A DNA stretch of 64,000 nt from Acidimicrobiales bacterium (GTDB lineage: Bacteria > Actinomycetota > Acidimicrobiia > Acidimicrobiales > Aldehydirespiratoraceae). A program made the translations under genes and the position numbers. Where the stretch lies: NCBI GenBank assembly GCA_033344915.1, contig JAWPML010000001.1, forward strand, positions 968,369 through 1,032,368, in the 5' to 3' direction. The notes beneath the pieces are model-generated. The model had not been told where the DNA came from, made no database searches, and saw only the letters and a program-made list of their open reading frames with translations. Below are positions 1-64,000 of this stretch, one piece after another; within the stretch, counting starts at the first letter, position 1, and the number at the start of each line of letters is the position of its first letter.

Positions 1-481
1 CCACCGGCCGCCGCCAGGCCGCCGGCATGCGCCGGGCGCCGCTGATCAGGATCGGGGCGGCGGCGACCGCGGCGTAGAGCATGGTCGCGCCGTGGAACGG
101 TCCGGCGCCGAGATCGCCGAGCACGAGCGCCAGCGCCGCGCCGACCAACGCGCCGACCACCCGTCGCCGTTCGGTCGCCACCGCGTGGATCACGGCCACG
201 ATCGCGAGGATCGAGACGATGCGGCCGAGGGTCGACGGGGTGACCCACAGGGCGATGGTGGAGGAGAGGAGCCAGGCCAGTCGGCGCGAACGACCGCCGG
301 CGAAGGCGAGCGCCGCACCGGCGCCCGCCGTGTACACGACATCGATCAGGAGAAGGCCGGTCGGGGAGGCTCCGCCGAGGGTCGCAAGCACGGCGGCCGC
401 GGCCGCGAGGACCAGGATCGCCTGCCGCTCGTCTCGACCGGTTCGCCGAACGCGGGCGGACCGAGTGGTGCTCGCGTCGAT
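1..481 (-). CDS. Polytopic membrane protein, C-terminus outside the window
   Basis: The minus-strand frame is open from 514 to the window edge. After a basic N-terminus (RSARVRRTGRDER) it encodes several hydrophobic segments, for example AILVLAAAAAVLATL and LLIDVVYTAGAGAALAFAG, so it is an integral membrane protein. I do not recognise the family. Two TGA codons at 515-520 bound the frame, and no ATG, GTG or TTG precedes the first membrane segment. The best start is ATC at 481, seven bases after AAGGAG (494-489). A GTG at 391 would remove the first hydrophobic segment. The gene is divergent from the capD-like gene and may belong to the polysaccharide locus. Confidence 0.6.
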   Translation of the reverse strand, partial: MDASTTRSARVRRTGRDERQAILVLAAAAAVLATLGGASPTGLLLIDVVYTAGAGAALAFAGGRSRRLAWLLSSTIALWVTPSTLGRIVSILAIVAVIHAVATERRRVVGALVGAALALVLGDLGAGPFHGATMLYAAVAAAPILISGARRMPAAWRRPV

Positions 482-488
482 GGTCCGG

Positions 489-494
489 CTCCTT
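489..494 (-). promoter_or_regulatory. Shine-Dalgarno AAGGAG deciding an ATC start
   Basis: AAGGAG on the minus strand ends seven bases before ATC at 481. No canonical start codon lies at a workable distance, so this site is the main argument for initiation at ATC. Confidence 0.5.
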
Positions 495-585
495 CGCAGC
501 GACCGCGGAATCGCTCATCACCGTACAAATCGTGCCGACGGTGCGGGTGGAGGCTCGCACGGTCTCCGAGGGAGGAAGACGGACG

Positions 586-2424
586 ATGTCCATCAACATG
601 CGGGGTGGGGACCGTGAGCTTCGGCTCCGGGGACCCGGCATGGTGCTCATGGCGGTGGATGCACTTGCGTGGGGTGGTGGCGTCTTCGCGGCCATGGCCC
701 TGCGATTCGACTTCGCGTTCGAGGCGTGGTCGCACGCGAACCTCGGCGTCGCGATCGCCCTCGCGGTCGTCTTCCAGATGCTCGGCGGCGTGATCTTCGG
801 TCTGTATCGCGGCCGGTGGCGACGGGGCAGCCTCGACGAGGGCCTGGCCCTGGCCCAGACGATGATGGTCGCGTCGGCCGGACTCTTCGTGCTCAACAAT
901 GTCCTGCTCGACAGCCGGCTGGTGCCGACGAGCGTCGTGCTCGCCGCCGCGCCGGCGGCGTTCTGTGGTGCCGGTGCGGCTCGCTTCGTCGAGCGGCTCG
1001 TGCAGTTCCACCGCACCCGAGCCAGCCGTGGTGACGGGGTGCCGGTCCTGATCTTCGGCGCCGGTGACGGCGGCTCACGCGTCGTCACCTCGATGCACTC
1101 CGACGCCGCATGCCGTTACCGCCCGGTCGGGCTGGTCGACGACGACCCCGCCAAACGCAACCTGCGGGTGAGCGGCGTGCCGGTGCTGGGCAACCGGGAC
1201 CGGTTGGCGACCATCGCCGCGGCGTCGAAGGCCGAGATGCTGATCGTCGCCGCCCCGTCCATCCCCTCCGACAGCCTGCGGGACCTGTCGACGCGGGCGC
1301 TCGCCGCCGACCTCGACATGCGAATCGTGCCCCACGTCTCGGAGCTCATTGACGGGAAGGTCGGCGCCGACGACGTGCGTCCGCTGACCGAGGCCGACCT
1401 CCTGGGTCGACACCAGATCGACACCGACATCGCGGCGATCGCCGACTACATCACCGGCCGACGCGTCCTCGTGACCGGTGCCGGCGGGTCGATCGGGTCG
1501 GAGCTGTGTCGTCAGCTCCACCGCTTCGGTCCCGACTCGCTGATCATGGTCGACCGCGACGAGTCCGCCCTGCACGCGGTGCAGATGGCGATCGAGGGCC
1601 GCGCCCTGCTCGATTCCGAGTGCCTGGTCGTGGCGGACATCCGCGACGGCGAGCGGATGAAGGAGGTGTTCGCCCGGCACCAGCCTGACGTCGTGTTCCA
1701 CACGGCGGCGCTGAAGCACCTTCCCCTGCTCGAGCTGCACCCCGCCGAGGCGGTCAAGACGAACATCCAGGGCACGCTCAACGTGCTGGAAGCAGCCGCG
1801 CTGAGCCGGGTCAGCCGGTTCGTGAACATCTCGACGGACAAGGCCGCCGACCCGACGAGCGTGCTCGGGTACACGAAGCGCATCGCCGAACAGCTCACGT
1901 CCTGGTACGCGGCCCGTGAGGACGGTGTCTACCTGTCGGTCCGCTTCGGCAACGTGCTCGGGTCGCGCGGCTCGGTGCTCGGTGCGTTCGAACGACAGGT
2001 GCTCAACGGCGGTCCGATCACGGTGACCCACCCCGACGTGACGCGCTACTTCATGACGGTCACGGAGGCGGTCCAGCTCGTCGTGCAGGCCGGCGCCGTC
2101 GGACTCGACGGCGAGGCGCTCGTGCTCGACATGGGGGAGCCGGTGAAGATCGTGGATGTCGCCCGGCGGTTGGCCGCCCAGGCGGACCGACCGATCGACA
2201 TCGTGTTCACGGGCCTCCGTCCCGGCGAGAAGCTCCACGAGGTGCTCCTCGGTCAGGCGGAGGCCGACGACCGGCATGCGCACCCGCTCATCTCGCACTG
2301 CCGGGTCCCCGCCCAGTCGCCCCTCGGCCTCAGCCCCCTCGACGTGGACGATGCCGACGAGCTGCGCGACGCCATGATCAGTCTCTGCCGGCCCGGCGTG
2401 ACGGCCGAGTCCGTCACGCTCTGA
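586..2424 (+). CDS. CapD/WbpM/PglF-like nucleotide-sugar 4,6-dehydratase, membrane-anchored
   Basis: The 612-residue protein has the layout of the FlaA1/WbpM/PglF family. Hydrophobic segments fill about residues 15-135, a nucleotide-binding-like domain follows, and an extended SDR domain begins at TGAGGSIGS (297-305). These enzymes convert UDP-GlcNAc to the 4-keto-6-deoxy sugar at the inner membrane. The catalytic region reads STDKAADPTSVLGYTK (416-431). Leu427 sits where WbpM-type enzymes usually have Met or Tyr, while Lys431 is kept. I chose ATG 586 because GGGAGGAAG precedes it; an upstream GTG at 532 lacks a ribosome site. PglC-, PglD- and PglE-like genes nearby support a bacillosamine-type pathway. 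Confidence 0.9.
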   Translation: MSINMRGGDRELRLRGPGMVLMAVDALAWGGGVFAAMALRFDFAFEAWSHANLGVAIALAVVFQMLGGVIFGLYRGRWRRGSLDEGLALAQTMMVASAGLFVLNNVLLDSRLVPTSVVLAAAPAAFCGAGAARFVERLVQFHRTRASRGDGVPVLIFGAGDGGSRVVTSMHSDAACRYRPVGLVDDDPAKRNLRVSGVPVLGNRDRLATIAAASKAEMLIVAAPSIPSDSLRDLSTRALAADLDMRIVPHVSELIDGKVGADDVRPLTEADLLGRHQIDTDIAAIADYITGRRVLVTGAGGSIGSELCRQLHRFGPDSLIMVDRDESALHAVQMAIEGRALLDSECLVVADIRDGERMKEVFARHQPDVVFHTAALKHLPLLELHPAEAVKTNIQGTLNVLEAAALSRVSRFVNISTDKAADPTSVLGYTKRIAEQLTSWYAAREDGVYLSVRFGNVLGSRGSVLGAFERQVLNGGPITVTHPDVTRYFMTVTEAVQLVVQAGAVGLDGEALVLDMGEPVKIVDVARRLAAQADRPIDIVFTGLRPGEKLHEVLLGQAEADDRHAHPLISHCRVPAQSPLGLSPLDVDDADELRDAMISLCRPGVTAESVTL

Positions 2425-2438
2425 CCGGTCGCTCGCCC

Positions 2439-3080
2439 GTGCTCGGTCGACTGATTCCCGACGGTCCCCTCCATCCGGAGGACGCCGTTCTCGCCCTCGT
2501 CGCCGGCGTGGCGGTGGGCATCGCCTTCCGCCGTCGCTCGTTCGCGTGGATCGTCGGCGTGCTCGCCGCGGCCTGGTGGCTCCTGCGGTGGCGGTACGGG
2601 ACGGTGCTCGCCGATGCGGTCGCGGCGCGCGGCCAGCCGTTGGGCGTGATCGCCCTGATCGTCGCTCCCGCGGCGCTGCTCGCGAGTCGCCCGCTGCGCC
2701 CGCGGACCGTCGCGGTCCTGACCGTGGGTGCTCTCGCAGGGATCTGGGCGATGGTGCCCGACACCGAGGCCCCGCTCATCGCCGGAGCGGCCGTCGCCGG
2801 GGCCACCGTCGTGGCGATGCGGCGCGGCGGCGAACTCCCGGCCCACCGAGCCGCGGGTGCACTCGTGCTCCTACCCCTGTGTGCCGCCCTCGTCGGGTCG
2901 GTCGGCCGCCCCGAGCGGCTCGGTCCGGCGCTCGTGGTGGGTCTGCTCGGTGCCGGCCTGGCGGCGAGTTCGATGGGGCTCTGGCGGGTGCTGCGTCAGC
3001 GGGCGGGCACGCCGACGACCGTCGCGCCGGCCGCGACGTCGTCCACGACCACCGCCCCGGCGCCGACCACGGCGCCCTGA
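2439..3080 (+). CDS. Hypothetical polytopic membrane protein
   Basis: This 213-residue protein has about six hydrophobic segments and a Thr/Pro/Ala-rich C-terminal tail (PTTVAPAATSSTTTAPAPTT). I do not recognise a family. It starts with GTG 14 bases after the dehydratase stop, so the two are probably cotranscribed. Its last 85 bases overlap the end of the convergent acetyltransferase gene. No good ribosome site is visible, which leaves the start uncertain. Confidence 0.65.
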   Translation: MLGRLIPDGPLHPEDAVLALVAGVAVGIAFRRRSFAWIVGVLAAAWWLLRWRYGTVLADAVAARGQPLGVIALIVAPAALLASRPLRPRTVAVLTVGALAGIWAMVPDTEAPLIAGAAVAGATVVAMRRGGELPAHRAAGALVLLPLCAALVGSVGRPERLGPALVVGLLGAGLAASSMGLWRVLRQRAGTPTTVAPAATSSTTTAPAPTTAP

Positions 3081-3619
3081 CCGATCCGCCGCCCCGGCAG
3101 CACGATCGCGCCGGTGCCGAGGAACGCATCGTCTTCGACGGTGACCGCCCCGTTGAGGAGAACGCCCGGCGACACACTCACGTAGTCGCCGATGCGGCAG
3201 TCGTGGCTCACGACGGCCCCACAGTTGAGGTGCGAGTGGCGGCCGATGCGGACGTTCGTCGTGCAGGTCACCCCCGGATGGATCATGACGCCGTCGTCGA
3301 GATGGACGTCGTCGCCGATCCACGCGTCGAGCGACACCAGCGGGATCGCCGGAGCATCGCCGTCGATCTCGGCATCGAGACGGCGACGGACGCCCGGATC
3401 GCCGATCGCGAGGACATGGTCGTCACCGTTCACCCGCAGTTCGGCGAGACCGCCGATCACCTCGGCGTCGACTCGGTCGAGAAGGTCGGCATCGGTCTCG
3501 CCGTCGTCGACGAAGAGGATCTCGTGCCAGTTGTCGGTGAGCCGGTTGATCTCGCGCGCGATGGCGAGGGCCTCGCGCCCGTGGCCACCGGCGCCGACGA
3601 TCACGAGTCGGTCGCTCAT
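2996..3619 (-). CDS. PglD/NeuD-like sugar O/N-acetyltransferase (left-handed beta helix)
   Basis: The protein has 207 residues, the usual size for PglD or NeuD. An N-terminal Rossmann-like part starts SDRLVIVGAGGHGREALAIA, and a hexapeptide-repeat left-handed beta helix follows (for example HPGVTCTTNVRIGRHSHLNCG). The conserved His in VVSHDCRIGD is the likely general base. PglD acetylates UDP-4-amino-sugars with acetyl-CoA. The ATG at 3619 overlaps the stop of the phosphoglycosyltransferase gene as ATGA, which argues for translational coupling. With the PglC-like neighbour this resembles the Campylobacter pglC-pglD pair. Confidence 0.85.
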   Translation of the reverse strand: MSDRLVIVGAGGHGREALAIAREINRLTDNWHEILFVDDGETDADLLDRVDAEVIGGLAELRVNGDDHVLAIGDPGVRRRLDAEIDGDAPAIPLVSLDAWIGDDVHLDDGVMIHPGVTCTTNVRIGRHSHLNCGAVVSHDCRIGDYVSVSPGVLLNGAVTVEDDAFLGTGAIVLPGRRIGQGAVVGAGAVVVDDVAAGATVVGVPAR

Positions 3620-4218
3620 GCCGCGACCTCCGCGAGGGGATCGTCGGCAGCCGTCGCCCCGGTGCCTTCGCCGCCGATCAGGACCGCGACGGTGCGGGCG
3701 ATGATCGCGAGGTCCCGCCGCAGCGACTGGGTCCGCACGTACTCGAGGTCGAACTCGATCCGTTCGGCCCAACTCAGGTCGTTGCGTCCGTTCACCTGGG
3801 CGAGGCCCGTCAGGCCGGGACGCACCGCGAGTCGCCCCTTCTGGCGGTCGCTCCAGCGCTCGACCTGGTAGGCGAGCGTCGGTCGGGGGCCGACCACGCT
3901 CATCTCCCCGCGGGCCACGTTCACGAGCTGGGGGAGCTCGTCGAGCGACGTGCGGCGCAGGATGCGTCCGACCGCGGTGATGCGGTCATCGGTCGGGATG
4001 ATGGGGTTCTCGCCATCGAGCATCGTCCGGAACTTCCAGACGACGAACGGGGTGCCGTCCATCCCGACGCGTTCCTGGAGGAACAGCACGGGCCCGCGGG
4101 AGGACAGTCGGACTGCCCCGGCACAGACGAGACCGATCAGGGCGGCCGGCACGGCGACGACCGCCAGGATCGCGAGATCGAGGAGCCGCTTGCCGCGATA
4201 GGGACCGGCGGGCGTCAT
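3616..4218 (-). CDS. PglC-like polyprenyl-phosphate phosphoglycosyltransferase
   Basis: At 200 residues this is a small monotopic phosphoglycosyltransferase. It has one hydrophobic re-entrant segment (about 12-35), the WKFRTM motif and the catalytic Asp93-Glu94 pair in SLDELPQL, followed by SVVGPRP. It would move a sugar-1-phosphate from a UDP-sugar to undecaprenyl phosphate and so start glycan assembly at the inner leaflet. The gene lies between the PglD-like acetyltransferase (four-base overlap) and the epimerase, whose stop is one base from this start. Substrate choice (diNAcBac or another sugar) is inferred from neighbours. Confidence 0.9.
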   Translation of the reverse strand: MTPAGPYRGKRLLDLAILAVVAVPAALIGLVCAGAVRLSSRGPVLFLQERVGMDGTPFVVWKFRTMLDGENPIIPTDDRITAVGRILRRTSLDELPQLVNVARGEMSVVGPRPTLAYQVERWSDRQKGRLAVRPGLTGLAQVNGRNDLSWAERIEFDLEYVRTQSLRRDLAIIARTVAVLIGGEGTGATAADDPLAEVAA

Positions 4219-4219
4219 G

Positions 4220-5146
4220 TCAGACGACCGTTCGCATCCAGTCGACCGTGGCCTTGAGCCCGATCTCGAGCGGCACCGGTTCGATGTCGGGGAACAGGGC
4301 GTTCACCCGGGTGTGGTCGGCCTGGGAGTGGGGCACGTCGCCGGCCCGAACGGGGCCGTGCTCGACGCGGAGATCACCGTCGATCAGGTCGCGGATCATG
4401 TCGATGACCGTCAGCAGGTCCGTGCGGGTTCCGTAGGCGAGGTTCACGGGGATGTCGCTCGTGACCCGGCGGTTCACCGCGTCCACGATCACCGAGGTGA
4501 GCGTGTCGATGTAGGTGAAGTCGCGGCTCTGGGTGCCGTCGCCGTTGACCGGCAGCGGCGCGCCCCGCAGGGCGGCGTCCACGAAGGCGGGGATCACTGC
4601 CGCGTAGGCGTGACCGGCGGCCTGGAGCGGACCGAACACGTTGAAGAAGCGGAACGCGAGCGTGGGGAGTCCGTAGGAGTGGGCGTAGGCGATCGTGTAC
4701 GACTCGGTCGCGAGCTTGCTCGCCGCATAGGGACTCACCGGGCGGCAGGCGAGGCCCTCGTGCTTCGGGAGCTCCGGATTGGCGCCGTACACCGACGACG
4801 ATCCCGCGCACATGACATGGCGCAGGCGATCCCGGCGGGCGGCCTCCAACACGTTGACCGTGCCGGTGGCGTTGACCAGGTGACTGGCGACGGGGTCCGT
4901 GATCGAACGGGGCACCGACGGTCGGGCGGCGAGATGGACGACGGCGTCGGCCGGTCCGACCACCGTGTCGAGCACGTCGGGATCGAGGATCGTGCCGACG
5001 ACCAGCTCCGTGTCGGTGCCGTCGAGGTTGGCGGAGAAACCCGTGGACAGATCGTCGAGCGCGGTGACCGTGTGCCCGGCGAGTTCGAGCGAGCGGCAGA
5101 GGTTGGCGCCGATGAAGCCGGCGCCGCCGGTGACCAGGACGTGCAT
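4220..5146 (-). CDS. NAD-dependent epimerase/dehydratase, UDP-glucose/GlcNAc 4-epimerase type
   Basis: This is an extended SDR of 308 residues. GGAGFIG (7-13) binds NAD, SSSVYG holds the catalytic Ser, and Tyr140-x3-Lys144 (YAASK) completes the triad. RFFNVFGPLQ and GDGTQSRDFTYIDT are typical of the GalE/WbpP group. It probably interconverts Glc/Gal or GlcNAc/GalNAc nucleotides for the glycosyltransferases here. The start at 5146 is preceded by GGAAGGGG. It leads a minus-strand operon with the PglC- and PglD-like genes. Confidence 0.88.
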   Translation of the reverse strand: MHVLVTGGAGFIGANLCRSLELAGHTVTALDDLSTGFSANLDGTDTELVVGTILDPDVLDTVVGPADAVVHLAARPSVPRSITDPVASHLVNATGTVNVLEAARRDRLRHVMCAGSSSVYGANPELPKHEGLACRPVSPYAASKLATESYTIAYAHSYGLPTLAFRFFNVFGPLQAAGHAYAAVIPAFVDAALRGAPLPVNGDGTQSRDFTYIDTLTSVIVDAVNRRVTSDIPVNLAYGTRTDLLTVIDMIRDLIDGDLRVEHGPVRAGDVPHSQADHTRVNALFPDIEPVPLEIGLKATVDWMRTVV

Positions 5147-5213
5147 GAAAGCCCCTTCCAGAGAACGTCACCACTCCATCGGCGCCGTCATCGCGCTCAT
5201 GAGGATCGTGCTC

Positions 5214-6473
5214 ATGAGGAATGGGCCGAACGACTCATCGCGCCAGTGCGACGGCCGATGGATGCGGGTGACGACCACCTCGTTCCCGGCGCCGGACATC
5301 GACGGCCGCGCCGCGCCCGCCCGGCGGCTGCTCTTCGTCTCGTCGGTGACCACCGGAGGCTCGGGACGCAGTCAGCGTGAACTGGCGATGGCGGTGCGCG
5401 AGCAGGGACGCACGGTGCAGTTCCTCGTGGAGGATCCGAACGCCACCGGGGTGCGGCGTCGGGCGCTCTCGGAGCTGGCGGACGCGTCGGTGCGCTTCGA
5501 GGGCTCGCGGCTCGGTGCCCACGTGCAGTCGCTGCGCCGTCGGATCGGGTCGGGAACCGCCGCCCTCCACGTCGACGGGGTGGAGCATCACGCCGCCCCG
5601 GCGCCCGAGCACGCGTTCGAGCCGCTGGTGCGGAGCTGGCGGCCCGACGTGGTCGTGGTGTCGAGTATCAGTCGCGTCTCCTGGCGGGCGATCCGCAGTG
5701 TGTGCCGGCGGCGTGGCCTGCCGACCGCCCTGTACCTGCGTGAGGCGACTGCGATCGGCCATCTGCACGCCGGGCTCCAACCGGACCTCCTGCTCGCGAA
5801 CTCGGGATCACTGGTCGAGGATGCGGAGCGTCTCGGGCATGTGGCCTCGCTCGTACCTTCCCTCGTCGAGGTCGCGCCGATGGCGCAGCCGCCGTCCGGG
5901 GAGGTCGTACTGCTCGTCAACCCGCTCCCGTCGCACGGGCTCGACGTCGTCGGTCCGTTGGCCGCGGCGCGACCCGACATCCCGTTCGTCCTCCAGGAGT
6001 CGTGGACGCTCGACCGTCCCGCCCGTGCCGCCGTGGACCGCCTCGTGCGCGATCACCCGAACGTGACCCTCCGGGCCTTCGAGCCCCGACCGGGGCGCCT
6101 TTTCCGCGATGCCCGGATCCTGCTCGCACCGCACCGCATCGACAACCGACCCCGCACCGCGCTCGAAGCGCAGGCGAACGGCGTGCCGGTGGTGGCCAGC
6201 GGACTCCCGGGTCTCGTCGAGGCGGTCGGCGACGGAGGCACGCTCGTCGATCCCGATGCGGGGCCGGATGCCTGGGTCCGCGCGATCAGCCGTCTGTGGG
6301 ACGACGAACGGCAATGGATGGCGGCCGGCGACCGCGCCCGCATGCACGCCGGACGAGCCGACGTGCGGCCGGCCCGCGTGGCCGAGCGCTTCTGTGAGCT
6401 CGTCGACGACCTGGTGCGCGCCGACGCGGTCGATCAGAAGAGCTCGATGTCGCCGAGCGAGAACCGGAACTGA
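5214..6473 (+). CDS. GT4-type glycosyltransferase
   Basis: The protein has a GT-B fold pattern. An N-terminal domain opens with LLFVSSVTTGGSGRSQRELA, and a C-terminal domain contains GVPVVASGLPGLVEAVGDGG, the usual donor-sugar binding stretch of GT4 enzymes. The start is uncertain: ATG 5214 has GAGG eight bases upstream, while ATG 5199 and ATG 5262 are also in frame. It is divergent from the epimerase gene and its end overlaps the convergent GNAT gene by 40 bases. The sugar and acceptor cannot be read from the sequence. Confidence 0.8.
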   Translation: MRNGPNDSSRQCDGRWMRVTTTSFPAPDIDGRAAPARRLLFVSSVTTGGSGRSQRELAMAVREQGRTVQFLVEDPNATGVRRRALSELADASVRFEGSRLGAHVQSLRRRIGSGTAALHVDGVEHHAAPAPEHAFEPLVRSWRPDVVVVSSISRVSWRAIRSVCRRRGLPTALYLREATAIGHLHAGLQPDLLLANSGSLVEDAERLGHVASLVPSLVEVAPMAQPPSGEVVLLVNPLPSHGLDVVGPLAAARPDIPFVLQESWTLDRPARAAVDRLVRDHPNVTLRAFEPRPGRLFRDARILLAPHRIDNRPRTALEAQANGVPVVASGLPGLVEAVGDGGTLVDPDAGPDAWVRAISRLWDDERQWMAAGDRARMHAGRADVRPARVAERFCELVDDLVRADAVDQKSSMSPSENRN

Positions 6474-7387
6474 TCGAGATCGGGCCCGGTCCCGGCGAGG
6501 TCGCGCACGGTCAGCCGCGGTCCGAGCCGGGGGAGGGTGGGCATCCACGGCGCCGGATGCGGAGGCGTCGCCAGCGTGAGGACGTGGTCGACCGGTAGTC
6601 GGCGCCGGACCGCTCGCAGGAGGGTGCGGCTGGCCGCGACGTCGGGGCTGAAGAGCTCAGCGAGAACGGCCTCGGTGGCCGCGCCCCGGCGGCGGACGCG
6701 CACGACGGCGGCCCCGTCGTCGGTGCGGACGACGCGATAGTGCAGCGGCTCGAAGCCGTAGCGCCACGCGAGATGATCGCGGGTGCGGTCGGTGGCGAGT
6801 CCCTCGACCGCCGGCATCGCGTCGGCCAGCGCGACAAGGTCGTCGAGGGCGAGGTCGACCGGCTCGCCGATGTCGATCGGCTCGGACCACTTGTGGGCTG
6901 CGGTGCGGGCCCGTGCGAGGCGCGGGATGGCCCGGACGCCGGTGACGGCGAACCGGGTGGGGACGCGGCCGACCTCCCGCCAGCCCATGCGGAGATAGCC
7001 GGGGCGGCTGTTGTCGTTGGGGGTGTTGAAGACGAACTCGATCCCCTCGCGCGTCAGCTCGTCGACTGCGGTCGTGGACAGGAGCCGGAAGATGCCGCGT
7101 CGCTGGTGGTCCGGGTGGGTCGCCGTGTCGACGGCGCGGACGGCGGCGCGCGGCCCGGCCGAGCCGACGAAGTTCCAACGCATCATCGTGCGGAAGCCGG
7201 CGATCTCCGCCCCGTCGAGGGCGAGCCACATGGGTGAGCGCCCCGCCGGGTTGTCGAGGTGTTTCCAGCGGAAGAACGCCTCGTTGGGATCGGCCGGATC
7301 CCAACCCAACGCGGCGGCAGCCACGTCGATGGCGTCGGGGATGTCGTCGTCGGTCGCCCGGCGTACGACGAGCTCGGCTCGGTCCAC
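6434..7387 (-). CDS. GNAT-family N-acetyltransferase
   Basis: The 317-residue protein has an N-terminal GNAT fold with the acetyl-CoA pyrophosphate-binding loop HPDHQRRGIFRLL and a longer C-terminal part with no recognised motif. Enzymes of this shape in polysaccharide loci acetylate amino sugars, but the substrate here is unknown. The GTG start at 7387 lies six bases after a TAGCCT -10 box, which suggests a leaderless mRNA. The 3' end overlaps the convergent glycosyltransferase gene. Confidence 0.82.
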   Translation of the reverse strand: MDRAELVVRRATDDDIPDAIDVAAAALGWDPADPNEAFFRWKHLDNPAGRSPMWLALDGAEIAGFRTMMRWNFVGSAGPRAAVRAVDTATHPDHQRRGIFRLLSTTAVDELTREGIEFVFNTPNDNSRPGYLRMGWREVGRVPTRFAVTGVRAIPRLARARTAAHKWSEPIDIGEPVDLALDDLVALADAMPAVEGLATDRTRDHLAWRYGFEPLHYRVVRTDDGAAVVRVRRRGAATEAVLAELFSPDVAASRTLLRAVRRRLPVDHVLTLATPPHPAPWMPTLPRLGPRLTVRDLAGTGPDLDQFRFSLGDIELF

Positions 7388-7393
7388 CGCCCG

Positions 7394-7399
7394 AGGCTA
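7394..7399 (-). promoter_or_regulatory. TAGCCT -10 box, leaderless start of the GNAT gene
   Basis: TAGCCT ends six bases before the GTG at 7387, the spacing expected when transcription begins at the start codon. Confidence 0.5.
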
Positions 7400-7436
7400 C
7401 GTGTCCAAAACGCCGCGGTGGTGCCGATAGGGGTCC

Positions 7437-8240
7437 GTGGCGCTGTTCCCCACCATCGTGAAGACGACGGCCGCGGCCGTCGATGTCATCCGGCGACCGG
7501 CGACCGGTCTCGTCGTGCTCGTCTACCACCGCGTCGGCGGCCACACCGCGGTGACGGTGGATCTCCCGACCCCGACCTTCGATGCGCAGATGGCGCAGCT
7601 GGCGGCGTCCGGTGCCGTCCTGACGATCGACGACGCCGTCACCGCACTCGCCGCCGGGGAGGACCTGGCCGGCCGGGTCGTCGTGACGTTCGACGACGGC
7701 ACGGCCGACTTCGTGGACGAGGCGCTCCCCGTGCTCGACCGCCACTCGGTGCCGGCGACGCTCTATGTCGCGACGGGGCACGTCGAGGACGGCATCGACT
7801 TCCCCGACGACGGCCGTCCGGCCAGCTGGGGAGGTCTGGCCGACTGCGTGGCCTCCGGGCTCGTCACCATCGGCTCACACACCCACGGCCACATCCTGCT
7901 CGATCGACTCGACGTGGCTTCCGTGGCGGACGACCTCGATCGGTCCATCGGGTTGATCGGCGAGCGGCTCGGCACGGTCGCCGAGCACTTCGCCTACCCC
8001 AAGGCGCTGTCCCCGACGGCGGAGGCCGAGCGCGAGGTTCGGGCCCGCTTCCGCAGCGCGGCGATCGCCGGCACACGTGCCAATCCGCCGGGTGGCGACG
8101 TGCACCGCCTCCACCGCACACCCATCCAGACCACGGACGGGGAGCGGTTCTTCGCCCGCAAGCTCGCGGGCGGTCTCGGGTGGGAGGACGACGTCCGGCG
8201 TCTGGTCAATCGGCGCCGCTACGCCGGAGCGACCACATGA
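7437..8240 (+). CDS. NodB-type polysaccharide deacetylase
   Basis: The 267-residue protein carries the carbohydrate esterase 4 motifs: TFDDG with Asp86-Asp87 (catalytic base and metal ligand) and SHTHGH with His148 and His152 as zinc ligands. A later FAYPKA segment matches the family. It likely removes N-acetyl groups from a glycan. No clear signal peptide is visible, so its location is uncertain. GTG 7437 follows AGGGGTCC closely. The stop overlaps the next glycosyltransferase start as ATGA, showing coupling. Confidence 0.87.
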   Translation: MALFPTIVKTTAAAVDVIRRPATGLVVLVYHRVGGHTAVTVDLPTPTFDAQMAQLAASGAVLTIDDAVTALAAGEDLAGRVVVTFDDGTADFVDEALPVLDRHSVPATLYVATGHVEDGIDFPDDGRPASWGGLADCVASGLVTIGSHTHGHILLDRLDVASVADDLDRSIGLIGERLGTVAEHFAYPKALSPTAEAEREVRARFRSAAIAGTRANPPGGDVHRLHRTPIQTTDGERFFARKLAGGLGWEDDVRRLVNRRRYAGATT

Positions 8241-9409
8241 CCGGTGCCCGTCTGGTCCACGTCACGACGACGGACATGAGCCTCGACTGGCTCCTGCGCC
8301 CACAGCTCGAGGCCTTCGGGCGGGCCGGCTACGACGTCATCGGCGTGTCGGCGCCCGGCCCCCACGTGGCATCACTCGAGGCCGCCGGTATCCGCCACGT
8401 GGCCGTGCCGTCGCTGACGCGGGCGATGTCCCCGGCGCAGGATCTCCGCGCGCTCAACGACCTCCGGCGTGTGTTCCGCCGGCTCTCGCCCGACATCGTC
8501 CACACGCACAACCCGAAGCCGGGGGTCCTCGGTCGCGTCGCTGCGCGGGCGGCCGGCGTGCCCCACGTCGTCAACACCGTCCACGGCCTCTACGCCCTGC
8601 CCGAGGACCGGTTCGCCAAGCGGGCCCTGGTCTACGGACTCGAACGCCTGGCGACGACGTGCTCGGACGCCGAACTCCTCCAGAACGAGGAGGACGTGGA
8701 TGCCCTCCGACACGCCGGCGTGCCCCATCGCAAGATGACGGTGCTCGGTAACGGTGTCGATCTCGCCCGCTTCGATCCGGCCGCCGTCGACCCCGGCACC
8801 CGCGACCGGCTTCGGTCCGCATGGGGGATCGGCCCGGACACCACGGTGATCGGCGTCGTCGGCCGCCTCGTGTGGGAGAAGGGCTACCGGACGGTCTTCG
8901 CCGCGGCGGAGCGGCTCCGCGATCGTGACTGCCGGTTCGTCGTCGTCGGCCCCGACGAACCGGACAAGGTCGGGGCGGTGGACGCCGAGGCCCGCGCCGC
9001 GGCGGAGGCCGCCGGCGTGGTGTTCCTCGGCCGGCGAGACGACATGGTGGACCTCTACGCGGCGTTCGACGTGTTCGCCCTCGCTTCGCACCGGGAGGGA
9101 TTCCCCCGCTCGGCGATGGAGGCTTCGGCCATGGGACTGCCGGTTGTCGCGTCGGACGTCCGGGGGTGCCGCCAGGTGGTCGCCCACGGCCGCACCGGTG
9201 CGCTGTTCGCCGTCGGCGACGTGGACGCGTTCGCTCGCGCTCTCGTCCCGCTCATCGAAAACGACGATCGCCGTCGCCGGACGGGAGCGGCCGCCCGCGA
9301 GCGGGCGTGCCGGTACTTCGACGAGCGTGACGTGATCGCCACGACGCTGCGGACCTATGACTGGCTGCTGGCCCGTCAGCGGGCCGGCGTGGCCGTCGCC
9401 TCGGCGTAG
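8237..9409 (+). CDS. GT4 glycosyltransferase, PglA-like
   Basis: The 390-residue GT-B enzyme has an acceptor domain (VHTHNPKPGVLGRVAARAAG) and a donor domain with SHREGFPRSAMEASAMGLP followed by VVASDVRGCRQVV. That combination is common in PglA-like enzymes, which add the second sugar to a lipid-linked bacillosamine. ATG 8237 overlaps the deacetylase stop by four bases. Its 3' end overlaps the convergent glycosyltransferase by 34 bases. The PglA-like role is inferred from the neighbourhood. Confidence 0.88.
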   Translation: MTGARLVHVTTTDMSLDWLLRPQLEAFGRAGYDVIGVSAPGPHVASLEAAGIRHVAVPSLTRAMSPAQDLRALNDLRRVFRRLSPDIVHTHNPKPGVLGRVAARAAGVPHVVNTVHGLYALPEDRFAKRALVYGLERLATTCSDAELLQNEEDVDALRHAGVPHRKMTVLGNGVDLARFDPAAVDPGTRDRLRSAWGIGPDTTVIGVVGRLVWEKGYRTVFAAAERLRDRDCRFVVVGPDEPDKVGAVDAEARAAAEAAGVVFLGRRDDMVDLYAAFDVFALASHREGFPRSAMEASAMGLPVVASDVRGCRQVVAHGRTGALFAVGDVDAFARALVPLIENDDRRRRTGAAARERACRYFDERDVIATTLRTYDWLLARQRAGVAVASA

Positions 9410-10491
9410 ACTGCCTCGATCTCGCCCACGGCGCGGTCGATGGAGAAATGGGCGGCCCGGGCCGACGCGGCCGCGCCCAGACGGGAGCGGAGTGTTTCGT
9501 CGCTCGCCAGCTGCACATGGTTGGCCGCGAGCGCGGCGGCATCGCCCACTGCGCAGATGAGGCCGGCGTCCCCGGCGCCGTCGGCCACGCCGCCGGCATC
9601 GGTGGCGGCGACCGGCAGGCCGAGCGCCATCGCTTCCATCATCGCGACGGGCAGACCTTCGTGGGTCGAGGAGAGTGTGAAGATGTCGGCCCCGCTCAGC
9701 ACCCGCGGGGCGTCGGATCGGTAGCCGAGCGCCCGGAAGCGGTCACCGAGATCGGCCGCGGCGATCCATCCGTCCAGTTCGTCGGCGAGGGGACCCTGAC
9801 CGATCAGGACGTAGCGCAAACGGTCGTCGTCGCGGCAGGCGAGGCGGGCGGCCTCGACGAGGACGTCGAGTGACTTCTCGCGGCGCAGGTTCGCGACGCA
9901 GGCGACGACGACGTCATCGGCGGCGAGGCCGAGCTCGGCGCGCACCCCGTTCCGGTCGGCCGCCGCCATGACCGCCCGCGTGTCGATCCCGTGCTCGATC
10001 ACCCGGACCTGGCCGGACGACGCACCTCGGATGGTGGACGCGACGTCCGCGCTGACGGCGATGGTCGCGGCCTCGAAACGGATGGTGAGCCGGTTCGCCA
10101 GGCGGGTGAGGCGATGATGGCGCGGCCAGCGGTTGTGTTCCGTGCCCACCACCACGGGTCGAGCGGCCCTCGGCACCGTGCGCACCAGGAGCCGGCCGAT
10201 CGCCGCGAGTGCCGGTGAATGGATGTGGAGCACGTCGACCGGGTCGGTCCGCAGGAGCCGTCGGAGCCGTCCCATCCACCCGAGGCGCGCCGCGCTCGCG
10301 GACTCGAGGCAGTCCACCCGCACGCCTGCGGCCTGCAGCTCGGGGACCAGATGGTCCTTGGCGGGCACGAGGTAGGCGACGCGCTGGCGGGTCGACGCCC
10401 CATTTGCCGTGGCCTGGGCGACGACCAGGCGTTCGGCCCCGCCGGGGCCCAGTCCTTTGAGCAGGTGGAGTACTCGGACGGGGGAGGTCAC
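9376..10491 (-). CDS. GT4 glycosyltransferase
   Basis: The 371-residue GT-B enzyme starts VRVLHLLKGLGPGGAERLV, the usual GT4 N-terminus with its GGAE loop. The donor site is SSTHEGLPVAMMEAMALGLP. The GTG start at 10491 overlaps the stop of the aminotransferase gene (GTGA), so the two are translated together. In-frame codons upstream of this GTG lie inside the aminotransferase gene and were not used. Confidence 0.9.
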   Translation of the reverse strand: MTSPVRVLHLLKGLGPGGAERLVVAQATANGASTRQRVAYLVPAKDHLVPELQAAGVRVDCLESASAARLGWMGRLRRLLRTDPVDVLHIHSPALAAIGRLLVRTVPRAARPVVVGTEHNRWPRHHRLTRLANRLTIRFEAATIAVSADVASTIRGASSGQVRVIEHGIDTRAVMAAADRNGVRAELGLAADDVVVACVANLRREKSLDVLVEAARLACRDDDRLRYVLIGQGPLADELDGWIAAADLGDRFRALGYRSDAPRVLSGADIFTLSSTHEGLPVAMMEAMALGLPVAATDAGGVADGAGDAGLICAVGDAAALAANHVQLASDETLRSRLGAAASARAAHFSIDRAVGEIEAVYAEATATPAR

Positions 10492-11609
10492 GGGAGCGCG
10501 GACAGCACGGCATCGACGACGCGATCCACGTCGGCGTCCGTCATCGAGGAACCGCTCGGGAGACACACGCCGGTCGCGAAGGCGGCTTCACACACCGCAC
10601 CACCGAACATCGGCGCGCCGGTGAACACGGGCTGCAGGTGCATCGGCTTCCACGCCGGGCGCGCCTCGGCATCCACGGCCTCGACCGCGGCGATGACGTC
10701 GCCCGGCGTCGTGCCCGAGGTGGCGGCGAAGCAGGCGACGGTGAGCCAGTGGTTCGGCTGCCCGCGGGGGTCCAGCGGGTTGAGTCCCACGCCGGGACGC
10801 CCGTCGAGAGCGTCGGCGTAGCGGGTGCGGATCGCGGCTCGGCGAGCGATCATCTCGGGGAGTCGGGAAACCTGCCCCCGGCCGATCGCGGCGAGCACGT
10901 TCGAGAGTCGGTAGTTGTAGCCGACCTCGGTGTGCTCGTAGTGCAGGGCGGGCTGGCGGGCCTGCGTCGACAGATGGCGGATGCGGTCGACGACGGCCCG
11001 GTCGGGCGCGACGACCATGCCGCCGCCGCCGGTGGTCATCAGCTTGTTGCCGTTGAAGCTGAAGACACCGATGTCGCCGAACGAGCCGGCCGGATCGCCG
11101 CCGAAGGTCGCGCCCACCGCTTCAGCGGCGTCCTCGATCAGCGGGATCCCGTGACGGTCACAGAGGCTCCGGATGTCCGCATGGTCCGCGCACTGGCCGT
11201 AGAGGTCGACGGTCACGACGGCGCCCACCCGGCGGCCCGCCTCGTGGGCGGCGTCGACGGCCTCGGCGACGAGGGCCGGGTCGAGATTCCACGTCGCCGC
11301 CTCACTGTCCACGAACCAGGGCTCGGCGCCGACATAGCGCACGGCGTTGGCGGTGGCCGCGAAGGTGAACGAGGGCACGATCACGACATCGCCCGCCCGG
11401 ACCTCGCTCACCACCAGGGCGAGATGGAGCCCGGCACTGCCGCTGCTGAGCGCCACGGCGTGGTCGTGGCCGAGCGCGGTGGCGAACTCCTCCTCGAATG
11501 CCGTGAGATCCGGACCCACCGGCGCGACCCAGTTCGCGTCGAACGCGCCGAGCAGCAGATCCCGCTCGACATCGGTCATGTGCGGGGGTGACAAATGGAT
11601 GCGGCCCAT
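10488..11609 (-). CDS. DegT/DnrJ/EryC1/StrS aminotransferase, PglE/LegC-like
   Basis: This 373-residue PLP enzyme of fold type I aminates 4-keto nucleotide sugars. Lys189 in SFNGNKLMTTGGGG is the PLP Schiff-base lysine. IEDAAEAVGA (158-167) holds the PLP-binding acidic residue, and SSGSAGLHLAL binds the phosphate. The SFNGNK form, rather than SFHxxK, is usual for PglE and LegC. With the CapD-like dehydratase and PglD-like acetyltransferase it could complete UDP-di-N-acetylbacillosamine synthesis. ATG 11609 follows GAAGGA. Ends and starts overlap with the downstream GT4 gene. Confidence 0.92.
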   Translation of the reverse strand: MGRIHLSPPHMTDVERDLLLGAFDANWVAPVGPDLTAFEEEFATALGHDHAVALSSGSAGLHLALVVSEVRAGDVVIVPSFTFAATANAVRYVGAEPWFVDSEAATWNLDPALVAEAVDAAHEAGRRVGAVVTVDLYGQCADHADIRSLCDRHGIPLIEDAAEAVGATFGGDPAGSFGDIGVFSFNGNKLMTTGGGGMVVAPDRAVVDRIRHLSTQARQPALHYEHTEVGYNYRLSNVLAAIGRGQVSRLPEMIARRAAIRTRYADALDGRPGVGLNPLDPRGQPNHWLTVACFAATSGTTPGDVIAAVEAVDAEARPAWKPMHLQPVFTGAPMFGGAVCEAAFATGVCLPSGSSMTDADVDRVVDAVLSALP

Positions 11610-11735
11610 TGGGTCCTTCGGCTCATGTAGGCGGATTACGTGCCGACAGGCAAAGCGTCGCACAAGCACAGCCCGTTCTCGCGTCTTCGAGGGAGACGAG
11701 AGAGGGGCCCGACGGGTGGGCGAGACCACGAACAC

Positions 11736-13475
11736 ATGGAACCCCAGCAGCTGATCCGCACGATTCGACGCCGTTGGCGTCCGCTCGTCCTGCTCGCCGT
11801 CGTCGGCGCCTCACTCGGGGCCGCCAGCGCCGCGGTGGCGGAGGACGCCGCCCCGGCACCGGTGCCCACGGTGTACTACGACGCGTGCCACACACTGCTC
11901 GTCGATTCGTCGTTGTCGCGGATCCACGAGGTCGTCGACCCGAACCTGGCCCAGACCGCCCAGCGCGTGACCCAGGGCGACATCCCCGCCCAGACGGCCG
12001 AGACGTTGGGCGTCGATGCCGGGACCCTCCAGACGCAGGTCCGGGTCGCGGTCCGCAACGACATCCAGAGCCTCACGGTCTGCACGGTCAATCCCACGCC
12101 GGCCGGCGCCGAGGCGGGCGCGGATGCGTTCGCCGCGAGCCTGATCGCGTTCCTCGAGGACGGCGCCGACACCATGCACGCGGAGCGGATCGAACGAGCC
12201 GCCGGCGAACTCGAGATCGCCACGGCGTGCTTCACCAGTGCCCAGGCCGCGATCGACGCCGCCCTCGCCGCCGGTGGCGACTACGACAGCACCACGAGCC
12301 TGCGGATCGATCGCCAGGTCTGCAACAGCGATCTCCAGCGGGCGACGTCGGACCTCACCTCCTACGAACTCGCGGGACCACCGCGCGTCCCGCTCGAGAC
12401 GCTCGAGACCGGTTCGGCCGTGGAGATCAGCGAATCGCAGTACAACGCCCAGCTCCGCCGCGGCGCGGCAGGGGCCAACGTGGAGATGGGGATCGGCGAC
12501 TCGATCGGCACGGCCGGCACGACCGCACCCGCCTCCACCGGCGGCATGGAGATTCCCGACGGCCCCGTCCCGCGAGCCGGGGTGGGCGCCCTGCTGGGGG
12601 CGGCGATCGGGTTCGGGTTCGTCGTCTTCACCGAACGCCTCGATTCGAGGCTGCGCAGCAAGTCCGACGTCGAGGCGACCCTCGATCTCCCGGTGCTGGC
12701 CGAGATCCCGCCGCTGGTCCGGCGGGACCGCAAGTCCACCCGGATCGTCTCGCTCGAGGAGCCGCGCTCGCGCACGGCCGAGTCGTTCCGGGCCCTGCGC
12801 AGCGCCCTCGACTACGCCGACCGCATCGACCACGACCACGGCCGCGCCGGTGACGGTGCCCAGGTCGTCCTCGTCACCAGCGCCGGACCGAGCGAGGGCA
12901 AGACCACGACCGTCGCCAACCTCGCGACCGTCCTCGCCGAGGGTGACCGGCGGGTCCTCGCCGTCAACTGCGACTTCCGCCGCCCCCGTCTGCACCGCTA
13001 CCTGGGCGGCACCTCGAACCCCCAGCGCCTCAACGTGACCGACGTGCCCGGCGTGCAACTCGTCACCCAGGTGACCGACAACGACGGCGACGCCACGCCG
13101 AGCGACGTGGTCGGCGCCCAGCGGCGACTCGTGGAGCGGGCCCGCGAGCGCTTCGACGTCATCCTCCTGGACACGGCGCCGATCCTCACCACGAACGATG
13201 CCGCCGAACTGCTCGGCGTCGCGGACCATGTCGTGCTCGTCGTGAACGCGTCCGAGACGAAGGCCGAATCGGCGGCGCGCGCCTCGGAGTTGCTGGAGCG
13301 TCGCGGGCTCGCCCCGCTCGGCGTCGCCCTCGTCGGGGCCCGGGACGTGCCGAACGCGTCCGACTACTACTACAGCGACGGCGACCCGTACCTCGAGCCC
13401 TCCGCCCGTCGCCGTCGCCGCTCAACGTCCGACGACGTCGACGACGCCGTGGACGAGGAAGCCCTCAGTCGGTGA
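11736..13475 (+). CDS. Wzz-BY-kinase fusion for exopolysaccharide chain control
   Basis: The 579-residue protein has an N-terminal Wzz-like part with two membrane helices (about 14-32 and 285-305) around an extracytoplasmic loop, then a bacterial tyrosine kinase domain. Walker A is GPSEGKTTT (Lys389), Walker B is VILLDTAP, and YYYSDGDPY (544-552) is a short C-terminal tyrosine cluster for autophosphorylation. Walker A' reads AVNCDFRRP: Asn411 replaces the first Asp of the usual DxD. BY-kinases regulate polymer length and export. The gene is divergent from the aminotransferase operon and its stop overlaps the next start (GTGA). Confidence 0.9.
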   Translation: MEPQQLIRTIRRRWRPLVLLAVVGASLGAASAAVAEDAAPAPVPTVYYDACHTLLVDSSLSRIHEVVDPNLAQTAQRVTQGDIPAQTAETLGVDAGTLQTQVRVAVRNDIQSLTVCTVNPTPAGAEAGADAFAASLIAFLEDGADTMHAERIERAAGELEIATACFTSAQAAIDAALAAGGDYDSTTSLRIDRQVCNSDLQRATSDLTSYELAGPPRVPLETLETGSAVEISESQYNAQLRRGAAGANVEMGIGDSIGTAGTTAPASTGGMEIPDGPVPRAGVGALLGAAIGFGFVVFTERLDSRLRSKSDVEATLDLPVLAEIPPLVRRDRKSTRIVSLEEPRSRTAESFRALRSALDYADRIDHDHGRAGDGAQVVLVTSAGPSEGKTTTVANLATVLAEGDRRVLAVNCDFRRPRLHRYLGGTSNPQRLNVTDVPGVQLVTQVTDNDGDATPSDVVGAQRRLVERARERFDVILLDTAPILTTNDAAELLGVADHVVLVVNASETKAESAARASELLERRGLAPLGVALVGARDVPNASDYYYSDGDPYLEPSARRRRRSTSDDVDDAVDEEALSR

Positions 13476-14866
13476 TCCCGGTGGAACCGGCGATCCCGCG
13501 GCCCAGCGCCCGCCAACCGGTTCGTACGGGCAAACGACTCGCGTGGACGGTGCCGCTCGGCTGGGCGGCCTGCGGGTTCGCGCTCGTCGCCTTCGCGGCC
13601 GGTCCGGTGTTCGGTCGATCCTCGCTGCTGGGGACCCTCGTCGCCGCGCTCGCCGTGGCCGCACTGTCGCCGCTCTTCGGCCGGATCGGTCGCCGCTTCC
13701 CCGATCTGGAGATCGCCGGCCTGCTGCGGCTCTCCCTAGGGGTCAAGCTGCTCGCGACGCTGCCCCGCTTCGAGATGCGGGAGGACAGCGTCGACTACCA
13801 CCGCATCGGACAGAGGCTCGCGGAGAGCTTCCGCCGCCTCGACTTCACGGTCGACACCGGGCGGGAGGTTCCGGGCACGGGCACGGTTCGCTACGTGACG
13901 GGCCTGGTGGAGGTGTTCACCTTCGGCGACGAGTTCTCGACCTTCGTGATCTTCTCGCTGCTCGGGTTCCTCGGGCTGATCGGCTTCCTGCTGGCGTTTC
14001 GCGCCGGTCTGCCCGAACTCGACGGGAAGCGGTACGCGATCCTGCTGCTGTTCTGGCCGTCCCTCGTGTACTGGCCGTCCAGCATCGGCAAGGAATCGCT
14101 GATGCTTCTCTCCCTCGGTGTCCTCGCCTACGGCGCGGCCCGGTTGATGCAGGGGGAGATGCGCGCCTTCGGCATGGTGGCCGTCGGCCTGCTCGGAGCG
14201 GGTCTGATCCGGCCCCACGTCGCGCTCATCGCGGTGACGGCTCTCATCATCGCGTTGGTCATCCGTGCGCCCGGCCGGGGGATGCTCGGCAACTTCGGCC
14301 GGTTCTCCCTCATCGGCCTGCTCCTCGTGGGTGGTTCGGTTGCGTCCGACGCCGTCGAATCCCTCCTCGACATCGACGGGCTCAACCCGTCCGGTCTGTC
14401 GGCCGCGCTCGATCTCGTGAACAGCCGATCGTCGCAGGGTGGGTCCTTCTTCACGGCCGCCCGCATCGACGGCCCGTCGGAGTACCCGTGGGGGTTCGTG
14501 ACGGTCCTTTTCCGACCCCTGCCTCATGAGGCATCGTCGATGGCGATGATCGTGACGTCGCTGGAGGCGATGGTGCTGGCCGTGCTCGTGCTCGCGTCCG
14601 TGCCCCGACTAATTGCCGCGGCGCGCACCATCCGCGACGAGGCCTACATCGCCTACGCGGTCGGGTTCACGCTGGTCTTCGTCTATCTGTTCTCCGCCAT
14701 CGGGAACTTCGGCATCCTCGTTCGTCAGCGGGTGATGACGGTGCCGCTCGTGTTGCTCGTCGTTGCGTTGCCGACGGCGAAGGAGCGTGTCCGTGAGCGT
14801 CGCCGTCCCGACCACGGGGTGGCGCCAGAGAACGCCCGTCGGCCGACCTCGGAGGTCGTGTCATGA
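13472..14866 (+). CDS. Polytopic membrane protein of the exopolysaccharide locus
   Basis: The 464-residue protein has about ten to twelve hydrophobic segments and a basic C-terminal tail. Features include FWPSLVYWPSSIGKESL after the middle helices, a stretch seen in unnamed membrane proteins of polysaccharide loci. A Wzy-like polymerase or sugar-transfer role is possible but not proven. The GTG start overlaps the BY-kinase stop by four bases, so the products are probably made together. Its end lies inside a 14-base tandem duplication. Confidence 0.8.
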   Translation: MIPVEPAIPRPSARQPVRTGKRLAWTVPLGWAACGFALVAFAAGPVFGRSSLLGTLVAALAVAALSPLFGRIGRRFPDLEIAGLLRLSLGVKLLATLPRFEMREDSVDYHRIGQRLAESFRRLDFTVDTGREVPGTGTVRYVTGLVEVFTFGDEFSTFVIFSLLGFLGLIGFLLAFRAGLPELDGKRYAILLLFWPSLVYWPSSIGKESLMLLSLGVLAYGAARLMQGEMRAFGMVAVGLLGAGLIRPHVALIAVTALIIALVIRAPGRGMLGNFGRFSLIGLLLVGGSVASDAVESLLDIDGLNPSGLSAALDLVNSRSSQGGSFFTAARIDGPSEYPWGFVTVLFRPLPHEASSMAMIVTSLEAMVLAVLVLASVPRLIAAARTIRDEAYIAYAVGFTLVFVYLFSAIGNFGILVRQRVMTVPLVLLVVALPTAKERVRERRRPDHGVAPENARRPTSEVVS

Positions 14867-14882
14867 GAGTCGTGTCATGAGA
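14855..14882. repeat. Perfect 14-base tandem duplication at a gene junction
   Basis: GTCGTGTCATGAGA occurs twice without a gap (14855-14868 and 14869-14882). The first copy carries the stop of the membrane protein and the second carries the ATG of the PqqD-HprK gene. A single copy would give an ATGA overlap of the kind common in this window. Confidence 0.9.
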
Positions 14883-16037
14883 ACTGCACCGGTTGCCGCC
14901 CCGCAGCCCCACCGTCGTGTCGTCGCGGCCCCGCTCGGTGACCATCTCGCCCTCTTCCACCTCGACACGCGTCGACTGCATCTGCTCAACGGGTCGGCCG
15001 CCGCCATCTGGCAGGCCCTCCCGGGGGTGGACACCGTCGGCGAGCTCACGGTGCGCCTCGGCGACGACTTCGGCGTCGATCCGCTCGCGATCCGGCGCGA
15101 TGTCGAGCACTCGCTCGATCAGCTCCGCGCCGACGGGTTGCTCTGTGTGGACGACCGGTTCGCGCCGGCGCGTCCGACGGCGCCGTCGACGTTCGTGCCC
15201 GGCCGGGAAGCCGACGGCGCCCGCGGCTGCTTCGCGGCGCTGGATGCCCGCGTGCGCCTGTGCAGCGACGATGCCGAGATCGGGGCCGTCGTTGCCGCCG
15301 TACTCGCACCCCTCGCGTCCGACGACACCCCGACCCACGAGATCTCGATCCGGGCCGGGGAGAACGGTGCGTGGCTCCTGCGGGTCGACGACGGCGCCAC
15401 GGCCTCGATGGCATCACCGCTGTCGATCGTGCTGCGGGCGGTGGCGGAGATCAACAATCTCGCGGTGGCGTCCGTGCCCGACCATCTGGTGTTCCACGCC
15501 GGCGCCGTCGCTCGCGACGGTGCGGCCGTACTGCTCCCCGCAGCCTCCAACCACGGGAAGTCCACGCTGACGACCGCCCTCGTGCGGGCCGGGATGGACT
15601 ATCTGACCGACGAGGCGGCGGCCGTCGGCCCCGACGAGATGGTGCGACCGTACGCGAAGGCCATCGCCCTCGACCCCGGATCGTTCCCGTTGTTCTCGGA
15701 CCTGGCCCCCGCGCCCGACAAGGTGGGCCTGGCCCGCGCCATCGCGTGTCGCGAGTGGCACATCGCCCCCGACCGGCTCGGATCGGTCGGGGAGTCGAGT
15801 CGGATCACGGCGATCGTCTGTCCCCACTGGCGCGCCGGTGCATCGACGCGGGTCACCGAGATCGCCGCCGACGAGGCGCTGCACCTCCTGCTCGGCGAGA
15901 CGTTCGACTTCGCGCCCGGCGGACAAGCGGTCTTCGAACGGCTGGTTCGGCTGGTCGACGACGTGCCCGTCTACCGCTTGGGCTACGGCGAGCTCGCCGA
16001 GGCCGTCGTCGCGGTCGAGCGCATTCTCGCCGAGTAG
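14877..16037 (+). CDS. PqqD-like domain fused to an HPr-kinase-related domain
   Basis: The 386-residue protein begins with a PqqD-like small domain (about 15-90; FHLDTRRLHLLNGSAAAIW). It continues as an HprK/PEP-carboxykinase-like domain from about residue 200 (HAGAVARDGAAVLLP, then a P-loop NHGKST with Lys228). PqqD domains bind peptides for modifying enzymes, and HprK relatives phosphorylate proteins or peptides. The two are known as separate partners in the poorly understood HPr-rel-A system of polysaccharide loci; here they are joined. No precursor peptide or radical SAM gene is next to it. Start ATG 14877 follows the membrane-protein stop by ten bases. Confidence 0.8.
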   Translation: MRTAPVAAPQPHRRVVAAPLGDHLALFHLDTRRLHLLNGSAAAIWQALPGVDTVGELTVRLGDDFGVDPLAIRRDVEHSLDQLRADGLLCVDDRFAPARPTAPSTFVPGREADGARGCFAALDARVRLCSDDAEIGAVVAAVLAPLASDDTPTHEISIRAGENGAWLLRVDDGATASMASPLSIVLRAVAEINNLAVASVPDHLVFHAGAVARDGAAVLLPAASNHGKSTLTTALVRAGMDYLTDEAAAVGPDEMVRPYAKAIALDPGSFPLFSDLAPAPDKVGLARAIACREWHIAPDRLGSVGESSRITAIVCPHWRAGASTRVTEIAADEALHLLLGETFDFAPGGQAVFERLVRLVDDVPVYRLGYGELAEAVVAVERILAE

Positions 16038-16041
16038 GCGT

Positions 16042-17751
16042 TCAGTCGGCGCCCGGTTCGCGGCGGGTACGGCGTCGTTCGCTCTGCTGGGGGAGTTCCT
16101 CGAGCGGGGGCAGCCCCTTGCGCCGGCGCTTCTCCTCGTACTGCATCTCGTCGGCGGCCCGGAGGAGATCGCCGGGGGTCGCCATGTCGGCGGTGGCGAG
16201 CGCGATCCCGCACGACAACGATCGGTTGTGGCCGGTGCGGGCGAACAACTTGAGCGCGAGGTCCGTGATCGGCTGTGCACTCAGCATCCCGCCGCCGTCG
16301 AGGATCACGCAGAACTCGTCGCCACCGATGCGACACACGCTGGAGTTCTCGACCGTGGACGCGGCTTCCGACAGTGACCGCGCCGCGTCCACGAGGAGGG
16401 AGTCGCCGGCCGCGTGACCGTCGGTGTCGTTCACGACCTTGAGCCCGTCCACGTCGCACATGATGACCGCGACGTCCTGGCGGTCGACGGGCGGACGGGC
16501 GAAGACGTCGCGTAGACGCTCCTCGAGGACGCGCCGGTTGCCCAACCCCGTCAACGGATCCCGCAGGGCGAGCTCCTCGAACTCCGCGATCCGTTCGGCC
16601 TGGGTGACCGCCGCGGCGATGTGGGTGGCGACGAGTCGCAGGGTGGCGAGGTCGTCGTGGTCGAGGATGCCGCCACCGGCGGGGGTGCTCGCGATCACGA
16701 TTCCCCAGATGGTCTCGCCGATCACGATCGGCCAGGCGGCCTCGGAGCGGAGCCCGCGCTGGTAGAGCGAGACCACGCCGGGATCGTCGGCGCGGCCGTC
16801 GTCCGTCGCCCGCACGTAGCCCTGCCCCTCGAAGATCGATTCGAGTCCCGGCAGCTCGTCGGCCCCGCGCCGCTCCTCGGCCGGGAAGCGCTCCTTGCCG
16901 TTCAGATCCCCGACGTTGAGCAGGGTCTCGTATTCGCCGGCCTCGTGGTCGAGTCGACCGATCGTCACGCCGCTCGCCTGGAGGGCACGTCGGGCCTGCT
17001 CGGCGATCACCAGGAGGACGTCGGGCATCGAGTCGGCGGCCCGGACCGCGGCGCCGATCGACACGAGGGCTTCGACCGGCGAGTCGCGCTCCGGCGGAAC
17101 GAACCGCTCGAGGCTGTCGAGCACCTCGTCGAGCTCGATGTCGCTCTTGAGTCCCTCGCCCGACATGAGTTCGATGTTGGCGGCGGCGCCGAGATCCGGG
17201 TCGAGCGCGGTACCGAGCAGCTCGTCGACCCGACGCTGGCGCGCCGTCCAGTTCGGCGCCGCGCCCGGGTGCGGGTTGCCGACGAGGGTGGCCGCCAGCG
17301 CGAGGAGGCGGGCGGCGAGCGGGATGTCCGGGCCCCGCATGCCGTGGGGGCCGCCGCTGCCGTCCCAGCGTTCGTACTGGTGTCGGACGGTGCGGGCCGT
17401 GCCGCCGAGGCCCGGCAGACGGGTGAGGACGCTGGCCGACAGCACCGCGGACGCCGGGTCGGGAACGATGTCGACGGTGCCCACGGGGCGGACGTGGGTG
17501 AGCACGATGGAGATCTCGGCGACGAGAGCCCCGGTGACGGCGTCGACCCGGTCGGCGATGGGGCTGCCGGCCGCGACCGCGAGCCGGTCGACGAGGTAGG
17601 CGCGCAACGCGGCGCGGCGGGCGGCGGGCGGATCGAACACCTCGAGGGCGCGGCACAGCGAGGTGACCGCGGCCCGAGCCGGGCGGCTGAGCGGGCGCGA
17701 GCTCGCGTCGGAGGAGCGCTCGGTGGCGTCGGTGAACGACGGCTGCTCCAT
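16042..17751 (-). CDS. GAF-GGDEF diguanylate cyclase with a degenerate HD-GYP-like segment
   Basis: The 569-residue protein has three parts. Residues about 90-160 contain HQYERWDGSGGPHG (124-137) and GPDIPLAARLL, which look like the second half of an HD-GYP phosphodiesterase, but the metal-binding HD signature is not evident before it. A GAF-like sensor follows (about 230-390). The GGDEF domain has an intact RIGGDEF (476-480), LTGLGNRR and CDVDGLKVVND, so it should make cyclic di-GMP. No signal peptide or membrane helix is seen. ATG 17751 was chosen; ATG 17790 is in frame upstream. Confidence 0.88.
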   Translation of the reverse strand: MEQPSFTDATERSSDASSRPLSRPARAAVTSLCRALEVFDPPAARRAALRAYLVDRLAVAAGSPIADRVDAVTGALVAEISIVLTHVRPVGTVDIVPDPASAVLSASVLTRLPGLGGTARTVRHQYERWDGSGGPHGMRGPDIPLAARLLALAATLVGNPHPGAAPNWTARQRRVDELLGTALDPDLGAAANIELMSGEGLKSDIELDEVLDSLERFVPPERDSPVEALVSIGAAVRAADSMPDVLLVIAEQARRALQASGVTIGRLDHEAGEYETLLNVGDLNGKERFPAEERRGADELPGLESIFEGQGYVRATDDGRADDPGVVSLYQRGLRSEAAWPIVIGETIWGIVIASTPAGGGILDHDDLATLRLVATHIAAAVTQAERIAEFEELALRDPLTGLGNRRVLEERLRDVFARPPVDRQDVAVIMCDVDGLKVVNDTDGHAAGDSLLVDAARSLSEAASTVENSSVCRIGGDEFCVILDGGGMLSAQPITDLALKLFARTGHNRSLSCGIALATADMATPGDLLRAADEMQYEEKRRRKGLPPLEELPQQSERRRTRREPGAD

Positions 17752-17900
17752 GTCTGCTCGCTTCGCCCCTTCCTTGCCCGCAGTCCTCATCGATCGGCCC
17801 GCAGCGGTTGCTCCCTGTTGTAGCAGAGGACCATGCCACCACGGTGCGTCCGACCGACAACCACTATACGTGGCATCTCGGAGGCGTGGGAACCCTGTCG

Positions 17901-18470
17901 CTACGCAGCGTCGGCGTCGGTTGCGGCCAACGCCGCGATCCGCTCCCGCAGGCCGGACTCGCCGAGGGCTGCGGTGATCTCCACGCTCCCGTCGTCGTCG
18001 ATGAACGCGAAGCGGGGCTGGGTGCGGATCTCGTAACGGGCCCACACGTCGTTGCCGAGATCCTGGACGTGGGGGAACCCGCCGACGCCGGTGGTGGAGA
18101 TGAACTCCTCCATGTGGGGTACGGAATCGCTGGCGCCGGCGACGCCGATGATGTCCACCTGTCCGGCGAACTCCTGCTGCACCGATGCGACCGCACCGGC
18201 TTCACGACGACAGGTCGTTCACCAGGGGGCCCAGAACCACAGGACCAGGTCCTGCCCCTCGTAGTCGCCGGCGTCGAAGGTGCCGCCGCCGATGAGCTCG
18301 GCCTGGAAGTCGTGGGGCCACGCGTCCGGGCTCGCGCTCGCGTCCTGGCTCTCGCTCCCGGATGCGGCACCGTCGGTGTCTCCACCGCCACAGGCGGCCG
18401 CGAGGACGGCAGCGCCGACAACGCCGACGATGGCGACGACCAGGCGGCGGAAGCGACGAGATTGCGGCAC
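17901..18470 (-). CDS. Thioredoxin-like (TlpA/ResA-type) lipoprotein with in-frame UGA, candidate selenoprotein
   Basis: The frame continues on both sides of a TGA at 18221-18219. The product would be 189 residues: a lipoprotein signal ending VLAAAC (Cys27), a thioredoxin-like domain and WFWAPW-U-TTCRREA, with the UGA (residue 84) exactly where the first cysteine of CxxC belongs. The downstream part keeps thioredoxin features (FPHVQDL, TQPRFAFIDDDG, including the cis-Pro region). A hairpin with a GGUC loop lies about 26 bases after the UGA, as in bacterial SECIS elements. It would act as an extracytoplasmic thiol oxidoreductase. GTG 18470 follows a TAAGCT -10 box by eight bases; ATG 18500 is an alternative. 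A nonsense mutation is the rival explanation. No sel gene is in this window. Confidence 0.75.
18182..18199 (-). promoter_or_regulatory. SECIS-like hairpin after the in-frame UGA
   Basis: The RNA CCGGUGC-GGUC-GCAUCGG forms a seven-pair stem (one G-U) with a GGUC loop. A lower CCUG/CAGG helix can form outside it. The loop starts about 26 bases after the UGA, within the usual range for bacterial SECIS elements. The GGU loop resembles that of E. coli fdhF. Confidence 0.65.
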
Positions 18471-18478
18471 GGGGGTCA

Positions 18479-18484
18479 AGCTTA
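18479..18484 (-). promoter_or_regulatory. TAAGCT -10 box of the candidate selenoprotein gene
   Basis: TAAGCT ends eight bases before GTG 18470. It fits the leaderless pattern of the window and favours GTG 18470 over ATG 18500 as the start. Confidence 0.5.
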
Positions 18485-18538
18485 CGCATCGGGGCCCCAT
18501 ACTGGAGTCGCCCCGTCGACGAGACCCGGAACACTGCC

Positions 18539-18631
18539 ATGAGCACCCGCAAGCTGATCATCACTGCGCTCCTCACCGGCTTGCTCATCCTCGTCGCCGG
18601 GGCCGTCCAGCTCGTGATGATCATGCGATGA
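18539..18631 (+). CDS. Small single-pass membrane peptide
   Basis: The frame gives 30 residues starting MSTRKLIITALLTGLLILVA, which is nearly all one transmembrane helix after a short basic start. It lies between the divergent selenoprotein candidate and lpdA, 37 bases before the lpdA start. No clear ribosome site is visible. I cannot name it; its reality rests on its hydrophobic composition and position. Confidence 0.45.
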   Translation: MSTRKLIITALLTGLLILVAGAVQLVMIMR

Positions 18632-18653
18632 TGTCGCCCAGCGAGCTCACCTC

Positions 18654-18660
18654 AGGAGGT
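18654..18660 (+). promoter_or_regulatory. Shine-Dalgarno AGGAGGT deciding an ATC start of lpdA
   Basis: A full AGGAGGT ends seven bases before ATC 18668. The nearest canonical start in frame, GTG 18686, is 25 bases away, too far for this site. Confidence 0.6.
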
Positions 18661-18667
18661 TGGTCCC

Positions 18668-20074
18668 ATCGACGCACAACATGACGTGATCGTGATCGGT
18701 GGTGGCCCGGGTGGCTACGCCGCGGCCCTCTACGGCGCCGGCATCGGCCTCGACGTCGGCCTCATCGAGAAGTCGAAGGTCGGCGGCACGTGTCTCCATG
18801 TCGGCTGCATCCCGGCGAAGGAGCTGCTCGAGACCGCCCACGTCTTCCGCACGGTGCGTGACGCGGCGGACTTCGGCGTGAACGCATCGGCGCCGACCGT
18901 CGACTGGTCGGTCACGATGGACCGCAAGCAGACGATCGTCGATCAGCTGGCCGGTGGGGTCACCAGCCTGCTCAAGGGACGCAAGGTCACCATCTACGAC
19001 GGCGCCGGTTCCCTCGGCGCGTCGCACGAGGTCCGGGTGACCGGCGGCGAGAGCGGAGACCAGACCCTGACCGCGCCGGCCGTCATCCTCGCGACCGGTT
19101 CGCTTCCGCGGACGATCCCGGGCTTCGAGGTGGACGGTCGGTTCGTGCTGACCTCCGACGAGGTGCTCTCGATCGACGAACTGCCGGCGCGGGCCGCCGT
19201 GATCGGTGGCGGCGCCATCGGCTGCGAGTTCGCGTCGATGATGGGCGATCTCGGCGTGGACGTCACGATCCTCGAGGCGATGCCGCAGATCCTCACCGGC
19301 TGCGACGCCGACGCCACGAAGGTCGTGGAGCGGTCGTTCAAGAAGCGGGGCATCACCGTTCGCACCGGCGTGATGGTGTCGGGCCACACGCCCGACCCGT
19401 CCGGTACCCACACGACGGTCGCCTTCGGCGAGGGCGAGTCCGTCGATGTCGAAACGATCGTCATGTCCGTCGGACGCCGCCCCTTCGCCGACCTGCTCGG
19501 GCTCGACGGCACCGGCGTGGCCGTCGACGAGCGCGGGTTCGTGGAGGTCGACGACCGGTGTCGCACCGGGGAACCGGGGGTCTGGGCCGTCGGTGACCTG
19601 ATCAACACCCCGCAGCTCGCCCACGTCGCGTTCGCCGAGGGGATGCTGGCCATCCGTGACATCCTCGGCGAGGCACCGGCTCCGTTGGACCACCACGGCA
19701 CCCCCTGGTGCATCTACTGCCACCCGGAGGTCGCCTTCGCCGGTCACACCGAGGAGTCGGCGCGGGCCGCCGGGTTCGACGTGGTCACCTCCTCGCACCG
19801 GTTCATCGGCAACGGCCGGGCCAAGATCGTCGGCGACACGGACGGCATCGTGAAAGTGATCGCGGAGAAGCGGTCCGACGGCACCGCCGGGCGGATCCTC
19901 GGCGTCCACATGGTGGGGCCCTGGGTCACCGAGCAACTCGGGCAGGGCTATCTCGCCGTCAACTGGGAGGCGACGGTGGACGACGTCGCCGCCTTCATCC
20001 AGCCCCACCCGACCATGTCGGAGCTCTTCGGGGAGACGGTCCTGTCGCTGACCGGACGTTCACTCCACGGATGA
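18668..20074 (+). CDS. lpdA: Dihydrolipoyl dehydrogenase (E3)
   Basis: The 468-residue flavoprotein reoxidises dihydrolipoamide in 2-oxoacid dehydrogenase complexes, reducing NAD. The FAD-binding GGGPGG (11-16) sits in HDVIVIGGGPGGYAA. The redox disulfide is Cys42/Cys47 in GGTCLHVGCIPAKELL. GGGAIGCEFASMMGDLG binds NAD, and HPTMSE near the C-terminus holds the catalytic His-Glu pair. The best start is ATC 18668: it follows AGGAGGT at proper spacing and keeps the whole first beta strand (DAQHDVIVIGG). GTG 18686 would cut that strand. E2 and lipBA follow. Confidence 0.95.
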   Translation: MDAQHDVIVIGGGPGGYAAALYGAGIGLDVGLIEKSKVGGTCLHVGCIPAKELLETAHVFRTVRDAADFGVNASAPTVDWSVTMDRKQTIVDQLAGGVTSLLKGRKVTIYDGAGSLGASHEVRVTGGESGDQTLTAPAVILATGSLPRTIPGFEVDGRFVLTSDEVLSIDELPARAAVIGGGAIGCEFASMMGDLGVDVTILEAMPQILTGCDADATKVVERSFKKRGITVRTGVMVSGHTPDPSGTHTTVAFGEGESVDVETIVMSVGRRPFADLLGLDGTGVAVDERGFVEVDDRCRTGEPGVWAVGDLINTPQLAHVAFAEGMLAIRDILGEAPAPLDHHGTPWCIYCHPEVAFAGHTEESARAAGFDVVTSSHRFIGNGRAKIVGDTDGIVKVIAEKRSDGTAGRILGVHMVGPWVTEQLGQGYLAVNWEATVDDVAAFIQPHPTMSELFGETVLSLTGRSLHG

Positions 20075-20087
20075 GGTCCGGGCGCTC

Positions 20088-20093
20088 TACCCT
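20088..20093 (+). promoter_or_regulatory. TACCCT -10 box before the E2 leader ORF
   Basis: TACCCT lies seven bases before ATG 20101, so transcripts starting here would begin at that ATG rather than at the E2 start. Confidence 0.5.
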
Positions 20094-20100
20094 ACGAATC

Positions 20101-20166
20101 ATGCTCATCGCGTCCGAACCCGCCGCGTCGCGACGCTCGAGAGAGAGGAACAAATGGCTGACGTGA
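20101..20166 (+). CDS. Possible leaderless leader ORF overlapping the E2 start
   Basis: The 21-codon frame starts MLIASEPAASRR and stops at TGA 20164-20166, 13 bases inside the E2 gene. Its ATG is seven bases after a TACCCT -10 box. Translation through it would bring ribosomes over the E2 ribosome site (GAGAGAGG). The peptide has no obvious attenuation codons; four arginines cluster near its middle. Whether it is translated is unknown. Confidence 0.35.
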   Translation: MLIASEPAASRRSRERNKWLT

Positions 20167-21572
20167 CGATGCCCCAGCTGGGCGAGACGGTCACCGAGGG
20201 AACGATCACCCGCTGGTTCAAGCAGGTCGGGGATGAGGTCGCACTCGACGAGATCCTGTTCGAGATCTCGACCGACAAGGTCGACAGCGAGGTGCCGTCT
20301 CCCGCCGCGGGCACGCTCACGGAGATCCTCGCCGTCGAGGGTGACCTGGTCGAGGTCGGCCAGGTACTCGCCCGCATCGGCGACGCCGATGCTGCGCCGG
20401 CCGCTCCCGCCGCGCCCGAACCAGCGGCCGCGGCGCCTCCGGCCGCCGCCGCGCCGCCGCCACCCCCGCCGCCCCCGCCGCCACCCGCCCCCGAACCGGC
20501 ACCGGCCCCGGCCCCCGCGCCCGCCCCCGAGCCCGCGGCTGCTCCCGAGGCGGCTCCGGTCGCGTCCGCCGAACCCGGGCTGGTGCTCTCGCCCGTCGTC
20601 CGGCGCCTGATCAACGATCACGGGCTCGACCCCGCGGCGATCACCGGCACCGGGATCGGCGGCCGGATCACCCGAGCCGATGTCGAACAGGTCATACGGG
20701 ACGGCTCGTCCGAGGCCCCCGCCGCGCCGGCTGCGCCCGCCGCGTCGCCGCCCCAACCGGACCCGCAAGCTGAACCCGAGCCGGCCCCCGCCGCGAGCAA
20801 CGAGCCCGCCCCGGCACCGCCGGCCGAGACCGCGGCGCCGGTGCCCGCGGTGGCCGCGCGCGACGAGGTCGTGCCGCTGAACAACATTCGCACCCGCACC
20901 GCCGAGCACATGGTCATGTCGAAGCAGACATCGCCCCACGTGCTCACCGCCATGGAGGTGGACTACGAGCGGGTCGAGCACGTCCGTCGGGCCGTCAAGG
21001 CCGGCTGGAAGGCCGAGGAGGGGTTCAGCCTCACCTATCTGCCGTTCATTGCCCGTGCCGTGATCGACGCCCTGCGGGAGTATCCGCACCTCAACGCGAG
21101 CTTCGGCGGAGACCATCTGGTCGTGCACGACGACGTCAACCTCGCGATCGCGGTCGACATCGACTTCGAGGGCCTGCTCGCCCCCGTCATCAAGAGCGCC
21201 GACGGCAAACGCCTGCGCCAGATCGCCCGCGACATCGTCGATGTCGCGTCCCGCACCCGCACGAAGCAGCTGCGCCCGGACGATCTCTCCGGCGGCACCT
21301 TCACGCTGACCAACGCCGGCCAGTACGGCACGATGATGCAGTTCCCGATCATCAACCAGCCGCAGGTCGCGATCCTCTCGACCGACGGCGTGCAGCGCAA
21401 GCCGGTCGTCGTCACCGACGAGTACGGCAACGAGTCGATCGCGATCCACTCGGTCGGCGTGCTGGCGATGGCCTGGGATCACCGGGCGTTCGACGGCGCC
21501 TACGCGGCGGCCTTCATGCATCGCGTGAAGGAGATCATCGAGACGCGTGACTGGGAGGCGGAGGTCCGCTGA
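20154..21572 (+). CDS. Dihydrolipoamide acyltransferase (E2) of a 2-oxoacid dehydrogenase complex
   Basis: The 472-residue protein has one lipoyl domain (1-80) with lipoyl-lysine Lys42 in STDKVDSEV, a long Ala/Pro linker with a run of eleven prolines, a peripheral subunit-binding domain (about 143-180; LSPVVRRLINDHGLDP), a second linker and a catalytic domain with His443 and Asp447 in DHRAFDG. It transfers acyl groups to CoA. Whether the complex is pyruvate, 2-oxoglutarate or branched-chain type cannot be decided because E1 is not here. The start has GAGAGAGGAACAA in front. It lies between lpdA and lipBA. Confidence 0.95.
   Translation: MADVTMPQLGETVTEGTITRWFKQVGDEVALDEILFEISTDKVDSEVPSPAAGTLTEILAVEGDLVEVGQVLARIGDADAAPAAPAAPEPAAAAPPAAAAPPPPPPPPPPPAPEPAPAPAPAPAPEPAAAPEAAPVASAEPGLVLSPVVRRLINDHGLDPAAITGTGIGGRITRADVEQVIRDGSSEAPAAPAAPAASPPQPDPQAEPEPAPAASNEPAPAPPAETAAPVPAVAARDEVVPLNNIRTRTAEHMVMSKQTSPHVLTAMEVDYERVEHVRRAVKAGWKAEEGFSLTYLPFIARAVIDALREYPHLNASFGGDHLVVHDDVNLAIAVDIDFEGLLAPVIKSADGKRLRQIARDIVDVASRTRTKQLRPDDLSGGTFTLTNAGQYGTMMQFPIINQPQVAILSTDGVQRKPVVVTDEYGNESIAIHSVGVLAMAWDHRAFDGAYAAAFMHRVKEIIETRDWEAEVR
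20395..20560 (+). repeat. Low-complexity Pro/Ala codon tract in the E2 linker
   Basis: Runs of CCG, CCC, CCA and GCC codons encode the flexible linker, including eleven consecutive prolines (about 20456-20488). It is a compositional repeat within the gene, not a mobile element. Confidence 0.9.
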
Positions 21573-21583
21573 CCGCCGCCGCC

Positions 21584-23275
21584 GTGGCCGAGCGGACCCT
21601 GCGGGTCCGGTGGCTCGGACGGGTCGCGTATCGAGATGCGCTGGCCCTGCAACGCGCCCTGTTCGCGGGTGACGGGGATCACCTGCTCCTGCTGGAGCAC
21701 CCCCACACGATCACCACGAGCAAGCGCACCCCCGATGCCCATCTCCTGCTCGATCGTGACGAGATCGCGGCGCTCGGCGGCGATGTCGTGGCGACCGATC
21801 GTGGCGGCGACATCACGTACCACGGGCCGGGCCAGCTCGTCGGGTACCCGATCATCGACCTGCCGGGCCGACGCGGGGGCGGCATGGCCGACACCGCCGC
21901 CTACGTCGACGGGCTCGAACAGGTCCTGATCGACGTCCTCGCGGATCTCGGTCTCGCCACGGGCCGCCTGCCCCGGTGTACGGGTGTGTGGGTCGACGTC
22001 GACGGCCTGCGGCCGCGCAAGATCGCGGCCATCGGCGTGCGCATCGCCCGGGCCCGCACGATGCACGGCTTCGCCCTCAACGTCGACCCCGATCTGGCGT
22101 GGTTCGATCGCATCGTGCCCTGCGGGATCACGGACAAGGGGGTCACCTCGCTGGCCCGCGAGGGCATCGAGATCGACCCGGCCGAACTCGAGCACCGGAT
22201 CGTCGCGGCGTTCGCGGCGCGGTTCACGCCGGACGCCGCCATCGACCGGGCGGGCGTCGCCCACCGCGTCGCCCCAGCCGACCTCGCGCCGTTCACCCGC
22301 GGGGAGGGAGCAGGCACGCCGGTCGGTCGTGACGGCGTCGGATTCGGCGCGGAGGCCGACGGCACCTCCCCCCGGCTGATTGCCCGGCTCGACGATGCCG
22401 GTGCCACCTCCCATTCGCCGGTGCGGCTCCGGGCCCGCAAGCCGGAGTGGATGCGGGTGCCGCTCGACACCGGCCCCGAGTACCGACGCATCAAGGCGAC
22501 CATGCGGGAGCTCGACCTCGTGACGGTCTGTGAGGAAGCCGGCTGCCCCAACATCTCCGAGTGCTGGAACGACGGCACGGCGACCTTCATGGTGCTCGGC
22601 GAGCGCTGCACCCGGGCCTGCGGGTTCTGTGTGGTCGACACGAGCAAGCCGGCGCCCCCCGATCCCGGTGAGCCCGGCCGCCTCGCCGACGCCGTCGAAC
22701 GCATGGGCCTGCGCCACGCGGTCGTCACCATGGTCGCCCGCGACGACCTCGAGGACGGCGGCGCCACTCACGTGGCCGCCGTCGTCGCCGCCATCCGCGA
22801 CCGGGTGCCGGGCTGCCAGGTCGAGGTGTTGGTGTCCGACGTGAAGGGGGACGACGCCGCGCTGGCCACGCTGTTCGCCGCCGCGCCCGACGTGTTCAAC
22901 CACAACATCGAGACGGTCGCCCGACTCCAGCGGGCGGTGCGCCCGTCGGCCGGTTACGCCCGGAGCCTCTCGGTGCTGGCGCGGGCCAAGGACGCGGGGT
23001 TGACCACGAAGTCGTCGATCATCGTCGGGATGGGGGAGTCGTACGACGAGGTCGTCCAGACGCTCGGCGACCTCGCCGCCGTCGGGGTCGACATCGTCAC
23101 GATCGGCCAGTACCTGCGGCCGACCTCGCACCACCTGCCCGTCGCCCGCTGGTGGGAGCCGGCGGTGTTCGACGAATGGAAGGCGCTCGGTGAGGCGGTG
23201 GGCATCGCCCATGTGGAGTCGTCGCCGCTGACGCGATCCAGCTACCACGCCCGCGACGCGGCGGCCGCGATCTAG
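21584..23275 (+). CDS. LipB-LipA fusion: octanoyltransferase joined to lipoyl synthase
   Basis: One 563-residue frame joins both steps of lipoate assembly. Residues 1-215 are LipB: GGDITYHGPGQLVGYPI, the lysine of RPRKIAAIGVRI, and catalytic Cys180 in IVPCGITDKGVTSL. After a linker of about 60 residues, LipA follows with its auxiliary cluster motif CEEAGCPNISEC (316, 321, 327), radical-SAM CTRACGFC (342, 346, 349) and C-terminal RSSYHA. LipB moves octanoate from ACP to the E2 lysine; LipA inserts two sulfurs. GTG 21584 is the canonical start; an in-frame CTG at 21569 lies four bases after GGAGGT and overlaps the E2 stop. Confidence 0.95.
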   Translation: MAERTLRVRWLGRVAYRDALALQRALFAGDGDHLLLLEHPHTITTSKRTPDAHLLLDRDEIAALGGDVVATDRGGDITYHGPGQLVGYPIIDLPGRRGGGMADTAAYVDGLEQVLIDVLADLGLATGRLPRCTGVWVDVDGLRPRKIAAIGVRIARARTMHGFALNVDPDLAWFDRIVPCGITDKGVTSLAREGIEIDPAELEHRIVAAFAARFTPDAAIDRAGVAHRVAPADLAPFTRGEGAGTPVGRDGVGFGAEADGTSPRLIARLDDAGATSHSPVRLRARKPEWMRVPLDTGPEYRRIKATMRELDLVTVCEEAGCPNISECWNDGTATFMVLGERCTRACGFCVVDTSKPAPPDPGEPGRLADAVERMGLRHAVVTMVARDDLEDGGATHVAAVVAAIRDRVPGCQVEVLVSDVKGDDAALATLFAAAPDVFNHNIETVARLQRAVRPSAGYARSLSVLARAKDAGLTTKSSIIVGMGESYDEVVQTLGDLAAVGVDIVTIGQYLRPTSHHLPVARWWEPAVFDEWKALGEAVGIAHVESSPLTRSSYHARDAAAAI

Positions 23276-23278
23276 CCT
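23273..23278 (+). promoter_or_regulatory. TAGCCT -10 box overlapping the lipBA stop
   Basis: TAGCCT includes the TAG stop of the upstream gene and lies seven bases before ATG 23286, suggesting a leaderless M24 transcript. Confidence 0.45.
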
Positions 23279-23285
23279 CGTCCCC

Positions 23286-24394
23286 ATGTTCGCTGAACGC
23301 CTCGACCGAGCCCGAGCCCGCATGGTCGCCGACGATGTCGACGTCATGTTGCTGTCCGTGGGCGCCGATCTTCCCTACTTCTCCGGGTACGAAGCGATGC
23401 CTCTGGAGCGGATCACCATGCTCGTGGTCCCCGCGACGGCGGCGCGACGCTGGTGGTTCCCGCCCTCGAGGCCCCACGTGTCGTCGAGCGCGACGGCGTG
23501 TTCTCGATCCGCCCGTGGGAGGAGATGCAGGACCCGATCGCGATCATCACGTCGCTGATGGGTTCGGCGTCCACGGCCGCGGTGGGCGACCACATGTGGT
23601 CGGGGTTCCTCGTGGACCTGTTGGCGGCGGCGCCGAACGTGTCGTTCCGACGGGCCAGCACGATCACGAGCCCGATCCGCTCCGTGAAGACCGACGAGGA
23701 GGTCGAGCGGCTGCGGGCCGCGAGCCAGGCCGTCGACCGGATCGCCGCCCGGCTCCAGGGCGGCGAGATCCCCCTGGTGGGCCGGACCGAGGCGTGGGTG
23801 TCGGCCGAGCTCGGTCGGCAGATCGTCGACGAGGGTCACGATCGGGTGAACTTCGCGATCGTGGCGGCGGGTGAGAACGCCGCGTCGCCCCACCACGAAG
23901 CCGGCCCACGCGTCATCCAGGAGGGCGAGGCGGTGCTGTGCGACTTCGGCGGCACCATGATCGGCGACGACGGCATCGGGTACTGCTCCGACATCACCCG
24001 CTGCGTGTGGGTGGGGGAGCGCCCCGAGCGCGAGTTCATCGAGGCCTACGCCGTGCTGCACGAGGCCCAGGCGGCCTCGGTGCGGGCCGCGACGGTGGGC
24101 ACTGCGGCGCAGGACGTCGACCGGGCCGGACGCCAGAGAATCGTGGATGCGGGGTTCGGGAGCTATTTCATCCACCGCACCGGACACGGCATCGGCGTCG
24201 AGGCCCACGAGGATCCCTACATCGTCGAGGGCAACGCCGAGCCCCTGGTGGCCGGCAACGCGTTCTCGATCGAGCCGGGGATCTACATGCCGGGACGCTG
24301 GGGTATGCGCCTCGAGGACATCGTCGTCGCCGCGGACGCGGGTCCCGACTCGCTCAACACGGTGGACCACCATCTGGCGGTCGTGACCGCCTGA
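23286..24394 (+). pseudogene. M24-family metallopeptidase (Xaa-Pro aminopeptidase-like) with a one-base frameshift
   Basis: The N-terminal creatinase-like domain begins MFAERLDRARARMVADDVDV in one frame. The protein continues in another frame from about 23435 (DGGATLVVPALEAPR). Joining CCC at 23430-23432 to GAC at 23435-23437 requires one extra base, so one base is missing near 23433. Downstream, all five metal ligands of M24 enzymes look intact: CDFGG, YCSDITR, TGHGIG, SIEPGIY and RLEDIV. The otherwise undamaged reading frame suggests either a very recent mutation or a sequence error. Confidence 0.8.
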
Positions 24395-24410
24395 CCAGGG
24401 GCCGTCGGCG

Positions 24411-25094
24411 TCAGTCGACCCACCCGGTCTGGTAGCGCATTCCCTTGCGGGTCAGGGTGCCGTCCTGGCACAGCAGGTATTGCGTCGGTGCGTTCGGGAT
24501 CTTCTCGAAGGCGACCATGCCCTGATGGAAGGTCACGCTCGTCGTGGAGCGGGTGAAGTCGCCGGCCTCGATGTCGGGGGTGAAATCGGCGTTGAGTTCG
24601 TCGACCTTGCCCTTCGCGTACTCGATGAAGGTCCCGGGTTCGCCGACGCCGCCGGCGAACTCGTCCCAGTAGCTGGTGCAGGTGTCCTCGACGATGTAGA
24701 CGCCGTTGTCGTTGAGCAGCGGGTACAGCACCTCGAACGAGGTGATCTGCTGGTGCATCTCGTGCCCGCCGTCGTCGATCACGATGTCGAACGGGCCCGA
24801 TTCCTCCACCATGCGGCGCAGGAACTCGGGGTCGGCCTGGTCGCCGATGTGCACCGTGAAGTCCGGCGCGCTCGCCCTCGCCATCGGGGAGATGTCGGCG
24901 CCGACGATCGTCGCGTCGGGGCCGAGGTAGCGCTGCCAGATCTCGAGTGAGCCACCGGCGAGGACGCCGATCTCGAGCATGCGGGCGGCCGAGCCCTGGA
25001 ACCGGCGCAGATGGTGGTGCTGGGCCGCCGGGAACGAATCGAGCTTCACGCATCCGCGGCCGCTCTGTGACTCCCACGTCTCCCACAGGTCCAT
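24411..25094 (-). CDS. Class I SAM-dependent methyltransferase
   Basis: The 227-residue protein has the SAM-binding MLEIGVLAGGSLEIW, an acidic residue after the next strand (IVGADISPMA), FDIVIDDGGHEMHQQ and YIVEDTCTSYW. The DDGGH and EDTxTSYW pattern is shared with small O-methyltransferases of sugars and antibiotics (MycE/CmcI-like). The substrate is unknown. ATG 25094 lies seven bases after TATCGT. The gene is convergent with the M24 gene and divergent from the next membrane protein. Confidence 0.82.
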   Translation of the reverse strand: MDLWETWESQSGRGCVKLDSFPAAQHHHLRRFQGSAARMLEIGVLAGGSLEIWQRYLGPDATIVGADISPMARASAPDFTVHIGDQADPEFLRRMVEESGPFDIVIDDGGHEMHQQITSFEVLYPLLNDNGVYIVEDTCTSYWDEFAGGVGEPGTFIEYAKGKVDELNADFTPDIEAGDFTRSTTSVTFHQGMVAFEKIPNAPTQYLLCQDGTLTRKGMRYQTGWVD

Positions 25095-25101
25095 TCGGGT
25101 G

Positions 25102-25107
25102 ACGATA
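25102..25107 (-). promoter_or_regulatory. TATCGT -10 box, leaderless methyltransferase start
   Basis: TATCGT ends seven bases before ATG 25094. Confidence 0.5.
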
Positions 25108-25141
25108 CCGCCCGGCCTGAGGGCCGAACAGGGCCAAACGA

Positions 25142-25147
25142 TACGTT
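25142..25147 (+). promoter_or_regulatory. TACGTT -10 box, leaderless membrane-protein start
   Basis: TACGTT ends six bases before GTG 25154, and no ribosome site precedes that GTG. Confidence 0.5.
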
Positions 25148-25153
25148 GGCGCC

Positions 25154-26014
25154 GTGATCCGAATCGACGGTGCGACCGTTCTGCTCCAGTGGGCGGCCGG
25201 AGGCTGGCTGTTCCTCTGGGTCACGACCCGCCGTCGCGAGGTCGGGCTCGGCTACGGATGGCTCCAGCGGGCCACGTTCCTCGCCCTGGGGGCCGGGTCA
25301 CTGGTCGCCGGGTTCGTCGCCGGGGCGACCTGGACCCGCGAGATCGCCACGATCGTGTTCGTGATCGCCGGGGTGGTGACCCTCGTCGTCTCCGTACTGC
25401 GCCGGCGCGCCGGGGTGGCGGGCCAGCGGGAGGTGGTCGAACGCCGGAGCGAACGGGTCGCGGCGATGACCGGCATCGATCGGGAGGAGCAGCGCTTCGA
25501 CAAGGACGCGCCGGAGTTCCCGCCCGAGCTCGACCTCGTCACGGCGGTCATCGGTCTCGTCGCCGTGCTGTTCGGCGCCATCGCGGCCGGCGATCCGGTG
25601 CTGCTGTCGATCTTCCGGGGCCTCACCAGTGCGCTCTTCCTCGGCGCGGTCACCGACGCGATGCTCCTCGGCCACTGGTATCTGGTGCAGCCGGGTCTCG
25701 CCCGGGCCCCCATCCACGAGCTCGTGCGCTGGACCGGGATTCTCTGGGTGCCCGAGACGATCGCCATGCTGATTCCGACCGGCATGGTGTCCGTCTTCAA
25801 TGGCACCATCGACGATGCCTACAACGGCCTTCTCGGCTGGTTCTGGGTGGCCTGTGTCGTCACCACCATCGGCCTCGTCTTCGTCACCCGCGCGGCCTTG
25901 CGGGAGCGCGAGTACAGCGCGGTCATGGCCGCGACCGGGCTGATGTACCTCGCGATCCTCACCGCGTTCGGGCAGGACCTCGTCGCCCGCATCCTGCTCG
26001 ACACCGATCTGTGA
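25154..26014 (+). CDS. Hypothetical polytopic membrane protein
   Basis: The 286-residue protein has about eight hydrophobic segments with a soluble, charged loop at about 85-125 (QREVVERRSERVAAMTGIDR). A GHWYLVQPGL motif precedes the fifth or sixth helix. I do not recognise a named family. It starts with GTG directly after a -10 box. The 189 bases that follow hold a long inverted repeat. Confidence 0.75.
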   Translation: MIRIDGATVLLQWAAGGWLFLWVTTRRREVGLGYGWLQRATFLALGAGSLVAGFVAGATWTREIATIVFVIAGVVTLVVSVLRRRAGVAGQREVVERRSERVAAMTGIDREEQRFDKDAPEFPPELDLVTAVIGLVAVLFGAIAAGDPVLLSIFRGLTSALFLGAVTDAMLLGHWYLVQPGLARAPIHELVRWTGILWVPETIAMLIPTGMVSVFNGTIDDAYNGLLGWFWVACVVTTIGLVFVTRAALREREYSAVMAATGLMYLAILTAFGQDLVARILLDTDL

Positions 26015-26052
26015 CGACGGCGATCCCGGAAGCGCCTCGGCGAGCGACCTCG

Positions 26053-26102
26053 TCGTCAGTTTTGCTTGACGCGGGGGACGACGTGTCAACCAAAACTGAC
26101 GA
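26053..26102. repeat. Long inverted repeat, 18-base arms
   Basis: TCGTCAGTTTTGCTTGAC (26053-26070) and GTCAACCAAAACTGACGA (26085-26102) are inverted copies with one mismatch and a 14-base spacer. The arms are much less GC-rich than the surroundings. It could be a regulator-binding site for the downstream gene or an RNA hairpin; no T-tract follows, so a simple terminator is less likely. Confidence 0.75.
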
Positions 26103-26203
26103 GGCGGTCGACCTCATCGGCGATCGACCGGTCAAACAGTTGTTCGGTTGAAAAACCGTACCGAACGCGCGAGACTGTGATCTCGTCGACCAGGAGAACC
26201 CCG

Positions 26204-26764
26204 ATGGAAGTGCAAGACGCCCTCACCGAGACCGTCTCGATCATGGACGGCCTCGTCGCCGGCCTCACCCCCGAGCACCGCGAGATGACCACGCCGTGCA
26301 AGAAGTTCACGGTCCACGACCTGATGAACCACACCGTGAACACGTGCAAGTTCGTGGGCGCGATCGTGTCGGGTCAGCCCGAGAAGATCCCGGCCGACGG
26401 CACCGATCATCTGGCCGAGGGCCCGGTGAAGGGATGGCACGACGGCAAGGCCGCGCTCCAGGCGGCGGCGACGGCGGAGAACCTCGGGCTCGTCCGGGAG
26501 ACGCCGTTCGGCGAGGTGCCGGGCGCCGTCCCGATGTCGGTCGCGGTGTCCGACGTGCTCGTCCACGCCTGGGATCTCGCCCGGGCCACGGGGCAACCGA
26601 TCACGGCGAGCGATGATCTCGCCGGCTTCGCCCAGGGCACCTGGGAGATGGTGATCCAGCCCGAGGCCCGCAACGGCGACGCCTTCGACGAGGTGCAGCC
26701 CTACCCGGAGGACGCGACGGCGCTCGACCGGGTCGCTGCTTTCACCGGACGGAGTGTGTCCTAA
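26204..26764 (+). CDS. TIGR03086-type metal-binding protein (DinB / mycothiol-dependent isomerase fold)
   Basis: The 186-residue protein matches the actinobacterial DinB-like group: TTPCKKFTVHDLMNHTV near the N-terminus with His43, and DVLVHAWDLARATGQ with His121 as further metal ligand. Members are thought to use mycothiol in transferase reactions, but the substrate is unknown. ATG 26204 follows AGGAG at seven bases. A small hairpin CGGTT-GAAA-AACCG lies upstream (about 26144-26157). Confidence 0.85.
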   Translation: MEVQDALTETVSIMDGLVAGLTPEHREMTTPCKKFTVHDLMNHTVNTCKFVGAIVSGQPEKIPADGTDHLAEGPVKGWHDGKAALQAAATAENLGLVRETPFGEVPGAVPMSVAVSDVLVHAWDLARATGQPITASDDLAGFAQGTWEMVIQPEARNGDAFDEVQPYPEDATALDRVAAFTGRSVS

Positions 26765-26767
26765 GCT
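26762..26767 (+). promoter_or_regulatory. TAAGCT -10 box of the ku gene
   Basis: TAAGCT contains the TAA stop of the preceding gene and ends seven bases before ATG 26775. Confidence 0.5.
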
Positions 26768-26774
26768 CTGGGTC

Positions 26775-27665
26775 ATGCCACGCGCGATATGGAGCGGATC
26801 GATCAGCTTCGGCCTGGTCAACATCCCCGTGAAGTTGTACAGCGCCGTCTCCCGCAAGACGGTGCGGTTCAACCAGATCGACTCGTCCACGGGATCTCGG
26901 GTCAAGCAGAAGCGCGTCTCCGCGGCCGACGGTGAGGAAGTGCCCTACGAGCGCATCGTGAAGGGCTACGAGCTCCCGAGCGGCGAGTACGTGATGATCT
27001 CCGACGAGGAGATGGCCGCGCTCGATCCGGACGCCGTGCGCACGATCGACATCGACGAGTTCGTGGATCTGGCCGACATCGACCCGATCTTCTACGACAA
27101 CGCCTACCACCTGGTGCCCGACGAGCAGACGGCGAAGCCCTACAAGCTGCTGGCCAACGCGATGGAGGAGGCCGGCAAGGTCGGGATCTGCCACTTCGTG
27201 ATGCGGTCCAAGCAATACCTGGCCGCCGTACGGCCCGTCGACGGTCGGCTCGTCCTGTCGACGATGGTGTTCCACGACGAGATCGTCGACCACACCGAGA
27301 TCGGCGGCTTCGACTTCCTCGAGGACGTCGAGATCGACGAGAAGGAACAGGCGATGGCCGAGCAGCTGATCGCCACGCTCGACGCGACGTTCGACCCGTC
27401 GCGCCACAAGGACACCTATCGCGAGGCGGTGCTGGAGCTCATCGATCGCAAGGCGGCAGGGGAGAGCGGCGACGACCTGGTGCCCGCCCCGGCCCCGTCG
27501 TCGAACAAGGTGATCGACCTCATGGCGGCGCTCGAGGCGTCCGTCAAGGAAGCCAAGAAGGCCCGCGGGCGTCATCCGGCATCGAAGAAGGCGACGAAGA
27601 AGAAGGCCAAGAAGAGCACGAAGAAGGCGGCGAAGAAGGCCGCACGGGTCCGCAAGTCGGCCTGA
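26775..27665 (+). CDS. ku: Ku, DNA end-binding protein of bacterial non-homologous end joining
   Basis: The 296-residue protein starts MPRAIWSGSISFGLVNIPVK, the hallmark of bacterial Ku, and has the beta-barrel core to about residue 240. A lysine-rich tail (KKATKKKAKKSTKKAAKK) binds DNA without sequence preference. Ku forms a homodimer that rings broken DNA ends and recruits LigD. A LigD-type polymerase domain gene follows seven bases later. The start is set by a -10 box seven bases upstream and by the family N-terminus. Confidence 0.96.
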   Translation: MPRAIWSGSISFGLVNIPVKLYSAVSRKTVRFNQIDSSTGSRVKQKRVSAADGEEVPYERIVKGYELPSGEYVMISDEEMAALDPDAVRTIDIDEFVDLADIDPIFYDNAYHLVPDEQTAKPYKLLANAMEEAGKVGICHFVMRSKQYLAAVRPVDGRLVLSTMVFHDEIVDHTEIGGFDFLEDVEIDEKEQAMAEQLIATLDATFDPSRHKDTYREAVLELIDRKAAGESGDDLVPAPAPSSNKVIDLMAALEASVKEAKKARGRHPASKKATKKKAKKSTKKAAKKAARVRKSA

Positions 27666-27672
27666 GCGGGCG

Positions 27673-28581
27673 ATGGCCGAGTCCGAACGGGTCCATGTCG
27701 AGGTCGACGGCCACAAGCTGGCCGTCAGCAACCTCGAGAAGGTGCTGTACCCCCTGGTCTCGTTCACGAAAGCCCAGGTCATCGACTACTACGTGCGGAT
27801 TGCGCCGTACATGCTGCCCCACATCGAGGACCGGGGGATCACCCTGCGGCGGTGGCCCGACGGGGTGACGGAGAGCTCGTTCTTCGAGAAGCGGTGTCCG
27901 TCGCACCGACCCGGGTGGGTGGGCACCTGCCTCGGCCCCGGCGACCGTCGGGGGGGCATCGAGTACTGCCGCCTCGACTCGATCGCGGCGCTCGCGTGGA
28001 CCGCGAACCTCGCCGCGCTCGAGATCCATTCGCCCATGGCCCGCTGCGGCCAGATCGACTCGCCGTCGATGCTCGTGTTCGACCTCGACCCGGGCGAACC
28101 GGCGACGATCATCGAGTGTTGTCAGATCGCGCTCGAGATCCAGGACGTGCTCGAAACGGTCGGTCTCCGGTCGTTCGGGAAGACCTCGGGCTCCAAGGGG
28201 ATGCAGCTCTACGTGCCGCTCAACACGCCCCACGAGCACGAGCACGCGTCGGACTTCGCCCTGGCCGTCGCCCAGCTCCTGGAGAAGAAGCTGCCGAAAC
28301 AGGTGCTGTCGAACATGACGAAGAAGCTCCGCAAGGGGAAGATCTTCATCGACTGGAGCCAGAACTCCCGCCACAAGACCACGATCGCCCCGTACTCGAT
28401 GCGGGCCAAGGACCGTCCGACGGTGTCCACGCCGATCACCTGGGACGAGGTGGCCGACGGCGCCGACGGCGAACACCTGTCCTTCGAGGTCGCCGACGTG
28501 CTCGACCGCGTCGACGAGTTCGGTGACCTCTTCGCCGACACCCTCACCCTCGAACAGGAACTGCCCGTCGGCGGCTCCTGA
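27673..28581 (+). CDS. Stand-alone LigD polymerase domain (PolDom, AEP primase fold)
   Basis: The 302-residue protein equals the polymerase/primase part of LigD. It has the catalytic VFDLDPGEP, the nucleotide-binding SGSKGMQLYVPL and the third motif FIDWSQN. It fills gaps and adds nucleotides, preferring ribonucleotides, during end joining. The nuclease and ligase domains of full LigD are missing, so a separate ligase must act with it. It is seven bases behind ku, forming a two-gene repair operon. Confidence 0.93.
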   Translation: MAESERVHVEVDGHKLAVSNLEKVLYPLVSFTKAQVIDYYVRIAPYMLPHIEDRGITLRRWPDGVTESSFFEKRCPSHRPGWVGTCLGPGDRRGGIEYCRLDSIAALAWTANLAALEIHSPMARCGQIDSPSMLVFDLDPGEPATIIECCQIALEIQDVLETVGLRSFGKTSGSKGMQLYVPLNTPHEHEHASDFALAVAQLLEKKLPKQVLSNMTKKLRKGKIFIDWSQNSRHKTTIAPYSMRAKDRPTVSTPITWDEVADGADGEHLSFEVADVLDRVDEFGDLFADTLTLEQELPVGGS

Positions 28582-28660
28582 GATGAGACGCCGGGGTCAG
28601 AGTCCCGTCCCTTCTCGACGGCCGCAGCTGCCGCGCCCGGCTGCGGATGTCGCCCGCTGG

Positions 28661-28666
28661 TAGGTT
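28661..28666 (+). promoter_or_regulatory. TAGGTT -10 box before the small ORF pair
   Basis: TAGGTT ends six bases before ATG 28673. Confidence 0.45.
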
Positions 28667-28672
28667 CGTGGC

Positions 28673-28915
28673 ATGCGGTCGATCCTCGCCTCCATCCGTG
28701 GGTTCATCCGGGCCTTTCGGGCCGGCGAAGGCCTCGAACACACGCGTCGTGATCGTTCGAAGGACGACGCCCTCGCCCGCACGCTGAGGGACTCGTCGCA
28801 CGCCGCGCCGTGGGGCGGTTTCGGGGCCTCCTACCACACCAGCGCCCAGACGATCGCCGAGAGCGGTGCTGATGCGTACGCCAAGTCGTTCGAGAAGCGG
28901 GAGCGGTCCCGCTGA
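28673..28915 (+). CDS. Small hypothetical protein, 80 residues
   Basis: The protein is basic and begins MRSILASIRGFIRAFRAGEG, an amphipathic stretch, followed by a charged part ending KSFEKRERSR. I do not recognise it. A -10 box sits six bases before the ATG. Its stop overlaps the start of another small ORF (TGATG), so the two form a unit. Confidence 0.55.
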   Translation: MRSILASIRGFIRAFRAGEGLEHTRRDRSKDDALARTLRDSSHAAPWGGFGASYHTSAQTIAESGADAYAKSFEKRERSR

Positions 28916-29055
28916 TGCGGCGCTTCTTCCGGCGGATGCGCCGCGCGTTCTCGAAGTGGTACGGCAGTGCGGCGCCGGGCTCGGCCGGTCCGGCGAACGC
29001 GGCCCGCGCCGAAGCCGACCATGCGGTCCACAGCAGCCACTATTGGACGGGGTAG
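28915..29055 (+). CDS. Very small basic hypothetical protein, 46 residues
   Basis: The frame begins MRRFFRRMRRAFSKWYGSAA and ends HSSHYWTG. The N-terminal half is strongly basic and amphipathic, as in membrane- or nucleic-acid-binding peptides. Its ATG overlaps the stop of the preceding ORF by one base. It carries no known motif. Confidence 0.45.
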   Translation: MRRFFRRMRRAFSKWYGSAAPGSAGPANAARAEADHAVHSSHYWTG

Positions 29056-29103
29056 TAGCCGGCGCGGGTTTCGCTGGCTGATGCAGCGGCCGGGCCCGCT
29101 GCG

Positions 29104-30128
<1,025 letters not shown>

Positions 30129-30132
<4 letters not shown>

Positions 30133-31172
30133 GACGACACCTCGCTCGCCGCGGGGACGGGTTGGTGCAGCCAGCACCGAACGGCGTGGTCCGGGGTCGG
30201 CAGTGCCAGTTCCGGGTCGACTTGGGTGCAGATATCCAGTCCGGCCTCGATGCGGGCATCGCAGCGGCCGGCGAACCGACACCCGGGCTGCAGATCGATC
30301 AAGGGCGGCACGGTGCCCCGGATCGTCGTCAGCTCGGCCTGGTTGCGGCCGAGCACCGGGATCGAGCCGATCAGGCCCTGGGTGTAGGGGTGCTGCGGAT
30401 CGGCGAAGAGCTGGGCGACGTCGGTCTCCTCGACGATCTGGCCGGCATACATCACTGCCACGCGGTCGGCCATCTCCGCGATGACTCCGAGGTCGTGGGT
30501 GATGAGCATCACCGCGGTGCCGAAGTCGCGCTGCAAGCCCCGCATCAGATCGAGGATCTGGGCCTGGATGGTGACGTCGAGCGCGGTGGTGGGCTCGTCG
30601 GCGATGAGCAGCGCCGGCTCGAGCGCGAGCGCCATGGCGATCATGACCCGTTGGGCCATGCCGCCGGAGAGTTCGTGGGGGTAGGCGTCGGCCCGCTTCT
30701 CCGGGTCCGGGATCCCGACCGTGGTGAGGGCCTCGATCGCCAGCTTCGCCGCGTCCTTCTTCGAGGTGCCGCGGTGGATGCGGTAGACCTCGGCGATCTG
30801 GTCGCCGGCCCGTTGCACCGGATTGAGCGACGACTGGGGCTGCTGGAAGATCATCGAGACCTCGGCCCCGCGGATCCGTTCGAGCTCCCGGCGAGACATC
30901 TCGCGCAGGTTCCGACCCTCGAAGAAGACCTGGCCGGACTCGATCACGCCCGGTTTCGGAACGAGTCCCATCACCGAGAGCGAGGTGACCGACTTGCCGC
31001 AGCCGGATTCGCCGACGATGCCCAGCACCTCGCCCCGCCGGATCGAGAAGCTCACGCCGTCGACCGCGTGGGCCACCCCGTCGCGGGTGTGGAAGTAGGT
31101 GCGCAGGTCGTCGACGACCAGGACGGCATCCTCGGCGGCCCGTGCGGCCTCGGTCGGTGCGGTGTCGGTCAT
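30129..31172 (-). CDS. Peptide ABC transporter ATP-binding protein (DppD/OppD type)
   Basis: The 347-residue ATPase has Walker [11 protein letters not shown]-loop [11 protein letters not shown], signature [14 protein letters not shown] and Walker B LLIADEP. Its C-terminal extension has [11 protein letters not shown] and further cysteines typical of the Opp/Dpp group. The start overlaps the permease stop (ATGA). It pairs with the DppF-like subunit. Confidence 0.95.
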
Positions 31173-32110
31173 TCGTTGAGTGACGGGTCGAGGGCGTCGC
31201 GCAGGCCATCACCGAGGAGGTTGAAGCCGAGCACGGTGATCATGATGGCGATGCCGGGGAAGAACACGAGGTGGGGCGCCGAGAAGATCTGCTGACGTTC
31301 GGCGGCGAGCATGCTTCCCCACTCGGCCGTGGGCGGCTGGGCGCCGAGGCCGAGGAAGCCGAAGGCTGCAGCGTCGAGGATCGCACTCGCCACGCCGAGG
31401 GTGCCGATCACCACGAGCGGGGTGAGGGTGTTCGGGACGACCCGCGTCATCAGGATGCGCCAGCCGCCGGCCCCGAGGGCCCGCGACGCCGCCACGAACT
31501 CCTCCTCCTTGACCGACAGTACGGACGCGCGCATGACGCGGGCGTACTGGGGGATCGACACGATGGCGATCGCGAGCAGGGTGTTGCGCAGACCCGGACC
31601 GAGGGCGGCGACGATGCCGATGGCGAGCAGCAGGGCCGGGAAGCCGAGGATGACGTCCATCACCCGCATGATGATGTTGTCGACCCAGCGGCCCCAGTAG
31701 CCGGCGATGGCGCCGAGGGTCGAACCGACGGTGAACGCGATCGCGACCGTCGACAGGCCGACCGACAGGCTCAACCGCGAGCCGTAGACGATGCGGCTGA
31801 ACTGGTCCCGGGCGTTGCCGTCGAGCCCCATGATGTGCTCGGGCAGTTCCTCGTCGCAGCCGAAGAGGTGCACACACGGGGGGTCACGGCGGGTCGTGTT
31901 CGGCTCGCCGATGAAGTCCTCGGTCGGGCTGTAGGGCGCGATCAGCGGGGCGAAGATCGCCACGAGGATGATGAACCCGATGATGATGAGCCCGGCGACG
32001 CCGGACTTGCGGCGCAGCAGGCGCGAGAAGGCGCTGCGCCACAGCCCTTTCGAGGGGCCGACGGTGAGGAGCATCTCCTCGATCTCGGGCGGATCCGACG
32101 GCTGCGTCAT
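31169..32110 (-). CDS. Peptide ABC transporter permease (DppC/OppC type)
   Basis: The 313-residue membrane protein has a long N-terminal cytoplasmic arm, a first helix ([19 protein letters not shown]) and an Asp/Gly-rich periplasmic loop before the five-helix permease core. The coupling loop reads [18 protein letters not shown]. The start overlaps the dppB-like stop (ATGA). Confidence 0.94.
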
Positions 32111-33174
32111 TCGAGTCTGATCCGGGGGTCGAGGTAGGCGTAGAGGATGTCCACGATCAGGTTGATCACGACATAGAGCGTGGCGATCACGACGACGAAG
32201 CCCTGGATCACCGGGAAGTCACGGGCGGTGATCGCGTCGAAGATCATCGTGCCCGCGCCGGCGAGGCCGAAGATGGTCTCGGTCAGCACCGCGCCGGACA
32301 GCAGGGCGCCGAGCTGGAGACCGATGATCGTGGTGACCGGCAGCAGGGCGTTGCGCAGCCCGTGGCGGATGACGACGCGGCGCTCACGCGATCCCTTGGC
32401 CCGGGCGGTGCGGACATAGTCCTTCCCCATCACCTCGAGCAGGCTGGAGCGGGTGATCCGGGCGATGACCGCCATCGGGATCGTGGAGAGGGCGAAGGCG
32501 GGGAGGATCAGGTGCTTGAGCGCGTCGCGCAGCACCTCCCAGTCGCCGGTGATGATCGAGTTGAAGATGAAGTGGTTCGAGATGAACTCGACGGTCAGGA
32601 ACGGGAACGAGCCCTCCTTGAAGTCCCAGCCCCACTTCTCGAAGAAGGGCTCGGACGAGAGGCCCGCCGTGAGGCGGCCGGAGGGAGGCAGCCACCCGAG
32701 GGTGGCCGCGAAGAGCCAGATGAGCATCAACCCCAACCAGAAAACGGGCATGGAGACGCCCACGTTGGCGACGACCATGGTGCCCACGTCGACGGCGCTG
32801 TTGTGGCGCATCGCCGAGATGACGCCGAGGGTCACGCCGACCACGACGGCGATGATGAGCGCGGCGGTGGCGAGCTCGATGGTCATCGGCAGCCGCTCGA
32901 CGAGCATCTGCGACACCGGCCGCGAGAAGCGGATCGAGTCGCCGAGGTCGCCGGTGGCGATGTCGCGCATGTAGATGCCGAGCTGGACCGGCAACGGCTC
33001 GTCGAGGCCCTTGTTGCGGGCGAATCGTTCGCACGCTTCCTCGGTGGCCTTCTCGCCGAGGATGGATCGACAGGGGTCGCCCGGAATCGCCCGGGCGAGG
33101 AAGAACGTGACGAGGAGGATGCCGAAGATCACCGGGATCGCCAGCAGCAGTCGTCGAACGATGAACCTGAGCAC
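32107..33174 (-). CDS. Peptide ABC transporter permease (DppB/OppB type)
   Basis: The 355-residue protein starts MLRFIVRRLLLAIPVIFGIL, the usual DppB N-terminus, followed by RAIPGDPC, a large extracytoplasmic loop and the permease core. The coupling loop is KDYVRTARAKGSRERRV. GTG 33174 follows GGGGGAGGACACC. It is the first membrane gene after the binding protein. Confidence 0.95.
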   Translation of the reverse strand: MLRFIVRRLLLAIPVIFGILLVTFFLARAIPGDPCRSILGEKATEEACERFARNKGLDEPLPVQLGIYMRDIATGDLGDSIRFSRPVSQMLVERLPMTIELATAALIIAVVVGVTLGVISAMRHNSAVDVGTMVVANVGVSMPVFWLGLMLIWLFAATLGWLPPSGRLTAGLSSEPFFEKWGWDFKEGSFPFLTVEFISNHFIFNSIITGDWEVLRDALKHLILPAFALSTIPMAVIARITRSSLLEVMGKDYVRTARAKGSRERRVVIRHGLRNALLPVTTIIGLQLGALLSGAVLTETIFGLAGAGTMIFDAITARDFPVIQGFVVVIATLYVVINLIVDILYAYLDPRIRLE

Positions 33175-33273
33175 GGTGTCCTCCCCCCTCGGTCAGTATC
33201 GCGAATGGCCAGTGTCGCAAACGGGGAGGGCCCGTGTGGACCCTCCCCGTGTGCACTCGGTACTGCTACCGGA

Positions 33274-35019
33274 CTACTCGGCCGGCGGTGGGTTGATCAA
33301 CGAATCCAGCAGGTAGCTGTAGTAGTCGAACGAACCCGTGTTGCCCACGTGCAGCGGGTCGGCGGCATCGAGGCCGACACCCCACGACACGACGACGTCG
33401 TTGGCGTCGAAGGACGAACCATCGTGGAACGTGACGCCCTCACGGAGCGAGCAGGTCCACACGGTGGCGTCCTCGTTGCCGACACAGTCGGTGGCGAGGC
33501 GGGCTTCCACGGCGCCGGAGTCGATCGCGTAGCCCAGGAGGGGCTCCACGACCTGCTGGCAGGCGGCGAGGGACTCACCGTCGGTCTCGTCGGCGCAGTA
33601 GAGGCTGATCGGTTCGGCGTTCTGCATGAACACGAACGTCTCATCGGACGGCGTGGTCCGATGGAACAGCGGCGCACCGAAGGGCCGGAAGTGGGCGTTG
33701 TCGACGGAGGCCAGCGCGGCCGACGCCGAAGCGCCGTGCACGATCGGCACCATCGGGACGAGTTCACGGATCGCGTTGTTGGCGTCCGTGTAGACGTCGA
33801 CGGCGGCGTCGTCGCTCGCGATCTGCGAGCCCTCGACCAGCTTCTCGAAGATCTCCGGATGGGCATCACCAAACTGCGGGTTGCCTTCACCGAAGTGGAA
33901 GTCGAGGAAGTTGGTGACGTGCGGGTAGTCCGCACCCCAGCCGAGGAGGTGGAACCCGTCGAGGCGACCGCTGGTCGACTCGTCGATGAACTCACCGGAC
34001 TCCATCACCACGACCTCGGCGTCGATGCCGAGGTTCTCCGACAGCTGCGTCTGGAACTCGACGGCGACCACACCCGGCTCGGGGAGGTAACCGCGGAAGA
34101 CGTCGCGGTAGTAGATGCTCGTGCTGAAGCCGTCTTCGTAGCCGGCCTCGGCGAGGAGGGCGCGAGCGCCTTCCAGATCGAACTCGTACCACTCGTCACC
34201 GGTGCAGCCATTCGGGATGGAGCACGGCGTGAAGTGCGACGCGACCTCGGACCCCTCGGGGTAGAAGTTGTCGACGATGCGCTGACGGTCGATGCCCATG
34301 GCGATGGCCTGACGCACGCGCACGTCCGCGAACGGCTCGAACGTCGTGTTGGTCATGCCCAGGTACATCACGTTCGGGTTCGCGACCGGGATGAACGTCA
34401 GATCACCGTTGTTCTTCACGGTGTCGAAGTCGTCCGGGCTCAGGTTGGTGATCTGGTCCACGGTGCCGGACTGCAGCTCCAGCAGACGTGACGCACCCTC
34501 GGCGGCCCAGCGGATGATCAGCTGCTCGAACGGTGCCGGGTCGCCCCAGTAGTCGTCGAAGCGGCTGTAGTTCACGCTGTCGCCCCGGTTCCACTCGTCG
34601 AGCATGAACGGGCCGGTGCCGATCGGGTTGTCGAGCGGCGCGCCGCCCGTCGCCTCGAGGTGTTCCTCGGGCTGGATGCCGAACGGGGTGAAGGCCGCGA
34701 TCTGGCGGAACGCCGGGACCGGGCTGCACATCGTGAACACGACCTCGTAGCGGTCGGTCGCCTCGATCGAGCTGACCTTGCCGCCATAGTCGCAGTCGGG
34801 GGCAGCGATGGACTTGCCCTCGAACTCACCCATGTCGCCGTCGTCACCGTCATCGCCGGTGCCGTCGTCGCCGGTGCCGTCTCCGGTGCCGTCGTCTCCG
34901 GTGCCGTCGTCGGCGCTGTCTGTGCCGCCGTCCGTGCTGCCTTCGTCATCGTCGCTGCACGCGGCAGCGAAGAGTGCGAAGGCGAGCAGCAGAACGAGCA
35001 ACGTTCTCAGCTTCCTCAT
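33274..35019 (-). CDS. Family 5 solute-binding lipoprotein with circularly permuted domain order
   Basis: The 581-residue lipoprotein has a signal ending LFAAAC (Cys21) and an acidic DDGTG-repeat linker to about residue 62. The domain then starts at GKVSSIEATDRYEVVF, a segment normally about 100 residues into SBP family 5 proteins. It runs through NPIGTGPFMLDEW, VRVRQAIAMGIDRQRIV and LLGWGADYPHVTNFL. The segment normally at the N-terminus (MQNAEPISLYCADETDGESL, VVEPLLGYAID, REGVTFHDGSSFDANDVVVS) comes last (about 461-581). It should bind peptides or similar solutes for the adjacent permease. ATG 35019 follows GGAGGG. Confidence 0.93.
   Translation of the reverse strand: MRKLRTLLVLLLAFALFAAACSDDDEGSTDGGTDSADDGTGDDGTGDGTGDDGTGDDGDDGDMGEFEGKSIAAPDCDYGGKVSSIEATDRYEVVFTMCSPVPAFRQIAAFTPFGIQPEEHLEATGGAPLDNPIGTGPFMLDEWNRGDSVNYSRFDDYWGDPAPFEQLIIRWAAEGASRLLELQSGTVDQITNLSPDDFDTVKNNGDLTFIPVANPNVMYLGMTNTTFEPFADVRVRQAIAMGIDRQRIVDNFYPEGSEVASHFTPCSIPNGCTGDEWYEFDLEGARALLAEAGYEDGFSTSIYYRDVFRGYLPEPGVVAVEFQTQLSENLGIDAEVVVMESGEFIDESTSGRLDGFHLLGWGADYPHVTNFLDFHFGEGNPQFGDAHPEIFEKLVEGSQIASDDAAVDVYTDANNAIRELVPMVPIVHGASASAALASVDNAHFRPFGAPLFHRTTPSDETFVFMQNAEPISLYCADETDGESLAACQQVVEPLLGYAIDSGAVEARLATDCVGNEDATVWTCSLREGVTFHDGSSFDANDVVVSWGVGLDAADPLHVGNTGSFDYYSYLLDSLINPPPAE
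34853..34920 (-). repeat. 15-base tandem repeat encoding DDGTG linker units
   Basis: Imperfect copies of a CCGGTGCCGTCGTCG-like unit on the plus strand encode DDGTG units behind the lipobox. The repeat is probably prone to length change and acts as a flexible acidic spacer. Confidence 0.75.
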
Positions 35020-35092
35020 TTTTCCCTCCATGGTCGGTCCGACGCCGCCTGCGATCTGCGAGACGGGTCGGCTCAGATCCGCGACCCTAGCC

Positions 35093-35120
35093 ACGTTCGC
35101 CACGGCGTGGAGGCGAACGT
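35093..35120. promoter_or_regulatory. Palindromic operator candidate between the dpp operon and pepA
   Basis: ACGTTCGCC (35093-35101) and GGCGAACGT (35112-35120) are perfect inverted copies ten bases apart. On the minus strand a TAGGGT -10-like box lies at 35085-35090, so the palindrome would cover the -35 region of a dpp promoter. The binding regulator is unknown. Confidence 0.5.
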
Positions 35121-35178
35121 GCTCCCAAAGGCTCGAGGCCGGGAACGCCGAGTGTCGTCCCTGCGCAGCATCGCCGCG

Positions 35179-35184
35179 TAAGGT
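35179..35184 (+). promoter_or_regulatory. TAAGGT -10 box, leaderless pepA start
   Basis: TAAGGT ends eight bases before ATG 35193; no ribosome site is seen. Confidence 0.5.
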
Positions 35185-35192
35185 GCCCCGCT

Positions 35193-36635
35193 ATGGCCCT
35201 CAGCTTTCACGCCGTCCGATCCGTCCCGAAGACCGCCAAGGCGGCGATCACGCTCGTCACCAGCGATGCCGTCGAGGCCGGTGACACCGGCGTCGACGCG
35301 GCGCAACTGAAGGCCGCCGGGTTCGAGGGCAAGGCCGGCCAGACCCACACCTGGCCCGACGGTGACCGTCAACGTGCGCTCGTCGGGGTGGGCGCCGAAG
35401 CGGACCTCACGACCGACGGCATCCGCCGAGCCGGGGCGACGATCGGGCGCGGCTTCGGCCGTCACTCCCGCATCGGCGTTGCCCTGCCCGACAGCGAACT
35501 GGCGGCGGACGCCGCCCGCCAGGCGTTGGCCGAGGGGGTGCGGCTCGGCTCCTACACCTTCCTCACCTACAAGTCCGAGGGGAAGGCACCGAAGCTCGCC
35601 CGGGTTGACGTGGCCGGCGGATCCGGCGCCCGCAACCAGGCCGCCCTCGACCGCGGCGCCGCCGTCGCGGAGGCGCAGGCGCTCGCCCGCGACCTCGTCA
35701 ACGAACCGGGTGGCGCGCTCACGGCCCCCGAATTCGCGAAGCGGGCGGCGGCGATCGGCCGCAAGGCCGGTCTGACCGTCAAGGTGTGGGACGAGGCCGC
35801 GATCAAGAAGGGGAAGCTCGGCGGCATCCTCGGCGTCAACCGGGGATCGGATCTGCCGCCCCGGCTCGTGGAGCTGACCTACAACCCGAAGGGCAAGGCG
35901 AAGGGCACGCTCGCCCTCGTCGGCAAGGGCATCGTGTTCGATGCCGGCGGGCTCTCGATCAAGACCGGTCAGGGCATGATGACGATGAAGTGCGACATGG
36001 GCGGCGGCGCCGCCGTGATCGGCGCGATGTCCGTCATGCCCACGATCGCGCCGGCGTGCCGCGTCCGTGCGTTCGTGCCGATGACGGACAACATGCTCGG
36101 CGGCGACGCCACCCGCCCCGGCGACGTGCTCACGATCCGCAACGGCAAGACCATCGAAGTGCTGAACACCGATGCCGAGGGTCGGCTCATCCTCGCCGAC
36201 GCGCTCTCCCTCGCCAGCGAGGCCAAACCCGACGCGATCGTGGATCTCGCGACCCTCACGGGTGCGTGCATGGTGGCGCTCGGACCCAAGATCGCGGGCG
36301 TGATGGGCAACAACGACGACTGGATCGACCAGATCGAGGCTGCGTCCGAGACCACCGGCGAGCGGGTCTGGCATCTGCCGCTCCCACCCGAGTACAAGAA
36401 GCAGGTCGAGTCGACGGTGGCCGACATGAAGAACATCGGCGCTCCCTACGGGGGCGCGCTCACCGCCGGCCTGATCCTCCAGGAGTTCGTCGCCGACGGC
36501 ATCCCGTGGGCCCACATCGACATCGCGGGCCCGGCGTGGTCCGACGCGGACGACGCCGACATCACCAAGGGCGGCACCGGCTTCGGGGTACGCCTCCTCG
36601 CGGACCTCGCCGCCAACTTCTCGAAGCCGGCCTGA
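35193..36635 (+). CDS. pepA: Leucyl aminopeptidase, M17 family
   Basis: The 480-residue cytoplasmic enzyme has the two-metal M17 active site: VGKGIVFDAGGLSIK, MKCDMGGGAAV and the signature NTDAEGRL (325-332), which supplies Asp and Glu ligands and the catalytic Arg. It removes N-terminal residues from peptides, a natural partner for the divergent peptide importer. It ends before a strong hairpin terminator. The start fits a leaderless -10 box eight bases upstream. Confidence 0.95.
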   Translation: MALSFHAVRSVPKTAKAAITLVTSDAVEAGDTGVDAAQLKAAGFEGKAGQTHTWPDGDRQRALVGVGAEADLTTDGIRRAGATIGRGFGRHSRIGVALPDSELAADAARQALAEGVRLGSYTFLTYKSEGKAPKLARVDVAGGSGARNQAALDRGAAVAEAQALARDLVNEPGGALTAPEFAKRAAAIGRKAGLTVKVWDEAAIKKGKLGGILGVNRGSDLPPRLVELTYNPKGKAKGTLALVGKGIVFDAGGLSIKTGQGMMTMKCDMGGGAAVIGAMSVMPTIAPACRVRAFVPMTDNMLGGDATRPGDVLTIRNGKTIEVLNTDAEGRLILADALSLASEAKPDAIVDLATLTGACMVALGPKIAGVMGNNDDWIDQIEAASETTGERVWHLPLPPEYKKQVESTVADMKNIGAPYGGALTAGLILQEFVADGIPWAHIDIAGPAWSDADDADITKGGTGFGVRLLADLAANFSKPA

Positions 36636-36669
36636 CGGGCCTCGACCGCGGTCGCCCCAAAACGCCGAA

Positions 36670-36691
36670 CGGCGGGCCCGAAGGCCCGCCG
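36670..36691 (-). terminator. Rho-independent-type terminator, UUCG loop
   Basis: CGGCGGGCC and GGCCCGCCG form a perfect nine-pair stem. On the minus strand the loop is TTCG and GTTCGGCGTTTT follows, which fits termination of the pilin transcript; it may also stop pepA transcription from the other side. Confidence 0.75.
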
Positions 36692-36713
36692 TCCGAACAG
36701 ATTGTGGCTGGGA

Positions 36714-36899
36714 TCAGCCGATCGCCGAGTCGACCTCGGAGAACTTGCTCGAAGCCGAGGAACCGAGCGCGGTCACGGCGGCGATGCAGACGACAGCGAT
36801 CAGAGCGACGAGCAGCGCGTACTCGACGAGGCTGGCGCCACGATCGTCGTCGATGTGCGACGTGATCCAAGCGGAAAGGAACTGGTAAGCGGTGGTCAT
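36714..36899 (-). CDS. Flp/TadE-type type IVb pilin
   Basis: The 61-residue protein has the Flp pilin hallmark DRGASLVEYALLVALIAVV. A prepilin peptidase would cut before ASLVEY, with the +5 Glu present. The mature part is one helix plus a short tail. ATG 36899 follows GGGGAG. No tad/cpa assembly gene lies in the window, so the export and assembly machinery must be elsewhere. It stands alone behind its own terminator. Confidence 0.9.
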   Translation of the reverse strand: MTTAYQFLSAWITSHIDDDRGASLVEYALLVALIAVVCIAAVTALGSSASSKFSEVDSAIG

Positions 36900-37020
36900 T
36901 TGGGTGGACTCCCCTGTGTAGATGTCACCACCACTTCGGCGGTGAACCGTCTCCATTCCTTCGGCACCACCGGCACCGTGCCTTATGCATCTTTTGACCC
37001 AATTTGCGGGGTCGTGCGGC

Positions 37021-37686
37021 TCAGTTGGCGCCGAATCTCCCGCTGCGGGGCGATTCCGGGGCCGATTCACACGCTTCGCGGTGCCGATTCCAGGCCCAGC
37101 GGACGGCTTCGGCGGCCACGGAGGGGTGGAATCGCCACTGGGACAGCTGGAGTTCGGCGTCGTCCACGCCATCGCCGCACTCCACGAGCCCGAGGGCAAG
37201 GCGTCGGGCTCGGCGGGCCATGACGGTCGGCTCGGTGCTCTGTTCGAGCTCCACGAAGCGCTCGTGGCGGCGCTGGACGAGGTCCGGTAAGCGGTGGAGC
37301 TGGCTACGGGTGAGCGGCGGGAGGCGGCGCCGCACCTCGAGTTCGCCGGGGCGGATCGGGCGGGCGGCCGAGAAGTGGCAGGCTCGGGCGATGGTGCGGG
37401 CCAGGGCACTGTTGCGGCCCCCGTTGTGGCCGAGGCCGAGTGCGCCGGCGGCGTCTTCGAGTTCGAGGACGAAGCCTCGGGGGGCCCGATCGAGTTCGTG
37501 GCTGCAATGGCGCAGGAACCAGATCGTGGACGGCCCGAGGACGCCGAGCCAGAACTGCTCGACATAGCCGGAGCGGGGGTCGTGGCCGATGCCGTCGACG
37601 ACCGGGTCATCCCAGGCCGTGATGTAGAGCTGCTCGATCGGCCCGTCAGCGAGCGGTGAGGGTGGGGCAGAGGAGGGGAGGGACAT
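37021..37686 (-). CDS. Conserved-looking hypothetical actinobacterial protein
   Basis: The 221-residue soluble protein contains GYVEQFWLGVLGPSTIWFLR, FVLELEDAAGALGLG and GGRNSALARTIARACHFS. These look like a family of unnamed actinobacterial proteins of similar length, but I cannot assign a function. Its start codon lies inside a perfect palindrome that can fold over the ribosome site, so its translation may be controlled. It is followed at a distance of 121 bases by the pilin gene. Confidence 0.7.
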   Translation of the reverse strand: MSLPSSAPPSPLADGPIEQLYITAWDDPVVDGIGHDPRSGYVEQFWLGVLGPSTIWFLRHCSHELDRAPRGFVLELEDAAGALGLGHNGGRNSALARTIARACHFSAARPIRPGELEVRRRLPPLTRSQLHRLPDLVQRRHERFVELEQSTEPTVMARRARRLALGLVECGDGVDDAELQLSQWRFHPSVAAEAVRWAWNRHREACESAPESPRSGRFGAN

Positions 37687-37727
37687 GAGAACTTCCGCGT
37701 GAGGTGATCAACGGGGAAGTTCTCATG
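37684..37727 (-). promoter_or_regulatory. Perfect 13-base palindrome covering ribosome site and start codon
   Basis: CATGAGAACTTCC (37684-37696) is repeated inverted as GGAAGTTCTCATG (37715-37727), 18 bases apart. In the minus-strand mRNA the second arm holds GGAAG and the AUG at 37686. It could hide the start in a hairpin or act as a dimer-binding operator. Confidence 0.65.
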
Positions 37728-37747
37728 TCATCTCATCTCAACTCATG
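37723..37747. repeat. Short pentamer array TCATN
   Basis: TCATG, TCATC, TCATC, TCAAC and TCATG follow one another next to the palindrome and partly inside the stop region of the upstream gene. Purpose unknown. Confidence 0.5.
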
Positions 37748-38126
37748 CTTCCGTGTCAACCTCGGTGCTCTCGTCGGCGGCTTCGTCGGCGGTCTCGTCG
37801 GCGGCATCGGCGCCCGGGAGTTCGGCGCCGTCGGTGACGACCGTCATCTCCTCCACGACCACGACCGTGTCCGGCGAGTCGGGGGCGTCGGGCGCGGGAT
37901 CGGCCTCGGGCTCGGCGGCGGGCGGCGGACCCTTCGGTGCCTTCGCCGGGCCGAACAGGGACCAGGCCACGCTGATCACGAGCCCGATCCCGAAGAAGAC
38001 GAACGGTCCGTTGGTGCCGATCGCCGCCCACTTCATGCCGACGGCGGTGATCGCCAGGCCGATGCCCATCAGGATGCCCCAGAGGATCCCCCGGATCGGA
38101 TGGCGCTTGGTCGTCGTGGTGCTCAT
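37743..38126 (-). CDS. Small membrane protein with acidic tail
   Basis: The 127-residue protein has a basic N-terminus, two transmembrane helices (GILWGILMGIGLAITAVGM and the next FVFFGIGLVISVAWSLF) and a C-terminal tail rich in Pro, Ala, Asp and Glu. It has no known family. Its start overlaps the stop of the secreted-protein gene (TGATG), so the pair is probably cotranslated and may act together in the envelope. Confidence 0.7.
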   Translation of the reverse strand: MSTTTTKRHPIRGILWGILMGIGLAITAVGMKWAAIGTNGPFVFFGIGLVISVAWSLFGPAKAPKGPPPAAEPEADPAPDAPDSPDTVVVVEEMTVVTDGAELPGADAADETADEAADESTEVDTEA

Positions 38127-39448
38127 CAGACACCTCCCCAGGTCTTGGCCGGTCGAGCGTTGAACAACATGCCCACGGTCGCCAGGAAGACGATTGCGGC
38201 GCCGGGCGCCGCCAGCGGGAAGCCACCCTGGAAGTCGACGAAGCCGGAGCCGATGCAGAAGAACGGCAGCCCGTTGGGCACGGCGCCACTGGTGCCGTCG
38301 TCGGCGCCGGTGCCGCTGGACGGGGCGCTCATCTGACCGTTGATCGACACGAGCATGTTGAGCTTCGCCGGGCCGGGCAGGTCCTCGTTGAGGTTGACCG
38401 CACCGAGGTTGCGGTTCTCGCCGGATCGGTTCGGGTCGCCACCGGCGTCGATGTTGCTGCCCGTGCCGAGGAACTCGAGGCGGATGAACCAGTCGTGATC
38501 GAGGGGACCCTGGCCGGGGAGGGTGCCGCCGGCGACGCCGGTGTAGATCACGGCGCCGTTCACGTCTACCTCGAACGGGTTGTCCGAGGTGAACGCCTCC
38601 TCGACGGCGAGCTCGCCCTCGGGGACCTCGCCGTCCCGGAAGCCGACCGGCGGTCCGTCGAGGTCCCAGTCCCAGGCGATGTCGAGCGGCTGCCCGTCGC
38701 TGTCGAACGACCACGCCATGCCCATGCACGGGCCGGTGAGCTCGGAGGCGCTACCGCCGACCAGGCCCTGGTCCTCGCGGGCGAGCTGGATCTGGGTGAG
38801 CACCCGCTGGAGCGACTCATCCTCCGCGATGGCGATGAAGCTGCCGGGGTTCAGCGGATCCTCGAACTCGAAGTTGTTGATGTCCTCGTCCTCGAGGCCC
38901 TCCTGGTTGATCCGGTCGTCGAGCTCCTGGAGGAGGTCGTCCACGCCCGGCTCGCCCTGGATGTCGTCCAGATGGGTCCAATCGGGACCGGCGTCGGCGC
39001 CGTTCTCGATGAGGCGGCGGATGTTCGGCCACCCGTCGGGCTCCTCGCCGGGCTCGGTCACGTCGGGCATCTGGGCGAAGACCTCGCTCAGGATCACCGA
39101 GATCTGCTGGAGGGAGAGCTGGTCGGGCAGCCCGCCGCCCTCACCGACACACGGCGGCTCGTTCGCCTCGGGCGGACGCCCCGCCGCATCGGGAATCCCG
39201 TCCGGGGTGCCGGTGTTCTCGGCGTTGTCCTTGTCGTCCCATTGGCACGGCAGGTCGTCGTCGTTGTCCGGGAGACCGTCGCCGTCCCAGTCGTCGCGCT
39301 GGCCGTCACCATCGGTGTCGACCGGCTCGATCGGATCGTCCTGCGCGCTCGCGCTCGGAGCCAGGAACATCGTCACGAGAAGCGAAACCAGCCCCGCCGC
39401 GATCCAGGCTTTCGTCCGACCCTGCGAACCCTGTCGTGTCGGTCTCAT
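38126..39448 (-). CDS. Secreted, C-terminally anchored protein with Asp-rich calcium-type repeats
   Basis: The 440-residue protein has a signal peptide (cleavage after PSASA, about residue 35). DTDGDGQRDDWDGDGLPDND follows, a thrombospondin type 3-like calcium-binding repeat. The middle domain is acidic, and a hydrophobic helix near the C-terminus (AAPGAAIVFLATVGMLF) is followed by a short basic end. It is likely anchored outside the membrane. Four cysteine-containing segments could form disulfides. The function is unknown; the small membrane protein behind it is a probable partner. Confidence 0.72.
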   Translation of the reverse strand: MRPTRQGSQGRTKAWIAAGLVSLLVTMFLAPSASAQDDPIEPVDTDGDGQRDDWDGDGLPDNDDDLPCQWDDKDNAENTGTPDGIPDAAGRPPEANEPPCVGEGGGLPDQLSLQQISVILSEVFAQMPDVTEPGEEPDGWPNIRRLIENGADAGPDWTHLDDIQGEPGVDDLLQELDDRINQEGLEDEDINNFEFEDPLNPGSFIAIAEDESLQRVLTQIQLAREDQGLVGGSASELTGPCMGMAWSFDSDGQPLDIAWDWDLDGPPVGFRDGEVPEGELAVEEAFTSDNPFEVDVNGAVIYTGVAGGTLPGQGPLDHDWFIRLEFLGTGSNIDAGGDPNRSGENRNLGAVNLNEDLPGPAKLNMLVSINGQMSAPSSGTGADDGTSGAVPNGLPFFCIGSGFVDFQGGFPLAAPGAAIVFLATVGMLFNARPAKTWGGV

Positions 39449-39544
39449 TGACCACCCCTTTTTTCCCTGCCGCGACCTTACTTTCTCCGGCCGGGCCGTG
39501 GCGGTGACTCAAGCGATCCCGCGTCACCCGGGCGTCATCGCGCC

Positions 39545-39550
39545 TACAGT
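39545..39550 (+). promoter_or_regulatory. TACAGT -10 box, leaderless sirtuin start
   Basis: TACAGT ends eight bases before ATG 39559. Confidence 0.5.
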
Positions 39551-39558
39551 TCGGCGCC

Positions 39559-40326
39559 ATGACCGAGACGGCCGTCGCCCTCGCCCGCCAACTCATCGAC
39601 GATGCCGATGCCGTCGCCGTGCTCACCGGCGCCGGGATCTCGACGGACAGCGGCATCCCCGACTTCCGCGGCCCCAACGGCGTCTGGACGAAGAACCCGG
39701 CGGCCGAGAAGGCGTCGAACATCCAGTACTACGTCAACGATCCCGAGGTGCGGAAGGCGAACTGGGCGGCTCGGGCGTCCGGCGCCCTGTGGGCCAACGT
39801 GGAGCCCAACATCGGCCACCACGCTCTCGTCCACCTCGAGCAGCGGGGCAAGCTCCACACCCTCATCACCCAGAACGTCGACGAGCTCCACCAGCGGGCC
39901 GGCAACAGCCCCGAGCTGGTCGTCGAGGTGCACGGCACGACCCGCAAGGTCCAGTGCCTCGCATGCGAGTACCGCGACAACATGGAGGAGGCGCTCGAAC
40001 GGGTGCGGGCGGGGGAGGCAGACCCCGACTGTCCGCGCTGCGGCGGCATGCTCAAGTCCGCCACCGTGTCCTTCGGCCAGTCGCTCGATCCCGACGACCT
40101 CCGGCGCTCCGAGGAGGCCGCCCTCGCGGCCGACGTCTTCCTCGCGATCGGCACGTCGCTCGCGGTCTACCCGATCAACGAGACCGTGGCCATCGCCAAG
40201 CACGCCGGCGCGAAGTTGATCATCGTCAACGCCGAGCCGACGGCCATGGACGGGTTCGCCGACGTGCTCCTGAACGAGCAGATCGGTGACGTCCTGCCCG
40301 CGATCGTGGGAATGCCGACCACCTGA
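39559..40326 (+). CDS. NAD-dependent protein deacylase, sirtuin (Sir2/CobB type)
   Basis: The 255-residue enzyme has GAGISTDSGIPDFRG for NAD binding, TQNVDELHQRAG, the catalytic His in VEVHGTTRKV, and a zinc site from CLACEY and CPRCGG. GTSLAVYPIN closes the NAD pocket. It removes acetyl or other acyl groups from lysines, often on acetyl-CoA synthetase. It has its own -10 box and no close operon partner. Confidence 0.95.
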   Translation: MTETAVALARQLIDDADAVAVLTGAGISTDSGIPDFRGPNGVWTKNPAAEKASNIQYYVNDPEVRKANWAARASGALWANVEPNIGHHALVHLEQRGKLHTLITQNVDELHQRAGNSPELVVEVHGTTRKVQCLACEYRDNMEEALERVRAGEADPDCPRCGGMLKSATVSFGQSLDPDDLRRSEEAALAADVFLAIGTSLAVYPINETVAIAKHAGAKLIIVNAEPTAMDGFADVLLNEQIGDVLPAIVGMPTT

Positions 40327-40361
40327 GACCGGTTGGGGCTGTCAATTCCCGACTAACTAGG

Positions 40362-40367
40362 TAGGAT
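40362..40367 (+). promoter_or_regulatory. TAGGAT -10 box, leaderless start of the MoeB-type gene
   Basis: TAGGAT ends seven bases before ATG 40375. Confidence 0.5.
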
Positions 40368-40374
40368 TTCGGCC

Positions 40375-41541
40375 ATGGCCAGTTTCCGTGAACTCCTTCA
40401 GCAGGCGAAGTCGTCGATCACCGAGGTCGACACCGCCGGTGGCGAAGCACTCCTCGCCGAGGGCTACACCCTCCTCGACGTCCGCGAACCCGACGAGTAC
40501 GAGCAGGGGGCGATCCCGGGCTCGGTCCACATTCCCCGTGGACAGCTCGAGTCCAACATCGAGAACCGGGTGCCCGATCGTGACGCGAAGATCGTCGTGA
40601 TGTGTGCCGGTGGTGTGCGCTCCGCGTTCGCCGTGCAGACGCTCGAACAGCTCGGCTACGCCAACACGGTCTCGATGGACGGTGGCTTCAACAAGTGGAA
40701 GGACGAGGGCCGCGACTGGAAGCGCCCCCAGACCCTCACGCCGGACCAGCGCAACCGCTACCAGCGGCATCTCCTCGTTCCCGAGATCGGGGAGGAGGGC
40801 CAGCTCAAGCTGCTGGAGTCCAAGGTGTTGCTGCTCGGGGCCGGTGGCCTCGGCTCGCCCGCCGCGCTCTATCTCGCGGCGGCCGGGGTCGGCACCCTCG
40901 GCATCATCGACATGGACGTGGTGGACGAGTCGAACCTCCAGCGTCAGATCCTCCACAATCTCGATCGCATCGGTGAGCGCAAAGTCGACTCGGCCAAGAA
41001 GACGCTCACCCGCCTGAACCCGGACGTCAACGTCGTCACCTACGACGCCCGGCTCGGGGCCGACAACATCATGGACATCATCGAGGGCTACGACGTCGTG
41101 ATCGACGGCGCCGACAACTTCCCGAGCCGCTACCTCCTGAACGACGCCACGGTGAAGCTCGGCATCCCGGTCGTCCACGGCTCGATCTTCCGGTTCGAGG
41201 GTCAGATCACGGTGTTCGATCCGCGGCAGGGCCCGACCTATCGCGACATGCTCCCCGAAGCGCCCCCGGCGGAGTTCGCGCCGTCGTGCGCGGAAGCCGG
41301 CGTGCTCGGCGTGCTGCCCGGCATCGTCGGCAGCATCCAAGCGCTCGAAGCGCTCAAGCTCCTGCTCGGTGTGGGGGACCCGCTCCGGGGTCGGCTGATC
41401 GCGTTCGACGCGCTCGAGATGAGCATCCGCGAGTTCAAGCTCCGGGTCGACCCGGACAACCAGGTCACCTGGGAGAACCGGGACCGGATCGAGATCACCG
41501 AGCTCGACGGACTCTGCATGCCGTCGTTCACTCCGGCGTAG
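40375..41541 (+). CDS. Rhodanese-MoeB/ThiF fusion (sulfur-carrier adenylyltransferase)
   Basis: The 388-residue protein begins with a rhodanese domain (about 15-118) whose active loop is CAGGVRS (Cys77). A ThiF/MoeB E1-like domain follows with GAGGLGSPAALYLAAAG for ATP, DMDVVDESNLQRQI and the catalytic cysteine region SCAEAGVLGVLPG. It adenylates the C-terminus of a sulfur carrier (MoaD-, ThiS- or CysO-like) and can supply sulfur itself. In MoeZ the rhodanese domain is at the C-terminus; here it comes first. No zinc-binding CxxC pair is visible, as in MoeZ. Confidence 0.93.
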   Translation: MASFRELLQQAKSSITEVDTAGGEALLAEGYTLLDVREPDEYEQGAIPGSVHIPRGQLESNIENRVPDRDAKIVVMCAGGVRSAFAVQTLEQLGYANTVSMDGGFNKWKDEGRDWKRPQTLTPDQRNRYQRHLLVPEIGEEGQLKLLESKVLLLGAGGLGSPAALYLAAAGVGTLGIIDMDVVDESNLQRQILHNLDRIGERKVDSAKKTLTRLNPDVNVVTYDARLGADNIMDIIEGYDVVIDGADNFPSRYLLNDATVKLGIPVVHGSIFRFEGQITVFDPRQGPTYRDMLPEAPPAEFAPSCAEAGVLGVLPGIVGSIQALEALKLLLGVGDPLRGRLIAFDALEMSIREFKLRVDPDNQVTWENRDRIEITELDGLCMPSFTPA

Positions 41542-41574
41542 CCCGGGGTCGGCCGCTCCTGCGGGGTGCGCCGA

Positions 41575-41619
41575 TACCCTCCCTGGGTCCCCTCGCGCCC
41601 GAGGGGCCCACATCTGGAG
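41575..41619 (+). promoter_or_regulatory. Promoter and hairpin leader of the flippase gene
   Basis: A TACCCT -10-like box (41575-41580) puts the transcript start near 41587. The leader can pair CCCCTCG (41589-41595) with CGAGGGG (41600-41606). GGAG (41616-41619) lies six bases before ATC 41626. A start at GTG 41566 would fall upstream of this transcript. Confidence 0.45.
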
Positions 41620-41625
41620 AACAGC

Positions 41626-42933
41626 ATCCGCCGCCTTCTCGTCACTCTGCGCGACCGGAGTCCGCTGCCCGAAGGCACCGCCGCCATCGGGACGGGGCTC
41701 GTGGTCAACGGCATCACCACGTATGCCTTCCTGGTCGTCGCGCGGCGCGCCCTCGGTGACGAGGCCTACGGCGGGCTCGCGGTCCTGTGGGGGCTCATCT
41801 ACATCCTCGGTCCCGGCCTGTTCCAGCCGCTCGAACAGGAGATCGCCCGCGCGACGGCGGCGCGTGCCGGGCAGGGTCAGGGCAGCGCCCCCGTCCTGAC
41901 ACAGGCGGCCCGGATCGGGTCGATCCAGCTGGGCGTCGTGATCGTGGGCGTCCTCGCCGCGTGGCGTCTCGGGCTCGACGAGCTCCTCGACCACCGCGTC
42001 GAGTTGATGGTCGCTCTCATCCTCGCCCTCGCCGCCTTCATGATCGCCGAGTGTGTGCGCGGCGTGCTCTCGGGTCGCCACGAGTTCGGTCGCTACAGCG
42101 CGTACTTCGCGGCGGAGGGTGTCGGGCGGCTCGTGATGGCGGGCATCCTCGCCGCGATCGGTATCCAGGTCGTCGGCTACTACGCGGTGAGTGTCGGCAT
42201 CGCCTTCCTGATCGCCACGGGCTTCGCGATCGGAGGCCTCCGTCCCTTCGTCAAGCCGGGTCCGCCCGCGCCCCTGTCCGAGCTGACGCCGTCACTCGGC
42301 TGGCTCCTGATCGCCTCGCTCGGCGAAGCGTTCATGCTCAACGTCGGGCCGGTCGCCCTGGAGATCGTCGGGACGGATCTGGGCGAGGAGGCTCCGGGCA
42401 TCTTCCTCAACGGCCTGATCATCTCCCGGGTGCCGCTGTTCTTCTTCCAGGCCGTGAAGGCCTCCCTGCTGCCCAATCTCGCGATCCAGGCCGCCCAGAA
42501 CGACCTGACCGCGTTTCGCGACATCCAGCTGCGCCTCGTCGCCGCCGTGATCTCGGTCGCCGCCGTCTCGATCGTGGCGATGGCCGCAATCGGGCCGTGG
42601 TTGGTCGCGTCGCTGTTCGGCGACGAGATCGGCGCCCGTGACATGGCGCTGCTGTCCGCCAGCGGGGGCGGACTCATGGTGATGCTGTCGCTCTCGCTGG
42701 GTCTCGTCGCGCTCGATCACACCCGCCTCGCCGTGGTCGGCTACATCGTCGGGGTGGCCGCGTTCCCTGTCGCGCTGGCGTTCGCCGACGATCCGTTCCT
42801 GCGGGTCGAGTCCGCCTTGGTCGCCGCCGTGACCACCGGGTCGCTCGTGACCGCGGCGCTGCTGAAGTACGAGTACTCGGTGCACACACGAAGCGGGCGC
42901 CTCCCGACGGAGGCGCCCGCTTCGCGCAGCTGA
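41626..42933 (+). CDS. Wzx-like polysaccharide flippase (MATE/MVF superfamily)
   Basis: The protein has about 435 residues and twelve to fourteen hydrophobic segments in the manner of lipid-linked oligosaccharide flippases; IGTGLVVNGITTYAFLVVAR forms the first helix. It would turn undecaprenyl-linked repeat units to the outer leaflet. The likely start is ATC 41626, six bases after GGAG; a GTG at 41566 is in frame but gives an unlikely Pro/Arg-rich leader upstream of the promoter box. Its last codons form a 16-pair hairpin. It leads into the dTDP-rhamnose block. Confidence 0.85.
   Translation: MRRLLVTLRDRSPLPEGTAAIGTGLVVNGITTYAFLVVARRALGDEAYGGLAVLWGLIYILGPGLFQPLEQEIARATAARAGQGQGSAPVLTQAARIGSIQLGVVIVGVLAAWRLGLDELLDHRVELMVALILALAAFMIAECVRGVLSGRHEFGRYSAYFAAEGVGRLVMAGILAAIGIQVVGYYAVSVGIAFLIATGFAIGGLRPFVKPGPPAPLSELTPSLGWLLIASLGEAFMLNVGPVALEIVGTDLGEEAPGIFLNGLIISRVPLFFFQAVKASLLPNLAIQAAQNDLTAFRDIQLRLVAAVISVAAVSIVAMAAIGPWLVASLFGDEIGARDMALLSASGGGLMVMLSLSLGLVALDHTRLAVVGYIVGVAAFPVALAFADDPFLRVESALVAAVTTGSLVTAALLKYEYSVHTRSGRLPTEAPASRS
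42889..42924. terminator. Sixteen-pair perfect hairpin at the end of the flippase gene
   Basis: CGAAGCGGGCGCCTCC and its exact inverse are separated by CGAC. The hairpin lies within the final codons, seven to nine codons before the stop region, and between two convergent genes. It lacks a T-tract but could act in both directions. Confidence 0.6.
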
Positions 42934-42964
42934 CGGCTGGGGGGTGGCGCCGTCGGGGTGGGGC

Positions 42965-43222
42965 TCAGCTGCTGTATTCGGTGACCTTCTCCTCGCGCAC
43001 CGCGTGACCGTCGACGACGGTGTCGTGGCGGGACTCGACGCTCGTGTTGCGGCCGATGAGGGCGACGGCGAGGGTCACGAGTCCGAGGCCGATGCCGACC
43101 ACGAACAAGATGACGCCGACCTCGTTCAGGTCGATGCCTTCGGCCTCGTGGGTGACGGCCCAGGCCAGGATCGCTCCGGCGGCGATGAGTACGGCACTGA
43201 AGCCGAGTCCGGTGGTACGCAT
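42965..43222 (-). CDS. DUF6458-type small membrane protein
   Basis: The 85-residue protein has two transmembrane helices (GLGFSAVLIAAGAILAWAV and VGVILFVVGIGLGLVTLAV) with the conserved-looking GIDLNEVG between them and a charged C-terminus. This layout matches the actinobacterial DUF6458 family of unknown function. ATG 43222 follows AAGGAGG. Confidence 0.8.
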   Translation of the reverse strand: MRTTGLGFSAVLIAAGAILAWAVTHEAEGIDLNEVGVILFVVGIGLGLVTLAVALIGRNTSVESRHDTVVDGHAVREEKVTEYSS

Positions 43223-43339
43223 GATGGGTCCTCCTTGGATTGGCTGTGGAGGGGTGATACCCGACGGGACCGGATCGAAACATCGGGGTTCGTCGGCAAG
43301 TAGGTCGTCCCGCCTAGAGACAGTCATTCGGCTGCTGGG

Positions 43340-43345
43340 TACCCT
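43340..43345 (+). promoter_or_regulatory. TACCCT -10 box, leaderless rmlA start
   Basis: TACCCT ends eight bases before GTG 43354. Confidence 0.5.
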
Positions 43346-43353
43346 TGTGGGCC

Positions 43354-44463
43354 GTGAAGGGTCTCATTCTCAGCGGCGGTGCCGGAACCCGGCTCCGCCC
43401 GATCACCCACACCAGCGCGAAGCAGCTGGTCCCCATCGCCAACAAGCCGATCCTGTTCTACGGGATCGAGGACATGGCGGCCGCCGGCATCACCGAGATC
43501 GGGATCATCATCGCGCCCGCGACCGGCGACGAGATCCGCGAACACGTCGGTGACGGTTCCCGGTTCGGAGTCGAGATCACGTGGATCGTGCAGGACGAGC
43601 CGCTCGGGCTCGCCCACTGTGTGCTCATCGCCCGTGACTTCCTGGGCGACGACGACTTCGTCATGTACCTGGGCGACAACATGCTCGAGCAGGGCCTCAC
43701 CGAGTTCGTCGAGCAGTTCGAGAGCGCCCGTGCCGCGGCGGACGCGCCCCAGCTCACGGAGGCCGCCGTCGCCCCCGCCGCCCAGATCCTGCTCGCCAAG
43801 GTCGACAACCCGACCGCCTTCGGCGTGGCCGAGATCGGTCCCGACGGCGAGGTTCTCCAGCTCGTCGAGAAGCCCGAGGTGCCACCGTCGGACCTCGCCC
43901 TCGTCGGCGTCTACCTGTTCGACCCGACGATTCACGAGGCGGTGGCCGCCATCGAGCCGTCGCCGCGGGGTGAGCTCGAGATCACGGACGCGATCCAGTG
44001 GCTCGTCACCAACGGTCACCGCGTCAACCACGAGGTGCTGGTCGGCTGGTGGATCGACACCGGCAAGAAGGACCCGCTGCTCGAGTGCAATCGCCTCGTG
44101 CTCGACACCCTCCGTCGATCCGTCGAAGGCGAAGTGGACGACACGTCGTCGATCGACGGCCGCGTCGTGATCGAGGCGGGCGCCAAGATCGTCAACTCGA
44201 CCGTGCGGGGCCCGGCCATCATCGGCGCCGGCACGATCGTCGAGGACAGCTATGTCGGGCCCTACAGCTCCATCGCGATCGACTGCCGCATCACCCACAG
44301 CGAGATCGACAACTCGGTGCTGCTGCGGCGCAGCTCGGTCACCGACATCCCGCGGCTGACCGACTCCCTCGTCGGTCGTGACACCGAGATCAGCAAGGGC
44401 GACTCCCGGCCCCGGGCCACCCGGGTCATGCTGGGCGACCATTGCCACCTCGAGATCGAATAA
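43354..44463 (+). CDS. rmlA: Glucose-1-phosphate thymidylyltransferase, long form
   Basis: The 369-residue enzyme makes dTDP-glucose from dTTP and glucose-1-phosphate. LILSGGAGTRLRPITHTSAK is the nucleotide-binding start and EKPEVPPSDLALVGVY the sugar-binding part. After about residue 240 a left-handed beta-helix domain follows (VNSTVRGPAIIGAGTIV), as in the longer StrD-like group rather than the 290-residue RmlA. It is the first gene of rmlA-C-B-D. Confidence 0.9.
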   Translation: MKGLILSGGAGTRLRPITHTSAKQLVPIANKPILFYGIEDMAAAGITEIGIIIAPATGDEIREHVGDGSRFGVEITWIVQDEPLGLAHCVLIARDFLGDDDFVMYLGDNMLEQGLTEFVEQFESARAAADAPQLTEAAVAPAAQILLAKVDNPTAFGVAEIGPDGEVLQLVEKPEVPPSDLALVGVYLFDPTIHEAVAAIEPSPRGELEITDAIQWLVTNGHRVNHEVLVGWWIDTGKKDPLLECNRLVLDTLRRSVEGEVDDTSSIDGRVVIEAGAKIVNSTVRGPAIIGAGTIVEDSYVGPYSSIAIDCRITHSEIDNSVLLRRSSVTDIPRLTDSLVGRDTEISKGDSRPRATRVMLGDHCHLEIE

Positions 44464-44493
44464 CCCGGACCCTCCTCACCTTCTGGAGCTTGC

Positions 44494-45063
44494 ATGGCAA
44501 CCGTCACGCCCTCTGACGTCATCGACGGCGTCTACATCGTGGAACCCGACATCCATCGGGACGAGCGGGGCTACTTCATCGAGACGTATCGCCGCTCCTG
44601 GTTCCCGGGTCAGCGCGAGATGATCCAGGGCAACCGGGGCGACCGCCAGGGCGGCGCCGTGGTGGGCCTCCACTACCACCTGCACCAGAGCGACTACTGG
44701 TATTGCCCCTACGGCAAGGTGCGTGTGGTCCTCCACGACCTGCGCGAGGGCGGCCCGACCGACGGCGCCACGATCGTCTACGACCTCGGCGGTGAGGACG
44801 CGGACTCCCACGTCCACCACGGCATCTACATCCCGCCGGGGGTCGCCCACGGGTTCGCGGCGCTCACGGACTGCACGCTGACCTATCTCGTCGACGGCTA
44901 CTACAACCCGGCCGACGAGCTGGGCGTGCTGTGGAACGACCCGGCGATCGGCGCGGACTGGGGCCTCACCGATCCGATCCTGTCCGGGCGCGATCAGGCC
45001 AACCCCCTGCGCGACGACATTCCCGCCAACCGTCGTCCCTACCACTCGCTGCGCACCACCTGA
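44494..45063 (+). CDS. rmlC: dTDP-4-keto-6-deoxyglucose 3,5-epimerase family protein
   Basis: The 189-residue cupin has the RmlC pattern: VEPDIHRDERGYFIETYR at the start, the catalytic His in VGLHYHLHQSDYWYC and a later IPPGVAHGFAAL. It epimerises C3 and C5 of the dTDP-keto sugar. GGAG lies before the ATG. Position between rmlA and rmlB supports the call, although LHYHLHQ differs slightly from the usual LHYQ form. Confidence 0.88.
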   Translation: MATVTPSDVIDGVYIVEPDIHRDERGYFIETYRRSWFPGQREMIQGNRGDRQGGAVVGLHYHLHQSDYWYCPYGKVRVVLHDLREGGPTDGATIVYDLGGEDADSHVHHGIYIPPGVAHGFAALTDCTLTYLVDGYYNPADELGVLWNDPAIGADWGLTDPILSGRDQANPLRDDIPANRRPYHSLRTT

Positions 45064-45081
45064 GCACGAAAGGCTCTTCGC

Positions 45082-46050
45082 ATGAAGCTGTTCGTCACCG
45101 GCGCTGCCGGATTCATCGGAAGCAACTACGTCCGCCACGTCCTCGAGACCAGCGACGACGAAGTGGTCATCTACGACGCGCTCACCTACGCGGGCAACAT
45201 GGCGTCGATCGAGGACGTCCTCGGCTCGCGTGTCTCGTTCGTGCACGGCGACATCTGCGACCGTGATGATGTCGCCGCCGCGATGCGGGGCTGCGACCAG
45301 GTCGTCCACTTCGCGGCGGAGTCCCACGTCGACCGCTCGATCTCCGGGCCGGACGCGTTCGTGCACACGAACTGTGACGGCACGAACGTGATGTGCGACG
45401 TCGCCCGCCAGCTCGAGGTCGACCGGTTCCTCCACGTCTCCACCGACGAGGTCTACGGCTCGGTGGAGGAGGGGTCCTCGGTCGAGACCGATCCGCTGGA
45501 CCCCCGGTCGCCCTACTCCGCGTCGAAGGCCGGGTCCGACCTCATCGCGCTGAGCTACCACACGACCTACGACATGCCCATCATCGTCACCCGGGCATCG
45601 AACAACTACGGGCCGTTCCAGTTTCCCGAGAAGGTCATCCCGCTGTTCACCACGAACCTGCTCGACGGGGGCACCGTGCCGCTCTACGGCGACGGCATGA
45701 ACATCCGCGACTGGTTGTTCGTCGCCGACCACTGCTCCGGCGTGGACGTCGTGCTCCGCAACGCCGAGCCCGGCGAGATCTACAACATCGGCGGCGGCAA
45801 CGAGATCACCAACCGTGAGCTCACCGACCGGCTGATCGAGTTGTGCGGCCGGGACGAGTCGGCGATCGACTATGTCGAGGACCGCCTCGGGCACGACCGC
45901 CGCTACTCGATCGACTGTTCGAAGCTGAAGGCGATCGGTTGGGCGCCGGCCCAGGACTTCGCCGAGGGACTCGAGAAGACGGTCGCCTGGTACCGCGAGA
46001 ACCGGGCGTGGTGGGAGCCGCTGAAGGCGAACACCCAGGCGGTCCGATGA
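45082..46050 (+). CDS. rmlB: dTDP-glucose 4,6-dehydratase
   Basis: The 322-residue extended SDR has TGAAGFIGSNYVRHV for NAD, the catalytic VSTDEVYGS (Asp-Glu pair in place) and YSASKAGSD with the Tyr-x3-Lys pair. RASNNYGPFQFPEK and NIRDWLFVADHC are RmlB hallmarks. It forms the 4-keto-6-deoxy sugar. The stop overlaps the rmlD start as ATGA. Confidence 0.95.
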   Translation: MKLFVTGAAGFIGSNYVRHVLETSDDEVVIYDALTYAGNMASIEDVLGSRVSFVHGDICDRDDVAAAMRGCDQVVHFAAESHVDRSISGPDAFVHTNCDGTNVMCDVARQLEVDRFLHVSTDEVYGSVEEGSSVETDPLDPRSPYSASKAGSDLIALSYHTTYDMPIIVTRASNNYGPFQFPEKVIPLFTTNLLDGGTVPLYGDGMNIRDWLFVADHCSGVDVVLRNAEPGEIYNIGGGNEITNRELTDRLIELCGRDESAIDYVEDRLGHDRRYSIDCSKLKAIGWAPAQDFAEGLEKTVAWYRENRAWWEPLKANTQAVR

Positions 46051-46883
46051 GGATCCTGCTGACGGGGGCCAACGGCCAGTTGGGCACGGAGATCCAGCCC
46101 CTGCTCGAACCCCATGAGGTCACCGCGGTCGACCTTCCCGAACTCGACATCACCGATCGGGCCCTCGTGCTCGGCGCCATGCACGAGCTGCGGCCGGATG
46201 TCGTCATCAACTGTGCGGCGATCACCGCGGTGGACGACTGCGAGACGAAGGTCGAACTCGCGTACAACGTCAACGCGATGGCCGTGCGTCATCTCGCTGA
46301 GGGCTGTCGTCAGACCGGTGCCCATCTCGCCAGCGTCTCGACGGACTATGTGTTCGACGGCACCAAGGACAGTCCCTACGTCGAGTGGGACACGCCGAAT
46401 CCCGTGTCGGTCTACGGCCGATCCAAGCTCGCGGGCGAGATCGAGGCGGGCCCAGCGGCCACCGTCGTCCGCACCGCCTGGGTCTGCGGCGAGTACGGCC
46501 ACAACATGGTGAAGACCATCCTGCGGCTGCTCGGCGAGCACGACCAGCTCACGTTCGTCGACGATCAGGTGGGGCACCCCACCTTCACCTCGGACCTGGC
46601 GCCGGTCCTGCGGGACCTGGCGCTGTCGAAGCGGCCGGGACTGTTCCACGTCACCAACCAGGGGGCGGTGAGCTGGTACGAGTTCGCCCGCGAGGTCGCC
46701 AAGGCGGCCGGCGCCGACCCCGAACGGGTCAATCCGTGTTCCACCGACGAACTGCCCGGTTCCTACCCGGCCCCTCGTCCGGCGAACTCGGTTCTCGACA
46801 ACATGGCCCTGCGCCTCTCGGGCCTCCCCGAGACCCGCGACTTCCGCGACCCTCTCGCCGAACTCGTGTCCCGCCTCACCTGA
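46047..46883 (+). CDS. rmlD: dTDP-4-dehydrorhamnose reductase
   Basis: The 278-residue SDR has LLTGANGQLGTEI at the N-terminus, STDYVFDGTKDSPYVEWD and YGRSKLAGE with Tyr and Lys, all RmlD hallmarks. It makes the final NAD(P)H-dependent reduction to dTDP-L-rhamnose. ATG 46047 overlaps the rmlB stop. The operon ends with a long hairpin at 46924-46964. Confidence 0.94.
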   Translation: MRILLTGANGQLGTEIQPLLEPHEVTAVDLPELDITDRALVLGAMHELRPDVVINCAAITAVDDCETKVELAYNVNAMAVRHLAEGCRQTGAHLASVSTDYVFDGTKDSPYVEWDTPNPVSVYGRSKLAGEIEAGPAATVVRTAWVCGEYGHNMVKTILRLLGEHDQLTFVDDQVGHPTFTSDLAPVLRDLALSKRPGLFHVTNQGAVSWYEFAREVAKAAGADPERVNPCSTDELPGSYPAPRPANSVLDNMALRLSGLPETRDFRDPLAELVSRLT

Positions 46884-46923
46884 CCCGCGCACCGAAGACC
46901 CCACCCCCCCCTTCCTTCCGTTC

Positions 46924-46964
46924 TGGCGTGTGTATCGCCCGAACTCCGGGTGATGTGCACGCCA
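46924..46964 (+). terminator. Eighteen-pair hairpin with four G-U pairs after rmlD
   Basis: The RNA arm TGGCGTGTGTATCGCCCG pairs along its full length with CGGGTGATGTGCACGCCA around an AACTC loop. All four departures from perfect symmetry are G-U pairs on the plus strand, so the structure is made for the plus-strand RNA. A T- and G-rich tract follows. Confidence 0.6.
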
Positions 46965-46968
46965 CTTC

Positions 46969-46992
46969 GGGGGTTTGGGTTTGGGTTCTGGG
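46969..46992 (+). other. G-quadruplex motif, telomere-like
   Basis: GGGGG TTT GGG TTT GGG TTCT GGG has four G-tracts of at least three bases with loops of three to four. It lies directly after the hairpin and touches the coding end of the convergent membrane-protein gene at 46995. Confidence 0.65.
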
Positions 46993-46994
46993 AG

Positions 46995-47882
46995 TCAGGC
47001 GGTGCGGCGGGAGGCGGCGGCGACGCTGAGAGTGGCGGCGACGGCGAGGAACGTGAGCCAGACGACGCGGTCGAGTGATCCGAGCAACACGCCCGTGTCG
47101 AGCTCGAGGCCGATGATCGGCGCGAGGGCGGCGAGGAGCGCCTCGCGCACGCCGAGGCCGCCGGGGAAGAAGCCGATCGCGACGGTGATCGCGCCGGCGA
47201 CCGAGAGGGCCACCGCCTGGAGCGGGTCGATCGACACGCCGAGGGCGCTGACGGCGAGTCCGAGCCGCAGGGCGCTGACCGCGAGCCAGCCCGCCTCGAC
47301 GAGGACGATCACGAGCGCGAGGGCTATCCGCTGCTCGGCGGGCGCGGTGCGGGTGAACATGGTGGCCGCGACGATGGCGACGGCGAGGCCCGCGGCCGCG
47401 ACGGCGAGTCCGAGCCACACGTTGCCCTCGACGGCGATGGCGCCGCCCCCGATCACGCCGGTGATCGAGAGCCACGTCAGGCCGGGAACCGCGCTCGCGT
47501 TCACGGCGGTGCCGTAGGTCGTGCCGTCCTCGGCCAGCGACTGCACGGTCACGAGGAGCGAACCGGGGAGCGGGAGCAGGTTCGCCGCCGAGGACAGCAC
47601 CGCGACGTCGAGGCAACGGGTCAGGCCCGGTCGCTGGTCGGCGATCGCCGCCGCGGCGCGGAACTCGGCCGCCTTCAGCAGCAGGCTCAGCGGTGCCGCG
47701 ACGGCGAAGAGGACGACGATGGGGAGCCACTCGAGGTCGCCGATCGCGAGCTCGGACGAGCGCCACGCCCAGATCGTCGCGCCGAGCACGCCGGCGGCAG
47801 TGATGGCGAGCAGCAGGCCACGCGTCCGGGGCGTGAGCGGTCGGGCGCGCTGGTCGAGGAGGCGGCGCAGCGCGGTCGGCAT
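46995..47882 (-). CDS. YbhN/UPF0104-type (LPG synthase TM-region) membrane protein
   Basis: The 295-residue protein has about eight helices and the family hallmark FFPGGLGVREALLAAL near the C-terminus, plus SSAANLLPLPGSLL. Relatives are thought to move or flip lipid-linked intermediates. The catalytic domain of lysyl-phosphatidylglycerol synthase is absent. ATG 47882 lies six bases after TAGCGT. Confidence 0.85.
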   Translation of the reverse strand: MPTALRRLLDQRARPLTPRTRGLLLAITAAGVLGATIWAWRSSELAIGDLEWLPIVVLFAVAAPLSLLLKAAEFRAAAAIADQRPGLTRCLDVAVLSSAANLLPLPGSLLVTVQSLAEDGTTYGTAVNASAVPGLTWLSITGVIGGGAIAVEGNVWLGLAVAAAGLAVAIVAATMFTRTAPAEQRIALALVIVLVEAGWLAVSALRLGLAVSALGVSIDPLQAVALSVAGAITVAIGFFPGGLGVREALLAALAPIIGLELDTGVLLGSLDRVVWLTFLAVAATLSVAAASRRTA

Positions 47883-47888
47883 CCCGCG

Positions 47889-47894
47889 ACGCTA
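47889..47894 (-). promoter_or_regulatory. TAGCGT -10 box, overlapping a divergent -10
   Basis: TAGCGT ends six bases before ATG 47882 and shares two bases with the plus-strand TACCGT, so the two promoters probably compete. Confidence 0.5.
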
Positions 47895-47898
47895 CCGT
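47893..47898 (+). promoter_or_regulatory. TACCGT -10 box of the DUF354 gene
   Basis: TACCGT ends ten bases before ATG 47909, giving a leader of only a few bases. Confidence 0.4.
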
Positions 47899-47908
47899 CA
47901 CGGCCGAG

Positions 47909-48970
47909 ATGAAGGTGTTGATCGACGCGGTGCATCCCGCCGACGTGTGGACGCTCGGCGCCGTCGAGGATCGCCTGCTCGCCGACGGCGCGGAGACGCT
48001 GTGGCTCTCGCGCCCCGGCAAGGATTCGGTGGTCGAGCTGATCGAGGCGCGGGACCGTCCGCACGTGCCTGCCTCGACCGCAGGGACGTCGATGCTCTCG
48101 TTGGCCCGTGAGCTCCTGGTGCGGGACTGGCGGGCGTGGCGCGAGGTCCGCCGGTTCCGGCCCGATGTGATCCTCACCCGGTCGCCGGCCGGCGTGCACG
48201 CGGGCCGCCTCACCCGCACGCCCGTGCTCTATGACACCGACGACGGCCATGTGGCGGGACTCCTGTACTACGTGGCCGGTCCGTTCGCGAACATCATCGC
48301 CAGCCCGACCGCCACCGAGAAGAGCTACGGCCGCAACCATCGGCGCTACCAGGGGTACAAGGAGCTCTTCTACCTCCACCCGTCACGGTTCACGCCGGAT
48401 CCGGACATCCGCGGCGAGCTCGGGCTGGGACCCGACGAGCGGTTCCATGTCCTGCGGCTCACGGCGTTCACCGCCAGCCACGACGTGAGCGAGGCCGGGA
48501 TGAGCCGCGACCAGATCGATCGTGTGATCGGGCGGTTGGAGACGACCGGCTCGGTGCTCATCTCCTCCGAGGAGCCCCTGCCGCCCGACCTCGCCGACCG
48601 CCGGGTGGCCGCCGCCCCCGAGCGCTTCCACCATGTGCTCGCGGCGGCCGACATCGTCGTGGGCGACAGCCAGACGGTCTGCTCGGAGGCGGGCGTGATC
48701 GGCACGCCGTCGATCCGGTTCAACACCTGGGCGGGCCGCCACCCGTATCAGGTCGAACTCGAGGAGCGGTGGGGGCTCACCCAGGCGTTCCTGCTCGAGG
48801 ACGAGGCGGCGTTCTTCGCCGCCCTCGACGAACTGGTGGACGATCTGCCCGCCGCCCAGGCCCGTCACGACGATGGGCGCCGGCGGATGCTCGAGTGGTG
48901 TGGCGACCCCGTCGACGATCTGACGGCCTGGACCTGTGAACTCGCCGGCGTCGACGCGCCGACGAGCTGA
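47909..48970 (+). CDS. DUF354 family, glycosyltransferase-like protein
   Basis: The 353-residue protein starts MKVLIDAVHPADVWTLGAVE and carries YQGYKELFYLHPSRFTPD and VVGDSQTVCSEAGVIGTPSI, which match DUF354. This family has a GT-B-like fold and sits in surface polysaccharide loci; a MurG-like transfer reaction is inferred, not proven. It is divergent from the YbhN-like gene and ends five bases from the convergent SLH protein gene. Confidence 0.85.
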   Translation: MKVLIDAVHPADVWTLGAVEDRLLADGAETLWLSRPGKDSVVELIEARDRPHVPASTAGTSMLSLARELLVRDWRAWREVRRFRPDVILTRSPAGVHAGRLTRTPVLYDTDDGHVAGLLYYVAGPFANIIASPTATEKSYGRNHRRYQGYKELFYLHPSRFTPDPDIRGELGLGPDERFHVLRLTAFTASHDVSEAGMSRDQIDRVIGRLETTGSVLISSEEPLPPDLADRRVAAAPERFHHVLAAADIVVGDSQTVCSEAGVIGTPSIRFNTWAGRHPYQVELEERWGLTQAFLLEDEAAFFAALDELVDDLPAAQARHDDGRRRMLEWCGDPVDDLTAWTCELAGVDAPTS

Positions 48971-48975
48971 CCGAC

Positions 48976-50973
48976 TCAGCTCACCCGCATGGCGGACGGC
49001 AGCTCGACCCCGTCGGCGAACGCCTCGGGCGTGCCCGCGAGTCGCCACAGGAACGTGGCGATCTCGCCCCGGGTGAGCACCTTGTCGGGTTCGAACGTTG
49101 TGGATGATGTGCCGGTCGTGATCCCGTGCTCCACCATCCAACGAACCGCCTCGGTGTAGAAGCGGTTGTCGGCCACGTCGACGAAGTCGTGGGGCTCGTC
49201 CGACGCCGGCTCGCCGGCGAGGCGCCAGAGGAACGTCGCCGCCTCGGCGCGGGTGACGATCGCGTGGGGCGAGAACGCCGCGTCCGAGGTCCCGGTCGTG
49301 ATGCCGGTGTACGCCATCCAGGCGACCGCTCCCTCGTAGAACGACTTCGGTTCGACGTCCGCGAAGATCGACGGCTCCGGCGCCGGCGGCTCACCGGCGA
49401 AGCGCCACACGAAGGTCGCGATGTGGGCCCGGGTGTTGTCGTCGTGCGGGCCGAAGGTGTCATCGGAGAGGCCGGTCGTGAGTTTCTCGGTGACCATCCA
49501 CTGCACCGGTTCGTAGAAGAACTCGCCCGGGTCGACGTCGACGAAGTTCACGATCTCGTCGATCTCCATGCGGGCGCCGGCGAAGCGACCCGAGCAATCC
49601 GGGTCACGCTTGCAGCCCTCGTTGAGCGCGTACCAGAAGCGGTAGCCGTACGGGGTGGTGCCCCCGGGCGACAGACCTTCGACCGTCACGGTCTTCAACG
49701 TGCCGACGATCGTCACTTCGGCGAAGTTGATCCAGCCGGACGCGGGAGCGTCGGTGATCTCGATGTCGCGCACCGTCCCCACGTGGAGCTGGTCGCCCTC
49801 CACCGGGTCGCTGTACTCGTTGAGATAGCGCGACACTCGTTCGACGGTCCAGGTGGTCTCCCGCCACCGGTTCGGGTTGCTCGGATGTGCATCGAAGGGA
49901 TCCGCCTTCGAGGGCAGATAGGCGAGGTCGGTCCCGCCGTTCCAGACATCGCTCGGCTTGGCGGTGTGGCCTCCGTTGGACGACGAGTAGAACGCCTGGG
50001 CGATCTTTCCGTCGAAGACGAGGAGCTGATCGTCGGAGATGTCGACGCCGTCGCACCAGTTGCCACAGCCCTGGAGCATGCGGTCGTAGCCGGTGTAGTG
50101 CTGGTCCTTCGTCGAGTCGACGATGTCCCACGGGCGACCGAGGTGGGCGCGGTTGATGATCGCGGCGGCGGCGTAGCTCCGGCCCGCGACGGCCTGGGCG
50201 GCTTGGGCCTCCGCCGGCCACGACGTCGGGATCTCGGCCAGTCCGACGAGATAGTCCTGGAAGTCGAGGTCCCCGTGGATGACGCAGAACCGCGTGCCGG
50301 ACCCGCAGTCCGAGTCGTGCTCGCCGGGCACGAGGATGATCCGACCGCCGGCATAGGCGCCGCTGCCGTTGCCGAGGTTCGGGTTCGTGTCCTCCCCGGG
50401 TTCGAGGACGACGTGGGTGCCGCCGACGAGCGCGAACTCGAGGGGCCCGGTGCAGGTCTCGTCGCACAGCTCGACCCGGGCGGTGTCCGGGTCGTCGTCG
50501 TCATCGATCGTCGCCGACCAGGCCGTTCCGTCGAACGACGCCTCGACGGATTCCGTCGAGGTGGTCAGGAGGTCGCCGCCGACGTGGACCTCGAGCTCCC
50601 ACCCCTCCTGGTAGTCGCCGTTGATGTACGGCTGGGAGACGCTGACCTTTCCGCCGTGGGTGTTGCCGCCGGAGCCGTTCTCGATGAGGACGTCGAGTCC
50701 GTCGCCGTCGTCGAACTCGGGGAAGTCGGACAGCGAGCCGAGCGTTGCGCCCTCGTAGTAGAAGCCGAGGATGTCCTCGTGGCTGTGGCCGGCTTCGGCG
50801 CGGGCGAGGGCCCCGTACTGCGACATACCGACCCCGTGGCCGAAGCCGCCGTGGCGGAACGTGATGGTCGGCTCCGCCGGTCCCTCGTCCGCGCTCGCGG
50901 GCGCGGCGGTGGCTGCAAGAATCGACGCGACCATGACGGCGCTGAGTACTCGATGGAGAGGCAGACGGCTCAT
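48976..50973 (-). CDS. Secreted SpoIID/LytB-domain protein with three SLH repeats
   Basis: The 665-residue protein has a signal peptide (cut after APASA, about residue 28) and GHGVGMSQYGALARAEAG of the SpoIID/LytB domain. PTSWPAEAQAAQAVAGRSYA and AFYSSSNGGHT mark the rest of that domain. SpoIID-type enzymes act on peptidoglycan glycan strands. Three SLH repeats of about 55 residues follow (for example AVAWMAYTGITTGTSDAAF). SLH repeats bind pyruvylated cell-wall polymer, fitting the CsaB-like gene nearby. ATG 50973 is used. Confidence 0.92.
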   Translation of the reverse strand: MSRLPLHRVLSAVMVASILAATAAPASADEGPAEPTITFRHGGFGHGVGMSQYGALARAEAGHSHEDILGFYYEGATLGSLSDFPEFDDGDGLDVLIENGSGGNTHGGKVSVSQPYINGDYQEGWELEVHVGGDLLTTSTESVEASFDGTAWSATIDDDDDPDTARVELCDETCTGPLEFALVGGTHVVLEPGEDTNPNLGNGSGAYAGGRIILVPGEHDSDCGSGTRFCVIHGDLDFQDYLVGLAEIPTSWPAEAQAAQAVAGRSYAAAAIINRAHLGRPWDIVDSTKDQHYTGYDRMLQGCGNWCDGVDISDDQLLVFDGKIAQAFYSSSNGGHTAKPSDVWNGGTDLAYLPSKADPFDAHPSNPNRWRETTWTVERVSRYLNEYSDPVEGDQLHVGTVRDIEITDAPASGWINFAEVTIVGTLKTVTVEGLSPGGTTPYGYRFWYALNEGCKRDPDCSGRFAGARMEIDEIVNFVDVDPGEFFYEPVQWMVTEKLTTGLSDDTFGPHDDNTRAHIATFVWRFAGEPPAPEPSIFADVEPKSFYEGAVAWMAYTGITTGTSDAAFSPHAIVTRAEAATFLWRLAGEPASDEPHDFVDVADNRFYTEAVRWMVEHGITTGTSSTTFEPDKVLTRGEIATFLWRLAGTPEAFADGVELPSAMRVS

Positions 50974-51085
50974 GGGTATCCCATCGGCGGACCGCCCGCT
51001 TCAGGACAGGGTTATGTTACGAGATTGTTGCGCTCGAAGGCCATCACCTCGGCCACAGACCGTCAGGTTCGCGCCGCCCCTGCCG

Positions 51086-53014
51086 ATGGACGGAGAGAAC
51101 CATTTCCCGGCGGGTACCCCTTTGCGACATCGACTTCTCCTCTGTTTCGCCTTCACGATCGCCCTGGTGGTGGGGTTCGGCGTGCCGGCGGGGGCCGACG
51201 AACCGGTGGCGAGCGAACCACCGGCGGCCGACGCGACGACGCCGGTGATCGTGGAGCTCGTCGACCTCGGCCTACCGGGCGACGCACCGACCATCGCCGG
51301 TCTGCTCGCACTCGACGTGGACGGGCTCGAGGCGACCGGCGCGCTCGACGACCTGGACATCCTCGCGGCGGAGGTGACGCCGGAGGCGTTCGCGGCGCTG
51401 GAGGCGTCAGCGATCGTCGAGTCCATCCGGCCGGCCCGGGAGGACCTGCGGCTGCTGCTCGACGTGTCGACCACCACGGTGGGGGCCACGGCCCTCCAGG
51501 CGGCGGGCACGACGGGCGACGGCAAGGTCGTCGCCGTGATCGATTCGGGTGTCGACGACGATCATCCCGGTCTGATCGGCTCGGTGATCGACACGGCGTG
51601 CTACCTCGACGGCGTGCCGACCTTCGCGTCCAATCCCGGCGTGAGTGTCACCGAACTCTGCAAGAACGGGACCCGCAGCGACACGTCGGCCGAACCCTGC
51701 TCGACGATTCCGGCGAGTTGCAGCCACGGCACGGCGGTCGCGGGGGTCATCTCCGGCGACGACGAGACCCTGGCCGGGGTCGCTCCGGACGCCGGCATCA
51801 TGGCGCTGCGCGTCACCGCGGTGGTCGAAGGGCTCGCCGACGAGAGCGATCCGGAGTACCCATACAGCGCCTACATCCCCGAGGCGGGTGTGCTCGCCGC
51901 GCTCGAGCACGTGTACTCGATGCGCAGCACCTACGACATCGCCGCCGTCAACCTCAGCCTCGGCGGCGATCCCGGGTCGTGCACGGACGCCGCGTGGGAG
52001 GACGTCATCGGACGCCTCACCGACGCGGGCATCGCGGTCGTGGCCGCGTCGGGCAACTACGGCTGGGAGGACTCCATCACCTTCCCGGCGTGCCTCCCCG
52101 ACGTGATCTCCGTGGGCGCCACCACCGTGGACGGCGAGGTGGCGTCCTTCACCAGCTCCAGCACCGAGCTCGACCTCCTCGCCCCCGGCAGTCCCGTCGA
52201 GACGACCGTGTTGGCCTCCTACGACGCCTCCGGGTTCGCGTCGCAGCAGGGCACGTCGTTCTCCGCGCCCCATGTCGCCGCCGCGTTCGCGCTCGTCGAT
52301 GACGACCTCCCGGGCAGTTGGTCGGTCGAGCGCCGCCGCAGCCTCCTCCGCGTCGCCGGTGAGATGGTCGAGCGGGTCACCGCGAACCCGTTCGACCGTG
52401 ATCCCCGGTTCCCGGAGCTGCGGGTCGAGTCGGTCGTCGATTTCGAACCGTTCGACGACGCCGGCTCCGGCTTCTGGGTCATCGCGTCGGACTGGGCGAA
52501 GTTCACCGGCGTGAGCACCGGACTCGGGGGCAACGACTTCGGGCCCGACGAGGCCCTCACCCGTGCCCAGGCCGTGACCTTCCTGTGGCGCTTCATGGGT
52601 TCGCCCGATCACGGCACCGAGACGTCGTTCGTCGATGTCGACCCCGAGGATTGGCATGCCGCCGCGGTGGCGTGGGCGGCCGACGTGTCGGTCACGACCG
52701 GCACGACACCGACGACCTTCGAGCCGGACCTTCCCGTCGACCGGGGCCAGCTCGCGACGTTCATGTGGCGCACGGCGGGCGAGCCGACGCCGTCGTACAC
52801 CTCCGGGTTCGTCGACGTGGACGGCGGCGACTACTTCGCCGACGCCGTCGACTGGATGGCCGAGCACGACATCACGACGGGCACCACGCCCACGACCTTC
52901 TCGCCGCACGACACGGTCACCCGCGCCCAGATGGTGACCTTCGAGTACCGCCTGGCCTCGGCCGACAATGCGTGGGCCGGCAGCGTCGAGCCCCCGGAAC
53001 TCGCCCTCTTCTGA
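51086..53014 (+). CDS. Secreted subtilisin-like (S8) protease with three SLH repeats
   Basis: The 642-residue precursor has a signal segment (LLLCFAFTIALVVGFG), an inhibitor-like propeptide and an S8 domain with Asp153 (VIDSGVDDDHPG), His214 (CSHGTAVAGV), the oxyanion Asn in AASGNYGW and Ser391 (QGTSFSAPHVAAAF). Three C-terminal SLH repeats follow (about 475-630). It should be a wall-bound protease. ATG 51086 is the first good start; an in-frame TTG at 51121 would also leave an intact signal peptide. A TATGTT -10-like box lies near 51012. It is divergent from the other SLH gene. Confidence 0.92.
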   Translation: MDGENHFPAGTPLRHRLLLCFAFTIALVVGFGVPAGADEPVASEPPAADATTPVIVELVDLGLPGDAPTIAGLLALDVDGLEATGALDDLDILAAEVTPEAFAALEASAIVESIRPAREDLRLLLDVSTTTVGATALQAAGTTGDGKVVAVIDSGVDDDHPGLIGSVIDTACYLDGVPTFASNPGVSVTELCKNGTRSDTSAEPCSTIPASCSHGTAVAGVISGDDETLAGVAPDAGIMALRVTAVVEGLADESDPEYPYSAYIPEAGVLAALEHVYSMRSTYDIAAVNLSLGGDPGSCTDAAWEDVIGRLTDAGIAVVAASGNYGWEDSITFPACLPDVISVGATTVDGEVASFTSSSTELDLLAPGSPVETTVLASYDASGFASQQGTSFSAPHVAAAFALVDDDLPGSWSVERRRSLLRVAGEMVERVTANPFDRDPRFPELRVESVVDFEPFDDAGSGFWVIASDWAKFTGVSTGLGGNDFGPDEALTRAQAVTFLWRFMGSPDHGTETSFVDVDPEDWHAAAVAWAADVSVTTGTTPTTFEPDLPVDRGQLATFMWRTAGEPTPSYTSGFVDVDGGDYFADAVDWMAEHDITTGTTPTTFSPHDTVTRAQMVTFEYRLASADNAWAGSVEPPELALF

Positions 53015-53020
53015 GCGCGG

Positions 53021-53026
53021 TAGCGT
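53021..53026 (+). promoter_or_regulatory. TAGCGT -10 box, leaderless csaB-like start
   Basis: TAGCGT ends seven bases before GTG 53034. Confidence 0.5.
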
Positions 53027-53033
53027 CCTGCGG

Positions 53034-54119
53034 GTGACGGATCACCCACCTGCGATCGACGGCCCCCGGCTGCTGATCTGTGGTTGGGCCGGCGCCGGAA
53101 ACATCGGCGACGAACTGCTCACGGCCGCGATCGTCGCGATGGTGCGGGGGGCCGGTGGTGTTCCCGTCGTGGCTTCGCGCGATCCGGGGACCACGGCTGC
53201 TGAGCACGAGGTCGAGTCGGTCCCGTGGGGCATGGGCGCCCGCGGCGCGGTGGCGACCGTCGACGGCGTGATCGTCGGACCCGGCGGGATCCTCCAGGAC
53301 GGCAGCAGCCTCTGGAACCTGCCCGGCCACCTCGCCGCCGCGCTGGCCGCCCGGCGCCGCGGGGTGCCGGTCGCCGCGTTCGGGGTCGGCGCCGAGCCCC
53401 TGCGGCGGCGGTCGTCCGCCCGGCTGTTGCGCCGTGCACTCGCCGACGCGCCCGTCGTGACGCGCGACGAGGGCTCCTCCGACGCGCTCCGCGCCGCGGG
53501 ACTGCATCCCACGACGGCCGCCGACCTCGCGTTCACGCTCGACCTCCCGGACGCGCCGGCGGAGCCGAACGACGAGATCATCGTGGCTGTCGGGCCGGGA
53601 GTGAAACCGGGTCTGGTGCGGCCCGCCGCTCGCCGGTTGGTGGCGCCGCCGGTGGCGCAGATCGCGGCCGCCGTCGAGCGTCTGGCGGTCGAGCAGGGAT
53701 ACCGGGTCGCGCTCGCCGGGTTCCGGGGTCGGCGGGATCGGGACGTCGCCGCCGAGCTCCGAGCCGCGTTGTCGGTGGACGCGCGGCTCGTCGACGACAC
53801 CGTGGACGCCCACGTCGGCGCGGTCGCCGGCGCCCGGCTCGTGGTCGCCTCGCGCTATCACGCGGTCGTCCTGGCCGCCCGCGCCGGCGTGCCGGCCCAT
53901 GTGGTGTCGACGGAGCCGAAACTGCGATCGCTGGCCGCCGATCTCGGCCCGGATCGGGCGACGCTCGGCTCCTGGGCGGACCTGGCCGCGCCGACCGGTC
54001 AGCCGCGTCCCGCCCCGCTCCGATCGGGCGAGTTCGCCGGCGCGGGGGAGGTGGCGGGGGCCATCGCGGCCTTCGTGGCCGACGTGGGTGCCCGCCGCGG
54101 TGACGGGGTCGGCGGTTAG
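53034..54119 (+). CDS. Polysaccharide pyruvyl transferase, CsaB-like
   Basis: The 361-residue protein starts with LLICGWAGAGNIGDELL, matching the GNxGDE motif (23-27) of CsaB and WcaK relatives, and has VGPGGILQDGSSLWNL and the C-terminal SRYHAVVLAARAGVP. CsaB moves pyruvate from PEP onto cell-wall polysaccharide, creating the ligand for SLH domains. It follows the two SLH-protein genes directly, which supports that role strongly. GTG 53034 sits behind a -10 box. Confidence 0.88.
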   Translation: MTDHPPAIDGPRLLICGWAGAGNIGDELLTAAIVAMVRGAGGVPVVASRDPGTTAAEHEVESVPWGMGARGAVATVDGVIVGPGGILQDGSSLWNLPGHLAAALAARRRGVPVAAFGVGAEPLRRRSSARLLRRALADAPVVTRDEGSSDALRAAGLHPTTAADLAFTLDLPDAPAEPNDEIIVAVGPGVKPGLVRPAARRLVAPPVAQIAAAVERLAVEQGYRVALAGFRGRRDRDVAAELRAALSVDARLVDDTVDAHVGAVAGARLVVASRYHAVVLAARAGVPAHVVSTEPKLRSLAADLGPDRATLGSWADLAAPTGQPRPAPLRSGEFAGAGEVAGAIAAFVADVGARRGDGVGG

Positions 54120-54154
54120 CATCGTTTTCGGCCGCCACTGCGGCCGAGACGCCG

Positions 54155-55525
54155 ATGCAGACTCAGCAACCCCTCCAGCAGCCCACGGTGGACAGCGGCG
54201 AGATCCCGGTGATCCGCTCGCTGCGTCGTCGCGGCTTCCGCTACCTCCACGTCATCGACGCCGTGACCATCTACGGGCTGATGGTGGCCATCACCGTCGC
54301 CCGCTTCGGGTTCTCGTGGCCCACCTACCCGGTGTCGCACTATCTGATCGGGTTCGCGATCGCGACTGCCGTCCACATGGTCATGTACTACTTCGGCGGG
54401 CTGTACGAGTACGAGCAGCGCCTCGGCCTCCCGCCCTGGTTGCCCCGCATCGTCGCGCTGACCGCCGTCTCGGTGCTGATCTCCGCGGCCATCGGGCTCG
54501 CCACGAACCGCTACCTGATGCCCCGACTCAACCTCGCCGTCCTCGCCGTGGCCGCGACGGTGTCCGTGGCCCTGGCCCGGGCGATCTCCCGACGGCTGCG
54601 GTCCCGCCGCTACGGACACTCACGGGTGCTCCTCGTCGGCACGCCGGACGACATCTCGCTGGCGCGCGCCCATCTCGCGGAGTCCGGGGGCGACACGGAG
54701 GTGGTCGGTCAGACCCCGAACGCCCACGCGCTGCTGAGTGAATGCAATCGGGTCGGCGCGACGGACGTGCTGCTGCTCAGCGGTGGCTCGCTCGACAAGA
54801 TCTATCCCGACCCCCTGGACGACCTCGAGCGCCGTCGTGTCGGCGTCTTCTACCGGATCTCGCCGTCCGACACCCTCCTCGGGCTCCAGCGGAGCCGTCA
54901 GATCGCCGGTATGCCGTTCGTCGCCCTCCGCACCCGGGCCGTGCCGAACTATCGCCTGCGGTTGAAGCGGATCTTGGAGCTGGCGGTCATCGCCGTGCTG
55001 AGCCCGATCATCGTCCTGGTGGCACTCGGGGCGGCGCTCTACGTCCGCCTGCGGGTCGGCAAGGGGGTGCTCTACCGCCAGGAGCGGGTGGGTCGCGCCG
55101 GTACGACGTTCACGATGTTGAAGTTCCGCAGCATGCGTCACGATGCCGAGTCCGCCGGCGCGCCCGTGCTCGCCGACGAGGACGATCCCCGGGTCGTGCC
55201 CGGGATGCGCTGGATGCGCGAGAGCCGCCTCGACGAGCTGCCCCAGTTGATCAACGTGCTGCGCGGTGAGATGTCCCTCGTCGGCCCCCGCCCGGAGCGG
55301 CCCGAGTTCGTCGCCAACCTCGAGGAGCTGATCCCCGGCTACGGCCGACGCCACGACCTGCCGCCGGGGATCACCGGCCTCGCCCAGATCCGGGGTCACT
55401 ATCAGACCGACCCGGGCTACAAGCTCGGCCACGACCTCCAGTACGTCGTCAACTGGTCGCCGATCCTCGACCTCCAGATCCTGGCCGAGACGCTGCTCGT
55501 GATGCTGCGGCGATCCGCCCGTTGA
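54155..55525 (+). CDS. WbaP/WcaJ-type polyprenyl-phosphate sugar-1-phosphate transferase
   Basis: The 456-residue polyisoprenyl-phosphate hexose-1-phosphate transferase has four to five N-terminal helices, a soluble nucleotide-binding-like middle domain (HSRVLLVGTPDDISLA) and a C-terminal catalytic domain with LKFRSMRHDAES, SRLDELPQLINVLRGEM and VGPRPERPEF. It starts repeat-unit synthesis on undecaprenyl phosphate. It is the second initiating enzyme in the window besides the PglC-like one. The next gene overlaps its stop (TTGA). Confidence 0.94.
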   Translation: MQTQQPLQQPTVDSGEIPVIRSLRRRGFRYLHVIDAVTIYGLMVAITVARFGFSWPTYPVSHYLIGFAIATAVHMVMYYFGGLYEYEQRLGLPPWLPRIVALTAVSVLISAAIGLATNRYLMPRLNLAVLAVAATVSVALARAISRRLRSRRYGHSRVLLVGTPDDISLARAHLAESGGDTEVVGQTPNAHALLSECNRVGATDVLLLSGGSLDKIYPDPLDDLERRRVGVFYRISPSDTLLGLQRSRQIAGMPFVALRTRAVPNYRLRLKRILELAVIAVLSPIIVLVALGAALYVRLRVGKGVLYRQERVGRAGTTFTMLKFRSMRHDAESAGAPVLADEDDPRVVPGMRWMRESRLDELPQLINVLRGEMSLVGPRPERPEFVANLEELIPGYGRRHDLPPGITGLAQIRGHYQTDPGYKLGHDLQYVVNWSPILDLQILAETLLVMLRRSAR

Positions 55526-56568
55526 ACCTCGCACCCGTGCCCGACATCGCGCCGGCGGTGGACGTGATCGTCCCCGCCCTCGATGCGGCGTCGACGCTCG
55601 ACACGTGCCTCGACGCCGTCCTCGACCAGGACTACGCGGGCGCCATCAACGTCATCGTCGCGGTGGGCCCCGGACGCGATGCCACGTGGGAGATCGCCCA
55701 ACGCCGTGCTGCCGACGACCGTCGGGTCACGGTCGTCGCGAACCCGACGGGGCGGACGCCGACGGGGCTCAACATCGCCACGCGGGCCGGTCGATCGCCC
55801 ATCGTCGCCCGGGTGGACGCCCAGAGCGTGCTCCCGCCCCGCTATCTCCAGCGAGCGGTCGCCACCCTCCAGCGCACGGGCGCCGCCAATGTCGGCGGTA
55901 TCCAGCGCCCGGTCGGCGACGACGGGCTGCAGCGGGTCATCGCCGTGGGCATGTGCTCGCCCTTCGGCGCCGGCCCCGCGCGCTTTCGCCGCGACGGCTA
56001 CGAGGGTCCGACCGACACCGTCTACCTCGGCGTGTTCCGGCGCGACGCGTTGGTCGCGGTCGGAGGATTCGACGAAACGCTCGACCGCAACCAGGACTAC
56101 GAGCTCAACACCCGCCTGCGGGAAGCCGGCGGCGAGGTCTGGCTCGACCCCGCCCTCGTGGTGACCTACCGGCCCCGTGCGACCTTCTCGCAGCTCGCCT
56201 CGCAGTACTTCCAGTACGGCGCGTGGAAGCGCCATGTCCTGCGGCGCAACCCCCGTTCGCTCAAGCCTCGCCAGACCGTGGCACCCCTGCTCGTGATCGG
56301 ACTGATCGTGAGCGCGGTGGACCTGCTGCGGGGCCGGGCTCGTGGTTGGCTGCTGCCCGCGGCCTACACGGGATCCGCACTCCTCGTCGCCCGCGACAAC
56401 CGTCCGGAGCTGCCCCGCAAGACGGATCGCTATCTGCTGATGGCGGTGTTCGCCACGATGCACGTCGCCTGGGGCACTGGCTTCCTGTTCGGTCGTCTCC
56501 GCCGGGGGAGGCCGTCGACGGGCCTCGTCGTGACGCCGGTCGACGACGAGCCGACCCGCTCCCGCTAG
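55522..56568 (+). CDS. GT2 glycosyltransferase, ExoA-like, with C-terminal helices
   Basis: The 348-residue enzyme has a GT-A start (VDVIVPALDAASTLDTCLDA), the DxD-type region IVARVDAQSV, and DETLDRNQDYELNTRLREAG, the acceptor-side motif of the ExoA group. Two to three hydrophobic segments near the C-terminus anchor it. The start is TTG 55522, overlapping the upstream stop by four bases. Its last bases overlap the convergent ABC ATPase gene. Confidence 0.88.
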   Translation: MNLAPVPDIAPAVDVIVPALDAASTLDTCLDAVLDQDYAGAINVIVAVGPGRDATWEIAQRRAADDRRVTVVANPTGRTPTGLNIATRAGRSPIVARVDAQSVLPPRYLQRAVATLQRTGAANVGGIQRPVGDDGLQRVIAVGMCSPFGAGPARFRRDGYEGPTDTVYLGVFRRDALVAVGGFDETLDRNQDYELNTRLREAGGEVWLDPALVVTYRPRATFSQLASQYFQYGAWKRHVLRRNPRSLKPRQTVAPLLVIGLIVSAVDLLRGRARGWLLPAAYTGSALLVARDNRPELPRKTDRYLLMAVFATMHVAWGTGFLFGRLRRGRPSTGLVVTPVDDEPTRSR

Positions 56569-57332
56569 TCGCGGGTGGTCAGCCGGTTGCGGTTGCCGGT
56601 GTCGACCGCGGCCAGATAGTGCGCCACGACGTCCTCGGGTTCACCCACGTCCACCAGTCGGCCGTGGTCGAGCCACCCGAGCCGGTCGCAGAGATCCGAC
56701 ATCAGCGAGGTGTTGTGGCTCACCAGGACGATCGTCGTGCCCCGCTCGCGCAGCACGTTCATGTGGTTCATGCACCGGCGCTGGAACTCCTCGTCGCCCA
56801 CCGCGATCACCTCGTCGACGAGGAGGATCTCCGGGTCGACGTTCACCGAGACCGCGAACCCGAGCCGCACGTACATGCCGCTGGAATAGATCTTCACGGG
56901 CTCGTCGATGAAGTCGCCGATGCCGCTGAAGTCGATGATCGAATCCATCGACGCGGCCATCTGCTTGCGGCTGAGGCCGAGCATCGCCCCGTTCAGGTAG
57001 ACGTTCTCGCGGCCGGTGAGGTCGGGGTGGAACCCCGAACCGAGCTCGAGCAGGGCCGAGAGGCGGCCCTCGGACTCGATCGTGCCGGTGGTCGGCCGGT
57101 GGATGCCCGCCATCAGGCGCAGCAGCGTCGACTTGCCGCTCCCGTTGTGGCCGATGAGGCCGAAGAACGATCCGGGCGGGATGTCCAGGTTGATGTCGCG
57201 CAACACCCAGAAGTCGTCCGCTTCGGACTTCCGACCGATGCGCAGCATCGCCTCCTTGATGGAGCTCGGCCGGTTCCGTTCGAGCCGGAACTTCTTGGAG
57301 ACGTCGCGGACGGTGATCGATCCGATGGTCAT
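56565..57332 (-). CDS. Polysaccharide ABC exporter ATPase (Wzt/TagH type)
   Basis: The 255-residue ATPase has GLIGHNGSGKSTLLRLMAGI (Walker A), LGSGFHPDLTGRENVYLNG (typical of polysaccharide exporters), signature KIYSSGMYVRLGFA and Walker B ILLVDEVIAVGD. It lacks the C-terminal carbohydrate-binding domain of long Wzt proteins. It drives export of a lipid-linked glycan. The start overlaps the permease stop (ATGA). Confidence 0.94.
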   Translation of the reverse strand: MTIGSITVRDVSKKFRLERNRPSSIKEAMLRIGRKSEADDFWVLRDINLDIPPGSFFGLIGHNGSGKSTLLRLMAGIHRPTTGTIESEGRLSALLELGSGFHPDLTGRENVYLNGAMLGLSRKQMAASMDSIIDFSGIGDFIDEPVKIYSSGMYVRLGFAVSVNVDPEILLVDEVIAVGDEEFQRRCMNHMNVLRERGTTIVLVSHNTSLMSDLCDRLGWLDHGRLVDVGEPEDVVAHYLAAVDTGNRNRLTTRD

Positions 57333-58141
57333 GGTTCCTCGCTGATGGCCATCGACTGATCGCGGAAGTAGACCCACCCGATCACGAACGTGATGATGCC
57401 CCACGCTGCGGCGGCCAGCAGGCGGTTCCACTGGGGCACCTCGAGGAAGTACACCGCATCGCGGGAGATCTCGACGAACAACGCCGGCGGGTTCCAGTCG
57501 AGGACCACCCGCAGGAAGCCGTCCACCCCGCCGTCGTCCAGCAGCTTCTGGGTGTAGACGATCGGCACCCCGAAGAACGCCACGTTCAACAGGATGCCGA
57601 TCAGGTACTGGGTGTCGCGGTAGCGGGCGTTGAAGACGGACACGATGAACCCCACGCCGAGCCCGAACAGCATCGAGAACGCAAGGGCGAGGAACAGGAA
57701 GATCACCGTCCACGAGATGTTGGCCAGCACGAGCATGATCGCGATCAGTACGACGGCCTCGAGGAGCGTCTGCACCGCGTTGGCCGCCGCGCCGCCGAGC
57801 AGTGCCGTCTCGGTGGGGAAGTAGATCTTCTTGCGCAGATCGCTGACGCCGATCAACCAGCCCATCGACCCGTTGACCACGCCGGTGAACACGCTCCAGA
57901 CGATGAGTCCGGTGAAGAGGTAGAGGCCGAAGTTCTCGGCGTTGCCGTTGCTCGTCGGGGGCGCCTCGGCCCCGTAGACCACGCCGAACACGAAGCCGTA
58001 GACCAGCACCGTGGTGAGGGGATTCATGAACGACCAGAACCAGCCGAGGAGGCTGCGCTTGTAGCGCGCCTTCGACTCGCGCTCGGCGAAGTGGTAGATC
58101 AGCGACGCGCTCTTGCGGACGGACGGCGACAGGGTGGGCAT
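57329..58141 (-). CDS. Polysaccharide ABC exporter permease (Wzm/TagG, ABC-2 type)
   Basis: The 270-residue protein has an amphipathic N-terminus, about six helices and the ABC-2 hallmarks RYKRSLLGWFWSFMNPL and RYRDTQYLIGILLNVAFFG. It forms the export channel with the ATPase. A TAGGAT -10-like box lies ten bases before ATG 58141. It is divergent from the ligase-like gene. Confidence 0.94.
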   Translation of the reverse strand: MPTLSPSVRKSASLIYHFAERESKARYKRSLLGWFWSFMNPLTTVLVYGFVFGVVYGAEAPPTSNGNAENFGLYLFTGLIVWSVFTGVVNGSMGWLIGVSDLRKKIYFPTETALLGGAAANAVQTLLEAVVLIAIMLVLANISWTVIFLFLALAFSMLFGLGVGFIVSVFNARYRDTQYLIGILLNVAFFGVPIVYTQKLLDDGGVDGFLRVVLDWNPPALFVEISRDAVYFLEVPQWNRLLAAAAWGIITFVIGWVYFRDQSMAISEEP

Positions 58142-58172
58142 GACCGCTCGGATCCTACCGACTCACCGTCAC

Positions 58173-58178
58173 TACGAT
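58173..58178 (+). promoter_or_regulatory. TACGAT -10 box, leaderless O-antigen-ligase-like start
   Basis: TACGAT ends six bases before ATG 58185. Confidence 0.5.
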
Positions 58179-58184
58179 GGGACG

Positions 58185-59420
58185 ATGCAATCGTCGCGGT
58201 CGCGGATCGCCCTCGTCGCCCTCGGTCTGCTCGTGACGATGAACGGTCCTGGGTTCTTCGTCCAGTTCCGCGTGCTCGACCAGCCGTGGGACTGGGACGG
58301 CCCGGTCGTGCGCGACCTGTTCGTCGCCCTCTCGGTGGCGTCCGTCGTCACGGTGGTGCTGGCGCGGGCGGCGGGCACGCTCGGGCCGCTGCGCCGTGGT
58401 GGCGTCGTCGCGGTCGCGGGGTTCTCGGTGTGGGTCGCGGCGACGAGTCTGTGGAGCGTCGCGCCGGAGATCACCCGGGGCCGGTCACTGATCTACGTCG
58501 GACTCGCGTGCTTCGCGGTGGTCATCGCGCGAATGAACGCGGTCGACCGCACCCGGGCGCTCGCGGCGGCCGTCGCCGTGGCGCTCGTGGCGAGCCTCGC
58601 CGCGGTGCTGCTGAGCGATTCGATCAGCCTGGACCGCAACGACGACTGGCGGGGCATCTTCACCAACCGGAACTCGCTGGCCCCCGTGGCCGGGGTCGGC
58701 ATCCTGCTCGGCGTGGGCCTCGCCGCCGAGCGGCGTGGTCGCGCCCGGCTCGCGCCGCTCGCGCTTGCCGGGCTCGGTGGCATCCTCATGCTCGGGAGTG
58801 GGAGCCGCACCGCCTGGCTCGCTGTCTTCGCCGCGGCCGGCGCCGCCGTGGTGGTCGTGGCGACCCGCGTCGGCCGCGAGCGCATCGGCGCCCGGGCGAT
58901 CGCGCTCGGCACGGCAACGGCGGCCGCCGGATTCGCGGCGGTCGCCGTCGTCGTCGGCCTCATGTGGAACGAGGCGACGTTCGCCCAGCGGCGGACGATC
59001 TGGCGGCTCGTCTGGGACCAGATCGGCGAACGGCCGATCCACGGCCACGGCTGGTTCACCATGTGGACCCAACCCGAGTTCACGTCCACCCACGAGCTCC
59101 TCGGACGGGGGAGCGCCCACGACAGCGTCATGGATGCGTGGCTGGGTGCCGGCGTCATCGGCGCCGCCCTGTTCGTCGCGGTCGTGGTGCTCGCCGTGGG
59201 GAACACGGCGCGGGATGCCTGGCGGACCCCGAACGCGGCGACGGCGACATGGCTCGCCCTGATCGTGTTCCTCGTGATCGAGAACATCACGGAGAGCTTC
59301 GTGCTCTGGTACTCCTACAACTGGGTGCTGCTCATGGCCGCGGCGCTCTGCGTCGGGCCGCGACCGCGCCGCGGAGGCGACCGAGAAACGCACCGAGCCA
59401 GCGAACCGGCGACCGTGTGA
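58185..59420 (+). CDS. O-antigen ligase/polymerase-like membrane protein (Wzy_C family)
   Basis: The 411-residue protein has about eleven helices and a large loop with RRTIWRLVWDQIGERPIHGH and SAHDSVMDAWLGAGVIGAAL, the Wzy_C motif with its conserved His. Such proteins polymerise repeat units or ligate glycans to a lipid or protein. In this bacterial group there is no LPS, so polymerase or cell-wall ligation is more likely (inference). Its end overlaps the convergent GT2 gene by 89 bases. Confidence 0.86.
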   Translation: MQSSRSRIALVALGLLVTMNGPGFFVQFRVLDQPWDWDGPVVRDLFVALSVASVVTVVLARAAGTLGPLRRGGVVAVAGFSVWVAATSLWSVAPEITRGRSLIYVGLACFAVVIARMNAVDRTRALAAAVAVALVASLAAVLLSDSISLDRNDDWRGIFTNRNSLAPVAGVGILLGVGLAAERRGRARLAPLALAGLGGILMLGSGSRTAWLAVFAAAGAAVVVVATRVGRERIGARAIALGTATAAAGFAAVAVVVGLMWNEATFAQRRTIWRLVWDQIGERPIHGHGWFTMWTQPEFTSTHELLGRGSAHDSVMDAWLGAGVIGAALFVAVVVLAVGNTARDAWRTPNAATATWLALIVFLVIENITESFVLWYSYNWVLLMAAALCVGPRPRRGGDRETHRASEPATV

Positions 59421-60318
59421 TCCGCGCGAGTTCGGCGCGGGTCTCCTCGAGCTCGCGTTCGTGGCGGCTGGCGCCACCGAGCTCGAAATGGGTGCGGGCC
59501 AGCCGGGCCGCGTCGCCCGCCGGGAGCAGCACGGGTGCGTCGGCGAGTCCGGCGATCACGCGGGCGTGGGTGCTCTCCCAGACGCCGACCGACTCGGCCG
59601 CGTCGGCGTTGGCCCCGTCGAGGCGCCGGTACAACGTCGTCACCGTCGGGATGGAGGTGACCCCGAGCAGCATCGCGGCGCGCATCAGGAGATCCCAGTC
59701 CTCGTAGACCGGCAGCGTCTCGTCGAACCAGAGGTCGTGGTCGAGCAGTGCCTGCCGGGGATACGCCACGGCGCAGATCGGGGTGAGGTTCACGCTCATG
59801 TGGGCGAGGAGATCGAACGTGTCGGGGAACGGATGCTCGACGTCACCCGTGGCCCGAACCGGCTCGTCGCCGCCGTCGGTGGTCCACGCCTGCGAGGCGG
59901 TGACCGAACGCACGATGGTGCCGGGCGCGCCGGCGGCTGCGTCCACGACCGCCGCGATCCAGCCCGGCTCGGCGAGATCGTCGTCGTCGAGGAAGGTGAC
60001 ATAGTCGCCCGCGGCCGCCCGCAGGCCCGCGTTGAGTGGCGCGGCCCGGCCTGGGTCGGTGGTCGAGACGACGGACATCTTCGGACGATCCCCGAGGTGT
60101 TCGCGCACGGATGCGGCGGCGTCCTCGCCGCCGTGGACGACGACGACGGCATCGACCGCCTCGTGGGTCTGCGCGGCGATCGAGTCGAGCGCCTCGGCGA
60201 GGGAGCCGGGGCGACGGCCCTGGGTCCGGACGATGACGCTGACACTCTGTGGGCGGGTGGGCGCGGGCAGGGGAGCGATCGCGTAGGCCTCGAGAAGTCG
60301 GTCGATCGGACGGGTCAC
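59332..60318 (-). CDS. GT2 glycosyltransferase
   Basis: The 328-residue GT-A enzyme has VSVIVRTQGRRPGSLAEALD, AAPLNAGLRAAAGDYVTFLD followed by DDD (the metal site) and DETLPVYEDWDLLMRAAM on the acceptor side. It is cytoplasmic with no membrane helix. Its GTG start overlaps the stop of a small coiled-coil gene (GTGA), suggesting they are made together. Confidence 0.88.
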   Translation of the reverse strand: MTRPIDRLLEAYAIAPLPAPTRPQSVSVIVRTQGRRPGSLAEALDSIAAQTHEAVDAVVVVHGGEDAAASVREHLGDRPKMSVVSTTDPGRAAPLNAGLRAAAGDYVTFLDDDDLAEPGWIAAVVDAAAGAPGTIVRSVTASQAWTTDGGDEPVRATGDVEHPFPDTFDLLAHMSVNLTPICAVAYPRQALLDHDLWFDETLPVYEDWDLLMRAAMLLGVTSIPTVTTLYRRLDGANADAAESVGVWESTHARVIAGLADAPVLLPAGDAARLARTHFELGGASRHERELEETRAELARITRSPVRWLGAFLGRLRGAVAARRRAPRP

Positions 60319-60581
60319 GGGCGGGCCAACCGGCGTCGGACCGCGTGGACGACACGGGCCACCGGCGTGCGGGCCAGATCCTCGTGGAGTCGCCGGTTCG
60401 CCGCGTCGAGTTCCTCCTCGCGGGTCTCGAGTTCGGCGATCCGGTCGCGCAGGACCTCGGTGCGGCCGTTCGCCGCGAGGAGGCTCTCGCGGAGGCGCAG
60501 GATCTCCGCCCGCAGCTCGTCGGGATCGGCGCTCTCGACCGGGTCGGGGTCGGCGGCGACGGGAAGATCGTCGTAGGGCAC
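60315..60581 (-). CDS. Small coiled-coil protein
   Basis: The 88-residue protein has an acidic start (VESADPDELRAEILRLRESL) and heptad-like Leu/Ile spacing through about residue 70 (LRDRIAELETREEELDAANR), then a basic end. It looks like a dimeric coiled coil, possibly a partner for the glycosyltransferase encoded four bases into its stop. GTG 60581 lies six bases after TATCGT. Confidence 0.65.
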   Translation of the reverse strand: MPYDDLPVAADPDPVESADPDELRAEILRLRESLLAANGRTEVLRDRIAELETREEELDAANRRLHEDLARTPVARVVHAVRRRLARP

Positions 60582-60587
60582 GGGCCG

Positions 60588-60593
60588 ACGATA
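60588..60593 (-). promoter_or_regulatory. TATCGT -10 box, leaderless coiled-coil gene
   Basis: TATCGT ends six bases before GTG 60581 and lies just after the upstream glycosyltransferase stop. Confidence 0.5.
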
Positions 60594-60595
60594 GG

Positions 60596-61945
60596 TCAGT
60601 CGGGCGGCGAGGGGACGCGGGCGCGATGCACGCGGGACCGCAGCACGGGCTCCCGCAGCCGGAGGGCCGACGCGGGCGGCTCCTCGCCAGGATCGAGATG
60701 GTCGGCGTTGTGGTGCAGCGCGTGCGGGTCGTCGGGCCGCCGGAATCCGGGGTGGTACCACGGGTCCTCGATCTCGCCCCAGCGGTCGATCCACCGATCC
60801 CACTCCTCGGCGGCGATCACGGGTTCGCGGCTCAGGGTCTCGTGGTGCACGAAGCGTGCCGCCGGCTCGATCACGACCCGACCGACGCTGCGCTGGAGCC
60901 GGACGCAGAGGTCGACGTCGTTGAACGACAGCGGAAACCCGGTGGACAGGCCGCCGACCGCCAGGAGGTCCCGGCGCCGGGCGAGCAGGCACGCGCCGGT
61001 CACCGCGACGACTTCGCGGGCCAACAGACCCCCGTGCGGCGCCGTGTCCGCGACCTCCCACCCCACGAAGGGGTGGAGGGGACGGGCGTCGTCGATCACG
61101 ATCCCGTCGTGCTGGACGGTGCCGTCCGGATAGGTGAGGAGGGCGCCGACCGCGGCCACGCCCGGATCCGCCAGCTGGGCGGCCATGCGCGGGATCGATC
61201 CGGCCGCCGCCTGCTCTGTGTCGTCGTTGAGCAAGAGCACCAGATCCGCCGACGCCCGCAGCAGCCCGATGTTGATCGCGGCCGAGAAGTTGAACGCGCC
61301 GGGCCCGCGCTCGAGGACGGTGACGTCGGGGCGGTCCAACACCGAGCGGTTCGCGGCGAACTCCTCGCCCACGACGAGGAGGAACCGGATGCCGTCGGTC
61401 GGCGGAAGGCTCTCCAGCATCGCCGTGACCGCGATCGTGCCGCCCGGAAGCGATTGCCCGGCGCTCGGCACGATGACGTCGACCCGGGGCCGAAGCCCCT
61501 CCGCGGCGGGGACGCCGATCCGTTCGCAGTGGGCGGCGACGGCGGCCGGGTCAGGGGCCGTGAGCGGGCCCGGGTGATGGGTGAGCACCGCCGGCAGGTG
61601 GGCGACGCGGGCGCCGTCCTCGGCCAGCGTGAACACGAGCGCCGGATCGATGCCGCCCCGGTTGCGGGCCCGCAGCCAGCCGGCCCGCACGGCGATCGGC
61701 GAGGCCGCGACCGGGTCGGATCGCAGTCGGGTCGGGCTCCAGGCCGGCCGCCGATGACGCTCGCCGGCGAGGACGACGTCGCCGAAGAACGCGTCGGCGG
61801 GGTGGCCGCTCGCGGCTTCCACGAGCGCCGCCGCGCCGGCCCCGTCGAGCGACGCGGCCGGGTCGAGCGCAATGACGAGATCGTCGTCGCGAATCGACGT
61901 CGGTAGGCCCGGCGAGCCGAGCGGTATCGTCCTGAGCGCAACCAT
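60596..61945 (-). CDS. GT2 glycosyltransferase with extra N-terminal domain
   Basis: The 449-residue protein has an N-terminal domain of about 180 residues that resembles a shortened glycosyltransferase or binding domain. A GT2 domain follows, opening with RVDVIVPSAGQSLPGGTI and carrying DLVLLLNDDTEQ as metal site. GFPLSFNDVDLCVRLQRSVG on the acceptor side and RWGEIEDPWYHPGF at the end are typical of bacterial O-chain transferases. ATG 61945 was chosen by frame; a TAGCTT -10-like box lies 11 bases before it and overlaps the divergent promoter. Confidence 0.87.
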   Translation of the reverse strand: MVALRTIPLGSPGLPTSIRDDDLVIALDPAASLDGAGAAALVEAASGHPADAFFGDVVLAGERHRRPAWSPTRLRSDPVAASPIAVRAGWLRARNRGGIDPALVFTLAEDGARVAHLPAVLTHHPGPLTAPDPAAVAAHCERIGVPAAEGLRPRVDVIVPSAGQSLPGGTIAVTAMLESLPPTDGIRFLLVVGEEFAANRSVLDRPDVTVLERGPGAFNFSAAINIGLLRASADLVLLLNDDTEQAAAGSIPRMAAQLADPGVAAVGALLTYPDGTVQHDGIVIDDARPLHPFVGWEVADTAPHGGLLAREVVAVTGACLLARRRDLLAVGGLSTGFPLSFNDVDLCVRLQRSVGRVVIEPAARFVHHETLSREPVIAAEEWDRWIDRWGEIEDPWYHPGFRRPDDPHALHHNADHLDPGEEPPASALRLREPVLRSRVHRARVPSPPD

Positions 61946-61960
61946 CGGTGCCAGCGAAGC

Positions 61961-61966
61961 TAGCGT
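61961..61966 (+). promoter_or_regulatory. TAGCGT -10 box of the YfhO-like gene
   Basis: TAGCGT ends nine bases before ATG 61976 and overlaps a minus-strand TAGCTT in the same short intergenic region. Confidence 0.4.
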
Positions 61967-61975
61967 CCGCAGGCG

Positions 61976-64000
61976 ATGGGTCCCGTCCACGCCTCCCGGC
62001 GCCTCCTGTCGGCCGTCGCCCTGGCCGTCGTGGTCTTTGCGTTCTGGCCCGCGTTGATCGGTGGGGGATCGTTGGTGTCCCACGACGTCGTCGCCACGGC
62101 TGCGCCGTTCGACAGCTACCAGCCCGACGACTTCTCGCTCGAGAACGGACCAGGCGACCCGATCAACATCCACGCCCACTGGGCGGCGGTCGGCGAGGAC
62201 CTCCGCCGCGGCGATCTCGGCTGGTGGAACCCCGATCTGGCGGCGGGGCAGCCGACGTTCAAGGGCGGCGTCCCGATCTTCAACCTGCCGTACCTCGTGG
62301 CGCCCGACTGGTACTCGCCGGGGCTCGTTGCTGCGATCCGCACGCTGGCGGCCGTCGGCCTCGCGGTCGGCTTTCTCACCGCCGTCGGATCACACCGGGT
62401 GTCCGCGCTCGCCGGGGGCGTCGCGTTCGGCCTCTCCGGTTTCATGGTCGGCTGGATGAACTGGCCGCACAGCTCGGTGGCGGCGCTCGCCCCCGGTCTG
62501 TTGTGGGCGATCGAGCGGGCCCTCCGTGATCCGCGACCCTGGCGCGTCGCACCGCTCGCCGGTGTCGTGACCCTCATGGTGTGGGCGAACTTCCCGTCCG
62601 TGCTGATCTACGTGCTTCTCGGCAGCGGCGTCTACACGCTGGTGCGGGCGGTGTCGGAATGGCGGTCGGCCGCCGAACGGGGCCGCTGGGTCCGCAGCCG
62701 CGCCCTGGTGTTCGTCGGGGCGGCCGTGGTGGCCGCGTGCCTCGCCGGTCCCCACGTCATCGGGTTCAGCGAGTACGTGGACTGGGCCGACACGTCGCAC
62801 CGGATCGGCAATCCCGACGACTCCTCGGCCGGGATGGCGTATCTGCTGACGGCCGTCGCGCCCGCGGTGTGGGGGAGTGATGCCGTCGGCGCGAGCTGGT
62901 TCGGCGAAGGGAACTGGGTGGAGTTCAACACCCACGTCGGCTCGTCGGTCGTGGTGCTCGCCCTGCTCGGACTCGTCGCCGGCCTCGTCGGCGGCGACCG
63001 GCGTCGCCGGTCGGTGGCCGCCGGGCTCGTCGCAATGGTGGCGATCGGTGTGCTCGTGGCCTACCTCGGCGGACCGCTCGCGGTGGCGCTCGGTGACCTG
63101 ACGGGATCACGGGGTGGACTCATGACCCGCGCCAAGGTGCTGATCGGCGTCGGCATGGCGCTCGGGGCCGCGTTCGGCGTGGACTGGCTCCTCGGCCCGC
63201 AGCAGGACCGGCGTCGGGTGACCCGCGTGGCGGCCGTCGTCGCCGGACTGGCCCTGCTCGCCCTCGCGCCGTCGGCGAAGAACTGGCTCGACGCGGCGCG
63301 GGCGAACGGCGCGCTGCGACAGACCGTGGCCGTCTCGTCCACGTCGATCCTCGCCGCCGCCGCCACGATCGGCGTGGTGGCGGCCCGGCTCCGGGGTCGC
63401 CTCGGCGCGACGGCTGCCGGCTGGGGGCTGGTGGCCATCGTCGGGGCCGAGCTCCTCACGTTCGCGATGCCCGTACCCACGACCGTCAGCCGCAGTGAAC
63501 GGCTGGAGGCGACGCCGGCCCACACGGTCGTGCAGGCGACGCTGGAGCCGGGGGAACGGCTGGCGGGCGAGGGCCGCACGTTCTTCCCGGCGACCACGCA
63601 GCACTACGACATCGCGGACGCCCGCGGCCAGCTTCTCAAGTCACCCGGCTACCAGGAGCTCCTCCGCGCCATCGATCCGGACATGCTTCGGCGCGACGGC
63701 GGCGGCACGCCCACGAATCCGAACATCGCCGACGGCACCGACGTGACGTCGCCGGTGTGGGACGTGATGGCGGTCGGGGTCTGGGCCCAGTTCCCCGACT
63801 CGCGTCCGCCGGGAACGGCCACGGCTCCGGCCGGGGTCACCGACGGTGCCGACCCGGCCGTGCAAGCGCTCGCCGGCGCGACCGTCGTACCCGAGGGCGG
63901 CCTGCGGGCGGTGCTGGTGGAGGTCGGTCCCGCCGTCGGCGGCTTCGTCGACGTCCGCGTCACGACCGATGACGGCTCGACGACGGAGCGGCGCTGGGTC
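61976..64000 (+). CDS. YfhO-like polytopic membrane protein, C-terminus outside the window
   Basis: At least 675 residues are present with no stop before the window edge. About eleven hydrophobic segments alternate with loops; early features are SHDVVATAAPFDSYQPD, WWNPDLAAGQPTFKG and FGLSGFMVGWMNWPHSS, in the style of YfhO and other GT-C membrane transferases. A soluble extracytoplasmic part begins at about residue 510 (TPAHTVVQATLEPGERLAG). A role in adding sugars to wall polymers from lipid donors is inferred. Confidence 0.82.
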   Translation, partial: MGPVHASRRLLSAVALAVVVFAFWPALIGGGSLVSHDVVATAAPFDSYQPDDFSLENGPGDPINIHAHWAAVGEDLRRGDLGWWNPDLAAGQPTFKGGVPIFNLPYLVAPDWYSPGLVAAIRTLAAVGLAVGFLTAVGSHRVSALAGGVAFGLSGFMVGWMNWPHSSVAALAPGLLWAIERALRDPRPWRVAPLAGVVTLMVWANFPSVLIYVLLGSGVYTLVRAVSEWRSAAERGRWVRSRALVFVGAAVVAACLAGPHVIGFSEYVDWADTSHRIGNPDDSSAGMAYLLTAVAPAVWGSDAVGASWFGEGNWVEFNTHVGSSVVVLALLGLVAGLVGGDRRRRSVAAGLVAMVAIGVLVAYLGGPLAVALGDLTGSRGGLMTRAKVLIGVGMALGAAFGVDWLLGPQQDRRRVTRVAAVVAGLALLALAPSAKNWLDAARANGALRQTVAVSSTSILAAAATIGVVAARLRGRLGATAAGWGLVAIVGAELLTFAMPVPTTVSRSERLEATPAHTVVQATLEPGERLAGEGRTFFPATTQHYDIADARGQLLKSPGYQELLRAIDPDMLRRDGGGTPTNPNIADGTDVTSPVWDVMAVGVWAQFPDSRPPGTATAPAGVTDGADPAVQALAGATVVPEGGLRAVLVEVGPAVGGFVDVRVTTDDGSTTERRWV

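Follow-up and report, generated by a model that had tools for sequence, protein, structure and literature searches.

A predicted selenocysteine-containing, DsbF/MPT53-like lipoprotein encoded opposite lpd in an Acidimicrobiales bacterium

Among the thiol-disulfide oxidoreductases that work outside the cytoplasm, the closest described systems to the protein discussed here are DsbF (Rv1677, PDB 3ios) and DsbE/MPT53 (Rv2878c, PDB 1lu4) of Mycobacterium tuberculosis. Each consists of a single thioredoxin-like extracytoplasmic domain with a CxxC active site, set in a WFWAPW or WFWTPW motif, and a Q-P loop. Both are described as oxidizing hirudin and not reducing insulin, and their redox state has been proposed to depend on DsbD (Rv2874) or on Rv2877c (PMC3853704).

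Selenocysteine (Sec) forms of the thioredoxin fold have likewise been described. Table 1 of PMC13188914 lists families in which UxxC replaces CxxC: a redoxin family protein (PF08534, UxxC), a thiol-disulfide isomerase-like family (cd02966, UxxC) and a Prx-like thiol:disulfide oxidoreductase (PF00578, UxxC/UxxU). The same source gives the features expected of a bacterial SECIS element (bSECIS), namely a loop of 3–9 nt, a stem of 4–16 bp, a G in the first two loop positions, a distance of 16–37 nt from the UGA and a minimum free energy of at most -7.5 (PMC13188914). As for Actinobacteria, a 2006 survey reports 12 selenoprotein families with 19 proteins, Symbiobacterium being counted there (PMC1794560), and in the main text of the 2026 review PMC13188914 no term starts with actinobacter, actinomycet or DsbE.

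Here we describe a gene in a 64,000-nucleotide stretch of DNA, in the following referred to as the window, from an Acidimicrobiales bacterium whose genome comprises 4.48 Mb in a single contig. Its 189-residue frame is interrupted by a single internal stop, a TGA within WFWAPW-stop-TTC (Table 1). The preliminary description of this DNA, made from the sequence alone, had noted this break and proposed a candidate selenoprotein; the coordinates hold, and the proposal is supported by the Sec machinery of the genome, a recurring TGA, Cys-containing relatives, a covarying hairpin and purifying selection. We put the probability at roughly 93% that the UGA is decoded as Sec and that the product serves as a thiol-disulfide oxidoreductase, both taken jointly and irrespective of the direction of electron flow. 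The UGA splits the gene into two entries in the list of open reading frames, and its start is uncertain (the GTG at 18470 or the in-frame ATG). At the N-terminus, the protein carries the sequence VLAAAC, which we take to be a lipobox. Scanning positions 17750–18800 for promoters and terminators returned no terminator and a single promoter-like match, which lies on the downstream side of the gene.

Table 1. Coordinates of the predicted Sec gene, its elements and its conserved neighbors within the window.
Feature	Position	Strand	Remarks
Predicted Sec-containing thioredoxin-like lipoprotein gene	17901..18470	-	189 aa if UGA is decoded as Sec; in-frame ATG at 18500 as alternative start
TGA within the frame, predicted to encode selenocysteine (U84 of UxxC)	18219..18221	-	
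TGT, Cys87, second redox residue of U84-T-T-C87	18210..18212	-	invariant in 20-row alignment
Probable lipoprotein signal peptide, lipobox ...VLAAA-C27	18390..18470	-	sequence; similar N-termini in several relatives
Q151-P152 invariant pair, probable cis-proline loop	18015..18020	-	20-row alignment; alignment to 3ios and 1lu4
bSECIS-like apical stem-loop CCGGUGC-GGUC-GCAUCGG	18182..18199	-	seven pairs; loop GGUC 18189–18192, 26 nt after UGA
lpd, dihydrolipoyl dehydrogenase, head-to-head neighbor	18686..20074	+	domain/profile matches; neighborhood comparison
sucB-type 2-oxoacid dehydrogenase E2, conserved neighbor	20154..21572	+	domain/profile matches; neighborhood comparison
Fused lipoyl ligase/transferase and lipoyl synthase (LipB-LipA), conserved neighbor	21584..23275	+	domain matches; neighborhood comparison

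The claim that coherent thioredoxin-fold sequence lies on both sides of the UGA is borne out by two matches that span residue 84, that of the Pfam AhpC-TSA domain (residues 54–164) and that of 3ios in a phmmer search against the PDB (E 3.2e-24, residues 54–182). The protein scores over the cut-offs of both PF00578 and PF08534, and no model of NCBIfam release 20 scores it over its cut-off. In the AlphaFold2 model, built from a 20-row alignment, the mean pLDDT is 84.9; the ten-residue blocks from 51 to 180 reach 93–98, and the signal peptide and linker score low. With this model, Foldseek ranks 3ios (DsbF, E 4.1e-16, rmsd 1.0 Å) first among the solved structures, followed by 1lu4 and then ResA. 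The alignment shows no variation at residue 84 (entered as C), at C87 or in the Q151-P152 pair, and this pair presumably forms the cis-proline loop that faces the active site. We also considered an assignment to ResA or TlpA proper and rejected it (NF002854, 51.1 of 170 bits; NF047696, 30.5 of 230 bits). The ResA-like WAxxUGC selenoprotein (NF041054) and the UGC TlpA family share the TlpA/ResA-like fold and a Sec in the active site, but have UGC instead of UxxC, and NF041054, which has a cut-off of 300 bits, gives the protein a score of 20.4. Judged by sequence and predicted fold, it is thus nearest to actinobacterial DsbF and DsbE (MPT53), closer than to ResA or TlpA. Given that it features UxxC and a SECIS-like hairpin where these enzymes feature CxxC, it should be regarded as a Sec homolog expected to work like DsbE/DsbF rather than as a plain member of their group.

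To what extent such a protein is new was also touched upon in the preliminary description, whose author knew of no described TlpA/ResA-type lipoprotein of this kind from this lineage. This claim stands in part. Among the papers listed by our literature search, including those for Acidimicrobiales or Ilumatobacter with selenocysteine, none concerned the branch with the FWAPW-U motif, although this does not prove absence. UxxC redoxin selenoproteins as a kind, however, are already known, because UxxC families on PF00578, PF08534 and cd02966 are catalogued in Table 1 of PMC13188914, with which we compared the FWAPWUxxC branch at the level of families; and, as described above, the likeness is to DsbF/MPT53 rather than to ResA/TlpA.

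To survey the relatives, we searched the 51 genomes of the bacterial family, including that of the host. At a threshold of E 1e-15, which weaker Cys relatives in the family may fail to reach, 31 of the 51 have a match, and an in-frame TGA is present at all 34 matched places; a second stop, seen in 11 of these, is the gene's own end as judged by the open frames. The codon at the aligned site was read in 70 loci, among them L015, a duplicate hit that fell on the neighboring L013 gene and was dropped. TGA follows FWAPW in 26 sequences, including the query and a paralog from its own genome, and FWAPH in seven; it is also found at the aligned site of one remote MAG protein (L090). TGC or TGT follows FWAPW in 32 more distant relatives among the matches listed, which come from other Actinomycetota and some Acidimicrobiia, and also occupies the aligned site of three paralogs in the host genome. 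Homologs with Sec and with Cys codons, which the preliminary description had suggested looking for, are thus both at hand. The numbers 26 and 32 (the latter among the matches listed, and including L088, which has a disturbed frame and was omitted from the tree) are not frequencies, because the scan for relatives used patterns such as WFWAPWCT, which favor Cys forms. A maximum-likelihood tree of 68 of the 70 rows, based on few columns, groups 25 FWAPW-U proteins with a support of 93/75, leaves L050 unplaced and shows the FWAPH-U proteins as a separate group. On this tree, the Sec label requires at least 3 changes, compared to a mean of 23.0 after shuffling, with the direction of the changes not given by the tree. 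A plasmid search with the Sec protein returned 24 records, all of less than 60% identity (10 of the 24 listed).

The genomic context of the FWAPW-U genes is unusual and conserved; in the window, the gap between the gene and lpd measures 185–215 bp. In 19 of 20 neighborhoods, fetched from 19 genomes, the gene lies head-to-head with lpd, which is followed by sucB except where a contig end cuts the stretch, and the lipBA fusion lies beyond sucB wherever the fetched stretch extends far enough. The exception, L128, is a paralog that groups with the host's own copy at 4260428. We then queried 29 genomes without a match, or with only FWAPH-U or unlinked copies, for the lpd locus (E 1e-120); in the 24 that have it, no thioredoxin-like relative was found upstream of lpd at E 1e-3, one of them offering only 65 bases of upstream sequence. 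In the lpd loci examined, the position next to lpd therefore holds either the Sec form or nothing that was found. Some further observations concern this region. The LipB-LipA fusion of the window comprises 563 residues, with the lipoyl ligase/transferase at 16–211 and the lipoyl synthase domains (LIAS_N, Radical SAM) at 283–496, and in L117 a 607-residue frame matching the fusion is found in the same place. Directly downstream of the Sec gene, positions 16042–17778 of the minus strand encode an HD-GAF-GGDEF protein, probably a diguanylate cyclase. One genome (G027) harbors two FWAPW-U genes (L112 and L131), each beside its own lpd-sucB-lipBA set, which reflects either duplication or assembly contamination (4% contamination listed).

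We propose that the product is a thiol-disulfide oxidoreductase from the DsbF/MPT53-like branch of the thioredoxin superfamily that is exported, probably with a lipid anchor, and has Sec in place of the attacking Cys (U84-T-T-C87). SelB, carrying Sec-tRNA-Sec, would bind the GGUC stem-loop downstream of the UGA and decode it as Sec; SelB-dependent insertion is suggested by the machinery, the conserved element and the Cys relatives together. Outside the cytoplasm, the enzyme would then exchange electrons with the disulfides of secreted or membrane proteins via a Sec-Cys bond, and the electrons might flow either way. Their likeliest source would be a membrane protein of the CcdA type whose gene lies at another place in the genome, a proposal that we consider slightly favored and derive from the CcdA-like genes next to the Cys relatives: among the matches listed, such a gene lies just downstream in 29 of the 32 FWAPW-Cys relatives. 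The host genome encodes two CcdA-like proteins, one next to a further UxxC gene, within a region for cytochrome oxidase, and the other next to a CxxC paralog.

A serious, if less probable, alternative is that the selenoprotein acts as an extracytoplasmic oxidant that forms disulfides, as M. tuberculosis DsbE and DsbF do in vitro, and is not kept reduced by CcdA. Its nearest solved relatives are described as oxidants (PMC3853704). Furthermore, no CcdA-like gene was found in the window or in any of the 20 Sec neighborhoods. The adjacency of a CcdA-like gene, the usual supply of reductant, to most of the listed Cys relatives speaks against this alternative, as does the chemistry of the active site, since a bond between Sec and Cys should be more reducing than one between two Cys residues. 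We assign a distinctly smaller chance to the idea that Sec is more than a casual substitute for Cys here, and that the protein is an extracytoplasmic redox enzyme with an obligate need for selenium, linked to the metabolism of lipoyl groups or to its control and served by a partner other than CcdA. This idea builds on the observation that the Sec form is found apart from a CcdA neighbor, opposite a lipoyl/2-oxoacid dehydrogenase operon, and never as Cys in the loci examined.

These considerations presuppose that the UGA is read through. At first sight, the in-frame TGA resembles a nonsense mutation, and the gene could be a pseudogene, contain a sequencing error or yield only a short N-terminal product, all the more so as the hairpin by itself is within chance. 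Yet the TGA is not a one-off base error, as other genomes have it at the matching site, with Cys there in distant relatives. Likewise, the preliminary description had named decay after the stop as a finding that would refute a selenoprotein, but the sequence past the UGA does not decay and is under purifying selection: in nine of ten chosen pairs of near relatives, dN/dS downstream of the UGA is 0.08–0.36, while the tenth pair is saturated and its dS not computable. In light of this selection, the recurring TGA and the full Sec machinery, we reject a pseudogene or base error, and regard a true stop as very improbable.

The Sec machinery, whose presence the preliminary description had left to be checked, is complete with respect to the four components it named. 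The tRNA-Sec gene scores 64 bits against the Rfam cut-off of 47, and ARAGORN agrees, giving the anticodon tca. SelA (385 bits), SelB (276 bits, encoded next to SelA) and SelD (360 bits) all exceed their curated cut-offs, and SelD has an in-frame TGA of its own, in HGAG-U-GCK. Such scores are not general, as only some of 14 control genomes reach the same cut-offs (tRNA-Sec in 5, SelA in 1, SelB in 2 and SelD in 2). Across the bacterial family, SelA has a match in 50 of the 51 genomes, in 49 of them over the cut-off.

The hairpin, described from the outset as a seven-pair stem with a GGUC loop starting about 26 bases past the UGA, has these properties, and also agrees in its geometry with the bSECIS features listed above (loop of 4 nt, 7–8 pairs, GG, 26 nt, -12.0 kcal/mol). 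Taken alone, it is not clearly beyond chance. When 3000 60-mers were drawn at random from the window, 15% of them passed the same scan at -7.5 kcal/mol and 2.7% attained the -12.0 of the query, whose fold has a z-score of -1.23, with 23 of 200 shuffles equally good. In a strict scan for uninterrupted stems at -7.5 kcal/mol, nine of the 26 FWAPW-U sequences fail and six of the 32 Cys relatives (among the matches listed) pass; one stem pair is broken in seven of the 26. We thus rejected the hairpin as proof by itself.

The conservation of the hairpin, by contrast, is beyond chance. The GGUC loop is found at the same place in all 26 FWAPW-U sequences, and also in a further copy (L131). In these 26, 172 of 182 stem cells are paired, a count that none of 2000 permutations of synonymous codons within columns attains (165.1, sd 1.3), whereas the 32 Cys relatives among the matches listed have 102 of 224 paired; all seven pairs are formed in 16 of the 26 Sec sequences and in none of these 32 Cys sequences. 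A pair counter gives 94.5% paired versus 83.6% after shuffling (0 of 500 as high), and 11 cells are changed on both sides of the stem versus 2.5 after shuffling (0 of 500 as high); kinship among the sequences weakens all of these stem-pairing counts. With stem partners slid against each other, 28–48% are paired. Two of the five pair measures stay within the shuffled range, namely the pairs showing a double change (2; equaled in 242 of 500 shuffles) and the additional pair types (5; equaled in 54 of 500).

The host genome also contains other candidate Sec genes. Of its 16 AhpC-TSA matches, 15 exceed the cut-off, and six contain a TGA. Together with two paralogs and SelD, at least nine genes have a TGA at a redox-type position as judged by motif: a TPG-U peroxiredoxin, two with SW-U-GC, one each with VW-U-PPC, HTY-U-VAC and APH-U-PTC, two with APW-U-xxC, and SelD. 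This number is a lower bound, as the search covered redoxin relatives and SelD. With a limit of -7.5 kcal/mol, five of the nine pass a simple scan for SECIS elements and four fail. GGUC recurs in the post-UGA loop of the paralog at 4260428, and the loops of SelD and the UPPC redoxin read GGUCG. A single SECIS common to all Sec genes is nevertheless unsupported, as the FWAPH-U sequences have another hairpin without a GGUC loop. These sequences form a second family of Sec lipoproteins with the motif FWAPH-U-PTC, represented in the host by L012 (at 489632) and elsewhere by L051–L056; the L012 hairpin has a GAGC-AGUUC-GCUC core and a loop 34 nt from the UGA. Two larger redoxins with SW-U-GC, L103 (3025218) and L110 (2697893), resemble the catalogued UGC TlpA selenoproteins in their motif. 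The peroxiredoxin (L096, 1768570; TPG-U-TKES) has no passing hairpin after its UGA (best +0.2 kcal/mol) and possibly uses an unusual SECIS. Lastly, the region at 4258000–4277500 (L092) encodes COX1, COX2, COX3, a UbiA-type prenyltransferase, a multicopper oxidase, a CcdA-like protein and four thioredoxin-like proteins, two of them with an active-site TGA.

The frame would stay open with any residue at the UGA, but it is highly unlikely that suppression or an altered genetic code places Cys, Trp or Gly there, in view of the Sec-type tRNA with anticodon tca, the covarying SECIS-like element, the ordinary terminal TGA of the host's own paralog L014 and the redox-type positions of the UGA in all nine genes checked, a sample biased by the searches for redoxin relatives and SelD in which they were found.

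In summary, the new details of this system are the head-to-head linkage of the Sec gene with lpd-sucB-lipBA, the linkage of most of the listed Cys relatives with a CcdA-like gene and the presence in one genome of nine or more genes that have a TGA at a redox-type site. A study in ISME J (2016) refers to organisms with at least six selenoprotein genes as selenoprotein-rich and states that 78.3% of them are anaerobic (PMC5029168); the host of the nine or more genes described here also carries a cytochrome oxidase cluster with COX1, COX2 and COX3 domains. A gene caller that halts at the UGA would yield a signal-peptide fragment and a headless domain, so that enzymes of this type are easily missed. 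Finally, the 26 TGA and 32 TGC/TGT sequences (the latter among the matches listed) represent natural Sec/Cys pairs of one exported enzyme in contrasting neighborhoods, and thereby allow the benefit of selenium outside the cytoplasm to be addressed directly.
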